From Desulfurobacterium sp. TC5-1 (GTDB taxonomy: Bacteria > Aquificota > Aquificia > Desulfurobacteriales > Desulfurobacteriaceae), in NCBI RefSeq assembly GCF_000421485.1, contig NZ_ATXC01000001.1, positions 1,357,087 to 1,421,086 on the forward strand: a stretch of DNA of 64,000 nucleotides, given 5' to 3'. The notes below the pieces were generated by a model that ran no database searches, was not told the DNA's origin, and worked only from the letters and a program-made list of their open reading frames with translations. Each line of letters opens with the position of its first letter. Positions within the stretch are counted from its first letter, which is position 1. Shown here in pieces: positions 1 to 64,000 of this stretch. The position numbers and the translations under genes are program-made.

Positions 1-2
1 GA

Positions 3-128
3 GAATTTGTGCTTCCTCCAGGAAAAAGTGTATCCATAAAAGGAAACAAAGTTTACATTAAAGACACTATTCCTGAAGAAATAGAAGAGAACTTCAAATT
101 ATTTGAATATTTTGGGGGGTCACAATGA
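3..128 (+). CDS. 3' end of an upstream gene, product unknown (partial)
   Basis: The frame is open from base 3 to the TGA at 126-128 and gives the last 41 residues of a protein that starts outside the window. The stop overlaps the ATG of the next gene (ATGA), so the two are probably one transcription unit with coupled translation. The fragment shows no motif that I recognise and no membrane segment. Function unknown. Confidence 0.7.
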   Translation, partial: EFVLPPGKSVSIKGNKVYIKDTIPEEIEENFKLFEYFGGSQ

Positions 129-1345
129 AGAAAAAAGTAACCTTGCTGTTAGTTGGTTTGCTACTATCAACATCATGTGCATCAACAGGGAAACAGCTCT
201 GCCGTATGCCAAACACCGTTGAACCTCTCTCAAGAGAAGCACAATTTGTTGAGTCTTCAAGTACTGCAGAATACATCATCTTGGCCACGGGAAAAGGCTG
301 CACGGTAGATCAGGCAAGAAACGACGCCAGAAAAGCAGCCATATGGTTTGTTCTCTTTGGTGGTGATAGGCCACTACTGCAGACATCAAAAGAGAGAAGA
401 AAGGCAAAAGCTATACTGGGAGAAATTTTAAGAAATCCTCAGAATTATATAAGATGGGAAAGCGAACCAAAGTCAAAAAGGAAAGAAGGTCCTTACATCG
501 TAATGTCTTTCCTGTTCAAAGTAGATGTGGAAGCCCTAAAGCAAAAGCTCCTTGACGAAGGCGTATTAGAGGCAACCGAAGAAATATCTGAAGAAGTTGG
601 ACTACCGTTCATTGCCGTCCTTCCAGCATCAAATGATGAGTTTTCAAAATTCGCGGTAACGGTAATTGAAGAATACCTTCAGGACAGAGATTACGAAGTT
701 TACGTGCCGGAAGGAAACGAAAAGATTGACAAGATAATTAAAACTGTTGCAGCCCTTGAAGGAAAAACTGATCCGTACTACATGGAAGCGATGCAGGCTG
801 GAAGTGACATTTTCGTAAAAGTGAAAACATCCGTGTGGAAAGTAAACAAATACGGGAGAACATTCCTTAAAGCATCAGCAGAGGCGAAAGCCTACGAAAC
901 AGCTACAGGAAAGCTCCTTGGTGCTTCAACAGGATTTTCACCAGAAAGAAATGTAACATCGCCTGAAGCAGTTGTTCAGGAAGCGACAAACGACCTTGCA
1001 GACAAAATTACACTCCAGATAAGAAAGGCATGGATCAAAGAAACAAGAAAAGGAAAACCTTTCAAAGTCGTAGTTTTCTCCTCAGAGGATCAATTTAGAG
1101 ACGTTGACAGAAGCCTTTACAGACTGTTTAGAAAACTTTCAAGGAGACCCATTAAACGTTTAGCTTCAGGAAAATCGGCAACAACCTACGTTGTGTATGT
1201 AAAAGACATACCAAACGCTTATGAACTCTTTATGAAACTTGAAGACATGTATTCTGGACCTGGAAAATTGGAAAAAGTTCTTGATACAGGTTCTCTCCTC
1301 ATCATCAAAGCCGGTTCTGGTGATACAGATATAGAAATTGAATAA
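125..1345 (+). CDS. Predicted lipoprotein, FlgT/LPP20-like or DUF6175-like
   Basis: 406 residues. The N-terminus is a lipoprotein signal: MKKK, a hydrophobic run and a lipobox ending LSTSC with the lipidated Cys at residue 18. After it comes a segment with GKGCTVDQARNDARKAA, which resembles the repeated 'dAr..A' helix of LPP20/FlgT-type and DUF6175 envelope proteins. The rest is soluble, mixed alpha/beta. ATGA overlap with the previous gene suggests co-translation. The family match is from memory and only moderate; the lipoprotein call is firm. The exact role in the envelope cannot be read from sequence. Confidence 0.7.
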   Translation: MKKKVTLLLVGLLLSTSCASTGKQLCRMPNTVEPLSREAQFVESSSTAEYIILATGKGCTVDQARNDARKAAIWFVLFGGDRPLLQTSKERRKAKAILGEILRNPQNYIRWESEPKSKRKEGPYIVMSFLFKVDVEALKQKLLDEGVLEATEEISEEVGLPFIAVLPASNDEFSKFAVTVIEEYLQDRDYEVYVPEGNEKIDKIIKTVAALEGKTDPYYMEAMQAGSDIFVKVKTSVWKVNKYGRTFLKASAEAKAYETATGKLLGASTGFSPERNVTSPEAVVQEATNDLADKITLQIRKAWIKETRKGKPFKVVVFSSEDQFRDVDRSLYRLFRKLSRRPIKRLASGKSATTYVVYVKDIPNAYELFMKLEDMYSGPGKLEKVLDTGSLLIIKAGSGDTDIEIE

Positions 1346-1349
1346 TCCT

Positions 1350-1369
1350 CTGCCCCCGGCCGGGGGCAG
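1350..1369. terminator. GC-rich perfect 20-bp palindrome, likely terminator of the lipoprotein gene
   Basis: Bases 1350-1369 are a perfect inverted repeat (CTGCCCCC, centre GGCC, GGGGGCAG), five bases after the stop of the lipoprotein gene. It is followed by TTTC rather than a long T run, so intrinsic termination is plausible but not ideal. Its GC content stands out strongly from the AT-rich surroundings. Confidence 0.6.
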
Positions 1370-1394
1370 TTTCAATCCTCAAATTTCCTATTAG

Positions 1395-1422
1395 TTGCCC
1401 TGCCTAAAAAAGTTAGTATATT
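1395..1422 (+). promoter_or_regulatory. Putative sigma-70 promoter of the NifX-like gene
   Basis: TTGCCC at 1395-1400 and TATATT at 1417-1422 are separated by 16 bases. They lie upstream of the gene starting at 1457, which has its own GGAGG ribosome site at 1447-1451. Position and hexamers fit; no experimental support. Confidence 0.4.
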
Positions 1423-1456
1423 TAAACCAACAAAAGTAAAATATCTGGAGGAAAAG

Positions 1457-1750
1457 ATGAAAATAGCCGTTCCTGTAACTGAAGATAGAAGAGAAGCAGA
1501 AGTTACAGAATTTGGAAGAGCACCGTTTTTTGCGATCATAGAGGAAAATAATGTTAAGTTTGTTAAAAATCCGGGTAGTGAAACTTCAAGCGGTGCTGGT
1601 GTAAAGGCCTCCCAATTTATAATTAATGGCGGTGTTGAGAAAGTTATCCTTAAAAAGCCTGCCGGTCCTCACGCTTCATCGGCATTGGAACAGGCAGGCA
1701 TTGAAGTCGAAGTAAGAGAGGGACTGAGAACGTTAAATGAAGTTCTTTAA
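1457..1750 (+). CDS. NifX/NifB-like (dinitrogenase FeMo-cofactor biosynthesis family) protein, ORP-like
   Basis: 97 residues, the usual length of a single Nitro_FeMo-Co domain (NifX, NafY, ORP family). The N-terminus MKIAVPVTEDR and the ending with a reducing-sounding GPHASSALEQAGIEV stretch fit the family, whose members bind metal-sulfur clusters in transit. There is no nitrogenase gene here. The gene converges on, and overlaps by 18 bases, a MinD-type ATPase with ferredoxin domain. This is the setting of the orange protein (ORP) systems of sulfate reducers rather than nitrogen fixation. Start set by GGAGG five bases upstream. Confidence 0.8.
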   Translation: MKIAVPVTEDRREAEVTEFGRAPFFAIIEENNVKFVKNPGSETSSGAGVKASQFIINGGVEKVILKKPAGPHASSALEQAGIEVEVREGLRTLNEVL

Positions 1751-2605
1751 GTTTTCATAAACCTTTTTTACAGCTAATGAAAACGGAGACTCGGGGAAAA
1801 TCTCTACTGCAGGTTTTCCCCCTAACATTGCATTTACGACATTCTTATCGTACGGTACATATCCGATAATTTCGGCATCTGCCTCCTTAAGAAATTCTTC
1901 CACTACCGGAACAAAACCAGGATGAACGTCAAATTTGTTTATCACCCCTACCCTTTTTAAACCAAAATGATCAAGCACCTTTATCAATCTTTTAGCATCG
2001 GAAAGGGAAACTTCCGTAGGTTCAACAACCACAACAACGATATCACTTCCGTTAACACTCGCTACAACTGAACAACCTATACCAGCTGCAGCATCAACCA
2101 CGATCAAATCCTTATCAAAAGACTCTGCCAATTTCTTTGCCTTAAATACGAGCTTACCTGAATTGGGGCGTCCAGGAAACAGCTGAGCAGAAACGAGATC
2201 AAAACCGTAAACGGTCTTACCCCACTTAACAACGCCGGGCACCGTCTCTTTAAAAAAGATCACAAAGTCGTGGGGACAGACGATAGAACAAACATTACAA
2301 CCTTCACACAAGTCCTCATTCACGCGATAAACCTTTCCGTCCCTCTCTATACACTCGTAGGGACAGTGCCTTGCACATAAACCGCAACCGTTACACCTAT
2401 TGTCATCTATGACGGCAATTCTTTCACCAGAAAGAGGCTCTTCCCCTTCCCAATCTTTAACGTTTAAAAGTATATCAAGGTTTGGAGTATCAGCATCAGC
2501 ATCAACAGCAACCAACTCAATGTCTTTACCAAGTAAATAGAGAAGAGAAGCCGTTATAGACGACTTGCCAACGCCTCCCTTACCACTTGAAACAGTTATT
2601 TGCAT
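1733..2605 (-). CDS. MinD-superfamily P-loop ATPase with inserted 2[4Fe-4S] ferredoxin domain (ORP-cluster type)
   Basis: 290 residues. A deviant Walker A (GKGGVGKSS, about residues 9-17) marks the MinD/Mrp/NUBP family. Residues about 65-115 hold two ferredoxin motifs, CNGCGLCARHCP and CEGCNVCSIVCP. The family is thought to move or insert Fe-S or mixed-metal clusters. The ATG overlaps the upstream ATPase gene by 10 bases and has GGAGG before it, so the two ATPases are co-translated and may form a heterodimer. Paired ATPases of this kind sit beside NifX-like genes in ORP clusters of Desulfovibrio. Exact client unknown. Confidence 0.85.
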   Translation of the reverse strand: MQITVSSGKGGVGKSSITASLLYLLGKDIELVAVDADADTPNLDILLNVKDWEGEEPLSGERIAVIDDNRCNGCGLCARHCPYECIERDGKVYRVNEDLCEGCNVCSIVCPHDFVIFFKETVPGVVKWGKTVYGFDLVSAQLFPGRPNSGKLVFKAKKLAESFDKDLIVVDAAAGIGCSVVASVNGSDIVVVVVEPTEVSLSDAKRLIKVLDHFGLKRVGVINKFDVHPGFVPVVEEFLKEADAEIIGYVPYDKNVVNAMLGGKPAVEIFPESPFSLAVKKVYENLKNFI

Positions 2606-3447
2606 GCTTCCTCCAAAATTCTATCCTTCAGCTCTTTAAAAACCTCCGCTTCCGGCAGATCAGTTTTAACAATGGGCCTGTTCTCAAAGTAACTTTTCAT
2701 AACATTTTCACTGTAAGGGATTCTTCCAATTAGTTTTACCCCGTATCTATCACATAAACTCTCAACGACAGACTCATCACCGGTACCGCTTCTATTAATA
2801 ACAACAACCGTCCTTCTCTCCAGCCGTTTCGTCACTTCAAGAATTTTTTCTAAATCCCTTACCCCAAAAGGCGTTGGTTCTGTAACAGCAACAACAACAT
2901 CAACACCTTCAAGAGCTTTAAAAATACTGTTGCCAGCCCCAGCAGCCGTGTCAAATATTAGCTTCTCATACTTACCAACAGCATAACGCCTCGTCTCAAG
3001 CAAAACCCTGTAGGTCTTTTCTTCTCCTTCAAGAAGTTCCCCTGTAATTAGGGGAAAGCCGTAAGGTGTCAAATTTTCATAGATTCTTCCAACAAACTTT
3101 CCACCCTCTTTTATTGCCTCCTCAGAAGGACAGATAAGTTTACAGCCTCTACAACCACCACAAAGTTCAGGTATAAGAATAGGTTTACCATCCCTTCCAC
3201 TTATTATTGCACTGTCGTGACACGCATCAAGGCACCTTCCACAGGCAAAACAGGCATCGTGGTTAAAAACCGGCTGAAACAGATTCACATCCTTAACCTT
3301 GACAAGTTCCGTTGAAAGAAGAATGTGGTCATCCGGTGCTTCAACATCAAGGTCAACAAGTGCAAAATACTCAAGAAGAACCGCTATATTCGTAGAAACG
3401 GTAGATTTACCGGTTCCGCCTTTTCCGCCGGAAAACGCTATTATCAT
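2596..3447 (-). CDS. MinD-superfamily P-loop ATPase with inserted 2[4Fe-4S] ferredoxin domain (second copy)
   Basis: 283 residues from the ATG at 3447, chosen because a GGAGG lies eight bases upstream; an in-frame TTG at 3465 has no such site. Deviant Walker A SGGKGGTGKST near the start; ferredoxin motifs CFACGRCLDAC and CGGCRGCKLIC at about residues 60-110. Paralogue of the downstream ATPase, with which it overlaps by 10 bases. The second cluster motif lacks the usual proline after the first Cys set (CLDACHDS), a small departure. Probably works with its partner in metal-cluster handling for the flanking NifX-like proteins. Confidence 0.85.
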   Translation of the reverse strand: MIIAFSGGKGGTGKSTVSTNIAVLLEYFALVDLDVEAPDDHILLSTELVKVKDVNLFQPVFNHDACFACGRCLDACHDSAIISGRDGKPILIPELCGGCRGCKLICPSEEAIKEGGKFVGRIYENLTPYGFPLITGELLEGEEKTYRVLLETRRYAVGKYEKLIFDTAAGAGNSIFKALEGVDVVVAVTEPTPFGVRDLEKILEVTKRLERRTVVVINRSGTGDESVVESLCDRYGVKLIGRIPYSENVMKSYFENRPIVKTDLPEAEVFKELKDRILEEACK

Positions 3448-3504
3448 TAAGGAAACCTCCACCAAACTTTATTAGTATTTACAAACCGGACGGTAAAAAA
3501 ATTT

Positions 3505-3816
3505 TTACGCTGTAATCCGGGCAACAACATCTCTAAGCGTTCCTGAAGCACCTGTAACTGCTTCTATACCAAACTGTTTAAAGAAAAGCTTCGCCTTTTC
3601 TCCCATTCTGCTGGCAATTATCATGTTAACGTTCTTTTCCGCAAGCATCCTTGGAATCTGGCCTGCAGCATGCTCAATAGCAGGATTCGGGAAAATGGAA
3701 AGGTTAATATCTTCTCCTTCAACATCTATGATCGCGAAATAGGGGGCATGGCCAAAGTGCTCACAAATAGTTGAATCCAAACCGTTATCCTCGTTAACAG
3801 GGACAGCTATACGCAT
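3505..3816 (-). CDS. NifX/NifB-like (FeMo-cofactor biosynthesis family) protein, ORP-like
   Basis: 103 residues: MRIAVPVNED at the start, then CEHFGHAPYFAI, the His/Cys-containing loop typical of NifX-domain proteins, and an ending with GASGTLRDVV. A GGAGG stands eight bases before the ATG. It is first in a minus-strand run with the two ferredoxin-bearing ATPases, 57 bases apart from the next. Likely a carrier or acceptor of a metal-sulfur cluster. It differs from the NifX-like protein at 1457 by keeping the CEHFGHAP motif, which that protein lacks, so the two probably do not have equal metal binding. Confidence 0.85.
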   Translation of the reverse strand: MRIAVPVNEDNGLDSTICEHFGHAPYFAIIDVEGEDINLSIFPNPAIEHAAGQIPRMLAEKNVNMIIASRMGEKAKLFFKQFGIEAVTGASGTLRDVVARITA

Positions 3817-3933
3817 CCTTAACCTCCAAAAATTTTATTTGTCTTTACGTATTAATTAATACTATAACTTCTGAACGTCAACAACAAGGGAAAAAAAAGG
3901 ACTATGCCTCTTCTATATAGTAAAAAATAGATA

Positions 3934-3961
3934 TTGACTTCATGTAAAAATTTTGTAAAAA
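3934..3961 (+). promoter_or_regulatory. Putative sigma-70 promoter of the nuo operon
   Basis: TTGACT at 3934-3939 and TAAAAA at 3956-3961, 16 bases apart, lie 43 bases before nuoA in an AT-rich divergent gap (3817-4003) shared with the ORP-like cluster. The -35 match is good, the -10 match weak. On the other strand a TTGACG (complement of 3876-3881) could serve the minus-strand cluster, but no convincing -10 follows it. Confidence 0.4.
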
Positions 3962-4003
3962 TAGCTTTCGGAACGCTAATATTTAGCAAAGGGAGAAAAG
4001 GTT

Positions 4004-4387
4004 ATGGTTTTTTCCTGGCTTCACCTTGCAGTTATACTCTTCATGGTTGGTGGATTGGCATTTGGTGCTGGCCCCTTAATGGCATCAACACTTTTATCCC
4101 ACAAGATTAAAGATGAACTTTTATATACAACTTACGAATGTGGTATGGTACCTCACGATAATGCCTGGGGAAAGTTTGGCATCAACTACTACTTCTACGC
4201 CCTTATCTTTTTAGCCTTTGATGTGGACGTTCTTTATCTGTTTCCGGTTGCTGTTTTCTACCCGGAAGCACCGGGAATTGTTCCGTTTATAGACGTTCTA
4301 ATATTTGTAGGAGTGCTTGGAGCCGCGGTTATATACTTCCTTAAAAAAGGAGTTTTTACATGGCCGAAAAAGATAAACATACAATAG
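4004..4387 (+). CDS. nuoA: NADH-quinone oxidoreductase-type subunit A
   Basis: 127 residues with three membrane helices and the subunit A signatures [17 protein letters not shown] (about 45-60) and [10 protein letters not shown] (about 85). In complex I the ECG loop reaches the quinone cavity. First gene of a 12-13 gene plus-strand operon; ribosome site GGGAG before the ATG. The downstream nuoB overlaps its 3' end by 28 bases, indicating tight coupling. No NADH-binding genes (nuoE, F, G) precede it, unlike in E. coli. Confidence 0.96.
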
Positions 4388-4896
4388 AACCAATGATAAA
4401 ACCGGAAGTTGTTCCACCAGTCGTTCAGTTTGCAGTAGCTGAAAAGTTTATTGAAATGTGCCGTTCTCTATCAATATGGCCGATGGCTTTTGGTCTTGCC
4501 TGTTGTTCCCTTGAGATGATGGCTGCGGGAATGTGCAGATTTGACCTTGCAAGATTTGGTTCTGAGGTTTTTAGACCTTCACCAAGGCAGGCTGACCTTA
4601 TGATAGTCCCTGGAACCATTTCCAAGAAAATGGCACCTGCTATCGTTAGATTGTACGAGCAAATGCCTCATCCAAAGTGGGTTATAGCGTTTGGAAGCTG
4701 TGCTATATCAGGTGGACCTTTCGTTTTCAAAGGTCAGTACGGCATAATAGAGGGTATAGACAAACTTATTCCCGTTGATGTATATGTTCCGGGATGCCCA
4801 CCAAGGCCTGAAGCACTCTTTGAAGCAATCTTTAAACTCCAGGAACTCATAAGTGGCAAACGCTGGTGGCCAGAACCTCCAAAGGAGGATAAATAA
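4360..4896 (+). CDS. nuoB: NADH-quinone oxidoreductase-type subunit B (N2 cluster)
   Basis: 178 residues. All ligands of the N2 [4Fe-4S] cluster are visible: the Cys pair in LACCSLEMM (residues 48-49), the Cys of FGSCAISGG and the Cys of PGCPPRP. N2 hands electrons to quinone at the interface with NuoD. Start at 4360 has AAGGAG upstream and overlaps nuoA by 28 bases; its stop overlaps the nuoC ATG. Function as the peripheral-arm base subunit is secure. Confidence 0.97.
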
Positions 4897-5393
4897 TGGA
4901 AAAACTCCTTGAGGGAATTGATATAAAAATCATTGAAGACGATAGACTAAAGGGAAGCAAAAAACAAATTCTCATAGAACCGCAAAACATAAGAGAGGTC
5001 ACACAGCGGTTCAGAGAAAACGGTTACTTTCTTGAAGACGTAATGGCAATGGAATTTAAAGAGTGTTTCCACCTGCTCTACAGATTTAACCATTTTGAAA
5101 ATCCTGGAACAGTAACAGTAAGAACATCCATAGATAAAGAACCGGGTGAAATAGAATCTATTTCCGATATATATCCCGGTGCTCTGTGGCATGAAAGAGA
5201 GGTGTACGAATTTTTCGGCATAAACTTCAAAGGACACCCGGATCTAAAGCCACTGCTTCTCCCTGCTGAAGATTTTGAAGGAAAGCCTCTCAGAAAAGAC
5301 GAGAAGAGTGCAAAATCGATTAAAGATATTTTCCCGATGTTCTTTGAAAAATCAGAGCAGGAAGAATCTGAAAGTAAAGAGGAGCAATCCTGA
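4896..5393 (+). CDS. nuoC: NADH-quinone oxidoreductase-type subunit C
   Basis: 165 residues. The subunit C signature HEREVYEFFGINFKGHPDL and the following LLLPAEDFEGKPLRKD are present. NuoC and NuoD are separate proteins here, as in Thermus or mitochondria, not fused as in E. coli. The C-terminal 20 residues are acidic and Ser-rich and probably disordered. One-base overlaps with nuoB and nuoD (TAATGG, TGATGG) show coupled translation. Confidence 0.95.
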   Translation: MEKLLEGIDIKIIEDDRLKGSKKQILIEPQNIREVTQRFRENGYFLEDVMAMEFKECFHLLYRFNHFENPGTVTVRTSIDKEPGEIESISDIYPGALWHEREVYEFFGINFKGHPDLKPLLLPAEDFEGKPLRKDEKSAKSIKDIFPMFFEKSEQEESESKEEQS

Positions 5394-6538
5394 TGGAATT
5401 CTGGAAAGAAGACTTTTACTCAAGAAAGTTTGCTGAGAAAAAGAGAGACGATACGATAATCGTTAACATGGGACCTCAGCACCCGGCAACACACGGTGTG
5501 TTGAGAGTTTTAGTGGAACTTTATGGTGAATATATCGTACGCAGCGAATGTGTTCTTGGATACCTGCACAGAATGCAGGAAAAGATGGGAGAGGTAAAAA
5601 CCTATCCTCAGTTTTATCCAAACACCGGAAGGCTCGATTATGCACATGCCTTGGCCTGGAACTGGGCATACGTGGGAGCCGTTGAAAGATTAGCCGGCAT
5701 AGAAGTCCCGGAAAGGGCAGAATATATAAGAGTCATCACCACTGAACTTAACAGAATAGCATCTCACCTGCTCTGGTGGGGCGTCTATCTCCTCGACCTT
5801 GGAGCATTCACACCCGTAATGTACGCTTTCGAGGACAGGGAAATTCTCCTTGACATCCTTCAGAGAGTCACCGGTTCAAGATTAACATACACTTACTTCC
5901 GCTTCGGTGGCGTATTTCAGGATATCGACTCAAAGTTCATAGAACAGACAAAAAACTTCTGCAAAAGAATGCGCTCAAGGCTGAACCTTTACAGAGACTT
6001 TGTAACGGAAAATATCATTTTCAGAAAAAGGGTTGAAGGCGTAGGTGTTTTCTCAAAAGACTTGATAACCAAGTACGGCGCAACAGGACCGGTAGCCAGA
6101 GGTTCAGGTATAAACTACGACGTTAGAAAAGCAGAACCTTACGGTGTTTACGACAGATTTGACTTTGAAATTCCAGTGGAAGAATCGGGCGACTGTCTTG
6201 CAAGATACACGGTTAGAATGAGAGAGATAGAGCAGAGTCTAAATATTATAGAACAGGCTATAGAAGGGCTTCCTGAAGGAGATTTCCGCAACAAAAAAGC
6301 ACCTAAAATCCTCAAACCTCCTCCAGGAGAAGCTTATTTCTCCGTTGAAAGTGCAAGAGGAAAGGTAGGTATCTATGTTGTAAGCGACGGAGGGTTGAAT
6401 CCCTATAGGGTAAAATTGCGTTCTCCAACTTATTCAAACTTGAGCCTGCTGAATGAGGCATCTGAAGGAATGCTACTTGCAGACTATGTTGCAACACTTG
6501 GAAGTTTAGACCTTGTTATTCCGGAGATAGACAAATGA
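5393..6538 (+). CDS. nuoD: NADH-quinone oxidoreductase-type subunit D (quinone-binding)
   Basis: 381 residues. Starts near NMGPQHPATHGVLRV, with the conserved His of the quinone site, and ends SLDLVIPEID as the family does. The usual HRG-x-EK element reads HRMQEKMGE here, a variation in a conserved loop. Together with NuoB it forms the Q-reduction site. Overlaps nuoH by four bases (ATGA). Hydrogenase-type Cys ligands are absent, so this is a complex I subunit and not a hydrogenase large subunit. Confidence 0.96.
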   Translation: MEFWKEDFYSRKFAEKKRDDTIIVNMGPQHPATHGVLRVLVELYGEYIVRSECVLGYLHRMQEKMGEVKTYPQFYPNTGRLDYAHALAWNWAYVGAVERLAGIEVPERAEYIRVITTELNRIASHLLWWGVYLLDLGAFTPVMYAFEDREILLDILQRVTGSRLTYTYFRFGGVFQDIDSKFIEQTKNFCKRMRSRLNLYRDFVTENIIFRKRVEGVGVFSKDLITKYGATGPVARGSGINYDVRKAEPYGVYDRFDFEIPVEESGDCLARYTVRMREIEQSLNIIEQAIEGLPEGDFRNKKAPKILKPPPGEAYFSVESARGKVGIYVVSDGGLNPYRVKLRSPTYSNLSLLNEASEGMLLADYVATLGSLDLVIPEIDK

Positions 6539-7509
6539 GTGGAATAATGGGAACACCGTTTCTAAAAATCGTTGCTGGGCTCGTTGTGGTCCTTATGTTT
6601 ATAGGGCTAAACGCAATCCTGTTAGGTTACGGCGAAAGAAAAATATCCGGATTTATTCAGAGAAGACTCGGACCTTACGCCGTGGGACCTCACGGAATCT
6701 TTCAGATGATGGTCGATATGGTAAAACTCATGACAAAGCAGCTTGTAACGCCGAAGCAGGCTGACAAATACCTATACTGGGCTGCTCCTCTCATAGCCTT
6801 TATGGCGGTTCCGGTACTTTTCATAGCAATTCCCTTCAGCCCAACATTTACAGTTTTAGACGTTAACTTGGGAATCGTTTTAATACTTGCATTCGCGGGA
6901 CTTAACGTTCTCGCCCTCTGTATAGGTGGCTGGGGTTCGAACAACAAGTGGTCTCTCCTTGGAGCCGCCCGTTCAGTTTCTCAATATATAGCATTCGAAG
7001 TACCTATACTTCTTGTGGCCCTGGCCATAGCTATGATGACAGGGACACTAAACCTTTCTGAAATAGTTAATCAGCAGGGAAATTTCCCCTGGCAGTGGAA
7101 TATAGTGGTTCAGCCGTTAGCATTTGTAATCTTCTTTGTAGCATCACTCGCAGAGATGAACAGAGTACCTTTCGACCTTCCTGAAGGTGAAAGTGAACTA
7201 ACGGCAGGTTACAACACAGAGTACGGCGGCATGGGTTTTGGACTTTTTGTGCTTGCAGAATATACCCACGTTGTAGTTGCATCTTCAGTAATGACCGCTC
7301 TTTTCCTTGGTGGATGGAAGGGCCCGTTCCTTCCGGGCATATGGTGGTTTCTTTTAAAAATGTACTTGCTCTGCTTTATCATAATATGGATAAGATGGGC
7401 ATATCCAAGGGTTAGATTCGACCAACTACTCAACCTGAGCTGGAAGTATCTAATCCCGGCAGGCATACTAAATCTTCTTGCAACGGCATTTTTAGTAAAA
7501 CTTTTCTAA
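6535..7509 (+). CDS. nuoH: NADH-quinone oxidoreductase-type subunit H
   Basis: 324 residues, about eight membrane helices. Signatures ERKISGFIQRRLGPYAVGP (about 30-48) and DLPEGESELTAGYNTEY (about 212-228), the acidic loop that lines the quinone channel. Joins the peripheral arm to the membrane arm and forms the first half-channel of the E-channel. Start overlaps the nuoD stop; nuoI follows after 16 bases. Confidence 0.97.
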   Translation: MSGIMGTPFLKIVAGLVVVLMFIGLNAILLGYGERKISGFIQRRLGPYAVGPHGIFQMMVDMVKLMTKQLVTPKQADKYLYWAAPLIAFMAVPVLFIAIPFSPTFTVLDVNLGIVLILAFAGLNVLALCIGGWGSNNKWSLLGAARSVSQYIAFEVPILLVALAIAMMTGTLNLSEIVNQQGNFPWQWNIVVQPLAFVIFFVASLAEMNRVPFDLPEGESELTAGYNTEYGGMGFGLFVLAEYTHVVVASSVMTALFLGGWKGPFLPGIWWFLLKMYLLCFIIIWIRWAYPRVRFDQLLNLSWKYLIPAGILNLLATAFLVKLF

Positions 7510-7525
7510 AACTGGAGAGGAAAAA

Positions 7526-8026
7526 GTGGCTCTGGCACAGGATATAAAAGAGTTTTTAAAAGGAATTAAAAGCCTTTTTGTAGGTATGAAAATAACAGGT
7601 GAATACCTCATCAAGCCGAAAGTGACAGTAAACTATCCATGGGAAACTGTTGGAAAAGAAGGTCTCGAAGGTTTCAGGATGGTAATTCAGCTTGTTCCCG
7701 TTCCACCCAGCGGGAATAAGCACAAATGTGTTGCCTGCGGTATGTGTGCAAGGAGCTGCCCTTCAAATTGCATAAAACTTGATGTAAAGCAGACAGTTGA
7801 AGAGATTGAACTGCCAGACGGCAAAAAGAAAAAAAAGGTCAACAGAGAACTTCAGGGATTCTACGTTGACTTTTCTCTGTGCAGTCTGTGTGGATTGTGT
7901 GTTGAATCCTGTCCAACTAAAACACTCCAGTTTTCAAACTATCCGTATATCGTGGGAACAAGCAGGGACGATTTCGTTTACAACCTTCTTGAAGATTTCA
8001 AGAAAAGATACGGAGAGGAAAAATGA
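7526..8026 (+). CDS. nuoI: NADH-quinone oxidoreductase-type subunit I (2[4Fe-4S])
   Basis: 166 residues, GTG start with GGAGAGG upstream. Two cluster motifs: CVACGMCARSCPSNC (about 68-82) and CSLCGLCVESCPT (about 113-125), giving the N6a and N6b clusters. In an operon without NuoEFG this subunit is the outermost Fe-S protein encoded and is the natural docking point for ferredoxin or another donor. A Lys-rich linker lies between the two motifs. Stop overlaps nuoJ (ATGA). Confidence 0.96.
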   Translation: MALAQDIKEFLKGIKSLFVGMKITGEYLIKPKVTVNYPWETVGKEGLEGFRMVIQLVPVPPSGNKHKCVACGMCARSCPSNCIKLDVKQTVEEIELPDGKKKKKVNRELQGFYVDFSLCSLCGLCVESCPTKTLQFSNYPYIVGTSRDDFVYNLLEDFKKRYGEEK

Positions 8027-8526
8027 TAGAACAACTTGCCGGATACGCAGCTTTTGGAATTTACATATTTATAATCTTAGCCGGCGGTGCACTTGCCATA
8101 TTCAGCAAGAATCTCGTAAGGTCTCTCGTTGGTCTCATTGTAACACTGTTTGGCGTGGCAGGGATGTACCTTCTTATGGCAGCACCATTTATGGCATTAA
8201 TGCAGATAATGATATACGTAGGTGCTGTAAGTGTCTTAATATTCTTCGCAATAATGCTTACAAAAACAGACTGTGAAGCAAAATTTGATATCAAAAGACT
8301 CTTAAAAAGTGCCGTTCCTGCAGGCATTGCCGCTGCAACAATGGTTTTGACAATTGCAAGGAGTAGAATAAACTTCACGCTCCCACAAGAAGTTAGCTTA
8401 AAAGTCATTGGAAAAGCTCTTTTAACAACATACATGCTTCCTTTTGAGCTTATATCCATAGTTCTTTTTGTAGCTATGGCAGGTGCCGTGGCTCTCGGAT
8501 TTGAGAGAAGGAGGGAAAAAGAATGA
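8023..8526 (+). CDS. nuoJ: NADH-quinone oxidoreductase-type subunit J
   Basis: 167 residues with five membrane helices; helix 3 carries the family motif MIYVGAVSVLIFFAIML, which holds the pi-bulge in known structures. Overlaps both neighbours by four bases (ATGA). Forms part of the E-channel between NuoH and the antiporter subunits. Confidence 0.95.
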   Translation: MIEQLAGYAAFGIYIFIILAGGALAIFSKNLVRSLVGLIVTLFGVAGMYLLMAAPFMALMQIMIYVGAVSVLIFFAIMLTKTDCEAKFDIKRLLKSAVPAGIAAATMVLTIARSRINFTLPQEVSLKVIGKALLTTYMLPFELISIVLFVAMAGAVALGFERRREKE

Positions 8527-8837
8527 TTCTCTCACCACTTACAATGTTCCAGCTTACAGGTGCTCTGCTCTTTTTCATAGGTGCCACATGTATGGCATTT
8601 AAAAGAACATTTATAGGGATGTTAATCGGTGTTGAGATAATGCTGAACGGCGCAGGGTTATCTCTTGTTGCCTCTTCACAATTAACAACAGCTGACAGCG
8701 CTACAGGCCAGATAGGTGCACTACTCATAATGGGCCTTGCAGCTGCAGAAGCAACGCTCGTCCTCGCAATAGCTCTAATCGTCTATAGAAGGTTTAAAAC
8801 TGTAGAATCTGAAAAAGTTGCAACTTTGAGAGGTTAA
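8523..8837 (+). CDS. nuoK: NADH-quinone oxidoreductase-type subunit K
   Basis: 104 residues, three membrane helices. Two conserved buried glutamates are seen in GVEIMLNGAGLSL and AAAEATLVLAI, the proton-path residues of NuoK/MrpC. Follows nuoJ with ATGA overlap and is followed after three bases by the first antiporter-like gene. Standard length. Confidence 0.96.
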   Translation: MILSPLTMFQLTGALLFFIGATCMAFKRTFIGMLIGVEIMLNGAGLSLVASSQLTTADSATGQIGALLIMGLAAAEATLVLAIALIVYRRFKTVESEKVATLRG

Positions 8838-8840
8838 GGG

Positions 8841-10322
8841 ATGAAAGAATTTGTCGTTAGTGCACAGATGGTGATTCCGTTAATCCTGACAGGTATAGCA
8901 CCCCTACTTATAGTGTTTATGAGAAAAGATCCGAACAGAAGAGAAATGGTATCCTTTATCATTGCCATTTTAACTTTCCTATCGGTAATATCCCTTGTTC
9001 CTCCGGTGTTAAACCATAAGGTTCTCATATACAAGATTTCCGAATTAATACCGGGTATCTCTTTTAAGCTTGCCGTTGACGGAATGAGTCTCCTGTTTGC
9101 CATTGTATCCTCATTCCTCTGGATATTCGCTACAAGCTACAATATAGGTTACATGCGCTCCTTAAAAGAACACGCACAGACCCGCTTCTTTGCATTTTTT
9201 GCACTCGCCATATTTGGCGCTTTAGGTGTAGCATTCAGTGGCAACATTTTTACCATGTACTTTTTCTATGAAATAATCACTGTAGCTACTTTCCCCTTAG
9301 TTGGTCACGAACAGACAGAAACGGCTTTAGAAGGTGCAAAGAAATACCTTATCTACCTTATGGGTACCTCCAAACTCTTCTTGCTTCCGGCGATGATACT
9401 TACCTACGTTTATGCCGGAACACTTGATTTTAACCTCATGGACCTTGCCCACGGTATATTCCCCACAACCACACCTCACTGGATAATGGTATTAACATAC
9501 GCACTTTACATAGCAGGTATCGCAAAAGCTGCCATTATGCCGCTACACAACTGGCTTCCATCCGCTATGGTTGCACCAACACCGGTATCTGCACTTCTAC
9601 ACGCGGTTGCCGTTGTTAAAGCCGGCGTTTTCTCAATCGCAAGAGTGGTTCTCTGCGTGATGGGAACAAATGCGATGCACAGACTACACCTTGACATACC
9701 GAGTGCCTACCTTGCATCATTTACAATTCTCGTTGCTTCAATAATAGCTCTAACAAAAGACGACCTAAAAGCAAGGATTGCATACTCTACAATAAGCCAG
9801 CTTTCATACATAGTTTTGGGTGTGGTTCTGCTGGCTCCTGCAGCAATACAGGGAGGACTTTTTCACATTGCTGCACATGCTTTTTCTAAAATTACCCTAT
9901 TTTTTGCTGCCGGTGCCATATATGTAGCTGCACATCTTAAAAAGGTGAGTCAGCTTTCGGGCGTAGGCAGAAAGATGCCAATAACATTTGGTATGTTTGG
10001 CCTTGCAACTATAAGCATGATCGGCCTTCCGCCGGCAGTCGGTTTTGTAAGTAAGTGGTACTTGATAGAAGGTGCTTTAAACATCCATCAGGTTATTTTT
10101 ATGGTTGTTCTGCTTATCAGTGCCCTCTTCAACGCTGCTTACTTTGTACCAATCGTTTATAAAGGTTTCTTTGAAAAGCCCAAACCCGGAATTGAAATAG
10201 AACATATATCGGAAGCACCGTTAACAATGGTCATACCTTTAACAGTTACAGCCATTGCATCTTTACTACTTGGTATTTACCCTTACTTCTTCCTCAACCT
10301 TATTCAGACGCTCTGGAGGTAA
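8841..10322 (+). CDS. MrpD/NuoM-like proton-translocating subunit of the nuo operon (first)
   Basis: 493 residues, about 14 membrane helices. Proton-path residues are present: Glu in FFYEIITVATFP (helix 5), Lys in IAKAAIMPLHNWLP (helix 7), Lys in HAVAVVKAG (helix 8) and Lys in FVSKWYLIEG (helix 12). The sequence is closer to MrpD or membrane-bound hydrogenase antiporter subunits than to NuoL, and it ends without the long transverse helix of NuoL. It sits where nuoL normally stands, between nuoK and nuoM. A fourth antiporter-type subunit in the complex is likely. Named by family only. Confidence 0.88.
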   Translation: MKEFVVSAQMVIPLILTGIAPLLIVFMRKDPNRREMVSFIIAILTFLSVISLVPPVLNHKVLIYKISELIPGISFKLAVDGMSLLFAIVSSFLWIFATSYNIGYMRSLKEHAQTRFFAFFALAIFGALGVAFSGNIFTMYFFYEIITVATFPLVGHEQTETALEGAKKYLIYLMGTSKLFLLPAMILTYVYAGTLDFNLMDLAHGIFPTTTPHWIMVLTYALYIAGIAKAAIMPLHNWLPSAMVAPTPVSALLHAVAVVKAGVFSIARVVLCVMGTNAMHRLHLDIPSAYLASFTILVASIIALTKDDLKARIAYSTISQLSYIVLGVVLLAPAAIQGGLFHIAAHAFSKITLFFAAGAIYVAAHLKKVSQLSGVGRKMPITFGMFGLATISMIGLPPAVGFVSKWYLIEGALNIHQVIFMVVLLISALFNAAYFVPIVYKGFFEKPKPGIEIEHISEAPLTMVIPLTVTAIASLLLGIYPYFFLNLIQTLWR

Positions 10323-10325
10323 GAA

Positions 10326-10577
10326 ATGGACATGGTTAAAGTTTTGGAAACCCTAAGGGATAACAGTCACAAACTGAAACTGCTCTGGTGGGCATTTTTA
10401 GCCCTGACAGTTGTTCTAAATATCTTCATAAAGCCACACCATCCCCATTTCGAGTGGGAAAAGATTCCCGGAGCGTGGGGTATTTTTGGACTCGTATTTT
10501 CAATAACAATCATCTTAGTTATGAAGAAGGTTATTTATCCACTAATAAGCCGTCCAGAGGGGTACTATGAGTGCTAA
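10326..10577 (+). CDS. Small two-helix membrane protein of the nuo operon
   Basis: 83 residues. Two predicted membrane helices, about 18-34 and 50-68, joined by a loop with HHPHFEWEKIPG, and a C-terminus ending EGYYEC. Similar small proteins with an H-P-x-F/W-x-W-E loop and a final YY accompany MrpD-type genes in other complex I-like operons, by my recollection. It is four bases after one antiporter gene and overlaps the next by 11 bases, so it is probably an accessory subunit bridging the two. No catalytic motif. Role not established. Confidence 0.8.
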   Translation: MDMVKVLETLRDNSHKLKLLWWAFLALTVVLNIFIKPHHPHFEWEKIPGAWGIFGLVFSITIILVMKKVIYPLISRPEGYYEC

Positions 10578-12348
10578 TTTCATACATCCTGCAATATTTT
10601 TCTTTCTGCTGGCAGTAATTGTACCTATCCTTGGAAAGGATAGACATCACATATGGAAGTGGTTTCTACCTATTCCCGGCGTACTTGCACTTATCATAAG
10701 TATGTCAATGAAGCCGGGAATTTATGAGCTTGGGCATTACCTTGGCTACACGCTAACTGCACGTGTTTCGACACTTTCACTTATATTCGCAAACATATTT
10801 GCCATTGAAGCCATAATTGCAATGGTATTCTCAATGCATGTAAAAAATCCATGGCACCACGTTGCCGCTGCAACGTACGTAGGCGGTGCCATCGCCTGTA
10901 TCTTTTCTGCAGATTACCTAACACTTTACATATTCTGGGAACTGATAGCAGTCGCTTCTGCATTTCTCATCTGGCTAAATGAAGACCTTGACTGTGCGCC
11001 TGTTGTTGCGTTTAGATACTTACTCTTCCACATCGTTTCCGGTCTGTTCCTCCTCGCTGGGATAATGCTCAGATATAAATACGTTGGTAGCTTTGACTTT
11101 TCTACCATAGATATACACCACCTTGCCGCTTACGACTGGCTAATCCTTATAAGTTTTGCCATTAATGCGGCAATAGTTCCCCTACACGCATGGATTCACG
11201 ACGCTTATCCGCGTTCAACAGTAACGGGTATTACCTTCATGAACGCTTACACCACAAAGACAGCCGTCTTTGCACTGGCAACGGTATTCCCCGGTATGTA
11301 TCTGCTGGCCGTTGCAGGAACAGTTATGACTATATTCGGTGCCGCCATGGCACTTATTGAAAACAATGCAAGAAAGATTCTCACATACCATATTATCTCT
11401 CAGGTTGGCTATATGGTTGCCGGAATAGGAATAGGTAACTCTTTAGGATTTAACGGCGGTATTGCCCACGCCTACGCAGATATTCTATTTAAAGGTCTGC
11501 TATTTATGGGCGTAGGCGTAATCATAGAGGCTACAGGAAGGAGAAAACTTACAGAAATGGGCGGACTTGCCTACAAACTTCCGTGGGCAATGATCTTCTA
11601 CATGGTGGGGGCCCTTTCTATTTCAGGTGCACCGCTGTTTGCCGCGTACGTTACAAAAACAATGGTCATAGCAGGTGCAGCTGAAGAGCATATGAAAATA
11701 CTTGCCCTTGGACTTGAAGTTGCTGCTGTCGGTACTTTCCTTTCTGTTGGTCTTAAACTTCCATACTTTGCATTCTTCCACAAGAAGGAATTTGATGGTG
11801 AAGTTAAACCTGTTCCAAAAAACATGTATGTCGGCATGGCAATGGCGGCATTTATGTGCATCCTTGTAGGTTCATATCCTCATTACCTTTACCATATGCT
11901 TCCGATCCAGCCTGTCGAATACCATCCTTACACGGCTTTTCACGTTCTTTCCACACTACAGCTCCTTGGATTTACAGGTCTTGGATTCTACCTGCTGAGG
12001 AAAATTGTCAAACCTCACGACAAAATTATCCTTGACCTTCAATATCTCTACTACGACTTTGTTAAATGGCTCATGATGATATTTGCAGACTTTGTAGCTT
12101 CAATAGACAGTTTCTGGTCAACGCTCTACAAGAAACTTGGTGTTGCTTTTCTAATTACAGTTTCTCAATTTACATCCATATTTGACAGGGGCGTCATTGA
12201 CGGTATTGTTGACGGAAGTGCAAAGGCCGTTGAAAAAAGTGGTGGCATTTTAGGCAACCTACAGAGTGGAAACCTCAATGAGTACGTTGAGTATGCTCTA
12301 AGCTTTGGATTTGCAATAATACTGATTCTTTACTTTATACTACATTAA
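10567..12348 (+). CDS. nuoL: MrpD/HyfB-like antiporter subunit with NuoL-type C-terminal tail (second)
   Basis: 593 residues, the length of NuoL. The core resembles the MrpD/HyfB group: YIFWELIAVASAFL (helix 5 Glu), INAAIVPLHAWIHDAYPRS followed by AYTTKTAVFAL. The helix 7 Lys position is Asn here, while TTK and YVTKTMV keep lysines. The final 110 residues resemble the transverse helix and anchor of NuoL: FDRGVIDGIVDG and then LQSGNLNEYVEYAL. So a MrpD-like core carries a NuoL-like tail that would run along the membrane arm. Symbol given for position and tail; MrpD-like is an equally fair name. Confidence 0.85.
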   Translation: MSANFIHPAIFFFLLAVIVPILGKDRHHIWKWFLPIPGVLALIISMSMKPGIYELGHYLGYTLTARVSTLSLIFANIFAIEAIIAMVFSMHVKNPWHHVAAATYVGGAIACIFSADYLTLYIFWELIAVASAFLIWLNEDLDCAPVVAFRYLLFHIVSGLFLLAGIMLRYKYVGSFDFSTIDIHHLAAYDWLILISFAINAAIVPLHAWIHDAYPRSTVTGITFMNAYTTKTAVFALATVFPGMYLLAVAGTVMTIFGAAMALIENNARKILTYHIISQVGYMVAGIGIGNSLGFNGGIAHAYADILFKGLLFMGVGVIIEATGRRKLTEMGGLAYKLPWAMIFYMVGALSISGAPLFAAYVTKTMVIAGAAEEHMKILALGLEVAAVGTFLSVGLKLPYFAFFHKKEFDGEVKPVPKNMYVGMAMAAFMCILVGSYPHYLYHMLPIQPVEYHPYTAFHVLSTLQLLGFTGLGFYLLRKIVKPHDKIILDLQYLYYDFVKWLMMIFADFVASIDSFWSTLYKKLGVAFLITVSQFTSIFDRGVIDGIVDGSAKAVEKSGGILGNLQSGNLNEYVEYALSFGFAIILILYFILH

Positions 12349-12363
12349 AACGGAGTGGCACCA

Positions 12364-13860
12364 ATGGTTCTAACTGCACTTATACTGTTTCCGATAGTTG
12401 CGGCGATAGTTATTCCCTTCTTAAAAGGGGAAAAGACAGTAAGGTTTTACACGCTGATAGTTGGACTGGTTGAGATAGGACTATCAATACCTCTTATAAC
12501 AGGATTTAAACCGGGTGCAGGATTTCAGTTTGTAGAGAAAGTAAAGTGGATTCCTTCTCTTGGGCTTAACTATTACGTAGGTGTTGATGGTATAAGTATT
12601 TTAATGATTCTGCTAACTGTGTTTCTTCTTCCCCTTACAGTTCTCTGTTCCTGGACCTACATAAAGAAACGTGTGAAAGAATTTCACGTAGCACTTTTGC
12701 TGACCGCAGCTGCATGTATCGGACTGTTTTCCGTCCTTAATCTGGTTCTCTTTTACATATTCTGGGAAGCAATGCTCATTCCGATGTTCCTTATCATTGC
12801 CGTTTGGGGTGGACCGCGAAAGAAATACGCTTCCATAAAGTTTTTCCTCTACACATTAGCTGGAAGTGTTCTTCTACTCGTTGCCATCATTGCATTCTAC
12901 AAAAGTGCCGGAACCTTTTCCATTCCTGAACTTATGAAACACAAATTTGGTTTAACTTTTCAGATATTTACGTTCCTTGCCATGGCTCTTGCCTTTGCTA
13001 TAAAGGTTCCAATGTTCCCATTCCACACATGGCTACCTGCTGCCCACGTTGAAGCACCGACAGCAGGTAGTGTTATTCTTGCTTCTGTTCTCCTTAAAAT
13101 GGGAACTTACGGATTCTTAAGACTCTGTTTACCCCTTGCACCAGAAGCAAGCGTCACACTTGCACCTCTTATGGTGGTTCTTTCTGTAATTTCAATCATT
13201 TACGGCGGCTTTGTAGCGTTAGGACAGACAGATATTAAAAAGCTTATCGCTTATTCTTCTGTAGCTCACATGGGATTTGTAACGTTAGGTATTTTCATGT
13301 TTAACTTAAGGGGTGTTGAAGGTGCACTTATGCAGATGCTTAACCACGGCATTACAACAGGTGCCCTCTTTATGCTGGTTGGTGCACTTTATGAAAGAAG
13401 CCACAGCAGAGAAATAGAAGATAACCTGGGGCTTTCAAAGTACATGCCCATTTACATGGGGTTTTTCCTCCTTTTCGCACTGTCTTCATTTGCGTTTCCC
13501 GGGACAAACAGTTTCGTTGGTGAAATGTTAGTTCTTATAGGAACCTTTGCAAAAGATGTACCTCTTGGACTCGCAGTTATTCCGGGTGCGCTCCTTGCGG
13601 CAGCTTACATGCTTAGACTCACTTTAAAGCTTGCATGGGGCGAACCTTCAAAAGCAAAAGAGTGGAAGGATCTAACTTTAAGGGAAATCGTAATGTTGCT
13701 ACCCCTTGCATTCTTTGTAATTTATATAGGTGTTGCTCCGGGCATCTTCCTCAAAACGATAGACCCGTCTATTAAAACTCTCATCACTCACGTAGAGAAA
13801 AATTCTAACGGAAAACTTATAAATAAACATACCATTCCTTCTTACGGAGAGAGGCAATGA
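12364..13860 (+). CDS. nuoM: NADH-quinone oxidoreductase-type subunit M
   Basis: 498 residues from the ATG at 12364. That start has GGAG eight bases upstream; the in-frame GTG at 12355 would overlap the ribosome site itself. Signatures: YIFWEAMLIPMFLI (helix 5 Glu), KVPMFPFHTWLPAAHVEAP (helix 7 Lys) and ASVLLKMGTYG. Third antiporter-type subunit. Overlaps nuoN by four bases. Confidence 0.95.
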   Translation: MVLTALILFPIVAAIVIPFLKGEKTVRFYTLIVGLVEIGLSIPLITGFKPGAGFQFVEKVKWIPSLGLNYYVGVDGISILMILLTVFLLPLTVLCSWTYIKKRVKEFHVALLLTAAACIGLFSVLNLVLFYIFWEAMLIPMFLIIAVWGGPRKKYASIKFFLYTLAGSVLLLVAIIAFYKSAGTFSIPELMKHKFGLTFQIFTFLAMALAFAIKVPMFPFHTWLPAAHVEAPTAGSVILASVLLKMGTYGFLRLCLPLAPEASVTLAPLMVVLSVISIIYGGFVALGQTDIKKLIAYSSVAHMGFVTLGIFMFNLRGVEGALMQMLNHGITTGALFMLVGALYERSHSREIEDNLGLSKYMPIYMGFFLLFALSSFAFPGTNSFVGEMLVLIGTFAKDVPLGLAVIPGALLAAAYMLRLTLKLAWGEPSKAKEWKDLTLREIVMLLPLAFFVIYIGVAPGIFLKTIDPSIKTLITHVEKNSNGKLINKHTIPSYGERQ

Positions 13861-15254
13861 ACGGAATAGTAATGCTTTTACCTGAGCTGTTTCAGCTTTT
13901 AATAGTTATAATTCTGTTTTTAGTTGCTCTTGGCAAAGAAAAAAGGAAATTTTCCTGGTTACCGTTCCTAACAGGAACATGCGTTGTCGTTACCGCTGTC
14001 TCACTTTTTAACTCCGGACTTATGTTCTACGGAACTTATAAAATAGATATGCTATCTCAATTTTTTAAACTACTAATAACAATTGGATTTTTTATAGTCT
14101 CTCTCCTCCATGTGAAAAGTATAGATGAAAACCGCAGAGCAGATTATTTTTTACTAATCTCTATAAGCGTTCTTGGACTCATGATGCTCTCTTCTTCTGT
14201 AGAACTTATAACTATATACATCTCTTTAGAAATCGCTTCATATGCTCTCTATGCTATAGTTCCCCTGAGAGCTGAAAGTAAAGAAGCAGCTGAAGCTGGC
14301 ATAAAATACATTCTATTTAGTGCGGTTATGACCGCCGTTTCACTTTACGGTCTTTCCTTCATCTATGCTGATGCCCACACAACGATGCTTTCCCAGTTTA
14401 AAAATATTGGATGGACCTTAACGGCCCATCCGATGGCAACATTTGGAATAACACTATTCTTAGTTGGATTCCTGTTTAAATTGGCATTGTTCCCGTTCCA
14501 CTTTTGGGCACCTGATGTTTATCAGGGAATGGCAAACGAAACTGCAGCCTATGCAACAACACTTCCAAAACTTGGAACAATAGTGGTGCTCATAAGACTT
14601 CTTGGGGCAGTTTACCCATCAGCAGCCGTTGCATCGGTTCTTGCGGTATTCGCTGCACTTTCAATGACAATAGGTAACATTACTGCTCTCGTTCAGGATG
14701 ATGTTAAAAGAGTTCTTGGATACTCTTCTGTCGCCCATGCAGGTTACATGACAGTTGCTCTTCTCATTCAAACAAAAGAAGCACTGGCAAACGTTGCATT
14801 TTACGCAGCGGCCTACATGTTTATGAATCTTCTTGCCTTTTGGGTTATATGTAAACTCTCTGACGGCAAGAATCTTACCTTTAAGGATTTTTCAGGGCTC
14901 TATAAAAGAGCACCGATTCTTGCATTCGCCGTAACAATTGCTGCAATGGGACTGATAGGACTTCCACCTACAGGAGGATTCATAGGAAAGTTCTTCCTCC
15001 TTACAGGTGCATGGGGTAAGGGATTTGACTGGCTTATTATTGTAGCGGCTCTTAACACAGCAGTAGCAGCCTATTACTATCTGAAGTTTATCCGCTTCTC
15101 ATACACAGAAGAGAGTGAAACAGAAGAAAAAGTAAATACGTCACCGATTGACTCTACCGTAGCGGTCATACTGGCCGTAATTGTACTTGCAATAGGAATT
15201 ATTCCATCACCAATTTATCAAATGGCGTTAAAGGCTACAGGCATACTAAGGTGA
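13857..15254 (+). CDS. nuoN: NADH-quinone oxidoreductase-type subunit N
   Basis: 465 residues, about 14 helices. YISLEIASYALYAIV carries the helix 5 Glu, LFKLALFPFHFWAPDVYQG the helix 7 Lys, and GGFIGKFFLLTGA the helix 12 Lys. Last gene of the operon; its TGA lies inside the stem of a terminator hairpin. Completes a set A-D, H-K, two MrpD-like, M, N without E, F or G. Confidence 0.95.
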   Translation: MNGIVMLLPELFQLLIVIILFLVALGKEKRKFSWLPFLTGTCVVVTAVSLFNSGLMFYGTYKIDMLSQFFKLLITIGFFIVSLLHVKSIDENRRADYFLLISISVLGLMMLSSSVELITIYISLEIASYALYAIVPLRAESKEAAEAGIKYILFSAVMTAVSLYGLSFIYADAHTTMLSQFKNIGWTLTAHPMATFGITLFLVGFLFKLALFPFHFWAPDVYQGMANETAAYATTLPKLGTIVVLIRLLGAVYPSAAVASVLAVFAALSMTIGNITALVQDDVKRVLGYSSVAHAGYMTVALLIQTKEALANVAFYAAAYMFMNLLAFWVICKLSDGKNLTFKDFSGLYKRAPILAFAVTIAAMGLIGLPPTGGFIGKFFLLTGAWGKGFDWLIIVAALNTAVAAYYYLKFIRFSYTEESETEEKVNTSPIDSTVAVILAVIVLAIGIIPSPIYQMALKATGILR

Positions 15255-15270
15255 GGGAAATCCTCACCTT
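15248..15270. terminator. Bidirectional terminator between nuoN and surE
   Basis: Nine-base stem AAGGTGAGG (15248-15256), loop GAAAT, stem CCTCACCTT (15262-15270), then TTATTTTTCC on the plus strand. It contains the nuoN stop codon and abuts the surE stop codon, so it serves both convergent genes. Confidence 0.85.
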
Positions 15271-16020
15271 TTATTTTTCCCAATCGTAAGTTTCAAGAAT
15301 TGAAAGTGCCTTATAATCCGTTAAATCAAGCTGTATAGGTGTTATTGAGACAAAACTGTTTTTTACGGCCCAGTAGTCTGTTCCTGGTTCCGCTTTCCAG
15401 TTCGGTTCTTCCCCTCCTATCCAGTAGTAACTCCTTCCCCAGGGATCTTTTCTCTCTTCTACCTTCTCACTGTAAGCTTTCTTGCCCTGTCTTGTCATTT
15501 TGATTCCCTTTATTTTTTCTAAAGGAAGGTTTGGAATGTTCACATTTAAACAACATCCCTCCGGAAGCCCTTTCTCCGCGACCTTAAGTGTAATCTTCCT
15601 TGCATATTCAGCCGCTGCAGTCCAGTGAAAATCGGTAAAAGCGGCAAGGGAAAAAGCAATAGAAGGAATACCTAAAAGTGCACCTTCCATAGCAACAGAA
15701 ACGGTACCTGAATAGGTTATATCCTCACCAAGATTGGGCCCCCTGTTAATACCACCAATAATCATATCGGGGCGTTTCCCGTTCATAACGGCATGTACAC
15801 CTATGTAAACGCAACTCGTGGGTGTACCATCAACGGCGTACCACCTATCCGCCACTCTTTCACACCTTATCGGTCTGTGAAGCGTCAAAGCCCTGCCAAC
15901 GGCACTCCTCTCTCTATCAGGTGCAACAACGACAACATCAGCAAATGTGGAAAGCGCGTCGTACAGGGCTTTCAAACCTTCAGAACGAATGCCGTCATCG
16001 TTTGAAAGTAGAATCTTCAT
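15271..16020 (-). CDS. surE: 5'/3'-nucleotidase SurE
   Basis: 249 residues from the second of two adjacent ATGs (16020); GAGG lies seven bases before it, and SurE proteins usually start MKILLSNDDG. The alternative ATG is at 16023. The metal-binding NDDGI (about 6-10), the RSAVGRALTLH segment and GINRGPNLGEDITYSGTV are all conserved. SurE removes phosphate from nucleoside monophosphates in a stress-linked role. It converges on nuoN with a shared terminator. Confidence 0.95.
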   Translation of the reverse strand: MKILLSNDDGIRSEGLKALYDALSTFADVVVVAPDRERSAVGRALTLHRPIRCERVADRWYAVDGTPTSCVYIGVHAVMNGKRPDMIIGGINRGPNLGEDITYSGTVSVAMEGALLGIPSIAFSLAAFTDFHWTAAAEYARKITLKVAEKGLPEGCCLNVNIPNLPLEKIKGIKMTRQGKKAYSEKVEERKDPWGRSYYWIGGEEPNWKAEPGTDYWAVKNSFVSITPIQLDLTDYKALSILETYDWEK

Positions 16021-16112
16021 CATAAAACCTCACTTTATTATAATTTCACAGAAATCATAAATATATATCCTCTAAGCTAAAATTAAATCTAATGCATATT
16101 TACCCTGCAAAA

Positions 16113-16141
16113 TAGACTCAGAATTTGAGATAATATATGAT
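16113..16141 (+). promoter_or_regulatory. Putative promoter of the receiver-domain gene
   Basis: TAGACT at 16113-16118 and TATGAT at 16136-16141 with a 17-base spacer. The transcript would begin near the GGAGG at 16148-16152, giving a very short leader before the TTG start at 16159. Match is moderate. Confidence 0.35.
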
Positions 16142-16158
16142 ACAAATGGAGGCTTGCA

Positions 16159-16524
16159 TTGAAGGCATTAATAGTCGATGATGTTCTTTTTACAAGGCTC
16201 GTTATGGAAGAGGCGTTAAAGATTTTAGAATCAAAGAGGGAAATTCATTTTGACATCCTTGACCAGGCGGCAAGCTACAGGGAAGCTATCAAAAAATTGA
16301 GCAAAGGAGATTATGACATTGTCATAACAGATATAAAACTAAAAGACGGTCTCGGTATAGAACTTGCAAAGCATATAAAAAGAAAATATCCTGGAACTTT
16401 AGTAATAGCTTTGACGATGTATCCAGAAGAATACAAAAAACATAAAGATATCTTTGACGAATTCCTTAAAAAGCCCATATCTTCAGAGGAATTAGAAGAG
16501 AAGTTAGAAAAGATATTCAAATAA
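16159..16524 (+). CDS. Stand-alone response-regulator receiver domain (CheY-like)
   Basis: 121 residues, TTG start with GGAGG six bases upstream. A complete receiver: acidic pair D7-D8, phospho-acceptor D58 in VITDIKL, Thr in ALTMY and Lys in FLKKPIS. There is no output domain and no histidine kinase in the window, so it must act by protein contact. It lies 12 bases before a gene of unknown function, which is the best candidate partner. Not clearly CheY of a flagellar motor, since no chemotaxis genes are near. Confidence 0.88.
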   Translation: MKALIVDDVLFTRLVMEEALKILESKREIHFDILDQAASYREAIKKLSKGDYDIVITDIKLKDGLGIELAKHIKRKYPGTLVIALTMYPEEYKKHKDIFDEFLKKPISSEELEEKLEKIFK

Positions 16525-16536
16525 GGAGAAGCAGGA

Positions 16537-17142
16537 ATGCTTGAAATAGAAAAAGTTCTCTTTCTTGCTCTTAAAGCATTTCACCCATGGGAAATATCTA
16601 TTAAACTTCCGGAAAGTGAGGGTGCAATATATGTCGAAAACAAAATGATCGTTGCTGCCGAACTTAAAAAGAAAAATAAAACACTAAAAGATTTTGAAGC
16701 ATTCAAAGAAATAATAAAAAGGAGAAGAGAGATAGAAAAATTAGACATATTCCCATTAAGAAATAAAGTGGAAAATAGAATGTCCTGCGATATTTACTGT
16801 GTAATGCAAATGCTTGAAGAGATAGAAGCGATAACGCCCGGTGAAAAGAGCTGGATAGAAGAATTCCTTTTAAACCTCATTTCCCTTGACAGCAACTGGG
16901 TGGTTAACCTCCAGAGTGCAACTTTTAAAGGTAAACTATACTTAAAAGATAGAAAATACATAGATGCTTACTTTTTAGACAAAATAACAAAAGAAGTTTT
17001 CACGGGGAAAGAAGCTCTTAACAGAATTGTTAAGCACAGAAACGAAATCCAGACAGCAGAACTACAACCCATGAAGGAACCCTGTCAGGAAAAGTTCACC
17101 ATTGGCTTTATGGACTTCTTTGAATTATTAAATAAAGACTAA
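16537..17142 (+). CDS. Unknown protein, possibly with diverged DUF4388-like modules, paired with a receiver
   Basis: 201 residues, no signal peptide or membrane helix. Two stretches, HPWEISIKLPESEGAIYVEN (about 23-42) and FKGKLYLKDRKYIDAYFLDK (about 128-147), each look like the 'trait: expresses a label, used as input' beta-hairpin of DUF4388 (PatA N-terminal) proteins, which often pair with receivers. The likeness is weak and from memory. GGAG upstream of the ATG; 12 bases after the receiver gene, so they form an operon. Probably a signalling output of that receiver. Confidence 0.55.
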   Translation: MLEIEKVLFLALKAFHPWEISIKLPESEGAIYVENKMIVAAELKKKNKTLKDFEAFKEIIKRRREIEKLDIFPLRNKVENRMSCDIYCVMQMLEEIEAITPGEKSWIEEFLLNLISLDSNWVVNLQSATFKGKLYLKDRKYIDAYFLDKITKEVFTGKEALNRIVKHRNEIQTAELQPMKEPCQEKFTIGFMDFFELLNKD

Positions 17143-17173
17143 TATCATTTTTAATTTATGTTTCATGAAATCC

Positions 17174-17203
17174 TTGGAAATTTCTATAACTATAAACTAT
17201 AAT
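17174..17203 (+). promoter_or_regulatory. Putative sigma-70 promoter of the radical SAM gene
   Basis: TTGGAA at 17174-17179 and a consensus TATAAT at 17198-17203 with an 18-base spacer. They lie in the 100-base gap before the gene at 17243, which has AGGAGG in front of its ATG. Confidence 0.55.
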
Positions 17204-17242
17204 TACCCGTAAAATTTGCTCTAAACCTATTAGGAGGCCTGA

Positions 17243-18580
17243 ATGAATATTATCAATTCAGCCCTTGTGCCTGCAATGAGATACAAACTTTCAAGAACCT
17301 TAAAGTTCCGAAAAGCTGTTGGCGAACCTCCAGCCGAGGACATGAACAGCAGGGGAAAAAAGCTTCTTTACATTCATGTTCCTTACTGTGAAGAAGTGTG
17401 TCCCTTCTGTTGTTTTAATAGCTACGATATAAACAAATACAGACATACAATAAAAGAGTATTTCGAAGCGGTAAAAGAAGAAATTAAAATGTACAGAGAT
17501 CTGGGATACGACTTTAATTCTGCCTATGTAGGTGGAGGAACACCTACAACTGTTCCTGACGAACTGGCAGAAATACTTGAATTCATAAGAAAAGAATTCA
17601 ACATTACAGAAATTTCTATCGAAGCAAATCCGAGGATTTCTGATGAAACTGTAAAAATCTTTCAGAACGCCGGACTTGATAGACTATCTATAGGCATTCA
17701 AAGTTTCAACAATCAACTTCTGAAAGAGATAGGTAGATACGAAAAATACGGAAGCGGCGAAGAAATCAAAGAAAGGGTAAAAGAAATAATCGGAAAGTTC
17801 AGAATTGTAAATCTTGATTTCATCTTTAACCTTCCAACACAAACACCAGAAATACTCAAATCAGACCTTGAAACAGCCATAGAACTTGGCGCCGATCAGA
17901 TAACCTGTTATCCACTCATGGTGGCAGAACAGAACGTGAAAAACATTAAACAGATGGGGCAGGTTGATTACAATAAAGAAAGGTACATGTACTTTAACAC
18001 TGTTCTTCCTGCAATGAGAGAAAAGTACATCCCTGCATCTTCATGGTGCTTCTCAAGAAAAAGAGAAGATAAGAAAATAGACATGATTGACGAGTACATT
18101 GTGGATTATCAGGATTACATAGGCGTTGGATGTGGCTCTTTCTCATTCGCAAATGGTTATGTAAACATGAACGCCTATACCATTCCTCTCTACATATCTC
18201 TCATAAAAGAAGGGAAATTTCCGACTATAATGCGCTCTTACAAGTTGGCTTTCAAAGACCACATGAGATACTACATGATGATGAGTCTCTTTGGAAGAAG
18301 GCTTAATAAAGAGAAATTTAAAGAGAGATTTGGTGTAGAGTACGAAAGAGCTCTCTGGTGGGAATCTAAATTTGTCAAACTCATGGGTATAGTAACGGAA
18401 GAGAGAGGTAACGTTTACACTACCGAAAGGGGTATGTATGCATTCCTAATAATGCTCAGGCAGTTCTTCGTATATGCAAATCGCCTGAGGTTTATCGGAA
18501 AGAAAGGTTCCGCTGAAATCGAAGCGGAACTTAGAAAGTTAATAAAAGAATCCGACAAAGCGTACTCCATTAGTGGATGA
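17243..18580 (+). CDS. HemN/HemW-like radical SAM protein
   Basis: 445 residues. The radical SAM cluster motif is C49-x3-C53-x2-C56 (PYCEEVCPFCCF), followed by VGGGTPTTVP, IEANPR and LSIGIQSFNNQLL, the hallmarks of the oxygen-independent coproporphyrinogen oxidase family (HemN, HemW, HutW). A HemN-type C-terminal domain follows. The family includes true heme-pathway oxidases, heme chaperones and radical SAM methyltransferases, and I cannot choose between them. Monocistronic, with its own promoter and a terminator shared with the convergent prenyltransferase gene. Confidence 0.85.
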   Translation: MNIINSALVPAMRYKLSRTLKFRKAVGEPPAEDMNSRGKKLLYIHVPYCEEVCPFCCFNSYDINKYRHTIKEYFEAVKEEIKMYRDLGYDFNSAYVGGGTPTTVPDELAEILEFIRKEFNITEISIEANPRISDETVKIFQNAGLDRLSIGIQSFNNQLLKEIGRYEKYGSGEEIKERVKEIIGKFRIVNLDFIFNLPTQTPEILKSDLETAIELGADQITCYPLMVAEQNVKNIKQMGQVDYNKERYMYFNTVLPAMREKYIPASSWCFSRKREDKKIDMIDEYIVDYQDYIGVGCGSFSFANGYVNMNAYTIPLYISLIKEGKFPTIMRSYKLAFKDHMRYYMMMSLFGRRLNKEKFKERFGVEYERALWWESKFVKLMGIVTEERGNVYTTERGMYAFLIMLRQFFVYANRLRFIGKKGSAEIEAELRKLIKESDKAYSISG

Positions 18581-18604
18581 GAGGCTTAACCTCTCACCAC
18601 TTTT
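18573..18604. terminator. Bidirectional terminator between the radical SAM gene and the UbiA gene
   Basis: Stem GTGG-(A)-TGAGAGG at 18573-18584, loop CTTAA, stem CCTCTCACCAC at 18590-18600, then TTTTACTATT. One bulged A. The plus-strand stop codon lies in the stem and the minus-strand stop codon in the loop, so both convergent genes end inside the hairpin. Confidence 0.85.
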
Positions 18605-19536
18605 ACTATTAGGTCAACACCAAGGACAAGTATAAGAACAATATTTGTATCAAACATTAACTTAAATCCCTTTCCGTTCATTAACTTCAACGTCTCGTAA
18701 TCGTTATAGAAATCCCTTCTATTTTTCGCAAGATTTATAAGTCTATAGACAGAAACAAAAAGGTATGCGATGGGAATCGTCGCAACTATTGAAAGTCCAA
18801 GATGGAGAAGATATACGGCACAGAAAATGAGTGTCATCAGATAAATATAGAGAGAAGCGATATAAACATTGGCCATAGTATCTTTTCCAAATCTGACTAC
18901 AAGGTTTCTTTTTCCAGCTTTTTTATCAGGTTCATAATCGGGAAACTCCCTCAAAACTTTTTGTGCAAAAACAGAAATCATATAAGGCAGGGCCATCACA
19001 ACTGGAAGCCATGAAAAGTGCCTTGTCTGAAACATGTAAGCTATGAGCGTCGGAGCAACCGCATTTGTAAAAGCTAAAACAATCTCACCAAGCCCTCTGT
19101 AGGCAAACTTAAAGGGCCAACCCGTATAACCGTACGCTATAAGAAAGAGAACAAAACAGAGAAAATAGAAATTCCACGAAAATCTGTATTTAAAAACAAA
19201 CACCAGTCCCAACAGAACGGCAAGAATACCTGAAGCGTAAGCAATGAAAAGAGCCTCTTTGGGCGAGATGAGTCCTTCAACTAACACCTTTGAACCGCCT
19301 GTAAACTTTGACGGATTCTCACTATCCGTTTTTAAATCGGCAACGTCATTTTGAACGTAAACACACTCAACGGCAAGCATCAAAATAGAAAAACTTACAA
19401 CAAAAAGACCTACATCGATATGCCGCTCATCCCATATGGCAACCACCGTCCCAAGGAGAAACGGATAGACCATCGTTAAAAATTTAAAAGGCTTTGACAA
19501 TCTCACAAAAGCTCTCAACTTTTCTGTAAACGTCAT
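18586..19536 (-). CDS. UbiA-family prenyltransferase, probably for menaquinone
   Basis: 316 residues, about eight to nine membrane helices. The two Asp-rich motifs of the family are NDVADLKTD (about 63-71) and DYEPDKKAGKRN (about 198-209), which bind the prenyl diphosphate through magnesium. The second motif with KAGKRNLVVRFG looks most like MenA-type enzymes that prenylate a naphthoate, but other UbiA members (protoheme, archaeal lipid type) share it. A quinone role would fit the nuo complex and the prenyl synthase in this window. Own promoter; monocistronic. Confidence 0.82.
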   Translation of the reverse strand: MTFTEKLRAFVRLSKPFKFLTMVYPFLLGTVVAIWDERHIDVGLFVVSFSILMLAVECVYVQNDVADLKTDSENPSKFTGGSKVLVEGLISPKEALFIAYASGILAVLLGLVFVFKYRFSWNFYFLCFVLFLIAYGYTGWPFKFAYRGLGEIVLAFTNAVAPTLIAYMFQTRHFSWLPVVMALPYMISVFAQKVLREFPDYEPDKKAGKRNLVVRFGKDTMANVYIASLYIYLMTLIFCAVYLLHLGLSIVATIPIAYLFVSVYRLINLAKNRRDFYNDYETLKLMNGKGFKLMFDTNIVLILVLGVDLIVKVVRG

Positions 19537-19565
19537 ACCACCACCCCTGATATTAAGTCACTTTT

Positions 19566-19593
19566 ATTATAAAGGTTTAGTCCTATCATTCAA
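19566..19593 (-). promoter_or_regulatory. Putative promoter of the UbiA-family gene
   Basis: On the minus strand, TTGAAT (complement of 19588-19593) and a consensus TATAAT (complement of 19566-19571), 16 bases apart, 30 bases before the ATG at 19536. The same gap must also hold a promoter for the gene at 19629; TAAAAT at 19608-19613 is a candidate -10. Confidence 0.5.
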
Positions 19594-19628
19594 ATCAGAA
19601 AAAAGAGTAAAATATCTCCGGAGGCAGA

Positions 19629-20756
19629 ATGGAAGGCGTTTTTACGATAGAAGAACTGCAGAATCGGCTTCCCGATTACAGAGAAGTTGATGCCGTTACC
19701 TGTGCCACTTTTGCAATCGTTTCTGCCGTATCCCTTGTATTTGAATTTCCCTTTGCAGAACCAGGAAGGTTCAAAAAGGCTATAAAAGTTACAATAGACG
19801 GCGAAGAAACTCTAACTGGACCCGCTCCAAACGAAACACTTGGAATAGCAGATGGAATAGCCTCAAGGCCCCTCTTTGTAGAAAAACTTTTAAGCGGAAA
19901 AAGCGTTAAAGCCATCGTTACAGCAGAAAAAATGGACGGTTCAACAGAAACTATTGAAAGAAACCTATCCCTTGAAGATTTTTCCTACACAAAACTCCTC
20001 TTCACCAGAGTGTGTGTCAAAAACTACATGGGTTTTGTATCGGATAAACCCGTAAAAACCATCTTCTCAGCAGAGAAACTGAATCCAGGTGAATTCACAT
20101 TCTCAGGCTGCGGTGCGCTTAATCCCCTTGAACACTTCAAAGTAAAACCCGGTGAAAAAATCTTCATCGCAGGAACGGTAGGCATCGTTACAGGAAACGG
20201 AACAAGAAGCACACCTAAAAAACCAAACCTCTCGGTCATGTGCGATCTAAAAGACGTTAAGAAAGAGTACTTCGGTCTATTCAAAACAGGCGGAGGAACA
20301 GAATACTACGTAGGGTTAGGTATAAAAAAGTCAGTAGAAAGCCGTGAAGAGTATAAGAAACTCACAGAAAAGAGGCATGAAAACATCCCTCTTTTAGTGG
20401 CAAACGTTGTAGGAAGAAAACCTATAGCCACGCTAACTTACAGTGACGTCTGGAAATTTGACGATACCTTAAAATTTAACAGAGAAAAGTGCCAAAAGTG
20501 CAATCCCTGCCTTATAGAAGAACACTGTCCGGCAGAAGCGTTCTCAAAAGAAGAAGGATTTCTCACTAACTGTATGTTCTGCGGCAGATGTATCAACCTG
20601 TGTCCCTTCAACGCAGTAGAAGGAGATATTGGAACGGTCATGATAGATGGAAAAGAATACAAAATAACCTTCAGACAATCTTCTATCAAAAGAGCAAGAG
20701 AGATAGCACAGAAACTAAAAAACGGGTATGATTTTGATAAAATAGTTAAAGTTTAA
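19629..20756 (+). CDS. DUF39 (homocysteine biosynthesis-type) protein with C-terminal ferredoxin domain, methanogenesis-marker-16-like
   Basis: 375 residues. The first 275 resemble COG1900/DUF39: VDAVTCATFAI with Cys25, AEPGRF, GPAPNETLGIADG, LFTRVCVKNYMGF and SGCGALNPLEHF with a second conserved Cys. Residues about 290-330 hold cluster motifs CQKCNPC..EHCP and CMFCGRCINLCP. This order matches, from memory, the methanogenesis marker 16 group. DUF39 relatives transfer sulfur to aspartate semialdehyde to make homocysteine in methanogens; here that role is inference. GGAGG precedes the ATG; a UspA gene follows after 18 bases. Confidence 0.8.
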   Translation: MEGVFTIEELQNRLPDYREVDAVTCATFAIVSAVSLVFEFPFAEPGRFKKAIKVTIDGEETLTGPAPNETLGIADGIASRPLFVEKLLSGKSVKAIVTAEKMDGSTETIERNLSLEDFSYTKLLFTRVCVKNYMGFVSDKPVKTIFSAEKLNPGEFTFSGCGALNPLEHFKVKPGEKIFIAGTVGIVTGNGTRSTPKKPNLSVMCDLKDVKKEYFGLFKTGGGTEYYVGLGIKKSVESREEYKKLTEKRHENIPLLVANVVGRKPIATLTYSDVWKFDDTLKFNREKCQKCNPCLIEEHCPAEAFSKEEGFLTNCMFCGRCINLCPFNAVEGDIGTVMIDGKEYKITFRQSSIKRAREIAQKLKNGYDFDKIVKV

Positions 20757-20774
20757 AACATAAAGGGGGTAATA

Positions 20775-21674
20775 ATGAAGGTACTGTTTCCAACAATCTT
20801 TGAAAAGTTTTCATTTGGAATTTTAAGAGAATTAATAAAACTCAGGAAAGCAGGACTTAAAGAGATTGTATTTCTTTATGTAATAGAACCTGAAAAGGTT
20901 ATTGTTCCCAAAACAGGCGAACTGCTAAAAAGCGAATTGGAAAAGGAAAAACAGAAGGCAGAAGAGGGATTCAAAAAATGGCAGCTTCTCCTTGAGGAAT
21001 ACGGCATAGAGGCCTCCTACCACGTAAAAATGGGAAAAGCGGTAGAAAAAATACTTGAAACGGCGATAGAAGAAAATGCCGACCTTGTAATCTTAGGACA
21101 CAGGAAGAGGAGAAGCTTCTTCGGAATCCTATTTAGCAGTCTCGGTTCAACGGCCCTCACCTTCATAAAAGTTACCGCGTTTCCTGTTCTTATATTTCCA
21201 TCCACATTTAAAGAGCACGAAAAAGTAAGCATTTTTGAGAAGATAATCATAGCAACAGACCTGTCCAAAAACTCCTTTAGAATGATTGAGTATATCCTGA
21301 AATTCCAGCCGCTAATCGACGGAATAACTGTCGTTCACGTTCTCAAAAACGGAAGTGAAAGCACCGAAATAGAAGAAAAGCTTAAAGAGATAACAGACCA
21401 CATAAAATCTTCCGGCGTTAAAAATGTATCCTATAAAATCCTGCGGAATGATGAACCGGCTGATGCAATACTTAACGAAGCCCAGAACGAAAATGCCACA
21501 TTGATAGCAATGGGAATCATCGGAACCCACGAAGAAAAAAGGATGAAATACAACCTGTTCTGGTTTGGAAGTGTTGCCCAAAAAGTAACAGACGACGCTG
21601 ACATTCCGGTTCTTCTTGTTCCTCCTGAAAGAGAGGCTAAAACGATAGAAGAACTAATAGAAGACGAGGAATAA
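20775..21674 (+). CDS. Tandem universal stress protein (two UspA domains)
   Basis: 299 residues made of two Usp folds. The second ends with the ATP-binding pattern G-x2-G, then G-S-V-A near IPVLLVPPE; the first has the corresponding LGHRKRR..GSTAL and FPVLIFP in a weaker form. So domain 2 probably binds nucleotide and domain 1 less surely. It begins 18 bases after the DUF39 gene and ends one base before exbB, so it may be co-transcribed with both. AAGGGGG before the ATG. Confidence 0.9.
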   Translation: MKVLFPTIFEKFSFGILRELIKLRKAGLKEIVFLYVIEPEKVIVPKTGELLKSELEKEKQKAEEGFKKWQLLLEEYGIEASYHVKMGKAVEKILETAIEENADLVILGHRKRRSFFGILFSSLGSTALTFIKVTAFPVLIFPSTFKEHEKVSIFEKIIIATDLSKNSFRMIEYILKFQPLIDGITVVHVLKNGSESTEIEEKLKEITDHIKSSGVKNVSYKILRNDEPADAILNEAQNENATLIAMGIIGTHEEKRMKYNLFWFGSVAQKVTDDADIPVLLVPPEREAKTIEELIEDEE

Positions 21675-21675
21675 T

Positions 21676-22227
21676 ATGGAACTTCTTGCTAAAAGCGGCT
21701 TTGTAGGATATGTTATTCTTTTTCTCTCCATCGTTACGCTTGGCGTGTTCTTGGAACGAGTCTTCTCTCTCAACAGGTTTTACAGAAAGGTTAAAAAACA
21801 TGGTTTTAAGCCAGAAGTACGCAGGGTAATAGAATCTGTTGGTAATCAGTCTATTGAAGTTGTAGAAAATCTTCTAAGTATAAGAGGTTCAATGATAATA
21901 GCCGAATGCGAGAAAGGGGTAGGCTTTATAAGGCTCGCCTCTTCTATAGCACCTCTTCTCGGCCTCCTTGGAACCGTTATAGGAATGATAGAAGCCTTTC
22001 ACAATGTTGCCGGAAGTGGATATAGTGTTAATCCTGCCCAGTTAGCAGATGGAATATGGACAGCACTTCTAACAACGGCAGAAGGTTTGTGCGTTGCTAT
22101 TCCAGCATACTTCGGTTACTTTTACCTTACAAATCTGATAGAGAAGATTGAACTTGCCCTGAAACAGGATATGGAAGAGGTATTGATAGAGGTTTACGGT
22201 GATAGAGTTCAAAAAGAGAGAAGATAA
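21676..22227 (+). CDS. exbB: ExbB/TolQ/MotA-family proton channel
   Basis: 183 residues, three membrane helices (about 8-24, 90-112, 128-150). The central segment SIAPLLGLLGTVIGMIEAF and the later TTAEGLCVAIPAYFGY are the ExbB/TolQ signatures. With ExbD it uses the proton gradient to energise TonB. Followed by exbD with 29 bases of overlap and by tonB, so TonB-type rather than Tol or flagellar. Confidence 0.92.
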   Translation: MELLAKSGFVGYVILFLSIVTLGVFLERVFSLNRFYRKVKKHGFKPEVRRVIESVGNQSIEVVENLLSIRGSMIIAECEKGVGFIRLASSIAPLLGLLGTVIGMIEAFHNVAGSGYSVNPAQLADGIWTALLTTAEGLCVAIPAYFGYFYLTNLIEKIELALKQDMEEVLIEVYGDRVQKERR

Positions 22228-22582
22228 CGGTTCGATTCTTGATATTGCGCCCCTTGTTGATATGGTTTTTCTTCTCCTTATTTTTTTCCTCCTGACAAAC
22301 AGTTATCAGAAGCACCAGGTATCAGTTACTCTTCCTGCCACAAAATCGGGACAGGAAGTAACAGAGACGAAGAAAACATACACAATAGAAATAAAACCAA
22401 ACGGCATAATACTCATAAACGGAAAAACATCTACATTAAACGACATAGAGAAAATTCCAAAAACAGCCGAGGTTGACATAGCAGGCGATAAAAACATAAG
22501 CTATCAAACATTCATGAAAGTTTTAGACAGATTAAAAGAGGCAGGCATAAACAATGTCAATCTACTCACCCTCAAGGAATAA
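22199..22582 (+). CDS. exbD: ExbD/TolR-family protein
   Basis: 127 residues, GTG start. Short cytoplasmic N-terminus, then ILDIAPLVDMVFLLLIFFLL, with the essential Asp of the single membrane helix (PLVDMVF), and a periplasmic domain. Overlaps exbB by 29 bases and tonB by 29 bases, a strongly coupled trio. Confidence 0.92.
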   Translation: MIEFKKREDNGSILDIAPLVDMVFLLLIFFLLTNSYQKHQVSVTLPATKSGQEVTETKKTYTIEIKPNGIILINGKTSTLNDIEKIPKTAEVDIAGDKNISYQTFMKVLDRLKEAGINNVNLLTLKE

Positions 22583-23324
22583 AATTCTCATAATTACGAT
22601 GGTTTTCTCTCTCTTCTTGCATCTTACACTTTTAAAAATCATAGCAGCAAACAGTTACTCCACAGGAAAGTTATTTTCCCTGTCTGGTGGAAAAGGAAAA
22701 ATAAAGGTATCTCTAAAAACATACTCCACTTCTACTTTCAAAAAAAAGAAAAGGAGAAAAACTACAGAAATTAAAAGCAGTAATATCAAAGAAACAGCCA
22801 AAAGAAGAAAGAAAAAAGTTAGCAGTAAAATCACCACAAAAAAGGTACACTCTAAAAATGCACAAAAAATTCCAAAGAAACATAAAAATAAAAAACAGCA
22901 GGAAACAGAAAGTAACACAACGGCAGTAAAACAGAGAGAAGAAAAAACAACACAGCCAACAAACACTCAACAGGAAACTAAGGGCCAAAAAGTAGGTGGA
23001 AGTCTTTTCTCATTCCTTGATTGGAAACGTTCATACATAAACTCCGTAATCTTACGATTGGAAGAAAAAAAAGAGTATCCAATGGTGGCAAGAGAAATGG
23101 GAATTCAGGGAACCGTAAAACTAATCCTGATTGTCGATAGAAACGGAAAGCTTGTAAATGTTCAGGTGGCTGAATCATCAGGATTCCCGATACTTGATGA
23201 AAACGCCGTTGAAACGGCAAAAAAGGCAAAATTCCCGCCGTTTCCACCAGAAGTCAAAAAGAGCCAGATAAAAATTCCCGTTTACGTAATATACAAACTG
23301 ACCAAAAATGAAGAAAACATGTAG
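22554..23324 (+). CDS. tonB: TonB-family energy transducer with Lys-rich spacer
   Basis: 256 residues. N-terminal membrane anchor at about 10-30, then a long spacer (about 60-140) and a TonB C-terminal domain: YPMVAREMGIQGTVKLILIV and SSGFPILDENAVETAK, ending IPVYVIYKL. The spacer is dominated by Lys/Arg, Thr and Ser and has few prolines, unlike the Pro-Glu/Pro-Lys rods of classical TonB. It implies that the cell takes up substrates through an outer membrane, although no receptor gene is in the window. A later in-frame ATG (MVFSLFLH) is a possible alternative start. Confidence 0.88.
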   Translation: MSIYSPSRNKILIITMVFSLFLHLTLLKIIAANSYSTGKLFSLSGGKGKIKVSLKTYSTSTFKKKKRRKTTEIKSSNIKETAKRRKKKVSSKITTKKVHSKNAQKIPKKHKNKKQQETESNTTAVKQREEKTTQPTNTQQETKGQKVGGSLFSFLDWKRSYINSVILRLEEKKEYPMVAREMGIQGTVKLILIVDRNGKLVNVQVAESSGFPILDENAVETAKKAKFPPFPPEVKKSQIKIPVYVIYKLTKNEENM

Positions 23325-23375
23325 CAATTAAGAAACATTATTGTATAATGGAAGAAAATTACAGGAGGGGGCAAA

Positions 23376-23726
23376 ATGACCGGACTCGCCGAAAAAGCGA
23401 TGGAAGAAATACCTTACATAACAGGATACGCAGCGGTGAAATTTAACGGAGAACTCCTTTCAATTGCTGGTGAAGAAACTGAGAAAAATCTCAAAAACAT
23501 ACAGTCTATCGTAGAAAATTATATAAGCATATACCATTCACTGGGCGAATACGCAGTAGGTATTCCAAAAGAAATACTTATGACTACATCTGAAATAACA
23601 ATTCTTATAAGAATATTTTACAATTATGAATTTTTCCAGTTAGCGGTGCTTAAAAAAGATGCAAACTTAGGATACACCAGGTACATGCTTCACCACTACT
23701 CAAAAGCAATAGCAGAAGAGGTATAA
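23376..23726 (+). CDS. Small protein, possibly roadblock/LC7-like
   Basis: 116 residues, soluble. Its order of elements (GYAAVKFNGELLSIAGEE, a helix, a strand near ITILIRIFYNYEFFQLAVL, a final helix) resembles the roadblock/LC7 fold of small GTPase-associated proteins. The similarity is structural guesswork. AGGAGGGGG ribosome site; TATAAT at 23344-23349 may be its -10. It precedes an ODP-type diiron protein by one base, so the two probably act together, perhaps in oxygen or redox sensing. Confidence 0.55.
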   Translation: MTGLAEKAMEEIPYITGYAAVKFNGELLSIAGEETEKNLKNIQSIVENYISIYHSLGEYAVGIPKEILMTTSEITILIRIFYNYEFFQLAVLKKDANLGYTRYMLHHYSKAIAEEV

Positions 23727-23727
23727 A

Positions 23728-24561
23728 ATGGCACTTAAAATAGAAGAGATTAAAAAAGGAAAAATAGATTTAACAAATCCTGTAATTCTTTACGAATCTC
23801 CCGACTACAAAGTTGCATGGGTCGGCAGTGCTGAAGAATTTATTTTCAGGTGCAATGCGTACTTAATTTCCTCAGGAGGAATAAACATACTGATAGACCC
23901 GGGAGGCATACAACACTTTCCACAGGTTAAAGACAGAGTAACAAAAATTGTGGGGAATCCGGCAAATGTAACACACATAATAACACACCATCAGGATCCT
24001 GACGTTATAGGCTCTTTACCTGAATGGCTTAAAATAAATCCCGAAATCACGGTAATAACAACGCCGAGAACCAAAGTGCTAATCCCCTATTATGGCTTTG
24101 ACAGAGAAAATGTAAACTGGCTTGACGTTAGTCCGTTAGACGATACTATAATTGACATAGGAAATAGTAGCACTCTCATATTTTTAAGTGCACCTTTCCT
24201 TCACTTTCCAGACGCATTCGTAACATACGATTCAAGAAGCAGAATTCTGTTTTCCGGGGACATATTCGCAGCAATCCAGAACAGATGGGAACTTATAGTT
24301 AAAAACATGGAAAAACATAAAAATGAAATGATGTATTTCCATGTTTACTATATGGCCTCTCAAAAAGCTTTAAAGTACTTTGTCAACAAAGTGAGCCCCT
24401 TTAACATAAAAGCAATAGCCCCCCAGCATGGCTCAATAATTCCAGAAGAATTTGTAAAAACTGCTCTCGATTTTCTGTCAGAACTAAAATGTGGTATAGA
24501 CCTTTTATACGAGGAATCTCCGGTAAGATCTATAATGGACGAAATATTCGGAGAAAATTAA
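23728..24561 (+). CDS. ODP-type diiron metallo-beta-lactamase-fold protein (flavodiiron-like, no flavodoxin domain)
   Basis: 277 residues. All metal ligands of the flavodiiron core are visible: HHQDPD (His, Asp, Asp; about 92-97), His in PFLHFPDAF, Asp in FSGDIFA and His in APQHGS. The HQDPD form is that of ODP proteins, which bind oxygen at a diiron site and act as sensors. It ends at about 277 with no flavodoxin or rubredoxin domain, so it cannot by itself act as the usual oxygen reductase. ODP as a sensor with the preceding roadblock-like protein is inference. Confidence 0.8.
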   Translation: MALKIEEIKKGKIDLTNPVILYESPDYKVAWVGSAEEFIFRCNAYLISSGGINILIDPGGIQHFPQVKDRVTKIVGNPANVTHIITHHQDPDVIGSLPEWLKINPEITVITTPRTKVLIPYYGFDRENVNWLDVSPLDDTIIDIGNSSTLIFLSAPFLHFPDAFVTYDSRSRILFSGDIFAAIQNRWELIVKNMEKHKNEMMYFHVYYMASQKALKYFVNKVSPFNIKAIAPQHGSIIPEEFVKTALDFLSELKCGIDLLYEESPVRSIMDEIFGEN

Positions 24562-24625
24562 AAGCCTGCCTCCCGGTAAAAAAAACATATATTTATTCTG
24601 AAACTTCATTTCAAAAGGCAGGAAA

Positions 24626-25207
24626 ATGGAACTTTTCAATCCATCCTACTGGCAGACCTTTGCATTAAAGTACGGCATAGCGGGACTTGCCCTCAATAGC
24701 TTTATCGAAGCCATATTCTTCCCAATACCACCTGATGTCCTTCTAATTGCCCTGTGTGCCACAAACCCTCAAAAAGCGTTCTTTTACGCACTCATAACCA
24801 CAATCTTTTCAACGCTCGGTGGTATTGTAGGATACTTTATTGGATACAAAGGGGGAAAACCTTTAGCGATAAGATTTTTCGGTGAAGAAAAAGTAAACAG
24901 GGTTCACCGCCTTTTCGAAGCTTACGAAAGTATGATAATCCTCACAGCAGGATTTACGCCTTTACCCTACAAACTGTTTACAATAACTTCAGGTGTTCTA
25001 TTCGCAAGCCTCCCAAAACTTATAATATTCTCCGTTATAGGGAGAGGATTGCGGTTTTTCGCTGAGGCCGCTCTATTCTATTTTTACGGAAGCCAGATAA
25101 CCGGTTTTGTCGAACATAACCTCAATATCATTTTTACCGTTTCCGGTGCATTGATAATTATTCTGTTCCTTGCATACAGAAGGATAAAGAGAGGTAAACT
25201 TCCATGA
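24626..25207 (+). CDS. DedA-family (VTT domain) membrane protein
   Basis: 193 residues, four to five helices. The motif FIEAIFFPIPPDVLLIALC near the start and ITSGVLFASLPKLI, GRGLRFFAEAALF later are DedA/SNARE-associated signatures (a Pro-rich re-entrant loop and a conserved Arg). DedA proteins are linked to flipping of undecaprenyl phosphate or phospholipids. It overlaps the following ferredoxin gene by four bases. Confidence 0.88.
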   Translation: MELFNPSYWQTFALKYGIAGLALNSFIEAIFFPIPPDVLLIALCATNPQKAFFYALITTIFSTLGGIVGYFIGYKGGKPLAIRFFGEEKVNRVHRLFEAYESMIILTAGFTPLPYKLFTITSGVLFASLPKLIIFSVIGRGLRFFAEAALFYFYGSQITGFVEHNLNIIFTVSGALIIILFLAYRRIKRGKLP

Positions 25208-25755
25208 GAGGAAGGAGAGACTTTTTCAAGGAACTATTCAGCTCTGTGACAAAAGCAGCAGCAGAATTTGCATACGAAGTATCAAAAACAACCGAAAACC
25301 TTGTAAGACCACCGGGAAGTGCCGACGAAGATACCTTCACAGCACTGTGTGAAAAGTGTGGTAAATGCGTGGAAAACTGCAAAACAGGCGTACTTGAAAA
25401 GTATAAAAAGCTAAACCCTATTATTTTAGAAACACCCTTTATGAACTTTGACAACAACTATTGTGAACAGTGCTACACCTGCATAGAAAGCTGTTCTTCC
25501 GGTGCTCTAAAGTTTGAAAACCTTAAAAAATATAGGTACGTTGCAAAACTATTAAAGGATAGATGCGTTGCGTTTAAAGAGATGTTCTGCCTTACATGTT
25601 ACTGGAGCTGCCCGAATATAGATAAAGCCATAACCATAAGGGATAGAAGCTATCCAGAATTTCACCCTGAAGAGTGTAAGGGATGTGGAAGGTGTATAAA
25701 CGCCTGTCCAACCGAACCTAAATCCATAATTATGGTAAAGGTTGAAAATGAGTGA
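25204..25755 (+). CDS. Polyferredoxin, NapF-like
   Basis: 183 residues, begins MRGRRDFFKE. Cluster motifs: CEKCGKCVENC (about 49-59), CEQCYTCIESC (about 90-100), a Cys group CVAFKEMFCLTCYWSC and CKGCGRCINACP near 158-169. So three or four [4Fe-4S] clusters, like NapF/MauM-type ferredoxins. No Tat or Sec signal beyond the double Arg at the start, so probably cytoplasmic. Nothing nearby identifies the redox partner; a nitrate reductase is not in the window. Overlaps dedA and runs eight bases into the holA region. Confidence 0.82.
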   Translation: MRGRRDFFKELFSSVTKAAAEFAYEVSKTTENLVRPPGSADEDTFTALCEKCGKCVENCKTGVLEKYKKLNPIILETPFMNFDNNYCEQCYTCIESCSSGALKFENLKKYRYVAKLLKDRCVAFKEMFCLTCYWSCPNIDKAITIRDRSYPEFHPEECKGCGRCINACPTEPKSIIMVKVENE

Positions 25756-26704
25756 AATAAAAGCAGCAGAATTTATTAAAAAATATAAGAAAAACTTACC
25801 CGATAAAAGAAAATTCCTCATACACGGTGAAGAGTATTATCTGACCAAACAGATAGTTAAACTCTTCACAGATAAACTTGATACGGAAAAAATCTACGTT
25901 GACGACGAAAACTTCTTAAATAGATTATTTTCAACTGAAAGTGCAAATCTTTTCTCAAAAAAATATACATTTCCCATAGTCATAGGTATTGAACATTTAG
26001 GCGGAAAACTTAGAAAAAAACAGGATAAAGAGAAATTTCTCTCTTTTCTCAAAACAAAAGAAGAATACCTTTTAGTTTCAAAATCGAAGCTTGAACCCAA
26101 AACTCTTAAAACAGAACTCTTTAAAAAGATACTATCAACTGTTGACACAGTCATAAACGCAACACCTTTCGATAAAAAAAGCCTATTTTCAATTCTTAAA
26201 AAGAAATTCAAAACAGCCGGAAAGGAGATTGACGACGAAACCATTCTCTTCATCATAGACTCTGTGGGGCGCAATCTGCAGAATTTAAAAGTAGAAACCG
26301 ACAAGCTCATCTGTTACCCGGGAACATTGACGAAAGAAACGGTAAGTGAACTGCTATTTGCTGCAAAATCGGGAAATGTATTTTCGCTCATAAAGGAAAT
26401 AGTAAGAAACAGAAAACGGGAATACATAGAAAACCTCAACCTAATTCTTCAAGAAAGCGAACCTCTAAGTTTAATAGCCCTACTGCAGACACAAATGAGA
26501 CAGATAATAGAAGTAAAATTAGGAAAACCTGTTAAACTGCCATCTTTTGTAGTAAAAGAGTACAACCTTCTTACAAGAGGAATACCGTTAAAAACTCTGT
26601 ACAAAAAGTTAAGCACAATTCACGAAGCAGAATTCTCAATAAAAACCGGTGCAAAAAAGCCGGAAGAAGCACTTAAAGACATCATATTTCAGGAGGAACG
26701 TTAA
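25748..26704 (+). CDS. holA: DNA polymerase III subunit delta
   Basis: 318 residues from the ATG at 25748, with AAGG upstream; an in-frame TTG at 25742 is less likely. KFLIHGEEYYLTKQIV matches the HolA N-terminus, and the AAA-like lid and C-terminal helices follow (SVGRNLQNLKVETDKL, LALLQTQMRQI-like). Delta opens the beta clamp encoded by dnaN at 36685. Overlaps the previous ferredoxin gene by eight bases and rseP by one base. Confidence 0.85.
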   Translation: MSEIKAAEFIKKYKKNLPDKRKFLIHGEEYYLTKQIVKLFTDKLDTEKIYVDDENFLNRLFSTESANLFSKKYTFPIVIGIEHLGGKLRKKQDKEKFLSFLKTKEEYLLVSKSKLEPKTLKTELFKKILSTVDTVINATPFDKKSLFSILKKKFKTAGKEIDDETILFIIDSVGRNLQNLKVETDKLICYPGTLTKETVSELLFAAKSGNVFSLIKEIVRNRKREYIENLNLILQESEPLSLIALLQTQMRQIIEVKLGKPVKLPSFVVKEYNLLTRGIPLKTLYKKLSTIHEAEFSIKTGAKKPEEALKDIIFQEER

Positions 26705-27984
26705 TGGTAACCCTTTTAGCTTTTGTCATAGCACTTGGAGTTCTCATCACAATCCATGAAGCAGGCCACTTCGCGGCAGCTAAATTCTTTGATGTAGAAG
26801 TTGAAACATTTTCCATAGGATTTGGCCCCCCTATACTAAAGAAAAAGATAGGCGAAACGGAATATGTCATCGCCGCAATTCCCCTTGGTGGATACGTGAA
26901 AATGGCAGGTGAAAATCCGGACGAACCTGTCAAAAGCAATAGAGATTTCTATGCAAAACCTCCCTGGCAGAGAATAGTAATAGCCCTTGCAGGTCCTGTA
27001 ATGAACCTTCTCCTTGCAATATTTCTCTTTTCAGCCGTTTACACAATCGGAAGATACATTCCAACATATCGCATAAAAGCCCCAAAAGTTGGATTTGTCC
27101 CTGCAAACTCCACACTGAAGCAGGGCGACATAATAGAAGAGGTAAACGGAAAAAAGGTAAAAACGTGGGAAGACTTTGAAAAAATAGTTGCACTTAACCC
27201 TGACAAAACGCTGAAACTTCTCATTAAAAGAAATGGAAAAGAAATAACGGTAAACGTTAAAACGGAAAAGGATAACGAGACGGGAACCGGATTTATAAAT
27301 GTAATTCCGGCACTAAAACCAATTGTCGGCCAGGTGGCAAAAAACAGCCCCGCCGAGAAAGCGGGACTTAAAAAAGGCGACATAATTCTGAAAATAGACG
27401 GAAAGGAAATAAAAAGCTGGGAAGAGGTCGTTAACATAATAAAATCAAGCAACGGAAAAGTTTTAACAATTACAGTTTTAAGGAATGGAAAAAAATTAAC
27501 GTTAAAGGTAAAACCAGAGTACAGCAAAGAGTACAAAAAGTACATAATCGGTATCGTGCCAAAGATAGACCAGACATTTGTTCGCTATCCGTTTCCAGAA
27601 TCTGTAAAGATGGGATTCAAAGAATTCCTATCACAGTCGTCTCTCTTCTTTACGTTCCTGAAAAAACTCCTCACAGGGGGAGCCTCTGTTAAGAGCCTCG
27701 GCGGTCCAATAATGATAGCTCAGGTTGCAGGAAAAGCCGCAAAGGCAGGACTATCAAGCTTTCTCTACTTTATGGCATTCATAAGTCTTCAACTTGGATA
27801 CTTCAATCTCATTCCACTTCCCGTCCTTGACGGCGGTCTAATACTCATGTTCCTGATAGAGTGGGTAAGGAGAAAACCCCTATCGGTAGAATTCAGAGAA
27901 AGATTCCAGCAGATAGGATTTGCCATATTGGGATTTTTGATGGTGCTTGTTTTCTATAATGATATTATGCGGCTGTTTCACTAA
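26704..27984 (+). CDS. rseP: Site-2 protease RseP (RIP metalloprotease, two PDZ domains)
   Basis: 426 residues. Zinc site H18-E-x-x-H22 in the first helix, PLGGYVKMAGE, a tandem pair of PDZ domains (about 110-190 and 195-275) and FNLIPLPVLDGG in a late helix. RseP cleaves membrane-anchored regulators, classically anti-sigma factors, and remnant signal peptides. It follows holA with one-base overlap and is 18 bases before a secreted serpin. Confidence 0.95.
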   Translation: MVTLLAFVIALGVLITIHEAGHFAAAKFFDVEVETFSIGFGPPILKKKIGETEYVIAAIPLGGYVKMAGENPDEPVKSNRDFYAKPPWQRIVIALAGPVMNLLLAIFLFSAVYTIGRYIPTYRIKAPKVGFVPANSTLKQGDIIEEVNGKKVKTWEDFEKIVALNPDKTLKLLIKRNGKEITVNVKTEKDNETGTGFINVIPALKPIVGQVAKNSPAEKAGLKKGDIILKIDGKEIKSWEEVVNIIKSSNGKVLTITVLRNGKKLTLKVKPEYSKEYKKYIIGIVPKIDQTFVRYPFPESVKMGFKEFLSQSSLFFTFLKKLLTGGASVKSLGGPIMIAQVAGKAAKAGLSSFLYFMAFISLQLGYFNLIPLPVLDGGLILMFLIEWVRRKPLSVEFRERFQQIGFAILGFLMVLVFYNDIMRLFH

Positions 27985-28002
27985 ACCTTTTATGAGGCTA
28001 AC

Positions 28003-29157
28003 ATGAAAAAAATCATCGCTGCACTGATTGCACTATCATCGCTTTTCCCGTTTTCAGCAAAAGGAATGGAAAGCTTCAACCTGAAACAGTCTGTAAACAG
28101 ATTTTCAATAAACCTTTTTAACGTAACAAACAAAGCAAAAAACAGCTTTTTATCACCCTACAGCATATACCTTGCGTTTGGCCCCATATATGAAGGAGCT
28201 GCCGGAAAAACAGAGGAAGAATTGAAAATCGGCTTTGAATATCCAGAGAAGTGCAAACTCAGAAAAGCTGTGCTGAAAGAACTTAAAGAAAAAATAAAAA
28301 CGCCCCTTAAAATTTTCAACGGTCTCTATGTTGAAAGAAGGTACAATTTTCTCAGAAGCTACATAAACATCGTAAAAACTTACTACCTATCAGAGGTTAA
28401 AAAAGTTGACTTCATAGATTCTGAAAAGAGATATCTGGCTATAAAGCTTATAAACAACGACGTGAAAAACGCAACAGAAGGAAAGATAAAAGATCTCATA
28501 CACCCGAGCGATGTTAACAGGCTTACAAGACTCATAAACATTAACGCCATCTACTTCAAAGACAGCTGGAAGAAACCTTTCAACAAAAACAACACGAAAA
28601 AAAGGCCATTTTTTACCGGTAATAAAACAATTTCTGTCCCAACGATGGAAACAACCGGTTACTTCAAGATATACAAATCTCAAGACGTAAAAGCCGTTTC
28701 AATACCGTACAGAAGTGGATTTGATATGACAATTATCGTTCCTCAAAAAAATTTCAATCTAACGCTGGAAAACTACAGAAAAATCAAAAGAGCAATGAAA
28801 AGGAAATTTATTAAACTCTATCTCCCAAAGTTTCACATAAAAGAGAGACTTTACCTGAAAAAGTACCTTGTAAAACTTCACGTAGTACTACCCTTCACAT
28901 GGAAAGCGAACTTTAAAAATATGGATGGAACAAAAAATCTTTACATCCAGAAAGCAATCCACCAGACGTTCATAGATGTTAACGAAAATGGAACAGAAGC
29001 AGCCGCAGCAACAGCCGTAATTGTTGGATTAAAGTGCATTCCACCGGAGCCAGGAAAAGTGTTCAGAGTAGATAGACCTTTTATTTTCACCATAAGCGAC
29101 AAAAAAGGCACTATTTTATTTATAGGAAGCGTCCGTAATCCGGAGGAAAAAGAATGA
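28003..29157 (+). CDS. Secreted serpin (serine protease inhibitor)
   Basis: 384 residues. Sec signal peptide at 1-21 (MKKIIAALIA..SAKG). Serpin core signatures: NAIYFKDSWKKPF, the breach and shutter elements, and FIDVNENGTEAAAATA, the small-residue hinge of inhibitory serpins. Aligning the loop with alpha-1-antitrypsin places P1 at Lys344 and P1' at Cys345, predicting a trypsin-like target. Ends FTISDKKGTILFIGSVRNP. Secreted serpins are unusual in thermophilic bacteria. Lies in a run with two site-2 proteases; the next gene overlaps by four bases. Confidence 0.93.
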   Translation: MKKIIAALIALSSLFPFSAKGMESFNLKQSVNRFSINLFNVTNKAKNSFLSPYSIYLAFGPIYEGAAGKTEEELKIGFEYPEKCKLRKAVLKELKEKIKTPLKIFNGLYVERRYNFLRSYINIVKTYYLSEVKKVDFIDSEKRYLAIKLINNDVKNATEGKIKDLIHPSDVNRLTRLININAIYFKDSWKKPFNKNNTKKRPFFTGNKTISVPTMETTGYFKIYKSQDVKAVSIPYRSGFDMTIIVPQKNFNLTLENYRKIKRAMKRKFIKLYLPKFHIKERLYLKKYLVKLHVVLPFTWKANFKNMDGTKNLYIQKAIHQTFIDVNENGTEAAAATAVIVGLKCIPPEPGKVFRVDRPFIFTISDKKGTILFIGSVRNPEEKE

Positions 29158-29759
29158 AGTTGCTTGACATTGAAAAAGGAAAATTTTTGGTAAAAGTTGC
29201 AAGAGCCGCAGTTGAAACACTCCTGACAAAAGGCATGAAACTTCCCGTTCCGGAAAACACACCTGAAGAGCTCTTTGAAGAAAGGGGTGTCTTTGTCACA
29301 ATAAAAACCCACCCTCACAACCAGCTAAGAGGATGCATAGGATTTCCCGAACCTGTAATGCCGCTTATTGAAGCAACGATTGATGCAGCAATATCAGCAG
29401 CAACAAGAGACCCGAGATTTCCTCCAATGTCACCTGAAGAACTCGACAACGTTACATTTGAAGTAACCGTTTTAACGCCACCAGAACTTATAGAAGCACC
29501 ACCGGAAAAACTGCCTGAAATGATAAAAGTTGGAAGGGACGGACTGATAATCAGGTGTGGTTTCACAAGCGGTCTTCTCCTGCCACAGGTACCGGTAGAG
29601 TGGGGCTGGAACGAAAGGGAATTTCTATCGCAAACCTGCATAAAAGCAGGAATGCCACCGGACTGCTGGAAAAGCCCCTACTGCAAAATTTACAGATTTC
29701 AGGGACAGATTTTCAAAGAGGTTGAACCTTACGGTAAAATTGTTGAAGAAAATATATAA
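29154..29759 (+). CDS. AMMECR1-domain protein
   Basis: 201 residues. The family hallmark RGCIGFPEP (about 60-68) and FEVTVLTPPE are present, with ARAAVETLL at the start. The family is widespread in archaea and eukaryotes, often beside MEMO and radical SAM proteins in bacteria; its biochemical function is unknown. ATGA overlap with the serpin gene shows co-translation. Confidence 0.92.
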   Translation: MKLLDIEKGKFLVKVARAAVETLLTKGMKLPVPENTPEELFEERGVFVTIKTHPHNQLRGCIGFPEPVMPLIEATIDAAISAATRDPRFPPMSPEELDNVTFEVTVLTPPELIEAPPEKLPEMIKVGRDGLIIRCGFTSGLLLPQVPVEWGWNEREFLSQTCIKAGMPPDCWKSPYCKIYRFQGQIFKEVEPYGKIVEENI

Positions 29760-29802
29760 ACGAGATAAATTGAATAACACCTTTTAGATTAAGGAGGAAG
29801 CC

Positions 29803-30438
29803 ATCAATCTGAACGAATGGATAATAGGAATACCTGCCGTTCTGTGGGCACTAACAATCCACGAATTCGCCCACGGCTACATAGCCTATAAATTGGGAGA
29901 CATAACGCCGAAAATCCACGGAAGGCTCACGCTTAATCCCATAGCACACATAGACCCTTTTGGTTTCATAGCGCTTCTCTTAGTCCACTTTGGATGGGCA
30001 AAACCCGTACCTGTTAACCCTCTTTTGTTCAGAAATGTAAAGAACAAAAGGCTGGGAATGCTACTTGTAGCACTTGCAGGACCTGTGGCAAACTTCATAA
30101 GTGCACTACTATTCCTCATCTTTCTAAAAATTTTAACCCCTCTATCAATACCTCAAGCTGTGAAACTACCACTCGAAATATTTCTAACCTGGGGAACTTT
30201 CATTAATATAGGTTTCGGCATATTCAACCTGCTACCGATTCCGCCACTTGACGGATACAGAATCCTTGAATACTTCCTTCCGGTGGAAACACTAATAAAA
30301 ATCAAAAAGTACGAACCTTACGGAATGCTAATTCTCATAGCAATTATCATACTCCCACCGTTTACATCTGTTTTTATATCAATGATAAACGGCATAAGTA
30401 TGGTAATGGCAAAAATTGTCGGAATAAACCTATTTTAG
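29803..30438 (+). CDS. Membrane site-2 protease (peptidase M50, rhomboid-independent type) with apparent ATC start
   Basis: 211 residues if translation starts at ATC 29803. The frame is closed upstream by TAG at 29785-29787 and contains no ATG, GTG or TTG until 29893, which lies beyond the zinc motif HEFAH (residues 20-24). An AAGGAGG at 29791-29797 points to ATC at 29803 (five-base spacing) or CTG at 29809 (eleven). Second motif NLLPIPPLDG near residue 145. A compact S2P without PDZ domain, about four to six helices. Substrate unknown. The ordinary start codon is missing; protein otherwise intact. Confidence 0.85.
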   Translation: MNLNEWIIGIPAVLWALTIHEFAHGYIAYKLGDITPKIHGRLTLNPIAHIDPFGFIALLLVHFGWAKPVPVNPLLFRNVKNKRLGMLLVALAGPVANFISALLFLIFLKILTPLSIPQAVKLPLEIFLTWGTFINIGFGIFNLLPIPPLDGYRILEYFLPVETLIKIKKYEPYGMLILIAIIILPPFTSVFISMINGISMVMAKIVGINLF

Positions 30439-30447
30439 GTAGAAAAA

Positions 30448-31713
30448 ATGGTATTTAAAGAGATAATAAAGAAAAAGAGAGACGGTGAAATCTTAACAGA
30501 AAAAGAGATAAGAGAGGCTGTAAAGCAGTACACGAACGGTGAAATTCCTGACTACCAGATGGCCGCCCTCCTAATGGCAATCTTTTTCAAAGGAATGACA
30601 GACAAAGAGACCCTTTACCTTACAGACGCAATGCTTAAAAGTGGTGAGACGATCAATATAAGCTGCAACGGAACAATCGTTGATAAACACAGCACAGGCG
30701 GTATAGGTGACAAGGTATCCCTTATAATAGCACCGGTTTTAGCAGAAATGGGATTTAAAGCTGTCTTACTATCCGGAAGAGCTTTAGGATTTACAGGAGG
30801 AACAGCGGACAAGTTAGAAAGTACTGGAATGAAAGTAACACTCTCAAAAGCAGAAATAGAAGAAGTCACGGAAAAATTCGGTTTTTCAATATCCTGTCAG
30901 ACAGATACAATAGCACCGGCAGACAGAAAGATATACGCATTGAGAGATGCTACCTCAACGGTTGAAAGTATTCCCCTAATAGTATCAAGCATATTAAGCA
31001 AAAAACTCTCTGTCAACACGGAAGCAATAGTCTTCGACGTGAAAGTGGGCACCGGTGCATTTATGAAAACGATGGAAAGAGCACGAGCCCTTGCAAATGG
31101 CCTTGTAAACGTATCAAAACTCTACGGAAAGAGAGCAGGAGCACTTATAACCGACATGAACCAGCCCCTTGGAAGAACGGCAGGAAACGCAATAGAAGTG
31201 ATAGAGTCTCTGAATGCACTATCGGGAGATATATCTGGCGACCTTTTAGAGGTCGTAACCTCTCTAAGCGGTGTTCTGTACGAAATAACAGAGACCGGCA
31301 GCTTCAAAGAGGGAAAAGGAAAAGCCGAAGAAATCATACTTTCAGGAAAAGCCCTTAATCGATTTGCAGAGTGGATAGAGTACTTGGGCGGAACAACAGA
31401 ACTCAAAATCTCAAAAAAAAGAGCTCTTGTTAAAGCTCAAGAAAGCGGCTACATAACTGAGATAGACGGGGAAAAATTGGGATTTCTGATAATAGAAATG
31501 GGTGGAGGAAGAAGGAAAGCCGGAGAAGAAATAGACCACTCAGTAGGTCTGAGATTTTTCAAAAAAATAGGTGACTACGTTAAGAGGGGAGAACCTGTAG
31601 GTGAAATAATCTATAACAGGGGAAATGTAGAAGAATTTAAAGCTTCGTTTTTACAGGCAATCAAATTTGGAAACGAAAAAAGAAACGTTAATATAATAAA
31701 AGAGCGGATATAA
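30448..31713 (+). CDS. deoA: Pyrimidine-nucleoside / thymidine phosphorylase
   Basis: 421 residues, within the usual 420-440. VDKHSTGGIGDKVSL (phosphate site), SGRALGFTGGTADKLES and ALRDATSTVESIPL are diagnostic. It splits thymidine or uridine into base and ribose 1-phosphate for salvage. Start ATG with weak GGTAGAAA upstream. Ten bases after the M50 gene, last of the plus-strand run. Could equally be Pdp (broader substrate). Confidence 0.93.
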   Translation: MVFKEIIKKKRDGEILTEKEIREAVKQYTNGEIPDYQMAALLMAIFFKGMTDKETLYLTDAMLKSGETINISCNGTIVDKHSTGGIGDKVSLIIAPVLAEMGFKAVLLSGRALGFTGGTADKLESTGMKVTLSKAEIEEVTEKFGFSISCQTDTIAPADRKIYALRDATSTVESIPLIVSSILSKKLSVNTEAIVFDVKVGTGAFMKTMERARALANGLVNVSKLYGKRAGALITDMNQPLGRTAGNAIEVIESLNALSGDISGDLLEVVTSLSGVLYEITETGSFKEGKGKAEEIILSGKALNRFAEWIEYLGGTTELKISKKRALVKAQESGYITEIDGEKLGFLIIEMGGGRRKAGEEIDHSVGLRFFKKIGDYVKRGEPVGEIIYNRGNVEEFKASFLQAIKFGNEKRNVNIIKERI

Positions 31714-31970
31714 CCGGAACGAAAAAAAACAACCTTTTCAAAAAACAGAACCATCTAACAAGATTCTCAGAGACAATGGAATACATAGCATTCAAGATAA
31801 TTTAAAATTTGTTAATACTTTACAAGCTTAATTAACCACTTAGCTGTGGTTAGGTTAAACTAAAAAGCTTATGATAAGGCTAATTTTGATAGTTAATAAT
31901 AAGATTTATATATAGTATTGCCATTTAAGAGACAAAGTCTTAAAATTAGTTATGACAACAATAAAAAATA

Positions 31971-31990
31971 CCGGCACCTGCAGGTGCCGG
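31971..31990 (-). terminator. Likely terminator of the tRNA-Glu transcript
   Basis: A perfect 20-base palindrome (CCGGCACCTG then its mirror). On the minus strand it is followed by TATTTTTTATT, as expected of an intrinsic terminator, 90 bases after the tRNA 3' end. On the plus strand it is followed by CTTTC only. Confidence 0.65.
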
Positions 31991-32003
31991 CTTTCTCCAT
32001 AAA

Positions 32004-32027
32004 GGGGAGGGAGGGGGAAAAGGGGGG
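32004..32027 (+). other. G-quadruplex motif
   Basis: Four G runs (4, 3, 5 and 6 bases) separated by one, one and four bases. This satisfies the canonical G3+ N1-7 pattern. It lies on the strand opposite to tRNA-Glu, so the tRNA trailer RNA would be C-rich and the non-transcribed DNA strand could fold. Confidence 0.6.
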
Positions 32028-32080
32028 TATGATGAAGACTAAACTTCCGCTCCCCTTTAAATCAAGTTTAAAAATTAAAT

Positions 32081-32158
<78 letters not shown>

Positions 32159-32218
32159 AACGCATGAGGAAATATAAGAAAAGAGTGGGAGGGTGTCAAC
32201 CCCCAGAAAAGAATTTTT

Positions 32219-33937
32219 TTACAAATTTTTTACTTCAACTTCTATCAAATTTAAAACTTCCTGAACCGCTTGTTCTACAGGTACTTCTCTCTTTTCACCG
32301 GTTCTTCTAATTTTTACCTCAACAACACCCTCAGACACCTTTCTACCGACAATAATCTGATAAGGAATACCTATTAAATCAGCATCTTTAAACTTAAATC
32401 CAGCCCTCTCATCCCTATCGTCCATGAGAACATCAATGCCTTTTGAAACAAGTTCTTTATAAATTCTTTCTGCAATTTCCATCTGCTGACTGTTTTTAAC
32501 ATTAACGGGAATTACCTCTACCTCAAAAGGTGCTATTGCGACAGGCCAGATAATTCCCCATTCATCATAGTTCTGTTCAACAGCTGCAGCCATAACCCTT
32601 GTAACACCTATGCCGTAACATCCCATAACCATGGGTTTCTCTTTACCGTTCTCATCTACAAAGACACAATTCATAGCTTCACTATACTTTGTGCCTAATT
32701 TAAATATGTGTCCCACCTCAATACCTCTCTTTTCAATAAGAGGCGCGCCGCAACGGGGACACCTATCGCCACCTTTAACCTCCGAAATGTCATTGAACTT
32801 TTCAACAGGAAAATCCCTTCCCCAGTTAACATTCTTCAGGTGATAATCTTTTCTGCCACTTCCAGTATAGAAGTTAACCATCTCAGCAATAGAAACATCA
32901 ACAATTAGAGGAATCTTTATATTCATAGGTGAAAGAAATCCTGGCTCCTGCCCTGTTAATTCCTTAACTTCCTCATCAGTGGCAAACCGGAAATCTTTGA
33001 CTTTAAGAAGCCTTGAAAGTTTAAGTTCGTTAATCTCTCTATCACCTCTTAAGAGAACCGCATACGGCTTACCTTCAACAATAATAACAAGTAACTTGGC
33101 AAGAGAAGATTCTTTAACACGTAGAAACTTTGCAACATCCTCAATCGACTTAACATCAGGTGTGTAAACTTCCTCAACAGAATTAAAGAGAGATTCTCTA
33201 TCTTCTGGAATAACCGCTTTGCACTGTTCCGCCTTCTCCGTGCTTGCAGCGTAACCACACTTTTCACAATAAACAAGTTTTCCTTCTCCCGTATCTGCAA
33301 TAACCATAAATTCGTGGGAAAACTTCCCCCCTATCTCGCCCGTGTCAGCCTCAACTGCTCTAAAGTTAAGTCCCATTCTTTTAAATATTCTTGAATAGGT
33401 CTCATACATATTCCAGTATTCTCTCTCAGCATCTTCATCGCTAACGTGAAAAGAGTATGCATCCTTCATGATAAATTCCCTGCATCTCATAAGACCAAAG
33501 CGGGGACGAATCTCATCTCTAAACTTTTTACCTATCTGATATAGGTTAAGCGGAAGCTGCTTATAAGACCTTACCTCTTTCCTTACAAGGTCTGTTATCA
33601 TCTCTTCAGCTGTTGGTCCAAGGGCATAATCCCTCTCATGCCTATCTTTAAACTTAATCATCTCTTTTCCATAAACATTCCATCTACCGCTCTCTATCCA
33701 CAGCTCAGAAGGATGCATTACTGGAAGAGAAACCTCCTGAGCACCGGCACTATTCATCTCCTCTCTTATTATCTTTTCAATCTTCAAAAGAGTTCTAACT
33801 CCAAGAGGAAGAATATCGTAAAGGCCAGCAGCCTTTTTTCTTATAAATCCAGCTCTAATAAGAAGCTTATGACTTGGTATTTCTGCATCTGCAGGTGACT
33901 CTTTTAAAGTCGGTGCAAAGAGCCTTGAAAAACGCAT
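32219..33937 (-). CDS. proS: Prolyl-tRNA synthetase (bacterial type)
   Basis: 572 residues, the length of bacterial-type ProRS with editing (INS) domain between motifs 2 and 3. Visible: SRLFAPTLKESPADAEIPSHKLL at the start, GPTAEEMI, FRDEIRPRFGLMRCREFIMKD (motif 2) and GCYGIGVTRVMAA (motif 3). Charges tRNA-Pro. Lies just beyond tRNA-Glu on the same strand, but 61 bases separate them. AGG precedes the ATG. Confidence 0.96.
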   Translation of the reverse strand: MRFSRLFAPTLKESPADAEIPSHKLLIRAGFIRKKAAGLYDILPLGVRTLLKIEKIIREEMNSAGAQEVSLPVMHPSELWIESGRWNVYGKEMIKFKDRHERDYALGPTAEEMITDLVRKEVRSYKQLPLNLYQIGKKFRDEIRPRFGLMRCREFIMKDAYSFHVSDEDAEREYWNMYETYSRIFKRMGLNFRAVEADTGEIGGKFSHEFMVIADTGEGKLVYCEKCGYAASTEKAEQCKAVIPEDRESLFNSVEEVYTPDVKSIEDVAKFLRVKESSLAKLLVIIVEGKPYAVLLRGDREINELKLSRLLKVKDFRFATDEEVKELTGQEPGFLSPMNIKIPLIVDVSIAEMVNFYTGSGRKDYHLKNVNWGRDFPVEKFNDISEVKGGDRCPRCGAPLIEKRGIEVGHIFKLGTKYSEAMNCVFVDENGKEKPMVMGCYGIGVTRVMAAAVEQNYDEWGIIWPVAIAPFEVEVIPVNVKNSQQMEIAERIYKELVSKGIDVLMDDRDERAGFKFKDADLIGIPYQIIVGRKVSEGVVEVKIRRTGEKREVPVEQAVQEVLNLIEVEVKNL

Positions 33938-34014
33938 GGTAACCTCCGGAAATTTAATGGAAAGGGATCTGAGATGATATTATACCTGTTACCAAAAATG
34001 AGATGGGAACTAAA

Positions 34015-35070
34015 ATGAAAATTATCCACGTTGATACAGAAAAAGGCTGGAGAGGTGGAGAACAGCAGCTTTTCTACCTACTAAAAGGCCTAAACAAAAA
34101 GAATGTTAATCAAGCCGTTGCATGTGTAAAAGGTGAAGAACTGTGGAAAAGATGTAAAAAATCGGGAATAAAAACGGTAGATTTAACCGGCAACCAGATA
34201 AAAGATATATTTATCCTTGGAACAGAAGGAAAATGGGCAGATATAATACATGCACACAACGCAAAGGGACACAACATATCAGTAGCTTCGAAACCAATTC
34301 ATAGAAAAAAAGTCATATACACAAGACGGGTAGATTACCCTGTTAAAAACAATTTTTTAACAAAATTTAAATACCGTAACACTGATAAAATCATATCTAT
34401 AACAAAAACTGTACAAAAAATATTGGAAGAATCCGGAATAAAATCAGAAGTAATCTATAGTAGTGTAGAAAAGGATATCAATAATAAAATAGATACAAAG
34501 AAAGTAACACAAATAAAGAAATCTTTCAAAAATAATATACTTATAGGAAATGTTGGTGCTTTAACTGAACAAAAAAACCAGTTTTTATTTATAGACATGG
34601 CTAATCTAATTTCAAAACAAATTAAAAACTCATTTTTCCCGATTATAGGAAGTGGAAAATTACTAAATCAGCTCAAAAAGTATGCTAAAGATAGAGAAAT
34701 ATCAGACAGAATAAAATTTTTAGGATTTAAAGAAGATATTTTGAACTATATAAAAGCACTTGATGTATTTGTCCTGACATCAAACAACGAAGGCCTTGGA
34801 AGTACTATTCTTCAAGCTATGATGTTAGAAGTTCCTGTTGTTGCGACAGACGCGGGAGGCGTAAGAGAGGTCGTAATTAACGGGAAAACGGGACTTTTGG
34901 TTCCCAAAAACAATCCTAAGGCACTTTCTACCGCTGTTATAAGGATTTTAAGGGATGAAAAATTGAGAAAAAGCCTTATAATTAACGCCCGCAAATTCGT
35001 TAACGAAAACTTCACAGTTGATAAAATGGTAAATGCATATTTCCAGCTCTACGGGGAGGTAATAGAGTGA
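34015..35070 (+). CDS. Glycosyltransferase family 4 (GT-B)
   Basis: 351 residues from the second ATG (34015), which starts MKIIHVDTEKGWRGGEQQ like other family members; the ATG at 34003 has no ribosome site. The donor-binding C-terminal half has IGNVGALTEQKNQ and the E-x7-E pattern around NNEGLGSTILQAMMLEVP. Probably adds a sugar to a cell-surface polymer or lipid A core. Overlaps dnaA by four bases, so this sugar transferase and the initiator share a transcript. Confidence 0.85.
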   Translation: MKIIHVDTEKGWRGGEQQLFYLLKGLNKKNVNQAVACVKGEELWKRCKKSGIKTVDLTGNQIKDIFILGTEGKWADIIHAHNAKGHNISVASKPIHRKKVIYTRRVDYPVKNNFLTKFKYRNTDKIISITKTVQKILEESGIKSEVIYSSVEKDINNKIDTKKVTQIKKSFKNNILIGNVGALTEQKNQFLFIDMANLISKQIKNSFFPIIGSGKLLNQLKKYAKDREISDRIKFLGFKEDILNYIKALDVFVLTSNNEGLGSTILQAMMLEVPVVATDAGGVREVVINGKTGLLVPKNNPKALSTAVIRILRDEKLRKSLIINARKFVNENFTVDKMVNAYFQLYGEVIE

Positions 35071-36422
35071 AGGCTATATGGGACAAGTGTTTAAATGACC
35101 TAAAAAAGTCCATCAAAAGCCATGAATACAAAGCCTGGATAAAGGATCTTGAATTTGTATCTATAACCGGCAACAAACTGGTAATCAAGGCAAAAGACCA
35201 CATAACAAAAGAGCTTATAGAAAAGAGATACCTCCCCGCCATAAAAGATGTAGTTGCCAAAAATTTTAGCAAGCCCCTTAACATATCAATAGTTTTAAAG
35301 GGTAATACCGCAAGAGTCCTTGAATTAGATTTAAGGGCAAAAAAGAAAAAGGCAGAAAACAAGATAGAGTCCAACTTGAATCCCAAATACACATTCGAAA
35401 ACTTTATAGTCGGTGCAAGCAACCAGTTTGCCCATGCTGCTGCGATAGCAGTAGCCGAAAATCCCGGAAAAGCCTACAACCCGCTCTTTATATATGGAGG
35501 TGTGGGGCTGGGAAAAACTCATCTTATGCAGGCAATAGGAAACTTCATAAAAACGATGTATCCATCAAAAACGGTTGTTTACGTTACTACGGAAAGCTTC
35601 ATGAACGACCTCATAGATTCGCTGAGAAACGACAGAATGACAGAATTCAGAGAAAAGTACAGAACCGTTGATGTTCTTCTCATTGACGACATCCAGTTCA
35701 TAAGCGGTAAAGACAGGACTCAGATTGAGTTTTTCCATACATTCAACGCGCTTCACGGCTCAGGAAAACAAGTTGTTCTGACAAGCGATAGACCACCAAG
35801 AGAAATCCCGATGCTTACAGAAAGACTTAGAAGCCGTTTCGAATGGGGATTGATCGCTGATATACAGCCACCAGACTTTGAAACGAGAATAGCAATCCTG
35901 AGGCGTAAAGCGGAAGATGAGGGAATCGAAGTTTCAGATTCAGTCCTCAAGCTCATAGCAAGCAGAATAAAATCAAACATCAGACAGCTGGAAGGGGCAT
36001 TACTGAAACTTAAAGCTAAAGCTCAACTCGAAGGAAAGCCTCTTGACGAAGAATTGGTGAAAAGTGCACTAAGAATAGAACCCGGAATAGCTCAACCACC
36101 GTCAAACGAGTCTGAACACCTACCTGTTGATGAGATTAAAAAAGTCGTATCTCAGGTTATGGGTGTAACCATTGAAGAACTTGACGGAAGCTCAAGAAAA
36201 AAACACATAGCATTAGCAAGGCAAGTTGCCATGTACCTGTGTAAGAAATTTGGGAACTATTCATTTCCAAAGATTGCATCAGCTTTTAACAGAAGTGACC
36301 ACACAACTGCCATGCACGCGTTTAACAGGATAAAAGAGCTAAGAGAAAAAGACACAGAAATTAATCAAATTATTACAGAGATCGAGAGTACGCTAACGCG
36401 CTTGATAGATACATCGGTGTAA
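35067..36422 (+). CDS. dnaA: Chromosomal replication initiator DnaA
   Basis: 451 residues, GTG start with GGGGAGG eight bases upstream. All domains are visible: N-terminal domain I, Walker A GGVGLGKTHLMQ (about 148-159), Walker B LLIDDIQF, and the DNA-binding domain IV with RSDHTTAMHAFNRI. It binds the ten DnaA boxes that begin two bases after its stop codon. Autoregulation through those boxes is likely. Confidence 0.98.
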   Translation: MKAIWDKCLNDLKKSIKSHEYKAWIKDLEFVSITGNKLVIKAKDHITKELIEKRYLPAIKDVVAKNFSKPLNISIVLKGNTARVLELDLRAKKKKAENKIESNLNPKYTFENFIVGASNQFAHAAAIAVAENPGKAYNPLFIYGGVGLGKTHLMQAIGNFIKTMYPSKTVVYVTTESFMNDLIDSLRNDRMTEFREKYRTVDVLLIDDIQFISGKDRTQIEFFHTFNALHGSGKQVVLTSDRPPREIPMLTERLRSRFEWGLIADIQPPDFETRIAILRRKAEDEGIEVSDSVLKLIASRIKSNIRQLEGALLKLKAKAQLEGKPLDEELVKSALRIEPGIAQPPSNESEHLPVDEIKKVVSQVMGVTIEELDGSSRKKHIALARQVAMYLCKKFGNYSFPKIASAFNRSDHTTAMHAFNRIKELREKDTEINQIITEIESTLTRLIDTSV

Positions 36423-36423
36423 G

Positions 36424-36581
36424 TTATCCACAGTAACTGTGGATAACTCTTGTGGATAACTGTTGTGGACAACTCTAAACTTGTGGATAAACTAAAAAGC
36501 GTTCCACTTATCCACAGAAATTTATTCAAACTGTGGATAAGTTAAAACTTATCCACATAGTTATCCACATAGTTATTCACA
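36424..36581. other. oriC: Origin of replication (oriC), ten DnaA boxes
   Basis: TTATCCACA or its complement occurs at 36424, 36438, 36451, 36482, 36508, 36532, 36549 and 36561. Single-mismatch forms are at 36464 (TGTGGACAA) and 36573 (TTATTCACA). Five boxes face each way: plus at 36424, 36508, 36549, 36561, 36573; minus at 36438, 36451, 36464, 36482, 36532. The following 36582-36660 is AT-rich and could be the unwinding element. Location between dnaA and dnaN is classical, and base usage of flanking genes switches here. Confidence 0.93.
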
Positions 36582-36684
36582 CACTGTTGCAGGAATTTTA
36601 TACAATATAAAGGGCTAAACAGTTTTTGCATAAATTATGTGCACTATATGACTATGATGAGTCCAAAAGGGAGGAAACTCCAAA

Positions 36685-37782
36685 ATGAAGATTAAAATAA
36701 ATAAGGAAGTATTAAAAGAGGCTGTGAAAAAAGTTGCGCCAGCAGCCGACAGAAAGGGCAACATTCCGATTCTTTCGAACATACTTCTTGTTGCCAGTGA
36801 CAACACACTTTCTCTTTACGCAACGGATCTTGATATAGGTATAGCGACAATTGTTAACTGTGAAGTAATAGAAGAAGGTAATACTACGGTAAATGCTCAG
36901 AAACTGATGAAGCTTGTTTCAAGCCTTTCCGTTGAAGAGGTAGAGTGTGAAGTGGAAGGAAACATGTTTACAGTAAGAACAATGGGATCAAGATTTTCAC
37001 TTGCCACCCTGCCGCCTGATGAGTTTCCGCAGATAAAGATAAAAGGTGAAAACGAAGTTTCATTGCCTTCGGAAGAAATTGATAAGGCTATCAGAAAGGT
37101 CGCATATGCGGCGAGCAGAGATGAGGTAAGGTACAACCTTATGGGAGTCTATCTAAATTCCAACGGTGAGAGAATAGATGCGGTTGCTACTGATGGTCAT
37201 AGATTGGCCCTCTATGTTATGGATGCTTCTGTTGCAGAATTTGGTGTTATCATTCCAAAGAGAACACTTGGGGAATTAAAGAGACTTTTAAAGGGAAGTG
37301 GTGAGGTTAAGATTTCAACCGAAGGTAATCAAATATTTTTTGAAATAGATGATACTTACCTTTTCAGCTCTGTTATTGAAGGAGAGTATCCAGACTACAT
37401 GGCTGTTATTCCAGAAGACAATCCGCTTAAGGCTGTGGTTAATAAGGATGAATTTTTAACGGCACTCAAAGAGGTTTCAGTCATATACGAGAGGGATGAT
37501 ACTCAACCTGTTATTATGATCTTTAATCCGGACAGAGTAAAACTTGTTGCAAGGCGTTTTGATTCTATAGATGCCAGTGAGGAAGCTGAGGTTGAAGTTC
37601 CCTGTGAGTACAACGGTGAGGAGTTCGAAATAGCTTTCAACGTTAAACATATGGTAGAGGCTGTTGGAAGTTTCGATAGTGATACTATCACCATTTCAAT
37701 GGATGGTCCTATGACTCAGGTTTTACTTGAAAGCAGTGAAGAGCCTCAGATAAAATGTGTAATAATGCCTATGAAGATTTAA
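36685..37782 (+). CDS. dnaN: DNA polymerase III sliding clamp (beta subunit)
   Basis: 365 residues, three repeated clamp folds of about 120 residues. MKIKINKEVLKEAVKKV at the start, VATDGHRLALY in the middle and EPQIKCVIMPMKI at the end are typical. Two clamp subunits encircle DNA; HolA at 25748 loads them. GGGAGG precedes the ATG. First gene right of oriC, on the leading strand. Confidence 0.97.
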   Translation: MKIKINKEVLKEAVKKVAPAADRKGNIPILSNILLVASDNTLSLYATDLDIGIATIVNCEVIEEGNTTVNAQKLMKLVSSLSVEEVECEVEGNMFTVRTMGSRFSLATLPPDEFPQIKIKGENEVSLPSEEIDKAIRKVAYAASRDEVRYNLMGVYLNSNGERIDAVATDGHRLALYVMDASVAEFGVIIPKRTLGELKRLLKGSGEVKISTEGNQIFFEIDDTYLFSSVIEGEYPDYMAVIPEDNPLKAVVNKDEFLTALKEVSVIYERDDTQPVIMIFNPDRVKLVARRFDSIDASEEAEVEVPCEYNGEEFEIAFNVKHMVEAVGSFDSDTITISMDGPMTQVLLESSEEPQIKCVIMPMKI

Positions 37783-37784
37783 AG

Positions 37785-38303
37785 ATGAGTAGCATTCCTA
37801 ATACGCTTACCTTTTTGAGAATACTCTTTATTCCGTTTATAGTTTTCTTTATTGTTGACGGAATGTATATGGTCTCTTTTGTTCTTTTTATAATTTCCTC
37901 CCTTACAGATTTTTTAGATGGCTATCTTGCAAGGCGCATGGCAAGCGTTACGAACTTTGGAAAGCTTTTAGATCCTGTTGCGGATAAAATTCTTACATCG
38001 TCTGTTTTGATTGCTTTGACCTACAAGCATCTGTGTGATCCATTTTCCGTTACAGCGATAGTTGCAAGGGAAGAAGCAGTTACGGGATTAAGGGCAATTG
38101 CGGCTTCAAAGGGAAAGGTTCTTCCTGCTGGAAGTTTTGGGAAGTTGAAAACCGTGTTTATAATGGTTTCTATTCTGCTTCTCCTTTCTGGTTTTAAGCG
38201 TTACGGAGAAATTCTTTTAATGGTTTCAGCTTTTGTTGCTATTTACTCTGGTGCAATCTACTTCTATAACTTTTTTAGATTAAGTGGAGAAGAAAATGGA
38301 TAG
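37785..38303 (+). CDS. pgsA: CDP-diacylglycerol-glycerol-3-phosphate phosphatidyltransferase
   Basis: 172 residues from the ATG at 37785, two bases after dnaN; an in-frame ATG at 37755 inside dnaN gives an unlikely N-terminus. The CDP-alcohol transferase motif is complete: DFLDGYLARRMASVTNFGKLLDPVADK, with Asp at each catalytic position. Membrane enzyme of phosphatidylglycerol synthesis. The next gene, plsY, also serves phospholipid synthesis. Confidence 0.93.
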   Translation: MSSIPNTLTFLRILFIPFIVFFIVDGMYMVSFVLFIISSLTDFLDGYLARRMASVTNFGKLLDPVADKILTSSVLIALTYKHLCDPFSVTAIVAREEAVTGLRAIAASKGKVLPAGSFGKLKTVFIMVSILLLLSGFKRYGEILLMVSAFVAIYSGAIYFYNFFRLSGEENG

Positions 38304-38892
38304 TGCTACGTTAAAGGTTTTGATAGTTGTTCTTTCGTTTCTTTCAGGTTCCATCCCTTTTGGCTACATAATAGGGAAACTAAAAGGTGTTGACGTTAGA
38401 AAGTACGGAAGTGGAAATATTGGTGCTACAAATGTTTCAAGAGTTTTAGGAAAAAAAGTTGGCCTTTTAGTTCTGATACTTGATGCACTGAAAGGTGCTA
38501 TTCCCGTTCTGGTTGTAAAATCTGTCGGACTGCCGCTTCACTATCAGCTTATGGCAGCTCTTTTTGCCGTTTTAGGTCATTGCTTTTCACCGTTTTTAAG
38601 GTTTAGAGGAGGAAAAGGAGTCGCAACAGGTATAGGTGCATTTCTGGTTATTTCACCGATAAATGCTCTTCTTGCGGTGTGCGTTTTTATTTTCATTTTT
38701 ACCATTACAAGGTATGTTTCACTTAGTTCAATAACGGCAGTTGCAACGTACATTGTGGCTTTTAAATTTCTTGTTTCTCCCTGTCCTGACCATTTCTTTT
38801 TTGTAGCCGTTGCAGGTTTTGTAATAATAGCTAAACACTACGCTAATATCGTGAGACTCATTAAAGGCGAGGAAAAGAAGTATGGATCTTAA
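38296..38892 (+). CDS. plsY: Glycerol-3-phosphate acyltransferase PlsY
   Basis: 198 residues from the ATG at 38296, with GGAG six bases upstream; the GTG at 38284 is less likely. Motifs GSGNIGATNVSRVLGKK, LGHCFSPFLRFRGGKGVATGIGAFL and five helices are diagnostic of the acyl-phosphate-dependent acyltransferase, first step of phospholipid synthesis. Overlaps pgsA by eight bases and the next gene by eleven. Confidence 0.95.
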   Translation: MDSATLKVLIVVLSFLSGSIPFGYIIGKLKGVDVRKYGSGNIGATNVSRVLGKKVGLLVLILDALKGAIPVLVVKSVGLPLHYQLMAALFAVLGHCFSPFLRFRGGKGVATGIGAFLVISPINALLAVCVFIFIFTITRYVSLSSITAVATYIVAFKFLVSPCPDHFFFVAVAGFVIIAKHYANIVRLIKGEEKKYGS

Positions 38893-39766
38893 GATGTATC
38901 TTAAAGAGAGAAAAGCTTTCATAGATGAAATTTTGACAGATTATCTTCCTGAGGAGCCGCCGTTTGGTAAGAGGCTTTACGAGGCGGTAAAGTATTCTCT
39001 TACTGTTGGTGGAAAGAGGTTAAGACCAATACTTTGTATGGCCGGTTGTGAGATTGTCGGAGGAGATATAGAAAAGGCTGTTCCTGTTGCTGTGGCGCTT
39101 GAGATGATTCACACCTATTCTCTCGTCCATGATGACCTTCCTGCCATGGATAACGATACGTTAAGGCGGGGACATCCAACAACCTGGAAAAAGTTTGATG
39201 AAGCTACGGCAATTTTAGCAGGAGATGCTCTTTTGAACAGGGCTTTTGAGGTTTTAGCCGATTGTTCTCTTAATTCGGAATTAAAGTTAAAGGTTATCTC
39301 TGAAATTGGAAAGGCTGCCGGCATGCTTGGTATGGTGTTGGGACAGCAGTGTGATATGGAAGCAGAAGGGAGAAAGGATGTATCACTTGAAGAGCTTGAA
39401 TTTATTCACAGACACAAGACAGGTGCCTTGATAACCGCTTCTGTTGTTTCAGGTGGTATTGTCGGTGGTGGCAGTGAAGATGAGATAGAGGTTTTGAGAA
39501 ACTATGGGCAGCTTATTGGTTATGCCTTTCAGATAATAGACGATGTTCTTGATGTTATTGGTGACCAGTCAAAGATAGGAAAGAATGTAGGTTCTGATGT
39601 TGAAAAGGGAAAGGTTACGTTTGTTACCTTCTACGGCGTGGAAGGAGCAAAGAAAAAGGCTGAAGAGGCTGTAAATAAAGCAGTTAGCCTGCTTGGGATT
39701 TTTGATGAGGAAAAGAGAGAACCTCTTGAACGGATAGCCCGTTTCATAGTGGAGCGGGAGTATTGA
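38882..39766 (+). CDS. ispA: Polyprenyl (farnesyl/geranylgeranyl) diphosphate synthase
   Basis: 294 residues. First Asp-rich motif LVHDDLPAMDNDTLRRG and second FQIIDDVLDVIGD; GGKRLRPILC near residue 40. Condenses isopentenyl diphosphate with allylic diphosphates. The chain length (C15 or C20) cannot be read with certainty. It is followed after 45 bases by dxs, another isoprenoid gene, and preceded by plsY with overlap. Confidence 0.92.
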   Translation: MDLKMYLKERKAFIDEILTDYLPEEPPFGKRLYEAVKYSLTVGGKRLRPILCMAGCEIVGGDIEKAVPVAVALEMIHTYSLVHDDLPAMDNDTLRRGHPTTWKKFDEATAILAGDALLNRAFEVLADCSLNSELKLKVISEIGKAAGMLGMVLGQQCDMEAEGRKDVSLEELEFIHRHKTGALITASVVSGGIVGGGSEDEIEVLRNYGQLIGYAFQIIDDVLDVIGDQSKIGKNVGSDVEKGKVTFVTFYGVEGAKKKAEEAVNKAVSLLGIFDEEKREPLERIARFIVEREY

Positions 39767-39811
39767 TTTCTTATAATAGTTATGGGTACTGTTTAGAGGG
39801 GAGGTAGTTTA

Positions 39812-41677
39812 TTGATTTTGGATAGAGTGAACGGTCCTGAAGATTTAAAAAAACTTTCCATAAATGAGTTAAAACAGCTTTCAGAAGAACTGAGAAAGTA
39901 CATAATAGATGTTGTAACCAAAACAGGAGGACATCTTGCATCTTCTTTGGGTGTTGTTGAACTTACAATAGCACTTTTAAAGGTTTTTTCGCCGCCTGAA
40001 GATGAGATAGTATGGGATGTCGGACATCAAGCCTACTCTTACAAGATCCTTACAGACAGAAAAGATAGATTTCCAACGCTCAGACAGTATAAAGGTATTT
40101 CAGGCTTCCCGTCAATAAAAGAGAGTCCCTATGATGCCTTTGGTGCGGGTCATAGCAGTATTTCCATATCAGCAGCTCTTGGAATAAAAGTTGCAAAGAG
40201 GCTTAAAGGCGAAAAGGGAAAGGTTATTGCCGTAATTGGTGACGGTGCCTTAACGGCAGGTGAGGCTTATGAAGGTCTAAACAACGCCGGCCAGCTGAAG
40301 GAGGATTTAATTGTTATCCTTAACGACAACAGGATGTCTATATCGCCAAACATCGGTGCCATGGCAAACTACCTTATTAGAGTCACTACCGATGAGTGGC
40401 TCAGAAAGACGAAGGGACATTTTGAAAAGGTTGTTAAAAAGATTTTTGGTGAACGTATATACAAGCGAATGAAGCGTTTTGAAGACTTAATAGTTAAGGG
40501 ATTGTTTCCTCCAGGTATGCTTTTTGAAGAACTTGGTTTTAGATACATAGGTCCTGTTGATGGTCACAATCTGGAGACGCTTATTCCCGTTCTTGAAAAT
40601 GTTTCGAAAATGAAAGGACCTACGCTCGTTCACGTTTTAACTAAAAAAGGCAAAGGATATGAACCGGCAGAGAAAAGACCGGACAAGTTTCACGGTGTTC
40701 CAAAGAAAAAGATATCCGTTTCTGTTGAAAAGCCCATTCCAAAGTGGACTTCAGTCTTTTCGGACGCTCTTATAGAGCTTGCCAGTAAAGATGAGAGAAT
40801 TGTTGCAATAACGGCTGCCATGCCTTCGGGAACGGGACTTGATAAGTTTCAGGAAAGGTTTCCAGACAGGTACTTTGATGTAGGTATTGCCGAACAGCAC
40901 GCCGTTACATTTGGAGCCGGACTTGCAAAGAAGGGGCTAAGACCTGTGGTTGCCATATATTCAACGTTCCTTCAGAGGGCTTACGACCAGATTATCCACG
41001 ATGTTGCACTTCAGGAACTTCCCGTTATTTTTGCAATTGATAGAGGCGGTATTGTGGGCGAAGATGGTGCAACGCATCACGGTGTTTTTGACCTTTCCTA
41101 CCTTCGAATAGTGCCAAACGTTATTGTTTCTGCACCAAAAGATGAAAATGAGTTGAGAAATCTCTTATACACCGCTGTTAAGTCAAAACTTCCATTTGCC
41201 ATAAGGTATCCTCGAGGAGCTGCAACGGGTGTCGATATAGAAAGCGGTTTTAAAGATATTCCGATAGGAAGCTGGGAAATTTTAAAGGAAGGAAAGGACC
41301 TTGCTGTTATTGCTGCGGGATGGGAGGTAAATCAGGCCCTTGAAGCGGCAAAAGAACTTGAGAAGAAAGGTTTAAGCGTTACGGTTGTCAATGCAAGATT
41401 TATAAAGCCGATTGATGAGGTTCTTTTAACCGATATAGCAAAGAAGCACAGTCTTATCATAACAGTTGAAGAGAACACAGTTAAGGGTGGTCTTGGCGGT
41501 GCTGTTGATGAGTTTTTAAGTAGCTGGTATGACGGGAAAGTTTATAACATTGGGGTTCCTGACATGTTTATAGAACATGGTGACCAGATGCTGTTGAGGG
41601 AAAAGTTGGGATTAACAGGAAAAGAGATAGCAGAAAGGATAATGAAGATTTTAAGGGGAAGGGAGGTTACTGCTTAA
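39812..41677 (+). CDS. dxs: 1-deoxy-D-xylulose-5-phosphate synthase
   Basis: 621 residues, TTG start with GGGGAGG seven bases upstream. Thiamine-binding motif GDGALTAGEAYEGLNNAG, FGAGHSSISISAALG, and the C-terminal half with GIAEQHAVTFGAGLAKKGLRPVV. First enzyme of the DXP isoprenoid pathway; ispE lies at 48205. Its 3' end converges on rapZ with 11 bases of overlap. Confidence 0.97.
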   Translation: MILDRVNGPEDLKKLSINELKQLSEELRKYIIDVVTKTGGHLASSLGVVELTIALLKVFSPPEDEIVWDVGHQAYSYKILTDRKDRFPTLRQYKGISGFPSIKESPYDAFGAGHSSISISAALGIKVAKRLKGEKGKVIAVIGDGALTAGEAYEGLNNAGQLKEDLIVILNDNRMSISPNIGAMANYLIRVTTDEWLRKTKGHFEKVVKKIFGERIYKRMKRFEDLIVKGLFPPGMLFEELGFRYIGPVDGHNLETLIPVLENVSKMKGPTLVHVLTKKGKGYEPAEKRPDKFHGVPKKKISVSVEKPIPKWTSVFSDALIELASKDERIVAITAAMPSGTGLDKFQERFPDRYFDVGIAEQHAVTFGAGLAKKGLRPVVAIYSTFLQRAYDQIIHDVALQELPVIFAIDRGGIVGEDGATHHGVFDLSYLRIVPNVIVSAPKDENELRNLLYTAVKSKLPFAIRYPRGAATGVDIESGFKDIPIGSWEILKEGKDLAVIAAGWEVNQALEAAKELEKKGLSVTVVNARFIKPIDEVLLTDIAKKHSLIITVEENTVKGGLGGAVDEFLSSWYDGKVYNIGVPDMFIEHGDQMLLREKLGLTGKEIAERIMKILRGREVTA

Positions 41678-42557
41678 CTTTTTTTCTTTCTTTCTGTTCC
41701 CTGTGTTCCACAAATATATCAAAGTCGGGAAACTCTTTTGCGGCTGCTTCCGCAAGAATTTCGGCAATTGCCACTGAACGGTGCTGTCCGCCAGTGCATC
41801 CAACGGCAAAAGTTAGATAACTTTTTCCTTCTTTGTAGTAGTGTGGAATTGTGAAGGAGATAAGATCCTTCAGTTTTTCTATGAAAGATAGTGTTTCAGG
41901 AAATTTAAGAATAAACTCTTTTACCTCTCTATCCATTCCCGTTTTTGCCCTAAGTTCAGGGACAAAGTGGGGATTTGGAAGAAATCTTACGTCAAAAACG
42001 TTGTCTGCTTCCTGTGGTATGCCGTACTTAAAGCCAAAGGATAGAAACGTTATCTTGAACGTTCCCTTTCCACCGGCTATGAGGTCTTTTATAAGCTGTT
42101 TGAGTTCGTGAGGCGTCATATGGGATGTATCTATAATTTTTGTCGCCTCTTCTTCTACAGGTTTCAGGTATTCAATTTCTTCTTCTATAAGTTTTTGAAG
42201 ACTTTTTTCAGATTCATATCTTTGAAGTGGATGTGGCCTTCTTGTTTCACTGAACCGTTTTATAAGTGTTTTTTCGTCAGCTTTAAAGAACCAGACTTCA
42301 ACTTCAGGAAACTCTTTCTTTAATCTTCTGAGCATGCCACCTGCAAGTTCTCTGAATTTTGGATTTCTTATATCAAGAACGAGAGCGGCTCTGTGAATTT
42401 CAGGATTTTCGCTTATAAGGTGGAAAAGGTTTGGGATGAGGTCTGGTGGAATATTGTCTATACAATAGAACTCAAGATCTTCAAGGTATTTAGCGGCGGT
42501 AGATTTTCCGCCTCCTGAGAGTCCGGTTATTATAATTATCTTTTTTGCTTCTTTCAT
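41667..42557 (-). CDS. rapZ: RNase adapter / nucleotide-binding protein RapZ (YvcJ)
   Basis: 296 residues. Walker A GLSGGGKSTAAKYLEDL (about 13-29), then IDNIPPDL and the C-terminal GCTGGQHRSVAIAE. In E. coli RapZ controls glucosamine synthase through small RNAs; in Bacillus YvcJ binds nucleotide. Starts four bases into the upstream gene (overlap with 42554). Here the regulated target is unknown. Confidence 0.93.
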   Translation of the reverse strand: MKEAKKIIIITGLSGGGKSTAAKYLEDLEFYCIDNIPPDLIPNLFHLISENPEIHRAALVLDIRNPKFRELAGGMLRRLKKEFPEVEVWFFKADEKTLIKRFSETRRPHPLQRYESEKSLQKLIEEEIEYLKPVEEEATKIIDTSHMTPHELKQLIKDLIAGGKGTFKITFLSFGFKYGIPQEADNVFDVRFLPNPHFVPELRAKTGMDREVKEFILKFPETLSFIEKLKDLISFTIPHYYKEGKSYLTFAVGCTGGQHRSVAIAEILAEAAAKEFPDFDIFVEHREQKERKKVKQ

Positions 42558-43333
42558 CTTTTAACCTTTAAAATTTTAACACTATTAGTATAAAATTGAG
42601 GTACGGTTAGTATACCATTTTTGTATCCTATGTCCGCTGGTGTGATTAAGCCTTTAAAAACAGGTATGGCTTTGTTGTTTTCTAATTTATAGATAATGCC
42701 GTTTTTGAAGTCTGAAAAGAGAACGTTTCCTTTATCTGTTACGACTATTCCGTCAAGGTTTCCGTTGACCTTACAGAGAGTTTCTATCTTGCCGTTTTTT
42801 ATTACCAATACCTTTCCTGTATTCCATGTTACACACAGTAGCGTGTTTCCTTTAAATATCAGTCCATTTGGTCCTTCAAGAAGTGGAGATTTGATAAAAA
42901 CTTCCGGTTCAAAGGTTGATAGAGGAATTTTGTAGATGGTATTTGTCTGTGTGTCAGAGATAAACAGTTCTTTACCGTTTGTTGTTATGTCATTTAAAAA
43001 TTGAGAACCTTTGATCGGAATTATTTTTTCTACTTTTCCGCTGTGAGGGTCTATTTCTAAAACTCTGTCTATGTCTGTTACAAACAGTTTTCCTTTTGCA
43101 AATGTTATTCCTTTTGGAGCGTTTAATTCCTTTGTGAGAATTTTATTGAAATTTCCGTTAAGATTTAAAACTGCTATGAATCCATCTCCATCTTTTGCAG
43201 ATGGAGGAAGGTTGCCTATGTTTGAAACGTATATTTTTCCATGATAAATCTGGGCACTCTCCGGCGTTTTTAACGTTGCTGCGGAAGATGAACAGGTAAA
43301 GATCAAAAAGAACAATATAAACACCTTTTTCAT
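42554..43333 (-). CDS. Exported beta-propeller protein (SMP-30/NHL-like)
   Basis: 259 residues with a Sec signal (MKKVFILFFLIFTCSSSAA). Repeating blades contain patterns like GKIYVSNIG, GKLFVTDIDRVLEIDP, KELFISDTQTNTIYKIP and KGNVLFSDFKNGIIYKL, a six-bladed propeller of the SMP-30/gluconolactonase or NHL type. No clear active-site acids, so it may be only a binding domain. Between rapZ (4-base overlap) and nadK (2-base gap) in a minus-strand run. Function unknown. Confidence 0.75.
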   Translation of the reverse strand: MKKVFILFFLIFTCSSSAATLKTPESAQIYHGKIYVSNIGNLPPSAKDGDGFIAVLNLNGNFNKILTKELNAPKGITFAKGKLFVTDIDRVLEIDPHSGKVEKIIPIKGSQFLNDITTNGKELFISDTQTNTIYKIPLSTFEPEVFIKSPLLEGPNGLIFKGNTLLCVTWNTGKVLVIKNGKIETLCKVNGNLDGIVVTDKGNVLFSDFKNGIIYKLENNKAIPVFKGLITPADIGYKNGILTVPQFYTNSVKILKVKR

Positions 43334-43335
43334 TT

Positions 43336-44226
43336 CTACCCCCAGTGGAGCTTTTCTCTTAAGGTTTGATAGTACGATTTGTCGGGATCTCTCAGTATGA
43401 GAAGGTCGTAGGGTGATTTTGCTATGTCCAATCTATCCCCTTTTCTCAGTTCTATTCCTTCCTGACCATCAAAAATCACCATTACCGTTTCACTTGTCGT
43501 TTTTAGCTGCGCAGTTAATACAATGTTTCCGTCTATTACGAGTGGTCTCATGGTGAGCGTGTGGGGGCATATAGGTGTTATAAGCATGGCGCTTAACGTA
43601 GGAAATATTATGGGTCCGCCGGCTGATAGTGAGTAGGCTGTAGAACCTGTTGGCGTTGCAACTATAAGGCCGTCACCTCTGAAAGTACTGACAAACTTTC
43701 CATTTGCTTTTAGTTCAACCTCTATTATTCGTGCTAATGTATCTCTCTTTATTACCACTTCATTAACGCATCTGTAGATGGCTATGTGGCCGTTTCTTCT
43801 TGTTAATTTCACTCTTATTACAGGTCTGTTTTCGACTATAAACTTTCCGTTTAAAAGTTTTTCTATGCTTTTTTCTATTTCGTCCATAGTTAATTCTGTT
43901 AAAAATCCTAAAGTTCCAAAGTTTACGCCTAAGATGGGAACGGGTTTTTTGTCTATAAGCCTTGCGACGTTTAAAAAGGTTCCATCACCTCCAAGAACTA
44001 TCATTACTTCAATTTTGTCTGGGAGGCACACTCTATCAACGACTTTTACTTTTTTTACCATCTCTTGTGGTAACAACGATGCTGTTTCCTCTTCTGTCCA
44101 GACAACCGCTCCCTTTTCCAAAAGGAGCGATATTATCTTTTTGACGCCCTCTGCTGCATCTCTTTTAGTTGGGTTTGAAATAATGCCAATGTTTCTATAT
44201 TTAGCTTTCCTCTTTTCTGTAGTCAT
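43336..44226 (-). CDS. nadK: NAD kinase
   Basis: 296 residues. GGDGTFLNVARL (about 75-86), NFGTLGFLTE, and STAYSLSAGGPII are all diagnostic. Makes NADP from NAD using ATP or polyphosphate. The start overlaps the end of the dnaC-like gene by 26 bases. Ends in LREKLHWG, as in many bacterial NadK. Confidence 0.95.
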   Translation of the reverse strand: MTTEKRKAKYRNIGIISNPTKRDAAEGVKKIISLLLEKGAVVWTEEETASLLPQEMVKKVKVVDRVCLPDKIEVMIVLGGDGTFLNVARLIDKKPVPILGVNFGTLGFLTELTMDEIEKSIEKLLNGKFIVENRPVIRVKLTRRNGHIAIYRCVNEVVIKRDTLARIIEVELKANGKFVSTFRGDGLIVATPTGSTAYSLSAGGPIIFPTLSAMLITPICPHTLTMRPLVIDGNIVLTAQLKTTSETVMVIFDGQEGIELRKGDRLDIAKSPYDLLILRDPDKSYYQTLREKLHWG

Positions 44227-44878
44227 TTCCTTCCACCCTTACTAATTTACACATTTCATAGATTCTTGATTCTGTTCTTTTGTCAAAACGGGAAGAGAAG
44301 CTGTCATCAAGCGGTGAGTTGAAACTGAGGTTGGTCGTTATTATTGTAGGTAGATTTTTTGTGTATCTGTAGTTTATGATTGTAGATAGGATATCCTTTG
44401 CCCAGTCTGTTGTTCTTTCTGCACCAACATCATCAAGTATGAGGAGAGGAGCTTCCATTACTCTGTGGAGCAGTTCCTGAGACGATTCTTTTGTGTCAAA
44501 TGTTGTTTTAATGTCTATTAGAAGGTTTCTGAAATCGACGAACTTTCCTCTTAATCCCTTGTAGATTAAGATGTTTTTAAGAAGAGCAACTGCAAGGTGT
44601 GTTTTCCCAACACCGGGTGGTCCGTAAAGTACGAGCCCTTTATCAACAAATGGATAGAGTTTAAAGAATTCTTTACAGAGCCTTAAAGCTCTCTTCTGGT
44701 ATATCGTTTCAGGTTTAAAGTTGGAAAATTTACACTTCTTATATCTGCTTGGAATGCCTGAATTCCTGGAAAACTCTTTTTTTAATATGTCAAACTGGCA
44801 CCTGCACCTTACCGCTTCCCTTCTGCCGTTGCTTTTTATAATAATCCATCCTGTTCCGGAACACTCTTTACAGGCCAT
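44201..44878 (-). CDS. DnaC/DnaI-like helicase loader ATPase with N-terminal zinc ribbon
   Basis: 225 residues. An N-terminal zinc site C3-x2-C6 and C25-R-C27 (ACKECSGTG, VRCRCQ), then an AAA+ core: Walker A GPPGVGKTHLAVALL (about 85-100), Walker B LLILDDVG and arginine finger region SRFDKRTES. The group includes DnaC, DnaI and IstB. IstB can be excluded because no transposase is adjacent. Loader of DnaB helicase fits the neighbouring priA. Confidence 0.88.
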   Translation of the reverse strand: MACKECSGTGWIIIKSNGRREAVRCRCQFDILKKEFSRNSGIPSRYKKCKFSNFKPETIYQKRALRLCKEFFKLYPFVDKGLVLYGPPGVGKTHLAVALLKNILIYKGLRGKFVDFRNLLIDIKTTFDTKESSQELLHRVMEAPLLILDDVGAERTTDWAKDILSTIINYRYTKNLPTIITTNLSFNSPLDDSFSSRFDKRTESRIYEMCKLVRVEGNDYRKEES

Positions 44879-44938
44879 TTTTTCTCCAGTGGTACTGTTT
44901 ATACTGATAAAGTAATTGCTGTTTGTAAAAACTTCAAG

Positions 44939-47296
44939 TCAGAGAAGATAAACAGGGTCAACATCAATTCTATACCTTACGCCCCTGAAAAGTACGGGCA
45001 TTTCTCTCTTAAGTATCTCTATACCTTTTAAAAGGTTTTCCTCAGTTGCTGCCCTCATAAAGGTTATAAATCTGTATCTTCCAGACACTTTTGGTATGGG
45101 AGCCGGGTTGAGTGGTGGCACATTAAAGTAAGGTTTTATCTTTTCTTTCAGAATATTGAATTTCTCTTCAATTTTGCCAAACTTAGAGGTCTTTTCTATC
45201 TGGAATTCTAAAAGCACAGGGTATGAAAAAGGTGGATAATTAAAAATTTTTCTTGCCTCTATTTCTTCTTTGTAGAACAGATCAAACTTGTACTCTGCTG
45301 CATATTTGACTGCGGGATTTTCAGGGTCAAAGGCTTGAATAATAGCAGCGCCAGGTTTAAATCTTCCTGCTCTACCTGTTGTATGTACGATTGTTTGAAA
45401 TGTTCTTTCTGCCGAACGAAAGTCCGGAAGAAGGTATCCCGTGTCTGCCATTAGAACAGCAACAAGGGTAAGTTTTGGAAAATTGTGTCCCTTACTTGCT
45501 ATTTGTGTCCCTACAATTATGTCGTAGTTTCCGTTTTTTATATCTGCTATCAGTTTGGCGCCTTTTGTTGGGTTTTTTACAGTGTCCTGGTCAAGCCTTA
45601 CGATTCTGAAATCGGGAAAGAGAACTTTAACTTCTTCTTCAACCCTTTCTGTTCCGTAGCCTTTAAATTCAAGTTTTGTTCCGCATTCGGGGCACCTGAA
45701 GAGAGGTTTATACTTTTTACCGCATATATGACATATAAGCCTGTTCATGTTTTTGTGATAGACGAGAGGAACAGCGCAGTCGTCACACTCTGCCACAAAA
45801 CCGCACTTTGGGCAAAACCCTGATGAGAAGAAACCTCTCCTGTTGATGAAGAGGAGTACCTGTTCACCTTTTTTCACCGTGTTTTTTATGGCTGAAATTA
45901 GTGATTCAGAAAATATGCCAACCCTTTTTTCCTCTTTCAGATTCACCACCTTTATGTATGGAAGCGGTATATTTGATACTCTTTTTTTAAGTTCTAAGGC
46001 TCTATATTTTTCAATAGATGCTCTGTAGTAGCTTTCAACTGATGGTGTTGCCGATACAAGTATTACAGGACACTTTTCTATACTTCCCCTTTTAACGGCC
46101 ATTTCCCTTGCATGGTAGAGAGGCTTCTGCTGCTCTTTGTAGGATGTGTCTTGTTCTTCATCTACGATTATTAATCCTAAGTCTTTTATGGGAAGCATAA
46201 GAGACATTCTTGTGCCTATGAAAACCTTGCTCTTTCCTTTGACAGCTTTTAACCACTGAGAGACTAACTCTTTTTTACTGAGTTTACTATGAAAAACAAC
46301 AATATTTTCGCCAAAGTAACTTTCCACCCTTGCTCTTAATTCAGGTGTTAGTAAAAGTTCTGGAACCAGTATGAGAACGCTTTTTCCCTTCTTGACTGTT
46401 TCAAGTGCAGCGTGGAGATAAACTTCCATCTTTCCAGAGCCGGTTACTCCATAAAGGAGGAATGTTTCATTTTTTCCATTCAGTATTGCGTTAAGTGCTC
46501 TTTTCTGATCGGCTGTCAGAATTATTTTTCTATTGTCTGTAAGTACCTGTTTTTTAATGTCTATCAGGTGTTCTCTCTCTTCAATTTCTATAATGCCTTT
46601 ATTGGTGAGTCTCTTTATCGTGTTGTAGGAGATCCCTCTTTTATTTAAGTCTTTTATTGGTATTTCTTTTATCTTTTTTAAGATTTCAATGGCTTCTAAC
46701 TCTTTTTTTCCTTTTACCGGTTTGATTTCTTTTAGAACTGCAACTTTTTGAGTTGGGAGAAGGGTGTACGTTATATCCTCTTCCTTTCCTATGATTCCCT
46801 TTCTTATAAGATTTTTGACGGTGGAATAGGTTGATTTCCCCTTAATAGCTCTTACAAGTGTGATGAGTTTTACTCTTCCTTTCTTACTTTTAAGGTATTT
46901 TATTATCTGCTGTTCGGTTTTTCCCTTAACATGTTCGTTTCTTTTAAGATAGACGTAACTTGTTTCTTCAATGATGAATCCTGAAGGGAGAAAGAAAAAT
47001 AGAACTTCGCCAATAGCCGAAGCGTACCTTCTGGCAATTTCCTCTGCAAGTTTTATGTTTTTTTCTGTAAATAGGACAAAATCGTCCGGTATATCAAATA
47101 TTTCCTTTATGTAGGTTTCTTCTATCTCGCTACTCGTTTCTTTTAGAGAAACGATTATTCCTGTTTTTAAAAAGTCACTTTTACCAAAGGGAACTATTAC
47201 GCGCTTACCTACTTCCGGTTTTGAAGATACCGTTTCAGGCACTTTATATATAAACGTTTTATCAAGAGGTATGTTTAAAGCCACTTCGGCAAACAA
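44939..47296 (-). CDS. priA: Primosomal protein N' (PriA) with altered Walker motifs
   Basis: 785 residues, TTG start beside the stop of the small gene before it. Domains: 3'-DNA binding at the N-terminus, helicase core, zinc motifs CPKCGFVAECDDC and CHICGKKY, CPECG. The P-loop reads GVTGSGKMEVYL where PriA has GSGKT, and motif II reads VDEEQD where DEEH is usual; I checked both against the bases (codons ATG and CAA). Other helicase motifs, VSATPSVESYY, NRRGF and GRAGR, are intact. Helicase activity is doubtful; DNA binding and loading may remain. Confidence 0.93.
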   Translation of the reverse strand: MFAEVALNIPLDKTFIYKVPETVSSKPEVGKRVIVPFGKSDFLKTGIIVSLKETSSEIEETYIKEIFDIPDDFVLFTEKNIKLAEEIARRYASAIGEVLFFFLPSGFIIEETSYVYLKRNEHVKGKTEQQIIKYLKSKKGRVKLITLVRAIKGKSTYSTVKNLIRKGIIGKEEDITYTLLPTQKVAVLKEIKPVKGKKELEAIEILKKIKEIPIKDLNKRGISYNTIKRLTNKGIIEIEEREHLIDIKKQVLTDNRKIILTADQKRALNAILNGKNETFLLYGVTGSGKMEVYLHAALETVKKGKSVLILVPELLLTPELRARVESYFGENIVVFHSKLSKKELVSQWLKAVKGKSKVFIGTRMSLMLPIKDLGLIIVDEEQDTSYKEQQKPLYHAREMAVKRGSIEKCPVILVSATPSVESYYRASIEKYRALELKKRVSNIPLPYIKVVNLKEEKRVGIFSESLISAIKNTVKKGEQVLLFINRRGFFSSGFCPKCGFVAECDDCAVPLVYHKNMNRLICHICGKKYKPLFRCPECGTKLEFKGYGTERVEEEVKVLFPDFRIVRLDQDTVKNPTKGAKLIADIKNGNYDIIVGTQIASKGHNFPKLTLVAVLMADTGYLLPDFRSAERTFQTIVHTTGRAGRFKPGAAIIQAFDPENPAVKYAAEYKFDLFYKEEIEARKIFNYPPFSYPVLLEFQIEKTSKFGKIEEKFNILKEKIKPYFNVPPLNPAPIPKVSGRYRFITFMRAATEENLLKGIEILKREMPVLFRGVRYRIDVDPVYLL

Positions 47297-47413
47297 TTAC
47301 TTTTTCCTCTCTCTAATAGCTCTTATTGTGGTTCCTACCGCCATAAGTATAAGAATAAAAGTTGCAAATATTGTAAGTGCGACAACTGTCCATTTAAATA
47401 TAAATGGTATCAT
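47297..47413 (-). CDS. Small single-helix membrane protein, 38 residues
   Basis: Starts ATG at 47413 and ends TAA at 47297; too short for standard ORF filters. Sequence MIPFIFKW, a hydrophobic helix of about 20 residues (VVALTIFATFILILM...), then the basic tail IRAIRERKK. The ATG overlaps the stop of the GT2 gene (ATGA) and the TAA is directly followed by the priA start codon. Placement without gaps suggests a real translated gene, perhaps coupling the two, but it has no recognisable family. Confidence 0.6.
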   Translation of the reverse strand: MIPFIFKWTVVALTIFATFILILMAVGTTIRAIRERKK

Positions 47414-48168
47414 CTCTTTTCGCTCCTCTTCTCAATTTCCCACAGTTTTAAATATTTTAAAAAAGTATAATAAGAACTCATAACCGACACAACGAATCCT
47501 TCAAATCCGTCCAGGAATCCTTTCTTTATGAAGTATCTTCTGATGAATGCTCCAATGGACGAGGTTATAAGTTTTGTTTTTGAAAATCTTTTGCCTCTTT
47601 TGTGAGTACCTTTAGCGTAAAGTGTTGTGTATAGGTTGAGCTTTTTAAGGTGCGTTTCTATATCTGGATATGAGTAGTGGAGGAGGTTTCCCTTAAGATA
47701 ACCCGTTTTTCCGTTAACTTTTAACGTTTCATGAACCTCATCACCTTCCCATCTGCAAGAGTCTCTCCTTGCAAGTCTCAGCTGCCAGTCAGGGTACCAT
47801 GCGTGTTTTATCCATTTTCCAAGGTAATTTGTGAGTCTGTTTATATAAAAACCTTTGTACTCTGAATTTTGTTTCTTTACAAGTTCAATCTCTCTTTTTA
47901 GTTTTTCGTCAACAACTTCATCATCGTCAAGAAAGAGGACCCAATCCTTTGTACAGAGTGATAGAGCATAGTTTTTCTGGTTTATGAAGTTATCGAATTT
48001 TCTGAAAACAACTTTAGCACCGTAGCTTTTTGCTATCTCAACTGTTTTGTCTGTCGAACCTGAATCTACCACGATTATTTCATCAGCCAGGTCTTCTACA
48101 CTTCTTAAGACATCGCTCAGGTATTTTTCACCGTTTTTGACAATCATTGATACAGACAGTGTTGTCAT
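47410..48168 (-). CDS. Glycosyltransferase family 2, WaaE/KdtX-like
   Basis: 252 residues. SVSMIVKNGEKYL, VDSGSTDKTVEIAKSYGAKV and LFLDDDEVVDEKL give the GT-A fold with its DDD metal site. The group makes LPS core linkages or acts on lipid-linked sugars. First in a minus-strand run with the 38-residue protein and priA. AAGGA eight bases before the ATG; the promoter is shared with divergent ispE. Confidence 0.85.
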   Translation of the reverse strand: MTTLSVSMIVKNGEKYLSDVLRSVEDLADEIIVVDSGSTDKTVEIAKSYGAKVVFRKFDNFINQKNYALSLCTKDWVLFLDDDEVVDEKLKREIELVKKQNSEYKGFYINRLTNYLGKWIKHAWYPDWQLRLARRDSCRWEGDEVHETLKVNGKTGYLKGNLLHYSYPDIETHLKKLNLYTTLYAKGTHKRGKRFSKTKLITSSIGAFIRRYFIKKGFLDGFEGFVVSVMSSYYTFLKYLKLWEIEKRSEKR

Positions 48169-48182
48169 AATTTAAATCCTTT

Positions 48183-48200
48183 GAAGTGTTATAATACTTC
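48183..48200. promoter_or_regulatory. Palindromic bidirectional promoter between the GT2 gene and ispE
   Basis: GAAGTGTTATAATACTTC is nearly its own complement (two of 18 bases differ). On the plus strand TATAAT at 48190-48195 with TG at 48187-48188 forms an extended -10. On the minus strand TATTAT (complement of 48191-48196) is a -10. Plus transcripts would start near 48202-48204, at the ispE ATG, and be leaderless; minus transcripts would have a short leader with AAGGA. Confidence 0.55.
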
Positions 48201-48204
48201 TGCT

Positions 48205-49050
48205 ATGAAGATAATATTACCATCTCCGGCAAAGATAAATTTATCCCTTTGGGTTAACGGGAAAAGGGATGACGGTTATCATGATATTCTGACTGTTTTT
48301 CATACCATTAACGTTTTTGATTACATTTCCATTCAGCAGTCAGGACAACTTGAATTGAATGTTGCAGGGTCGACTGTTGTTCCGGCAGGAAATGACAATT
48401 TGATAATCAAGGCTTGTGAAGTATTTTCAAAGCATACAGGTATAAAACCGAAGGTTAGTATAACCCTTGAAAAACACATACCCATTGGGGCTGGACTTGG
48501 AGGTGGAAGCTCCAATGCTGCTCTTGTTTTAAAGGGTTTAAATATGCTATATAACTATCCTGTTGATGAAGATAAATTGATGGGCATGGCTGCAGAGATA
48601 GGTTCTGATGTTGCCTTTTTTCTTAAGGGAGGACTTGCGGTAGGTTACGGTAGAGGGGAAAAGCTTATATTCTACGGCAAACAGAAATTTAATATTCTTC
48701 TTGTTTATCCAAATATCTTCTGTTCAACGGCGGAAGTTTATAAACATCTTCCACCAATAAAGAGAGAAATGGGAATAGAGGATGCTGAGAGGTTGATACT
48801 TATTCCTCTTATGAAAGGTGATTTTAACACTCTAAGAGAGAATATGTGGAATGACCTTGAGTCTTCTGCTGCACCCTGTATAAAAGAAGTTATGGAAGCT
48901 AAAAAGTTAGTTGAAGAGGTTGTAGGTTCAAAGGTTTTAATGAGTGGAAGTGGTTCAAGCCTTTTTGCTATCATAGATAAAAATAAAAAAATAGACATTA
49001 CCCCCTTGCAAAGAAAGGGCTGGTGGGTTAAATTTTGTTCTGCAATTTGA
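48205..49050 (+). CDS. ispE: 4-diphosphocytidyl-2-C-methyl-D-erythritol kinase
   Basis: 281 residues from the ATG at 48205; the in-frame TTG at 48181 lies upstream of the -10 box and can be ruled out. The GHMP signature PIGAGLGGGSSNAALVLKGL (about 90-109) and PSPAKINLSLWV are diagnostic. Phosphorylates CDP-methylerythritol in the DXP pathway. No ribosome site precedes the ATG, consistent with a leaderless transcript. Two bases before tRNA-Gln; reads as an operon with the tRNA cluster. Confidence 0.93.
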   Translation: MKIILPSPAKINLSLWVNGKRDDGYHDILTVFHTINVFDYISIQQSGQLELNVAGSTVVPAGNDNLIIKACEVFSKHTGIKPKVSITLEKHIPIGAGLGGGSSNAALVLKGLNMLYNYPVDEDKLMGMAAEIGSDVAFFLKGGLAVGYGRGEKLIFYGKQKFNILLVYPNIFCSTAEVYKHLPPIKREMGIEDAERLILIPLMKGDFNTLRENMWNDLESSAAPCIKEVMEAKKLVEEVVGSKVLMSGSGSSLFAIIDKNKKIDITPLQRKGWWVKFCSAI

Positions 49051-49052
49051 GT

Positions 49053-49127
49053 TGGGGCGTAGCCAAGCGGTAAGGCAGCGGACTTTGGATCCGCCATTCG
49101 CAGGTTCGAATCCTGCCGCCCCAGCCA
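49053..49127 (+). tRNA. tRNA-Gln (TTG), CCA encoded
   Basis: Acceptor TGGGGCG (49053-49059) pairs with CGCCCCA (49117-49123), then G and CCA. Anticodon loop CTTTGGA gives TTG. T loop GTTCGAATC. First of five tRNAs in a row, two bases after the ispE stop. Confidence 0.96.
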
Positions 49128-49147
49128 TTTTTTTATTCCCGCATAGT

Positions 49148-49224
49148 GGTGGGAGTAGCTCAGCTGGTGGAGCGCCGGGTTGTGGCCCCGGCGGTCGCGG
49201 GTTCAAGTCCCGTCTCCCACCCCA
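49148..49224 (+). tRNA. tRNA-His (GTG), CCA encoded
   Basis: Acceptor GTGGGAG pairs with CTCCCAC; the extra G at 49148 pairs with discriminator C, the histidine identity element G-1:C73. Anticodon loop TTGTGGC gives GTG. Confidence 0.96.
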
Positions 49225-49230
49225 CTTAAT

Positions 49231-49316
49231 GCGGGAGTGGCGGAACTGGCAGACGCGCTGGACTTAGGATCCAGTGTCCTTGTGGCGTGAGGGTTCGACT
49301 CCCTCCTCCCGCACCA
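49231..49316 (+). tRNA. tRNA-Leu (TAG), CCA encoded, long variable arm
   Basis: 86 bases, acceptor GCGGGAG with CTCCCGC, discriminator A, CCA. Anticodon stem CTGGA/TCCAG around CTTAGGA gives TAG. The variable arm TGTCCTTGTGGCGTG is the extended type expected of leucine tRNA. Confidence 0.96.
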
Positions 49317-49325
49317 TAGATTTAG

Positions 49326-49331
49326 TATAAT
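49326..49331 (+). promoter_or_regulatory. Possible internal -10 box in the tRNA cluster
   Basis: A consensus TATAAT in the AT-rich gap between tRNA-Leu and tRNA-Gly, 11 bases before the tRNA-Gly. No -35 is apparent, because the upstream sequence is the tRNA-Leu acceptor arm. May drive the last two tRNAs separately. Confidence 0.3.
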
Positions 49332-49341
49332 AACCCTTAGC

Positions 49342-49417
49342 GCGGGCGTAGCTCAGTTGGTAGAGCACAACCTTGCCAAGGTTGGGGTCGCGGGTTCAAG
49401 TCCCGTCGCCCGCTCCA
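49342..49417 (+). tRNA. tRNA-Gly (GCC), CCA encoded
   Basis: Acceptor GCGGGCG (49342-49348) pairs with CGCCCGC (49407-49413), discriminator T, CCA. Anticodon stem CAACC/GGTTG with loop TTGCCAA gives GCC. Confidence 0.96.
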
Positions 49418-49421
49418 TATT

Positions 49422-49496
49422 GGCGGCGTAGCCAAGTGGCAAGGCAGGGGACTGCAAATCCCTTATTCGGCGGTTCAAATCCGCCCGCCGCCTCCA
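49422..49496 (+). tRNA. tRNA-Cys (GCA), CCA encoded
   Basis: Acceptor GGCGGCG (49422-49428) pairs with CGCCGCC (49486-49492), discriminator T, CCA. Anticodon loop CTGCAAA gives GCA. Last of the cluster; five bases before the convergent rel gene end. Confidence 0.95.
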
Positions 49497-49501
49497 CAAA
49501 A

Positions 49502-50194
49502 TTATCTAATTTGTACCTTTTCTCTTTTTATCCTTTTGACGTTTATTACGCCTTTTGTTGATTTTATCGCATTTATAACTTTTTGAAGCTGAGAAACATC
49601 TTTTACCTGTAGTGTAAAATCAAGGATTGCTTTTCCCCCAATTGTTCGTGTGTAGGCACTTGCAATGTTTGTTTTTGTATCCGCTATCTTTGCCGATACG
49701 GCAGCTAACATTCCGGGTCTGTCTTCTACAAAGACTCTTATCTTTGCAGGGTAGAGCTTATCAGACGGTTTAAACTCTATTGAGAGGACTCTTCCTGGAG
49801 CGCTTTCAAGTACCTGCTGAGCCACAACACAGTTTTTTGTATGCACTACTATTCCTTTCCCCTTTGAAACAATGCCAACAACGTCATCGCCAGGAAGTGG
49901 ATGGCAGCACTTTGCCAGTGTAACCAGCATGTTTTCTATACCGTCAATAATAATGTCGGCACCTTCATTTTTCTTCTCTTTCTTTTTCTTCTTTTCCTGT
50001 TCTTCCTGGATTCCCAAAAGTCTTCTTACTAACTTTTCACCGTCAAGTTTTCCAAATCCTACATCAATTAGAGCAAATTCAAGTGATGAGTAACCGAGAG
50101 ATTTTAACTGTTCTGAAAAGTCGTTTTCATATAAAAAGCTTATGCCTTTTCCGGCACTTCTCCTGATTATCTTTTCAACAATACTTTCACCCAA
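49502..50194 (-). pseudogene. rel: C-terminal part of RelA/SpoT-type (p)ppGpp synthetase/hydrolase, separated by a frameshift
   Basis: 230 residues: a helical segment LGESIVEKIIRRS, the conserved-cysteine (zinc finger/CC) domain with LAKCCHPLPGD and VHTKNC, and a C-terminal ACT domain (RIRVFVEDRPGMLAAVSAKIAD-type sequence). It lies in a different frame from the catalytic half that precedes it and begins TTG at 50194 with no ribosome site. Joining the two through one base less in the A8 run (50195-50202) gives a continuous 715-residue Rel. So it is the tail of one gene, either broken or expressed by slippage. Confidence 0.85.
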
Positions 50195-51647
50195 TTTTTT
50201 TTGCTTTTTCGTTTTCCTGTTTTTTTATGAACGATTTTATGGCAGTTCTTGCCTTTGAAGTTTTTACAAAAGCAAGCCAGTCTCTTTTTGGATTTTCAAT
50301 ATTTCCGGTTATTATTTCTACTTTATCTCCGCTTCTGAGTATGTGATTTAAAGGAACAAGTTTACCGTTCACCTTTGCACCTATACATCTGTGTCCAACA
50401 CTTGTGTGTATTGCGTAGGCAAAGTCAACCGGCGTTGCGCCTTTTGGAAGTGTTTTGAGGTCACCTTTGGGTGTAAATACATAAATATCCTCTTCGTATA
50501 GGTCACTTTTGACGTTTTCCATAAATTCTTTTGTATCCTTTTCCTCTTTTACCCATTCTAAGAGATTTCTCAGCCAGAGGAATCTTTCCCTTTCAGATTC
50601 AGAGAGTTTACCGCCACCTTCTTTGTACTTCCAGTGGGCAGCGATTCCCATCTCTGCTATCTGGTGCATTTCGTGTGTTCTTATTTGAAACTCTATAAAC
50701 TGTCCCCGGGGTCCTACTACTGTTGTGTGGAGTGATTGGTACATATTTGGCTTTGGAACTGCTATGTAATCTTTAATTCTGCCCGGTACAGGCATCCATA
50801 GGCTGTGAATGAGTCCCGCTATAACGTAACAGTTTGGTACGGTGTCTGTTATTATTCTTATTCCTGCAACATCGTAAACTTCTTCAAAGGGGATACCTTT
50901 TTTTACCATTTTGTTATAGATACCGTATATGTGTTTAAATCGCCACTGTATTTCACCTTCTATCCCGTTCTCTTCAAGTTTTTTCCTGACGGTTTCTATA
51001 ATTTCTGAAAGGTATGTGCTTATTACTCTCTTTTTTTCTTTTACCTTTTCCTGAAGCTCTCTGTATATTTCTGGCTCAAGGTATTTTAGAGACAGGTCTT
51101 CAAGTTCATTTTTGATTCTGTAGAGGCCGAGTCGGTTGGCAAGTGGTGCGTATATTGTTAACGTTTCTCTTGCAGTTCTTCTCTGTCCGTTTGGACTTCT
51201 GCTGTCAAGTGTTCTCATATTGTGAAGGCGGTCTGCTAATTTCACTATAAGGACCCTTATGTCTTCAGAAAGAGAGATTAAAAGTTTTCTAAAACTTTCC
51301 GCGTTTCTCTCTTCTTTACTTGAAAACTTATACTGTTCAAGTTTTGTAACACCGGCAACGATAAAAGCTACCTCTTTTCCAAACTCTCTTTCTATCTCTT
51401 CTATTGTTGTATCCGTGTCTTCTACAACATCGTGGAGTAGGCCGGCGGCTATCGTGTGAACATCCATTTTCATTTCGGCTAATATGTATGCTACTTCTGC
51501 TGGATGGGAAAAGTAAGGTTCACCAGATTTTCTGAACTGTCCTTCATGTTTTTCTTTTGAGTATTTGTAAGCTTTCTCTATGAGTTTACTGTCAAAACTA
51601 TCCCTATAGGTTTTAACTTTTTCTATAATTTCTTTACAACTTCTCAA
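50187..51647 (-). CDS. rel: (p)ppGpp synthetase/hydrolase catalytic half (HD, synthetase and TGS domains)
   Basis: 486 residues, TTG start with GGGAG six bases upstream. HD hydrolase domain with HPAEVAYILAEM and HDVVEDTD, synthetase domain with IKDYIAVPKPNMYQSLHTTVVGP, and the TGS domain IYVFTPKGDLKTLPKGATPVDFAY. It stops at TGA after KKQENEKAKKIG, immediately beyond A8, where complete Rel continues with LGESIVEKI. A product ending here lacks the regulatory C-terminus, so it would be a shorter enzyme with possibly unbalanced alarmone synthesis. One gene of this family is usual in such genomes. Confidence 0.92.
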   Translation of the reverse strand: MRSCKEIIEKVKTYRDSFDSKLIEKAYKYSKEKHEGQFRKSGEPYFSHPAEVAYILAEMKMDVHTIAAGLLHDVVEDTDTTIEEIEREFGKEVAFIVAGVTKLEQYKFSSKEERNAESFRKLLISLSEDIRVLIVKLADRLHNMRTLDSRSPNGQRRTARETLTIYAPLANRLGLYRIKNELEDLSLKYLEPEIYRELQEKVKEKKRVISTYLSEIIETVRKKLEENGIEGEIQWRFKHIYGIYNKMVKKGIPFEEVYDVAGIRIITDTVPNCYVIAGLIHSLWMPVPGRIKDYIAVPKPNMYQSLHTTVVGPRGQFIEFQIRTHEMHQIAEMGIAAHWKYKEGGGKLSESERERFLWLRNLLEWVKEEKDTKEFMENVKSDLYEEDIYVFTPKGDLKTLPKGATPVDFAYAIHTSVGHRCIGAKVNGKLVPLNHILRSGDKVEIITGNIENPKRDWLAFVKTSKARTAIKSFIKKQENEKAKKIG

Positions 51648-51719
51648 TTTATCTCCCTGTTTTACAGTGGCTTAAATTTTAAAAGTAGTGCATTAAATCA
51701 GTTTTGTAAAGGGAAGCTT

Positions 51720-52508
51720 ATGGAGAGAAGACCTATAGGTATTTTTGATTCTGGCGTTGGTGGCCTTACTGTTCTTAAGGCAATAAGAGACAGATATCCG
51801 GAAGAAGATTTTATCTATTTTGGTGATACAGCCCGAGTACCTTACGGGACTAAGTCTGAGAGAACCATAATAAGGTATAGTCTTGAGAATGCAAAACTTT
51901 TGAGAAAATTCAATGTGAAACTTATTGTTGTTGCCTGCAACACGTCTTCATCTTACGCCCTTGATATACTGAAAAGAGAGATGGATATTCCTGTTATAGG
52001 TGTTGTTAAACCTGGAGCTGCAGCTGCTGTTAAGGCAACAAGGACGGGAAACATCGGAGTTATAGGGACAGAGGCGACTATTAAGAGTGGTGCTTACAGA
52101 AGAGAGATACTTTCCATCAATCCTTTTCTAAAAATTTTTGAGAAACCCTGCCCGCTGTTTGTTCCTTTGATTGAAGAAGGCTGGCTTGATGATGAGATTA
52201 CATACATGGTGGCAGAGAGGTACCTCTCGGAGTTAAGGAATAAAGATATTGATACGCTTGTTCTTGGCTGTACTCATTATCCTTTACTGAAAAATATTAT
52301 TGGAAAAGTGTGTAATAATATAAAATTGGTAGATTCTGCTGAGGAAACGGCACTTGAAACTGGAAAACTTCTCAATAAAAGAGAAGGCGATGAAAAGGGA
52401 GAGGTTAGAATTCTTGTAAGTGACATGAGTCAACGTTTTAGGAAAATTGCTGAAATGATAATGGGAGAGTCTTTTTCCATAGAGGAGGTTTCTGTTGATG
52501 TTTGTTAG
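51720..52508 (+). CDS. murI: Glutamate racemase
   Basis: 262 residues. [17 protein letters not shown] at the start, [12 protein letters not shown] with the first catalytic Cys, and [10 protein letters not shown] with the second. Converts L- to D-glutamate for peptidoglycan. GGGAAG upstream; the gap to rel (51648-51719) must contain both promoters. Overlaps rph slightly. Confidence 0.95.
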
Positions 52509-53205
52509 ACCAGATGGAAGGGATTATGATGAACTTAGGCCTGTAAAAATAACGCTTGATTACGTTAGATATCCGGAGGGTTCGTGTCTGATAGAAGTTG
52601 GAGATACAAAGGTTATCTGTTCGGCCTCTGTAGAGGAGAAGGTTCCGCCTTTTTTAAAGGATTCTGGAAAGGGATGGATAACTGCTGAGTATTCTATGCT
52701 CCCGAGGGCGACAGCAACGAGGAATGTTAGAGAGGCGGCTAAAGGGAAACTTTCTGGAAGGACACAGGAGATTCAGCGCTTGATAGGAAGGGCTTTGAGA
52801 AGTGCTGTTAATCTTGAAAAGTTAGGTGAGAGGACTGTATGGATAGACTGTGATGTTATTCAGGCTGATGGCGGTACGAGAACAGCCTCAATTACAGGTG
52901 CTTTCGTTGCTCTCTATCTTGCTTTAAAGAAACTTGAACTGACAGATGCAATCTCTTCGTTTGTTGCAGCTACCAGCGTTGGGATTGTTGAGTCTATTCC
53001 CTGCCTTGACCTTAACTATCAGGAAGATTCTTCCGCAGAAGTTGATATGAATGTTGTTATGAATGAAAAGGGTGAGTTTATAGAGATTCAGGGAACGGGA
53101 GAGGAACGTCCCTTTAACAGGGAAGAACTTGATAAGCTTTTAGAGCTTGCCGAGAAGGGTATTAAGGGACTTATAGAGATTCAAAAGAGCGTTCTTGGGG
53201 TTTAG
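52498..53205 (+). CDS. rph: Ribonuclease PH
   Basis: 235 residues from the ATG at 52498 (AGGAGG nine bases before; TTG 52495 is also possible). [34 protein letters not shown], and [19 protein letters not shown] are diagnostic of the phosphorolytic 3'-5' exonuclease that trims tRNA ends. Its stop overlaps a GTG that could start rdgB, but the ATG after it is preferred there. Confidence 0.95.
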
Positions 53206-53207
53206 TG

Positions 53208-53798
53208 ATGGAGATTGTAATTGCGAGTAAGAACAGGCATAAAATTGAGGAAATAAGTGAAAAGCTAAAAACTCTTGGAATAGAGTCGTTGTCACTTCTT
53301 GATTTTGAAGTTACTGAAGCACCTGAAACGGGTAGTACCTTTCTTGAAAATGTCTATCAAAAATCCTCTTTCTACGCTGAGAGGTTAAATATGCCCGTGT
53401 TGTCCGATGATTCCGGCCTTGTTGTTGATGCTCTGGGGGGACTTCCAGGCGTTCACTCGTCCCGCTTTGCAGGTGAAGGTGCCACTGATGAAGAGAATTT
53501 GAAAAAGCTTGTTGAACTTTTAAAGCACAAGGGGCTTTTTGAATCTCCGGCTTCTTTTGTCTGTTTTATGATGGTTACGTTTCCTGACGGTAAAGGATTC
53601 TGGAGTAAGGGCGTTCTTAAGGGAAAAGTCGTAACAGAGCCAAAAGGTAATGAAGGCTTTGGATATGACCCTATCTTTATACCTGAAGGTGATAACAGAA
53701 CGCTTGCTGAGTATTCTATGATAGAAAAAAACAGAATAAGCCATAGAGGAAAGGCTCTTGAGAAGATAGTTAACCTTTTGAAGGAGAAATTAAAATGA
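53208..53798 (+). CDS. rdgB: XTP/dITP pyrophosphatase (RdgB/HAM1)
   Basis: 196 residues from the ATG at 53208. EIVIASKNRHKIEEISEKL, VLSDDSGLVVDALGG and FGYDPIFIPEGD with the phosphate-binding loop. Removes non-canonical purine triphosphates. rph-rdgB is a common gene pair. No strong ribosome site; probably coupled to rph by termination-reinitiation. Confidence 0.94.
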   Translation: MEIVIASKNRHKIEEISEKLKTLGIESLSLLDFEVTEAPETGSTFLENVYQKSSFYAERLNMPVLSDDSGLVVDALGGLPGVHSSRFAGEGATDEENLKKLVELLKHKGLFESPASFVCFMMVTFPDGKGFWSKGVLKGKVVTEPKGNEGFGYDPIFIPEGDNRTLAEYSMIEKNRISHRGKALEKIVNLLKEKLK

Positions 53799-54046
53799 TG
53801 ATGTTTAAGGATTTAATTCACTTTCTCATACAGTTTCTCACATGGTTCATTGTAATAGGTGCAGTTTTTACCTGGATACCTCCGGCCAACAGGCCCCGTT
53901 TTGCAGACTGGATAATTGCTGTTACCGACGATTTGCTGGAACCTCTTAGAAAGATTATTCCTCCCCTTGGTGGAATAGACATTACGCCGCTAATTGCTAT
54001 AATGATTTTGCAGATGATAGACAATTTCATAATAAGGGGTTTTTGA
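53795..54046 (+). CDS. YggT-family membrane protein
   Basis: 83 residues, two helices: FLIQFLTWFIVIGAVFTWIP and TPLIAIMILQMIDNFII. IIPPLGGIDITPLIAI is the YggT signature. The family is linked to cell division or osmotic tolerance, with function not settled. AGGAG before the ATG; overlaps rdgB by four bases and is two bases before divIVA, the usual neighbour. Confidence 0.92.
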   Translation: MMMFKDLIHFLIQFLTWFIVIGAVFTWIPPANRPRFADWIIAVTDDLLEPLRKIIPPLGGIDITPLIAIMILQMIDNFIIRGF

Positions 54047-54047
54047 C

Positions 54048-54551
54048 ATGGACATTAAATTGAAATTTAATCCAAAAGACATAAGAACCAAGCAGTTTTC
54101 TAAAAAAGTTTTTGGTTATAATCCTGATGAGGTTGATGCTTTTCTAATAGAATTATCTAACGAATTTCAAAATTTGCTTAATAAAATTGAACAGATTAGG
54201 AGTCAAACACCTGAAAGCAAAATGAAAGAACTTGTTAGAAAAACTAAAAAGAAGATAGAAAAGATAGTGGAAGAGAGTAAAAAAGAAAAAAGGCAACTTG
54301 AAGAGGAAAAACGTCGGATTGAGAATGAAATAGAGCAGTTAAGAATTGTTCAGAGGAAAATGGCTAATAAATTGAAATTAACAATAATAGAGATGACAAG
54401 AATTTTAGAGGAGATTAAACCTGATGATAAACCTAAAAAAGGGAAAGAATTTCATTCAGGTGGAGGTGAAAGTTCAACCCAAAGGGAGACAGAACGCAAT
54501 AGTAAAAGTGGAAAACGGGAAGTTGAAGATAAAGGTGACGGCACCGCCTGA
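54048..54551 (+). CDS. DivIVA-domain protein
   Basis: 167 residues. FNPKDIRTKQFSKKVFGYNPDEVDAFL matches the N-terminal DivIVA domain (membrane-curvature binding), then a long coiled coil rich in Lys and Glu (about 70-130) and a low-complexity end. The last 42 codons overlap the next gene in another frame. It probably acts as a cell-pole or septum organiser. Neighbour of yggT and yggU as in many bacteria. Confidence 0.88.
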   Translation: MDIKLKFNPKDIRTKQFSKKVFGYNPDEVDAFLIELSNEFQNLLNKIEQIRSQTPESKMKELVRKTKKKIEKIVEESKKEKRQLEEEKRRIENEIEQLRIVQRKMANKLKLTIIEMTRILEEIKPDDKPKKGKEFHSGGGESSTQRETERNSKSGKREVEDKGDGTA

Positions 54552-54732
54552 AGGCGGTAAGGCAAACGACGCTGTTAGAAGGCTTTTCTCAAAAAATTTA
54601 AAAGTTTCAGTTTCATCTGTTGAAATAGTAAAAGGACAGACCTCAAGGGATAAAATTGTGGCAATTTTTACCGAAAATCCTGATAAAGTTGAGAAAAAAC
54701 TGCTCCAATTGGTATCAGATTTGAAAAGTTAG
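54424..54732 (+). CDS. DUF167/YggU-family protein
   Basis: 102 residues. VEVKVQPKGRQN, LKIKVTAPPEGGKANDAVRRL and IVKGQTSRDKIV are the family motifs; function unknown. The ATG at 54424 has GAGGAG ten bases upstream but lies 128 bases inside divIVA. The family domain itself begins only around residue 12, so a GTG at 54457 could be the true start. Even then the overlap exceeds 90 bases, an unusually large one. Confidence 0.88.
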   Translation: MINLKKGKNFIQVEVKVQPKGRQNAIVKVENGKLKIKVTAPPEGGKANDAVRRLFSKNLKVSVSSVEIVKGQTSRDKIVAIFTENPDKVEKKLLQLVSDLKS

Positions 54733-54742
54733 TTGTAAACTC

Positions 54743-54771
54743 TTGACAGGAAAAAAAAGAAATAGTATTTT
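54743..54771 (+). promoter_or_regulatory. Sigma-70 promoter of the HU gene
   Basis: Perfect TTGACA at 54743-54748, 17-base spacer and TATTTT at 54766-54771. The HU ATG is 48 bases later behind GGAGGG. The best -35 in the window, fitting an abundant DNA-binding protein. Confidence 0.7.
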
Positions 54772-54819
54772 CATTTTAAAGATAGTTTTTAACTATTAAT
54801 CCTTAATGGAGGGAGCGGT

Positions 54820-55110
54820 ATGACAAAAAGCGAGCTTGTAAGTGCAATTGCCGAGAAGGCAGGTCTCAGAAAAAAAGATGCTGAAGCAGCTCTCAACGCG
54901 TTTCTTGAGGTGGTAACAGAAACCCTCAAGAAAGGGGACAAGGTGGAGATTAGAGGTTTTGGTACTTTCCTTATGAAGGAAAGGGCTGCAAGGGTTGCAA
55001 GGAATCCTAAAACAGGAAAAGAGGTTAAAGTTCCTCCAAAAGTTGTTCCTGACTTCAAACCTGGAAAAGACCTCAAGGAAGCTACAGAAAAAATTCTTAA
55101 GAAAAAGTAA
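54820..55110 (+). CDS. HU-family DNA-binding protein
   Basis: 96 residues. MTKSELVSAIAEKAGLRKKDAEAALNAFLE and GFGTFLMKERAARVARNPKTGKEVKVPP are the HU/IHF signature; the arm carries Arg-Asn-Pro. Wraps and bends DNA. Own strong promoter and terminator, so monocistronic. IHF subunits cannot be told apart from HU by this alone, but a single gene suggests an HU homodimer. Confidence 0.95.
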   Translation: MTKSELVSAIAEKAGLRKKDAEAALNAFLEVVTETLKKGDKVEIRGFGTFLMKERAARVARNPKTGKEVKVPPKVVPDFKPGKDLKEATEKILKKK

Positions 55111-55114
55111 TTTT

Positions 55115-55135
55115 AAGGGGGCTTTAGCCCCCTTT
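55115..55135. terminator. Bidirectional terminator between HU and folK
   Basis: Stem AAGGGGGCT (55115-55123), loop TT, stem AGCCCCCTT (55126-55134) with more T after it; the complement strand also gives T-rich flanks (AAAATTA on plus, TAATTTT). The folK stop codon is inside the loop region, so the hairpin ends both genes. Confidence 0.85.
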
Positions 55136-55528
55136 CTCTATCAGTGATGCTGCTTCTTGGAAGAAGTCTCTGTCTTTTAGGCCAGGGTGAGGAATCGTTA
55201 GTTTTGTTGTATTAATTTTCACCATTTCATAAAGTAAAATATCTATGTCTATCACCCTTGGTCCCCAACGGTAGGTGGGATATCTTCCAACTTTTTTCTC
55301 GAGCTTCTTAAGAATATTTAAGAGTAGAAATGGTGGATGTTCTGTTTCTATCAGGACACCAACGTTAAGAAAGTAAGGTTGTCTTGTTACGCCAAAAGGT
55401 GCCGTTTCTGTAATCTCTGTTGTTTTGACTATTTTACCGGCGTACTTTTCTATACCTGAGATAGCTCTTTCTATGTTCTCTCTTCTATTTCCAAGGTTTG
55501 TTCCTATGCAGAGGACTACTTTAGCCAT
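55124..55528 (-). CDS. folK: 2-amino-4-hydroxy-6-hydroxymethyldihydropteridine pyrophosphokinase
   Basis: 134 residues, slightly short for the family. [16 protein letters not shown] at the start, [20 protein letters not shown] with the metal-binding Asp pair, and [13 protein letters not shown] near the end. Folate pathway. Eight bases of overlap with the upstream gene; no other folate gene adjacent. Stop within the HU terminator. Confidence 0.93.
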
Positions 55529-56024
55529 CTGCTTCCTCTTTTAACATTGATAGTAGAAGCTTGAGAGCTTTTTTCGCTGCTTTTTTCCTTATCTTATTTC
55601 GCCTCTTCACGGGATCCGGATGGCTATCTTTAAATATAAAGCGGTAAACTTCAGTTCTGTTTTTTACCGATACGCCTATGTAGACTAATCCAACAGGTTT
55701 TTCAGGTGTTCCGCCAGTAGGTCCCGCTATTCCTGTGGTTGACACGGCACATTCCGTTCCCATTAGTTTTTTTACACCTTCAACCATTTCCCTTGCCGTT
55801 TCTTCACTTACTGCACCGTACTTTAAAAGTGTTTCGGCAGATACATTTAAAACTTTCATTTTTATACTGTTATCGTAGGATACGACGCCACCCATAAAGT
55901 ATTCAGAACTTCCAGGAACATTTACGATTCTTGCTGCAATCAGTCCTCCAGTACAGCTTTCTGCAGTTGATAGTTTAAGTTTTTTCTCAGTAAGTATCTC
56001 TTTTAATCTAAACTCTACGCTCAT
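55521..56024 (-). CDS. CinA C-terminal domain protein (nicotinamide-nucleotide amidohydrolase, PncC-type)
   Basis: 167 residues. [22 protein letters not shown] (about 19-40) and [23 protein letters not shown] are the CinA C-terminal signature, with the catalytic Ser of AESCTGG. The N-terminal molybdopterin-like domain of full CinA is absent, so it is the stand-alone deamidase of pyridine nucleotide salvage. Begins with GGGAGG upstream. Confidence 0.92.
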
Positions 56025-56087
56025 TCTCCCTCCCGAAAATAAAATTAATGATATACTATCAATATAATATCTCTCTGGGGTGTCGTT

Positions 56088-56636
56088 ATGATAAGAGTCG
56101 TAATTATATTACTTTTAGTCGTTATCATTCTTTACACCATTTCTACTTACAACCGCTTTCAGTCGCTTAAGAACGGTGCAGAAGCAACGTTAGGGCAGAT
56201 TAAGGTTGCCCTTAAAAAGAGATTAGATATGATTTCTCAACTTGTTAATACTGTTAAAAGCCATGCTAAATTTGAAAAAGAAACGTTTGAAAAGGTTGCA
56301 GCTTTGAGGAGTGGAGTAACCAGGGCTGAGACGCCTGAAGAACTTTCGGAGATAGAAAGAGAGACAAGGAGAATAATGGGAGCAATAAACGTTGCTGTTG
56401 AAAGTTACCCAGAACTTAAAACATCAACGATTGTTCTCGAGCTTACGCAGGCCATTCAGGACATAGAGAATGAAATTGCCCGCCACAGGTACACTTACAA
56501 CAATATAGCTCAGGAGATGAATACAAAAATTGATATGTTTCCTTCCAATCTTGTTGCCTCTATGTTTGGATTTAGAAAGCTCTCTTATCTGGAATTTGGT
56601 GAAGAGATAAATAAGACACCTGACACTACGTGGTAA
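56088..56636 (+). CDS. LemA-family protein
   Basis: 182 residues: N-terminal membrane helix [16 protein letters not shown], then a long helical domain with [29 protein letters not shown] and the C-terminal [20 protein letters not shown]. Typical LemA. It precedes a DUF2207 protein with a gap of a few bases, the usual pairing in bacteria. Function of the pair is unknown; they are thought to act in the envelope. Confidence 0.93.
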
Positions 56637-56640
56637 TGTG

Positions 56641-58458
56641 ATGACTGAAAAGAGGATTTTTACTGCTGCCGTAATAGTTTCTCTCATCCTTGTTTTCGTG
56701 GCTTTTTACGACTTCAGGCTCTTGTTTTCTTCGCTCCTTGCTGACTATACGGCTGTTATTACGCTTAATGATACTGTTTCTTTACAGGAAAATTTTGATT
56801 TCAGGGTAAAAAAAGATAATAAGTACTCCATGCTTTTTAGAAACTGGAAAGTTCCTCTTACGTTTAAAAATGAAAATTTTAACAATCCTCATATTACTGT
56901 GGAATCTTTAAACGCATCTTATCCATGGTACGTTGTTGATTATGCCCATAGGGTTTACCTTCAAACGCCCGATAGAGCTCTTGCTGCTATTTGTAAATCA
57001 AAGGCTTTTAATAATGAGATTGGTATAGTTAGAGGTGTGAATGGTGGATTTCTTAAAAGATTTAACAGAGGAATCTATACTCTTTCAGCTTTTTATTCTC
57101 TGTATCCACCAATTGAAACAGATGGTAATTTGTCGCATCTGAATATAAAACTTGCCGATTCTCACGTTTTCTATCCTGAGGTGAAAATTATTTTAAAGGA
57201 TCCGAAATCTTTGATTAAAAAGTTGTACGTTCACATGGTAGATTATTCTGTAAAGGTAGTGCATTCCGGGTATGTTATAACCGGGAAAGCACCTGACGAT
57301 TCTCTCGTTGAGCTTGAAATGGTTTTAAAGAATCCTTCACCTTTCAAGGGATTTTACAGGCGTGTTTCTGATGTCACAGTTTTAACCGAGAAGATGAACA
57401 GGGACTTATATGCGTTTATTGTTAAGATTGCAGATAAACTTGTTATTGTTGCAATTGTTGTTTTTCCATTCTTTATGGTCTATTACTACAACAGGTTCGG
57501 CAGTGAGATTTCTGCTACGGTTCCCGAATATATAAGTTTTGTTCCAGATAAAAAGAAAAAGCCCTATATAGTTAATCTGCTGTTCTCTGGAAATGCTACT
57601 TCCTGTGATGAGAACGGTTTTTATGCGACACTTTTGGATCTAAAAAGACGTGGATTGATAGATATTAAGAGTGATGGAAGCGGTGTCATTATAGAGGTTC
57701 TTTCTATGCAGGCTGATGATCCTTACGAGGTTAAAGTTCTTTCATTTTTGAAACACTATTCCGAAGATGTAGGTGGAAAAAAACTTTTTATTCCGGAAAA
57801 GGTTGAATTAAAGGTTAAAAATCTTGTGAATCAGAAAGATTTGACAGCACTTGAATCTATGAAAAAGAGTTTTGACGCGGTTTTACACTGGAAAGATAAT
57901 TCTATAGTTTATGATTATCTTGACCTTAAAGGTTATAATCTATTCAGAGCAGGTGCAATCATTACTGCTGTGATTTTGGTCTTTTTTGCTGCTTCAGTTC
58001 TTGTTACAGATAACGTTCTTATAGATACTCAGAAGGTTGTTATTCACTGTGCTGTTTTAATTGCTCAGCTTTTTGTTTTCTTTATCCTGCCACCTCAGGT
58101 TCTTGGTAGATGGAAGGAGAGACGTTATAAGGATAGGCTTCTCTGGCAGAGTTTTAAAAACTTTCTTTCAAATATGGCCATGATTAAAAAGTACGCTCCA
58201 GAAGATCTTTTGATGTGGAAAGAGTGGCTTGTATATGGTACGGCTCTTGGTGTTGCTGACAAGGTGGAAAAGGCGATGGAAGAGCTGAATGTGCATATCC
58301 CTGAAGTTGATATAGAGAGAGGGGTGAGGACCCATTTGGGTGCTGTTTATGTAAGTATAGGAAAAGGAGTTGCTTCTCTATCAAGCGGTTCTGGTAGTGC
58401 TGGTGGCGGTTTCGGAGCAGGCGGCGGTTTTGGTGGCGGTGGTGCAGGTGGAAGATAG
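56641..58458 (+). CDS. DUF2207-family membrane protein, glycine-rich C-terminus
   Basis: 605 residues from the ATG at 56641 (a GTG at 56638 is adjacent). N-terminal signal-anchor helix (about 8-24), a large exported domain (about 30-250), helices near 265-285 and 435-480, then a cytoplasmic part and a Gly/Ser-rich end (GGGFGAGGGFGGGG). This matches DUF2207, the usual partner of LemA. No catalytic residues are recognised. No gap from here to convergent ribBA, so no room for a separate terminator. Confidence 0.88.
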   Translation: MTEKRIFTAAVIVSLILVFVAFYDFRLLFSSLLADYTAVITLNDTVSLQENFDFRVKKDNKYSMLFRNWKVPLTFKNENFNNPHITVESLNASYPWYVVDYAHRVYLQTPDRALAAICKSKAFNNEIGIVRGVNGGFLKRFNRGIYTLSAFYSLYPPIETDGNLSHLNIKLADSHVFYPEVKIILKDPKSLIKKLYVHMVDYSVKVVHSGYVITGKAPDDSLVELEMVLKNPSPFKGFYRRVSDVTVLTEKMNRDLYAFIVKIADKLVIVAIVVFPFFMVYYYNRFGSEISATVPEYISFVPDKKKKPYIVNLLFSGNATSCDENGFYATLLDLKRRGLIDIKSDGSGVIIEVLSMQADDPYEVKVLSFLKHYSEDVGGKKLFIPEKVELKVKNLVNQKDLTALESMKKSFDAVLHWKDNSIVYDYLDLKGYNLFRAGAIITAVILVFFAASVLVTDNVLIDTQKVVIHCAVLIAQLFVFFILPPQVLGRWKERRYKDRLLWQSFKNFLSNMAMIKKYAPEDLLMWKEWLVYGTALGVADKVEKAMEELNVHIPEVDIERGVRTHLGAVYVSIGKGVASLSSGSGSAGGGFGAGGGFGGGGAGGR

Positions 58459-59697
58459 TTAACTTTCACCATTGTCTATGCTCTTTAAAATGTGTCCAAG
58501 CTTTTCCTTTTTTGTTTTAAGATATTCTATGTTGTGTTCACATATTCCCGTTTCTATAGGAACTCTTTCAACGATTTCAAGACCATATCCTTCAAGTCCT
58601 ATTAGCTTTTTAGGATTGTTTGTCATCAACCTCATTTTTCTTACACCTAAGTCTCTTAAAATCTGTGCACCAATTCCAAAATTTCTCATGTCTGCCGGAA
58701 ATCCTAACTTTAGGTTTGCTTCAACCGTATCGAATCCGTGGTCCTGAAGGTGATAAGCCTTTATCTTGTTTACAAGACCTATCCCTCTGCCTTCCTGCCT
58801 TAAATAGACTATTACACCTTTTCCTTCTTCAGCTATCATTTCCATTGCTTTGTGAAGTTGCGACTGGCAGTCACACTTTAGAGAACCAAAAACATCTCCT
58901 GTTAAACATTCAGAGTGGACTCTGACAAGTACCGGTTCATCTTCTTTGATTTCTCCCATTACAAGGGCTACATGCTCTTTATTGTCCACTGTGCTTGTGT
59001 AGGCGTATATCTTCCAGTTGCCGTACTTTGTTGGTAGATTTGCAACGGCTTCTCTCTTTATAAGTGTGTCTGTTCTCATTCTATATTCAATAAGGTCAGC
59101 AATACTTATTATTTTAAGGTTGTGTCTCTTTGCGTATTCTATGAGGGCGGGAAGCCTCATCATTGTTCCATCTTCATCCATAATTTCACATATCACACCG
59201 GCAGGATAAAGACCGGCAAGCTTTGCAAGGTCAACGGCGGCTTCCGTGTGTCCTGAACGTTTAAGAACGCCACCCTTCCTTGCTCTTAGAGGAAATATGT
59301 GTCCCGGCCTTACAAAATCTTCTGGTCTGGCATCTTTTGCTATGGCTCTTTTTATCGTTATTGCTCTGTCGTAGGCAGATATTCCCGTTGTTGTTCCAAA
59401 CTTGGGGTGTGCATCTATGGAAACACCGAAGGCCGTTCCTTTAGGGTCTGTTGGCCTTGGCGTCATCATCTCTATGCCTAATTCGTCAAAGCGTTCTTCC
59501 GGGAGTGCAAGGCAGATTAATCCTCTACCATACTTTGCCATGAAGTTTATGGCTTCCGGCGTGACCTTTTCGGCAGCCATCACAAGGTCACCTTCGTTCT
59601 CTCTATTTGGGTCGTCAACGACAATTATCATTTTTCCGTTTTTTAAATCTTTAATGGCTTCTTCTACGGTGTTGAGGTTGAATCTGCCCTTTACCAC
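58459..59697 (-). CDS. ribBA: Bifunctional 3,4-dihydroxy-2-butanone-4-phosphate synthase / GTP cyclohydrolase II
   Basis: 412 residues, GTG start with GAGGAG seven bases upstream. RibB half: [19 protein letters not shown] and [16 protein letters not shown]. RibA half: [19 protein letters not shown] with the zinc Cys residues and RQEGRGIGL. Two riboflavin precursors from one protein. Two bases after clpP in a minus-strand pair. No RFN riboswitch is evident before it. Confidence 0.96.
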
Positions 59698-59699
59698 TT

Positions 59700-60302
59700 T
59701 TACTCTCCTCTTTTGTAGAGAACTTTGTCAACAATTCCGTACTCTTTTGCCTCTTCGGCACTCATGAAGAAGTCTCTGTCTGTATCTTTTTCAATCTTTC
59801 TAACAGACTGGCCGGTGTGGTGAGAAAGAATTTCATTTAGCATCTTTTTGAGTTTCAGTATTTCTTTTGCGTGAATTTCGATGTCTTTTGCCTGTCCCTG
59901 AAATCCACCAAGTGGCTGATGAATCATTATCCTTGAATGTGGTAGAGCAAATCTTTTACCGGCTGCACCGGCTGCTAAAAGTACAGCACCCATACTTGCT
60001 GCCTGGCCGAGACAAATCGTGCAGACATCAGGTTTTATATATTGCATTGTGTCGTATATTGCAAGTCCTGCTGTTACTACGCCACCGGGACTGTTGATGT
60101 AAAGGTAGATATCTTTTTCAGGATCCTCTGCTTCGAGGAATAGGAGCTGTGCAATTATCAGATTTGCTATGTTGTCATCTATCGGCGTGCCGAGAAAAAT
60201 AATTCTGTCCTTTAAAAGTCTTGAGTAGATGTCGTAAGCTCTTTCTCCTCTTCCAGTCTGCTCTATTACCATTGGAATAAGTTGACTAATAGTCTTGTCC
60301 AT
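59700..60302 (-). CDS. clpP: ATP-dependent Clp protease proteolytic subunit
   Basis: 200 residues. Catalytic Ser in [32 protein letters not shown], with the His in the last part and Asp further on ([15 protein letters not shown]). 14-mer protease core with ClpX or ClpA, neither in the window. AGGAGG seven bases before the ATG; two bases before ribBA. Confidence 0.96.
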
Positions 60303-60361
60303 TGAGACCTCCTAATGTAGTGTGTCTTTAAAAATTAAGATAAATGGATGAATTTTTCAAA

Positions 60362-62065
60362 TCAGATGTTGACAATTACCGGTTTGCCCATGAGAAATCC
60401 TTGACCGTAAATTTCAGTAAAGTTGGCTTTTTCTGAAAGGTCTATTAATTTTTCTTTAATGTCTTCATTTTCTATATGCTCTGCAACAATCTTTAGATTT
60501 TTAAGTTTTGCTAATTCTAAAACATAAGATACAAATAATTGGTCAAGTTTATTGTTTGTTATATTCTGTATTATGCTTCCGTCTATTTTTATTCCGTCAA
60601 CGGGGAGTATTCTTAAGAGTTCATAATTAGCATACTTAACGCCAAAATCGTCTATGAAAACTTTTATTCCTTTTTTCTTAAGAATAGTAACTTTTTTTAC
60701 AATATTGGGAATAGCAAGAATATCCTCTCTTTCTGTTAGTTCTACGATAATCTTTTCTGGATTTATGTTTGCGTTTGAGATTTTATCAAGGAACCAGTTG
60801 AATTTATTCTGCATAAATAGAGAAGAAAGGTTGATTGAAATTGAAAAATCTGGTTTTTCTTCTTTGAGGAAATCCAGCAATTTTTCCACCATTAAAGTAT
60901 CAAGCTTTTCTTCTATGTTAGTTTGACATACAAGTTTGATGAATTTTTCTGCTTCTATAACGGTATCGGTTGCTGGAATTCTTGCAAGAGATTCTTTAAA
61001 CAGCAGCTTTTCGGTTATTAGGCTTTCTATTTTTTGAAGCCCTATTTTGATTTTTTTTCTTCTTATGGCTTCTATTACGTCAAGAGTTAATTTCCTTTGT
61101 AAAAGAAAATATGAAATTTCTTCGGGATATATAATTTTTATGTTATTTTCTTTTTTCTTTGCTGTTTTGATACCTCTATATAATATCCAGAGTAATGTGT
61201 TGTAATCCATAGTTTTACATCTGGATGTTTCTAATATGACTCCGGTGAAAAATAAAGATAATTTTTCAATGCCTGATTTCACGGGAACTTCAATGGATGT
61301 GTTTTGTAGTTCGTTTTGCAGGTTTCTCAGTTTTTGAAATACAACTTCTGGCTTTTCTTCAGACAAAATAAAAAATTCATCGTTTTGTATCCTTACGATA
61401 GTTGCTTTTTTAAATATTGATTTTAAGAAGGATGCCATATAAGTCAAGATGCTGTTTCCTGCCTGAAATCCGTAATAAATGTTTATGTTTTTAAAATCAT
61501 TTATATCTACTACTGTTACAGTTCTGGATTTAGTTAGTATTTTAGAAAAGTTTCTTATAAGATACGTTTTTGATGGAAGCTTTGTTACAGAATCAGCATC
61601 CTGATTTTGCAGTTCACTTGATATTTGCTTGAATAGAATACAATAAGATATAAGAATTAAGATGAATATAAATTTCTTAAACGTTGGAAGTTTTTCCTGA
61701 GGAATGTCTATTGAGTTTATTATGTTCTGAAGGAATTTGGCGTAATCTTTAATGAAGTCTTCTGTGGGTATATATTTTAAGTGAGTTCTTGCTATTACAT
61801 CTATGTGCACATCGATTTTTTCAGCTTTGAATATTTTGTCGAAAAACTCTAATATTATTTCTATAAAACTTTCCTGAAATTTAAGGTCTGCTATTATCTG
61901 AGATGAATCTGGCAGGCTTCTTTTTATGAAATCAAGTGTTTGTTTGCTTATTGTTTTTTTGGTTTCATGAGAAAAAAATTTTTTTAAACTTTTTATTTCT
62001 TTTAGGTCTTCATTTGTGATGTTGTATACTTTAAGAAGTTCTTTAAACTCCATAATTTTCACCAT
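60362..62065 (-). CDS. EAL-domain c-di-GMP phosphodiesterase with degenerate GGDEF domain
   Basis: 567 residues. N-terminal helical region (about 1-150) of unknown sensor type, then a GGDEF-like domain whose active site reads IQNDEFF instead of GGDEF, so it should not make c-di-GMP. The EAL domain keeps its metal and catalytic residues: ESL for EAL, NLSS, ELTERE, DDFG with both Asp, DGIKID, AEHIE, and YGQGFLMGKP. Likely an active phosphodiesterase, with the GGDEF part perhaps binding GTP. Start may be 62065 or the ATG at 62053. Confidence 0.88.
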   Translation of the reverse strand: MVKIMEFKELLKVYNITNEDLKEIKSLKKFFSHETKKTISKQTLDFIKRSLPDSSQIIADLKFQESFIEIILEFFDKIFKAEKIDVHIDVIARTHLKYIPTEDFIKDYAKFLQNIINSIDIPQEKLPTFKKFIFILILISYCILFKQISSELQNQDADSVTKLPSKTYLIRNFSKILTKSRTVTVVDINDFKNINIYYGFQAGNSILTYMASFLKSIFKKATIVRIQNDEFFILSEEKPEVVFQKLRNLQNELQNTSIEVPVKSGIEKLSLFFTGVILETSRCKTMDYNTLLWILYRGIKTAKKKENNIKIIYPEEISYFLLQRKLTLDVIEAIRRKKIKIGLQKIESLITEKLLFKESLARIPATDTVIEAEKFIKLVCQTNIEEKLDTLMVEKLLDFLKEEKPDFSISINLSSLFMQNKFNWFLDKISNANINPEKIIVELTEREDILAIPNIVKKVTILKKKGIKVFIDDFGVKYANYELLRILPVDGIKIDGSIIQNITNNKLDQLFVSYVLELAKLKNLKIVAEHIENEDIKEKLIDLSEKANFTEIYGQGFLMGKPVIVNI

Positions 62066-62125
62066 ATTTTAAATTCCGTAGCTAATTTTACACTTAAATT
62101 ATTGAAATGTCAAGAAAGGGTCTGC

Positions 62126-62761
62126 TTATATTTCCAATGTCATTATTGTGTCGGATGCGTTACTTACGTATAAAATATTTTTTGCGACAGGATGGATTCC
62201 TGCGAATGATTTAAACTGATGGTAATGTCCAAATATCCACAGTTTTTCAAATTTTATTTCTTTTATGTCATAGATTCTTTTTAATTGCGATACGGAAATT
62301 GGTGGGTAGTGGGTGACTATTATCCGTGGATTTAATTCCTTTATATGTTTGTAAATTGAACTTTTAGACAGTAAAGATAGCTTTTCTACGAATTTACTGT
62401 AGTCCGCAATATTCTCTTTATCCTGATTCGTGAGGTTTTCGGGTGATATGTATATTCCTCCAGTGATTACTATGTTGTTTACCTTAACACATCTGGAAAA
62501 ATCAAGAATGAAAACATTATCATTTGTCCTATCTTTTATGTAATTTAATTTGTTGTAAGGATTATTGCTGCACCATAGTTCAATATTTCCAAATGTATAA
62601 ATTACTGATTTGTATTTTTTTGAGAGGCTATTTAAAAAATCGATAGTGATGTCAGCGTCAGAGCTGACATCACCGGCGATGATTATCAAGTCACTTTCCG
62701 GTTCTATGTTGATGCTGGAAGCTTTTGTTAAGTGTAGGTCAGAAATAATGTCGATTTTCAT
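62126..62761 (-). CDS. Metallophosphoesterase of unknown substrate
   Basis: 211 residues. DLH at the start (ISDLHLTKAS), IIIAGDVSSDAD, then GNIELW where the family has GNHE/D, THYPPIS and FGHYHQF. The His of the usual GNHD motif is Ile, which is catalytically relevant in many members, so activity may be reduced or altered. It directly abuts purT (no gap) on the minus strand. Substrate cannot be predicted. Confidence 0.8.
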   Translation of the reverse strand: MKIDIISDLHLTKASSINIEPESDLIIIAGDVSSDADITIDFLNSLSKKYKSVIYTFGNIELWCSNNPYNKLNYIKDRTNDNVFILDFSRCVKVNNIVITGGIYISPENLTNQDKENIADYSKFVEKLSLLSKSSIYKHIKELNPRIIVTHYPPISVSQLKRIYDIKEIKFEKLWIFGHYHQFKSFAGIHPVAKNILYVSNASDTIMTLEI

Positions 62762-63952
62762 CTACACCACAACCTTTATTTTTGCTGCAGCTTCATTGGC
62801 AAGTTTTCTTGCCTCTTCGACACTACCACCTGCTGCTAAAACAACGCCCATCCTTCTTCCAGGCTTTGTGTTAGGCTTTCCAAAGAGCCTTACTTTTACA
62901 TTTTTCATAGCCATTGCCTCTTCAACACCTGTGTATCCAGGATTCCATCCTTTAACATCAGAGAGTATCACTTTTGATGCCCCTGCAGGATAGAGTAATT
63001 TAGGCGGATTTATGTTAAAGCCAAGTATTGCTCTTATGTGAAGTTCAAATTCACTCATGTCCTGAGTTATCATTGTTACCATTCCTGTGTCGTGTGGTCT
63101 TGGTGAGACCTCGCTGAAGATCACATCATCACCTTTTATAAATAGTTCAACGCCAAAGATTCCAAGTCCTCCAAGCTCATCAGTTATTTTTTTGGCAATT
63201 TCCTGTGCCCGTTTCTTGGCTATTTCACTGATACCTGCCGGCTGCCAGCTTTCGTTGTAGTCGCCCTTTATCTGGAGATGTCCTATCGGCTCACAGAAGA
63301 ATGTTCCATTTACTGCTCTTATTGTTAGTAGTGTTATTTCTGTATCAAATTCAATAAATTCTTCAACGATTACCCTTGTTCCCATTCCCCTCTTCGTACT
63401 TTGAGCATATTTCCATGCCTCTTCTATTTCTGCCAATGTTTTTATGATGCTCTGTCCTTTTCCAGAAGATGACATTATAGGTTTTATGACGGCGGGAAGT
63501 CCCACGTATTTAACAGCTTCTGCAAGTTCTTCCATCGTATCTGCAAAAGCATACTTTGCAGTTTTAAGGCCTAACTTTTCAGCGGCTACTCTTCTTATTC
63601 CCTCTCTATCCATTGTGAGTCTTGTTGCCCTTGCAGTTGGTATTACCGTATATCCCTCTTTCTCAAGTTCAAGTAGTGTAGGTGTATGGATTGCTTCAAT
63701 CTCTGGAACTATCAGTTCCGGTTTTTCCCTTTCGACGATTGCCCTGATAGCGTTTCCGTCTAACATATCGATAACATAGCTTCTGTGGGCTACCTGCATA
63801 GCAGGAGCATTTTGATACCTATCAACCGCTATAACTTCTATCCCAAGTCTTTGTGCTTCAATAGTTACTTCCTTTCCAAGCTCTCCTGAACCAAGGAGCA
63901 TTATCTTGTCTGCATTTTTAAGTAGTGGTGTTCCTAACATCTTTTCCTCCAC
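62762..63952 (-). CDS. purT: Phosphoribosylglycinamide formyltransferase 2 (formate-dependent)
   Basis: 396 residues. [17 protein letters not shown] at the N-terminus (nucleotide-binding Rossmann-like), ATP-grasp core with [32 protein letters not shown] and [11 protein letters not shown]. Uses formate and ATP to make formyl-GAR in purine synthesis. GGAGG before the ATG. Formate dependence suits an anaerobe. The phosphoesterase follows directly. Confidence 0.96.
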
Positions 63953-63968
63953 AAGTTCTTTAAAAGGT

Positions 63969-63974
63969 ATTATA
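63969..63974 (-). promoter_or_regulatory. Putative -10 of the purT promoter
   Basis: On the minus strand TATAAT (complement of 63969-63974) lies 17 bases before the purT ATG region, with an AT-rich spacer. The -35 is weak (TCTATC at 17 bases). Confidence 0.35.
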
Positions 63975-64000
63975 TTAAAGTGAAAAATATTGATAGAATA

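Follow-up and report, generated by a model that had tools for sequence, protein, structure and literature searches.

The only long rel gene in the genome of the hot-vent bacterium Desulfurobacterium sp. TC5-1 (G000) is split by one extra A in a homopolymer run, a break found in no other genome we compared; very probably this is a private A7-to-A8 insertion in an otherwise normal gene for a long bifunctional Rel, reflecting error or recent mutation rather than a programmed device. The gene lies on the minus strand of the window, by which we mean the whole 64,000-nt stretch of DNA analysed, where five tRNA genes converge on it and an ORF that, as read from its sequence, we take to be murI diverges from it. 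Its 5′ part is an ORF of 486 aa (51647..50187, minus strand) that begins at a TTG codon with GGGAGAT just before it and closes, 5 nt past the A run, with a TGA stop at 50187-50189; its 3′ part is an ORF of 230 codons (50194..49502, minus strand) in a shifted frame. The minus-strand reading at the junction is GAA AAA GCA AAA AAA ATT GGG TGA, with the A8 run at exactly 50195-50202, which corresponds to 1407281-1407288 of contig 1, and the frame breaks at residue 484, within the helical domain.

The two ORFs carry the complete domain set of a long bifunctional Rel (RSH), namely HD, RelA_SpoT, TGS, RIS and ACT in that order, distributed over two frames in TC5-1 and contained in one continuous frame in its relatives. 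Pfam matches in the 5′ part are HD_4 (1.8e-51), RelA_SpoT (2.9e-42) and TGS (2e-27), and alignment of this part to the solved Rel 6yxa revealed the HD motif HDVVEDT and the synthetase motifs RIKD and EFQIRT. The 3′ part matches RelA_AH_RIS (1.7e-09) and ACT_4 (5.4e-21), corresponding to the helical/RIS region (zinc finger, CC motif) and the ACT/RRM domain. Since the NCBIfam profile TIGR00691 (spoT_relA) is matched collinearly by both, with profile positions 1-458 in the first ORF and 463-687 in the second, they constitute one gene. The long Rel proteins of the Desulfurobacteriaceae and of B. subtilis (TIGR00691) have the same HD-SYNTH-TGS-helical-RIS-ACT order, with RxKD-type synthetase and HD hydrolase motifs; however, none of the relatives has its frame broken as that of TC5-1 is. 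The gene provides the only synthetase-family match and the only HD_4 match in this genome. The sequence, the ORFs and the profile matches therefore bear out the original prediction that rel is split at this A8 run. No further stop or frameshift was found in either half, as had also been claimed, and with one A fewer the protein is indeed continuous, although it has 714 residues, the length of the intact rel in the nearest relative, rather than the predicted 715. The second part likewise proved to lack a ribosome site, with no SD-like motif at its TTG or at any internal start that would retain the RIS domain.

We compared rel at the family level in 61 genomes (TC5-1 and its relatives), in which all other rel genes found in Desulfurobacteriaceae have frames open over 716-770 codons. 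A survey for split rel genes in 118 genomes of the phylum gave matches in 108; the other short frames among these ran into the edge of a contig or one N gap, or belonged to a single multi-stop copy from a metagenome-assembled genome, and no recurring break site was found. The multi-stop copy (L193, genome G087, from another genus in the phylum) is interrupted by several in-frame stops and also changes frame, and is either a decayed gene or the product of a poor assembly. A scan of genome contigs gave no second isolate of the TC5-1 species. Alignment of rel from close relatives for A7 versus A8, a check named in the original prediction, went against a maintained run: the congener G002 has GC-A7-TTGGG, the same context as TC5-1 and in frame; the nearest relative, G001, 96% identical to TC5-1 in the catalytic half, reads GCAAAGAAACTTGG (AAAGAAA), also in frame; the congener G003 has A6, again in frame; and A8 occurs in none of them. 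The run thus varies among congeners and is not a maintained element. With AAAGAAAC in G001 beside the A7 and A6 forms, the addition of one A to A7, in TC5-1 alone, is its simplest history.

The quality of the assembly was assessed against G005 (1,541,968 bp), which we take to be D. thermolithotrophum. For TC5-1 the comparison covered contig 1 and, in contig 2, 120 kb (all but 90 kb), while contigs 3 and 4 appeared as N; for G005 it covered 1.2 Mb (all but 342 kb). The matched set comprised 720 kb with 329 A/T runs of 7 or more. The rel break exceeds chance in this comparison: with 771 matched G005 proteins, no other conserved gene of TC5-1 showed a homopolymer-associated frameshift. The remaining frameshift candidates comprised small, ribosomal-protein-like genes lying next to one another, a segment at the beginning of contig 2 and a transposase-like gene without a homopolymer; this last, at C1:7925-8165, has a frame break and a stop and is probably an insertion sequence in decay. 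An intrinsic scan covering every run of at least 7 in TC5-1 returned mostly ordinary gene junctions. Since no other such frameshift appeared among the 771 proteins, the assembly has no systematic homopolymer error rate. A reciprocal control, with G005 as the broken side, gave one or two homopolymer frameshifts, so that an isolated case per genome is an ordinary figure. The G005 cases are an A7 frameshift at C1:80169 in a pyrimidine-nucleoside/thymidine phosphorylase, whose orthologue is intact at 30448-31713 (plus strand) of our window, and a frameshift at C1:728287-728297 (A8 adjoining T7) in a small conserved protein. One isolated case in TC5-1 is compatible with either one residual error or one real mutation. 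Across prokaryotes, frameshifts that are confirmed by homology and occur as singletons are expected to be mostly sequencing errors and not genuine indels (PMC3711429), and the private frameshift in rel fits that expectation. A broken gene or a sequencing or assembly error, which the original prediction had entertained as the alternative, is the reading favoured by a break that is private and by relatives that are all open. As to which of these it is, we give equal weight, in each case a little short of an even chance, to a residual sequencing or assembly error and to a real mutation that arose recently by replication slippage in the stock used for sequencing.

The original prediction had proposed that transcriptional slippage on A8 could be a way of setting the balance between regulated and unregulated enzyme, a reading that is not supported. 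Such slippage would require RNA polymerase to drop one A, or add two, in some transcripts, these being the only changes that regain the frame, and would yield both 486-aa and 714-aa Rel, the ratio of which may matter. With the reasoning of Baranov et al. (PMC1088944) as a guide, run counts in TC5-1 ORFs of 150 aa or more were compared with synonymous shuffles. A7 runs were seen 534 times with 638 expected, A8 runs about 115 times with 198 expected (0.58, a partial depletion) and A9 runs 3 times with 75 expected; the sharp drop falls at nine, the length at which A runs are likewise reported to be sharply avoided in many genomes (PMC1088944). For T8 in coding sequence the count was 18 with 84 expected, and T8 and longer runs, like A9 and longer runs, are strongly depleted, with a clear length threshold. 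Because A8 appears to be tolerated in over a hundred intact genes, it is probably little slippery in this genome. A homopolymer programmed for slippage should be conserved in relatives and of a length avoided in other coding genes; the run in rel is variable within the genus, and A8 is depleted only in part. Eight A's is nevertheless the length at which slippage by the E. coli polymerase first becomes detectable, at least eight being needed, but the deletion that rel would need was undetectable for that enzyme on the poly(A) runs examined (PMC6260861). Precedents exist in the thermophile Thermus, where dnaX gives two products through strong slippage on A9 (PMC1088944), and in C. rodentium, where tssM gives two length variants from A11 (PMC4256274). 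As in those genes, the A run of rel lies close to where a short and a long product would part; however, the dnaX and tssM runs are longer and their slippage was shown experimentally, whereas the run of rel is an A8 that varies within the genus and needs a deletion. An intact tail under normal constraint agrees with slippage, yet relatives up to 96% identical make full-length Rel without any such arrangement. We found no literature on RelA/SpoT with slippage, and a search on ppGpp with transcriptional slippage turned up no description of a rel gene of this kind. Given the variable run, the many intact genes that contain A8 and the deletion undetected in E. coli, we consider it very improbable that slippage on this run generates two Rel forms, and slightly more so that it mixes full-length and tail-less Rel so as to set the alarmone balance of a thermophile without another (p)ppGpp synthetase. 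The former is kept at low probability, rather than dropped, because Thermus slips strongly on A9 and the polymerase of a thermophile could differ.

Rescue of the tail during translation is extremely improbable. Ribosomal +1 frameshifting on A-AAA-AAA-A could occur through re-pairing of lysyl-tRNA, which is perfect in the +1 frame, and termination-reinitiation could use the TTG at 50194, which overlaps the 3′ end of the first ORF. Furthermore, the RNA downstream of A8 folds mildly better than shuffles (z -1.95). However, the A site holds no stop or rare codon to drive a shift, no SD-like stimulator is present, the motif is unconserved and the fold is weak, and reinitiation would produce a detached tail and not a linked enzyme.

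The two leading explanations are thus an error and a mutation that occurred recently in the stock used for sequencing, and the tail agrees with both. Relative to G001, dN/dS is 0.04 for the tail and 0.017 for the catalytic part, ratios that are rough since dS exceeds 1, and 4 derived residues in the tail fall on the TC5-1 branch versus 8 on the sister branch; by these measures no decay of the tail was seen. Because the genome has no other synthetase and no other HD_4 hydrolase, an old loss should have left traces. From the sequence, a break that is recent, artefactual or functionally tolerated would in each case fit an intact tail.

If the break is genuine, the product would be a 486-aa HD-SYNTH-TGS enzyme without RIS, without ACT and without most of the helical domain. 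Two engineered truncations retain the catalytic part and lose the RIS/ZFD and ACT/RRM domains as here. S. aureus Rel without its CTD (HG001-531) behaves in its own host as synthetase-off and hydrolase-on and is unable to mount a stringent response (PMC6053245), and B. subtilis Rel without the ZFD and RRM is hydrolase-competent and nearly non-toxic, whereas loss of the RRM alone is toxic (PMC7058999). In contrast to these constructs, the cut in TC5-1 lies in the helical domain and leaves the TGS in place. Because it lies upstream of the ZFD, a relaxed strain would be expected and not unregulated alarmone synthesis. By analogy, the short Rel would retain hydrolase and weak basal synthetase activity and would not be activatable by starved ribosomes, giving a 'relaxed' cell; the published truncations predict an enzyme that can still hydrolyse in a cell that has no stringent response, and not one that makes alarmone without restraint. 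The idea that the short form is an unregulated alarmone enzyme runs counter to what is reported for Rel cut before the zinc-finger domain in S. aureus and B. subtilis, namely a net hydrolase or weakly active protein and not an unregulated synthetase in its own host (PMC6053245, PMC7058999).

If real, the break would mean that the sequenced strain probably lacks the stringent response to amino-acid starvation, which matters for its use as a physiological reference; if it is an error, rel should be annotated as intact. Whether error or mutation, it does not indicate a new regulatory device.
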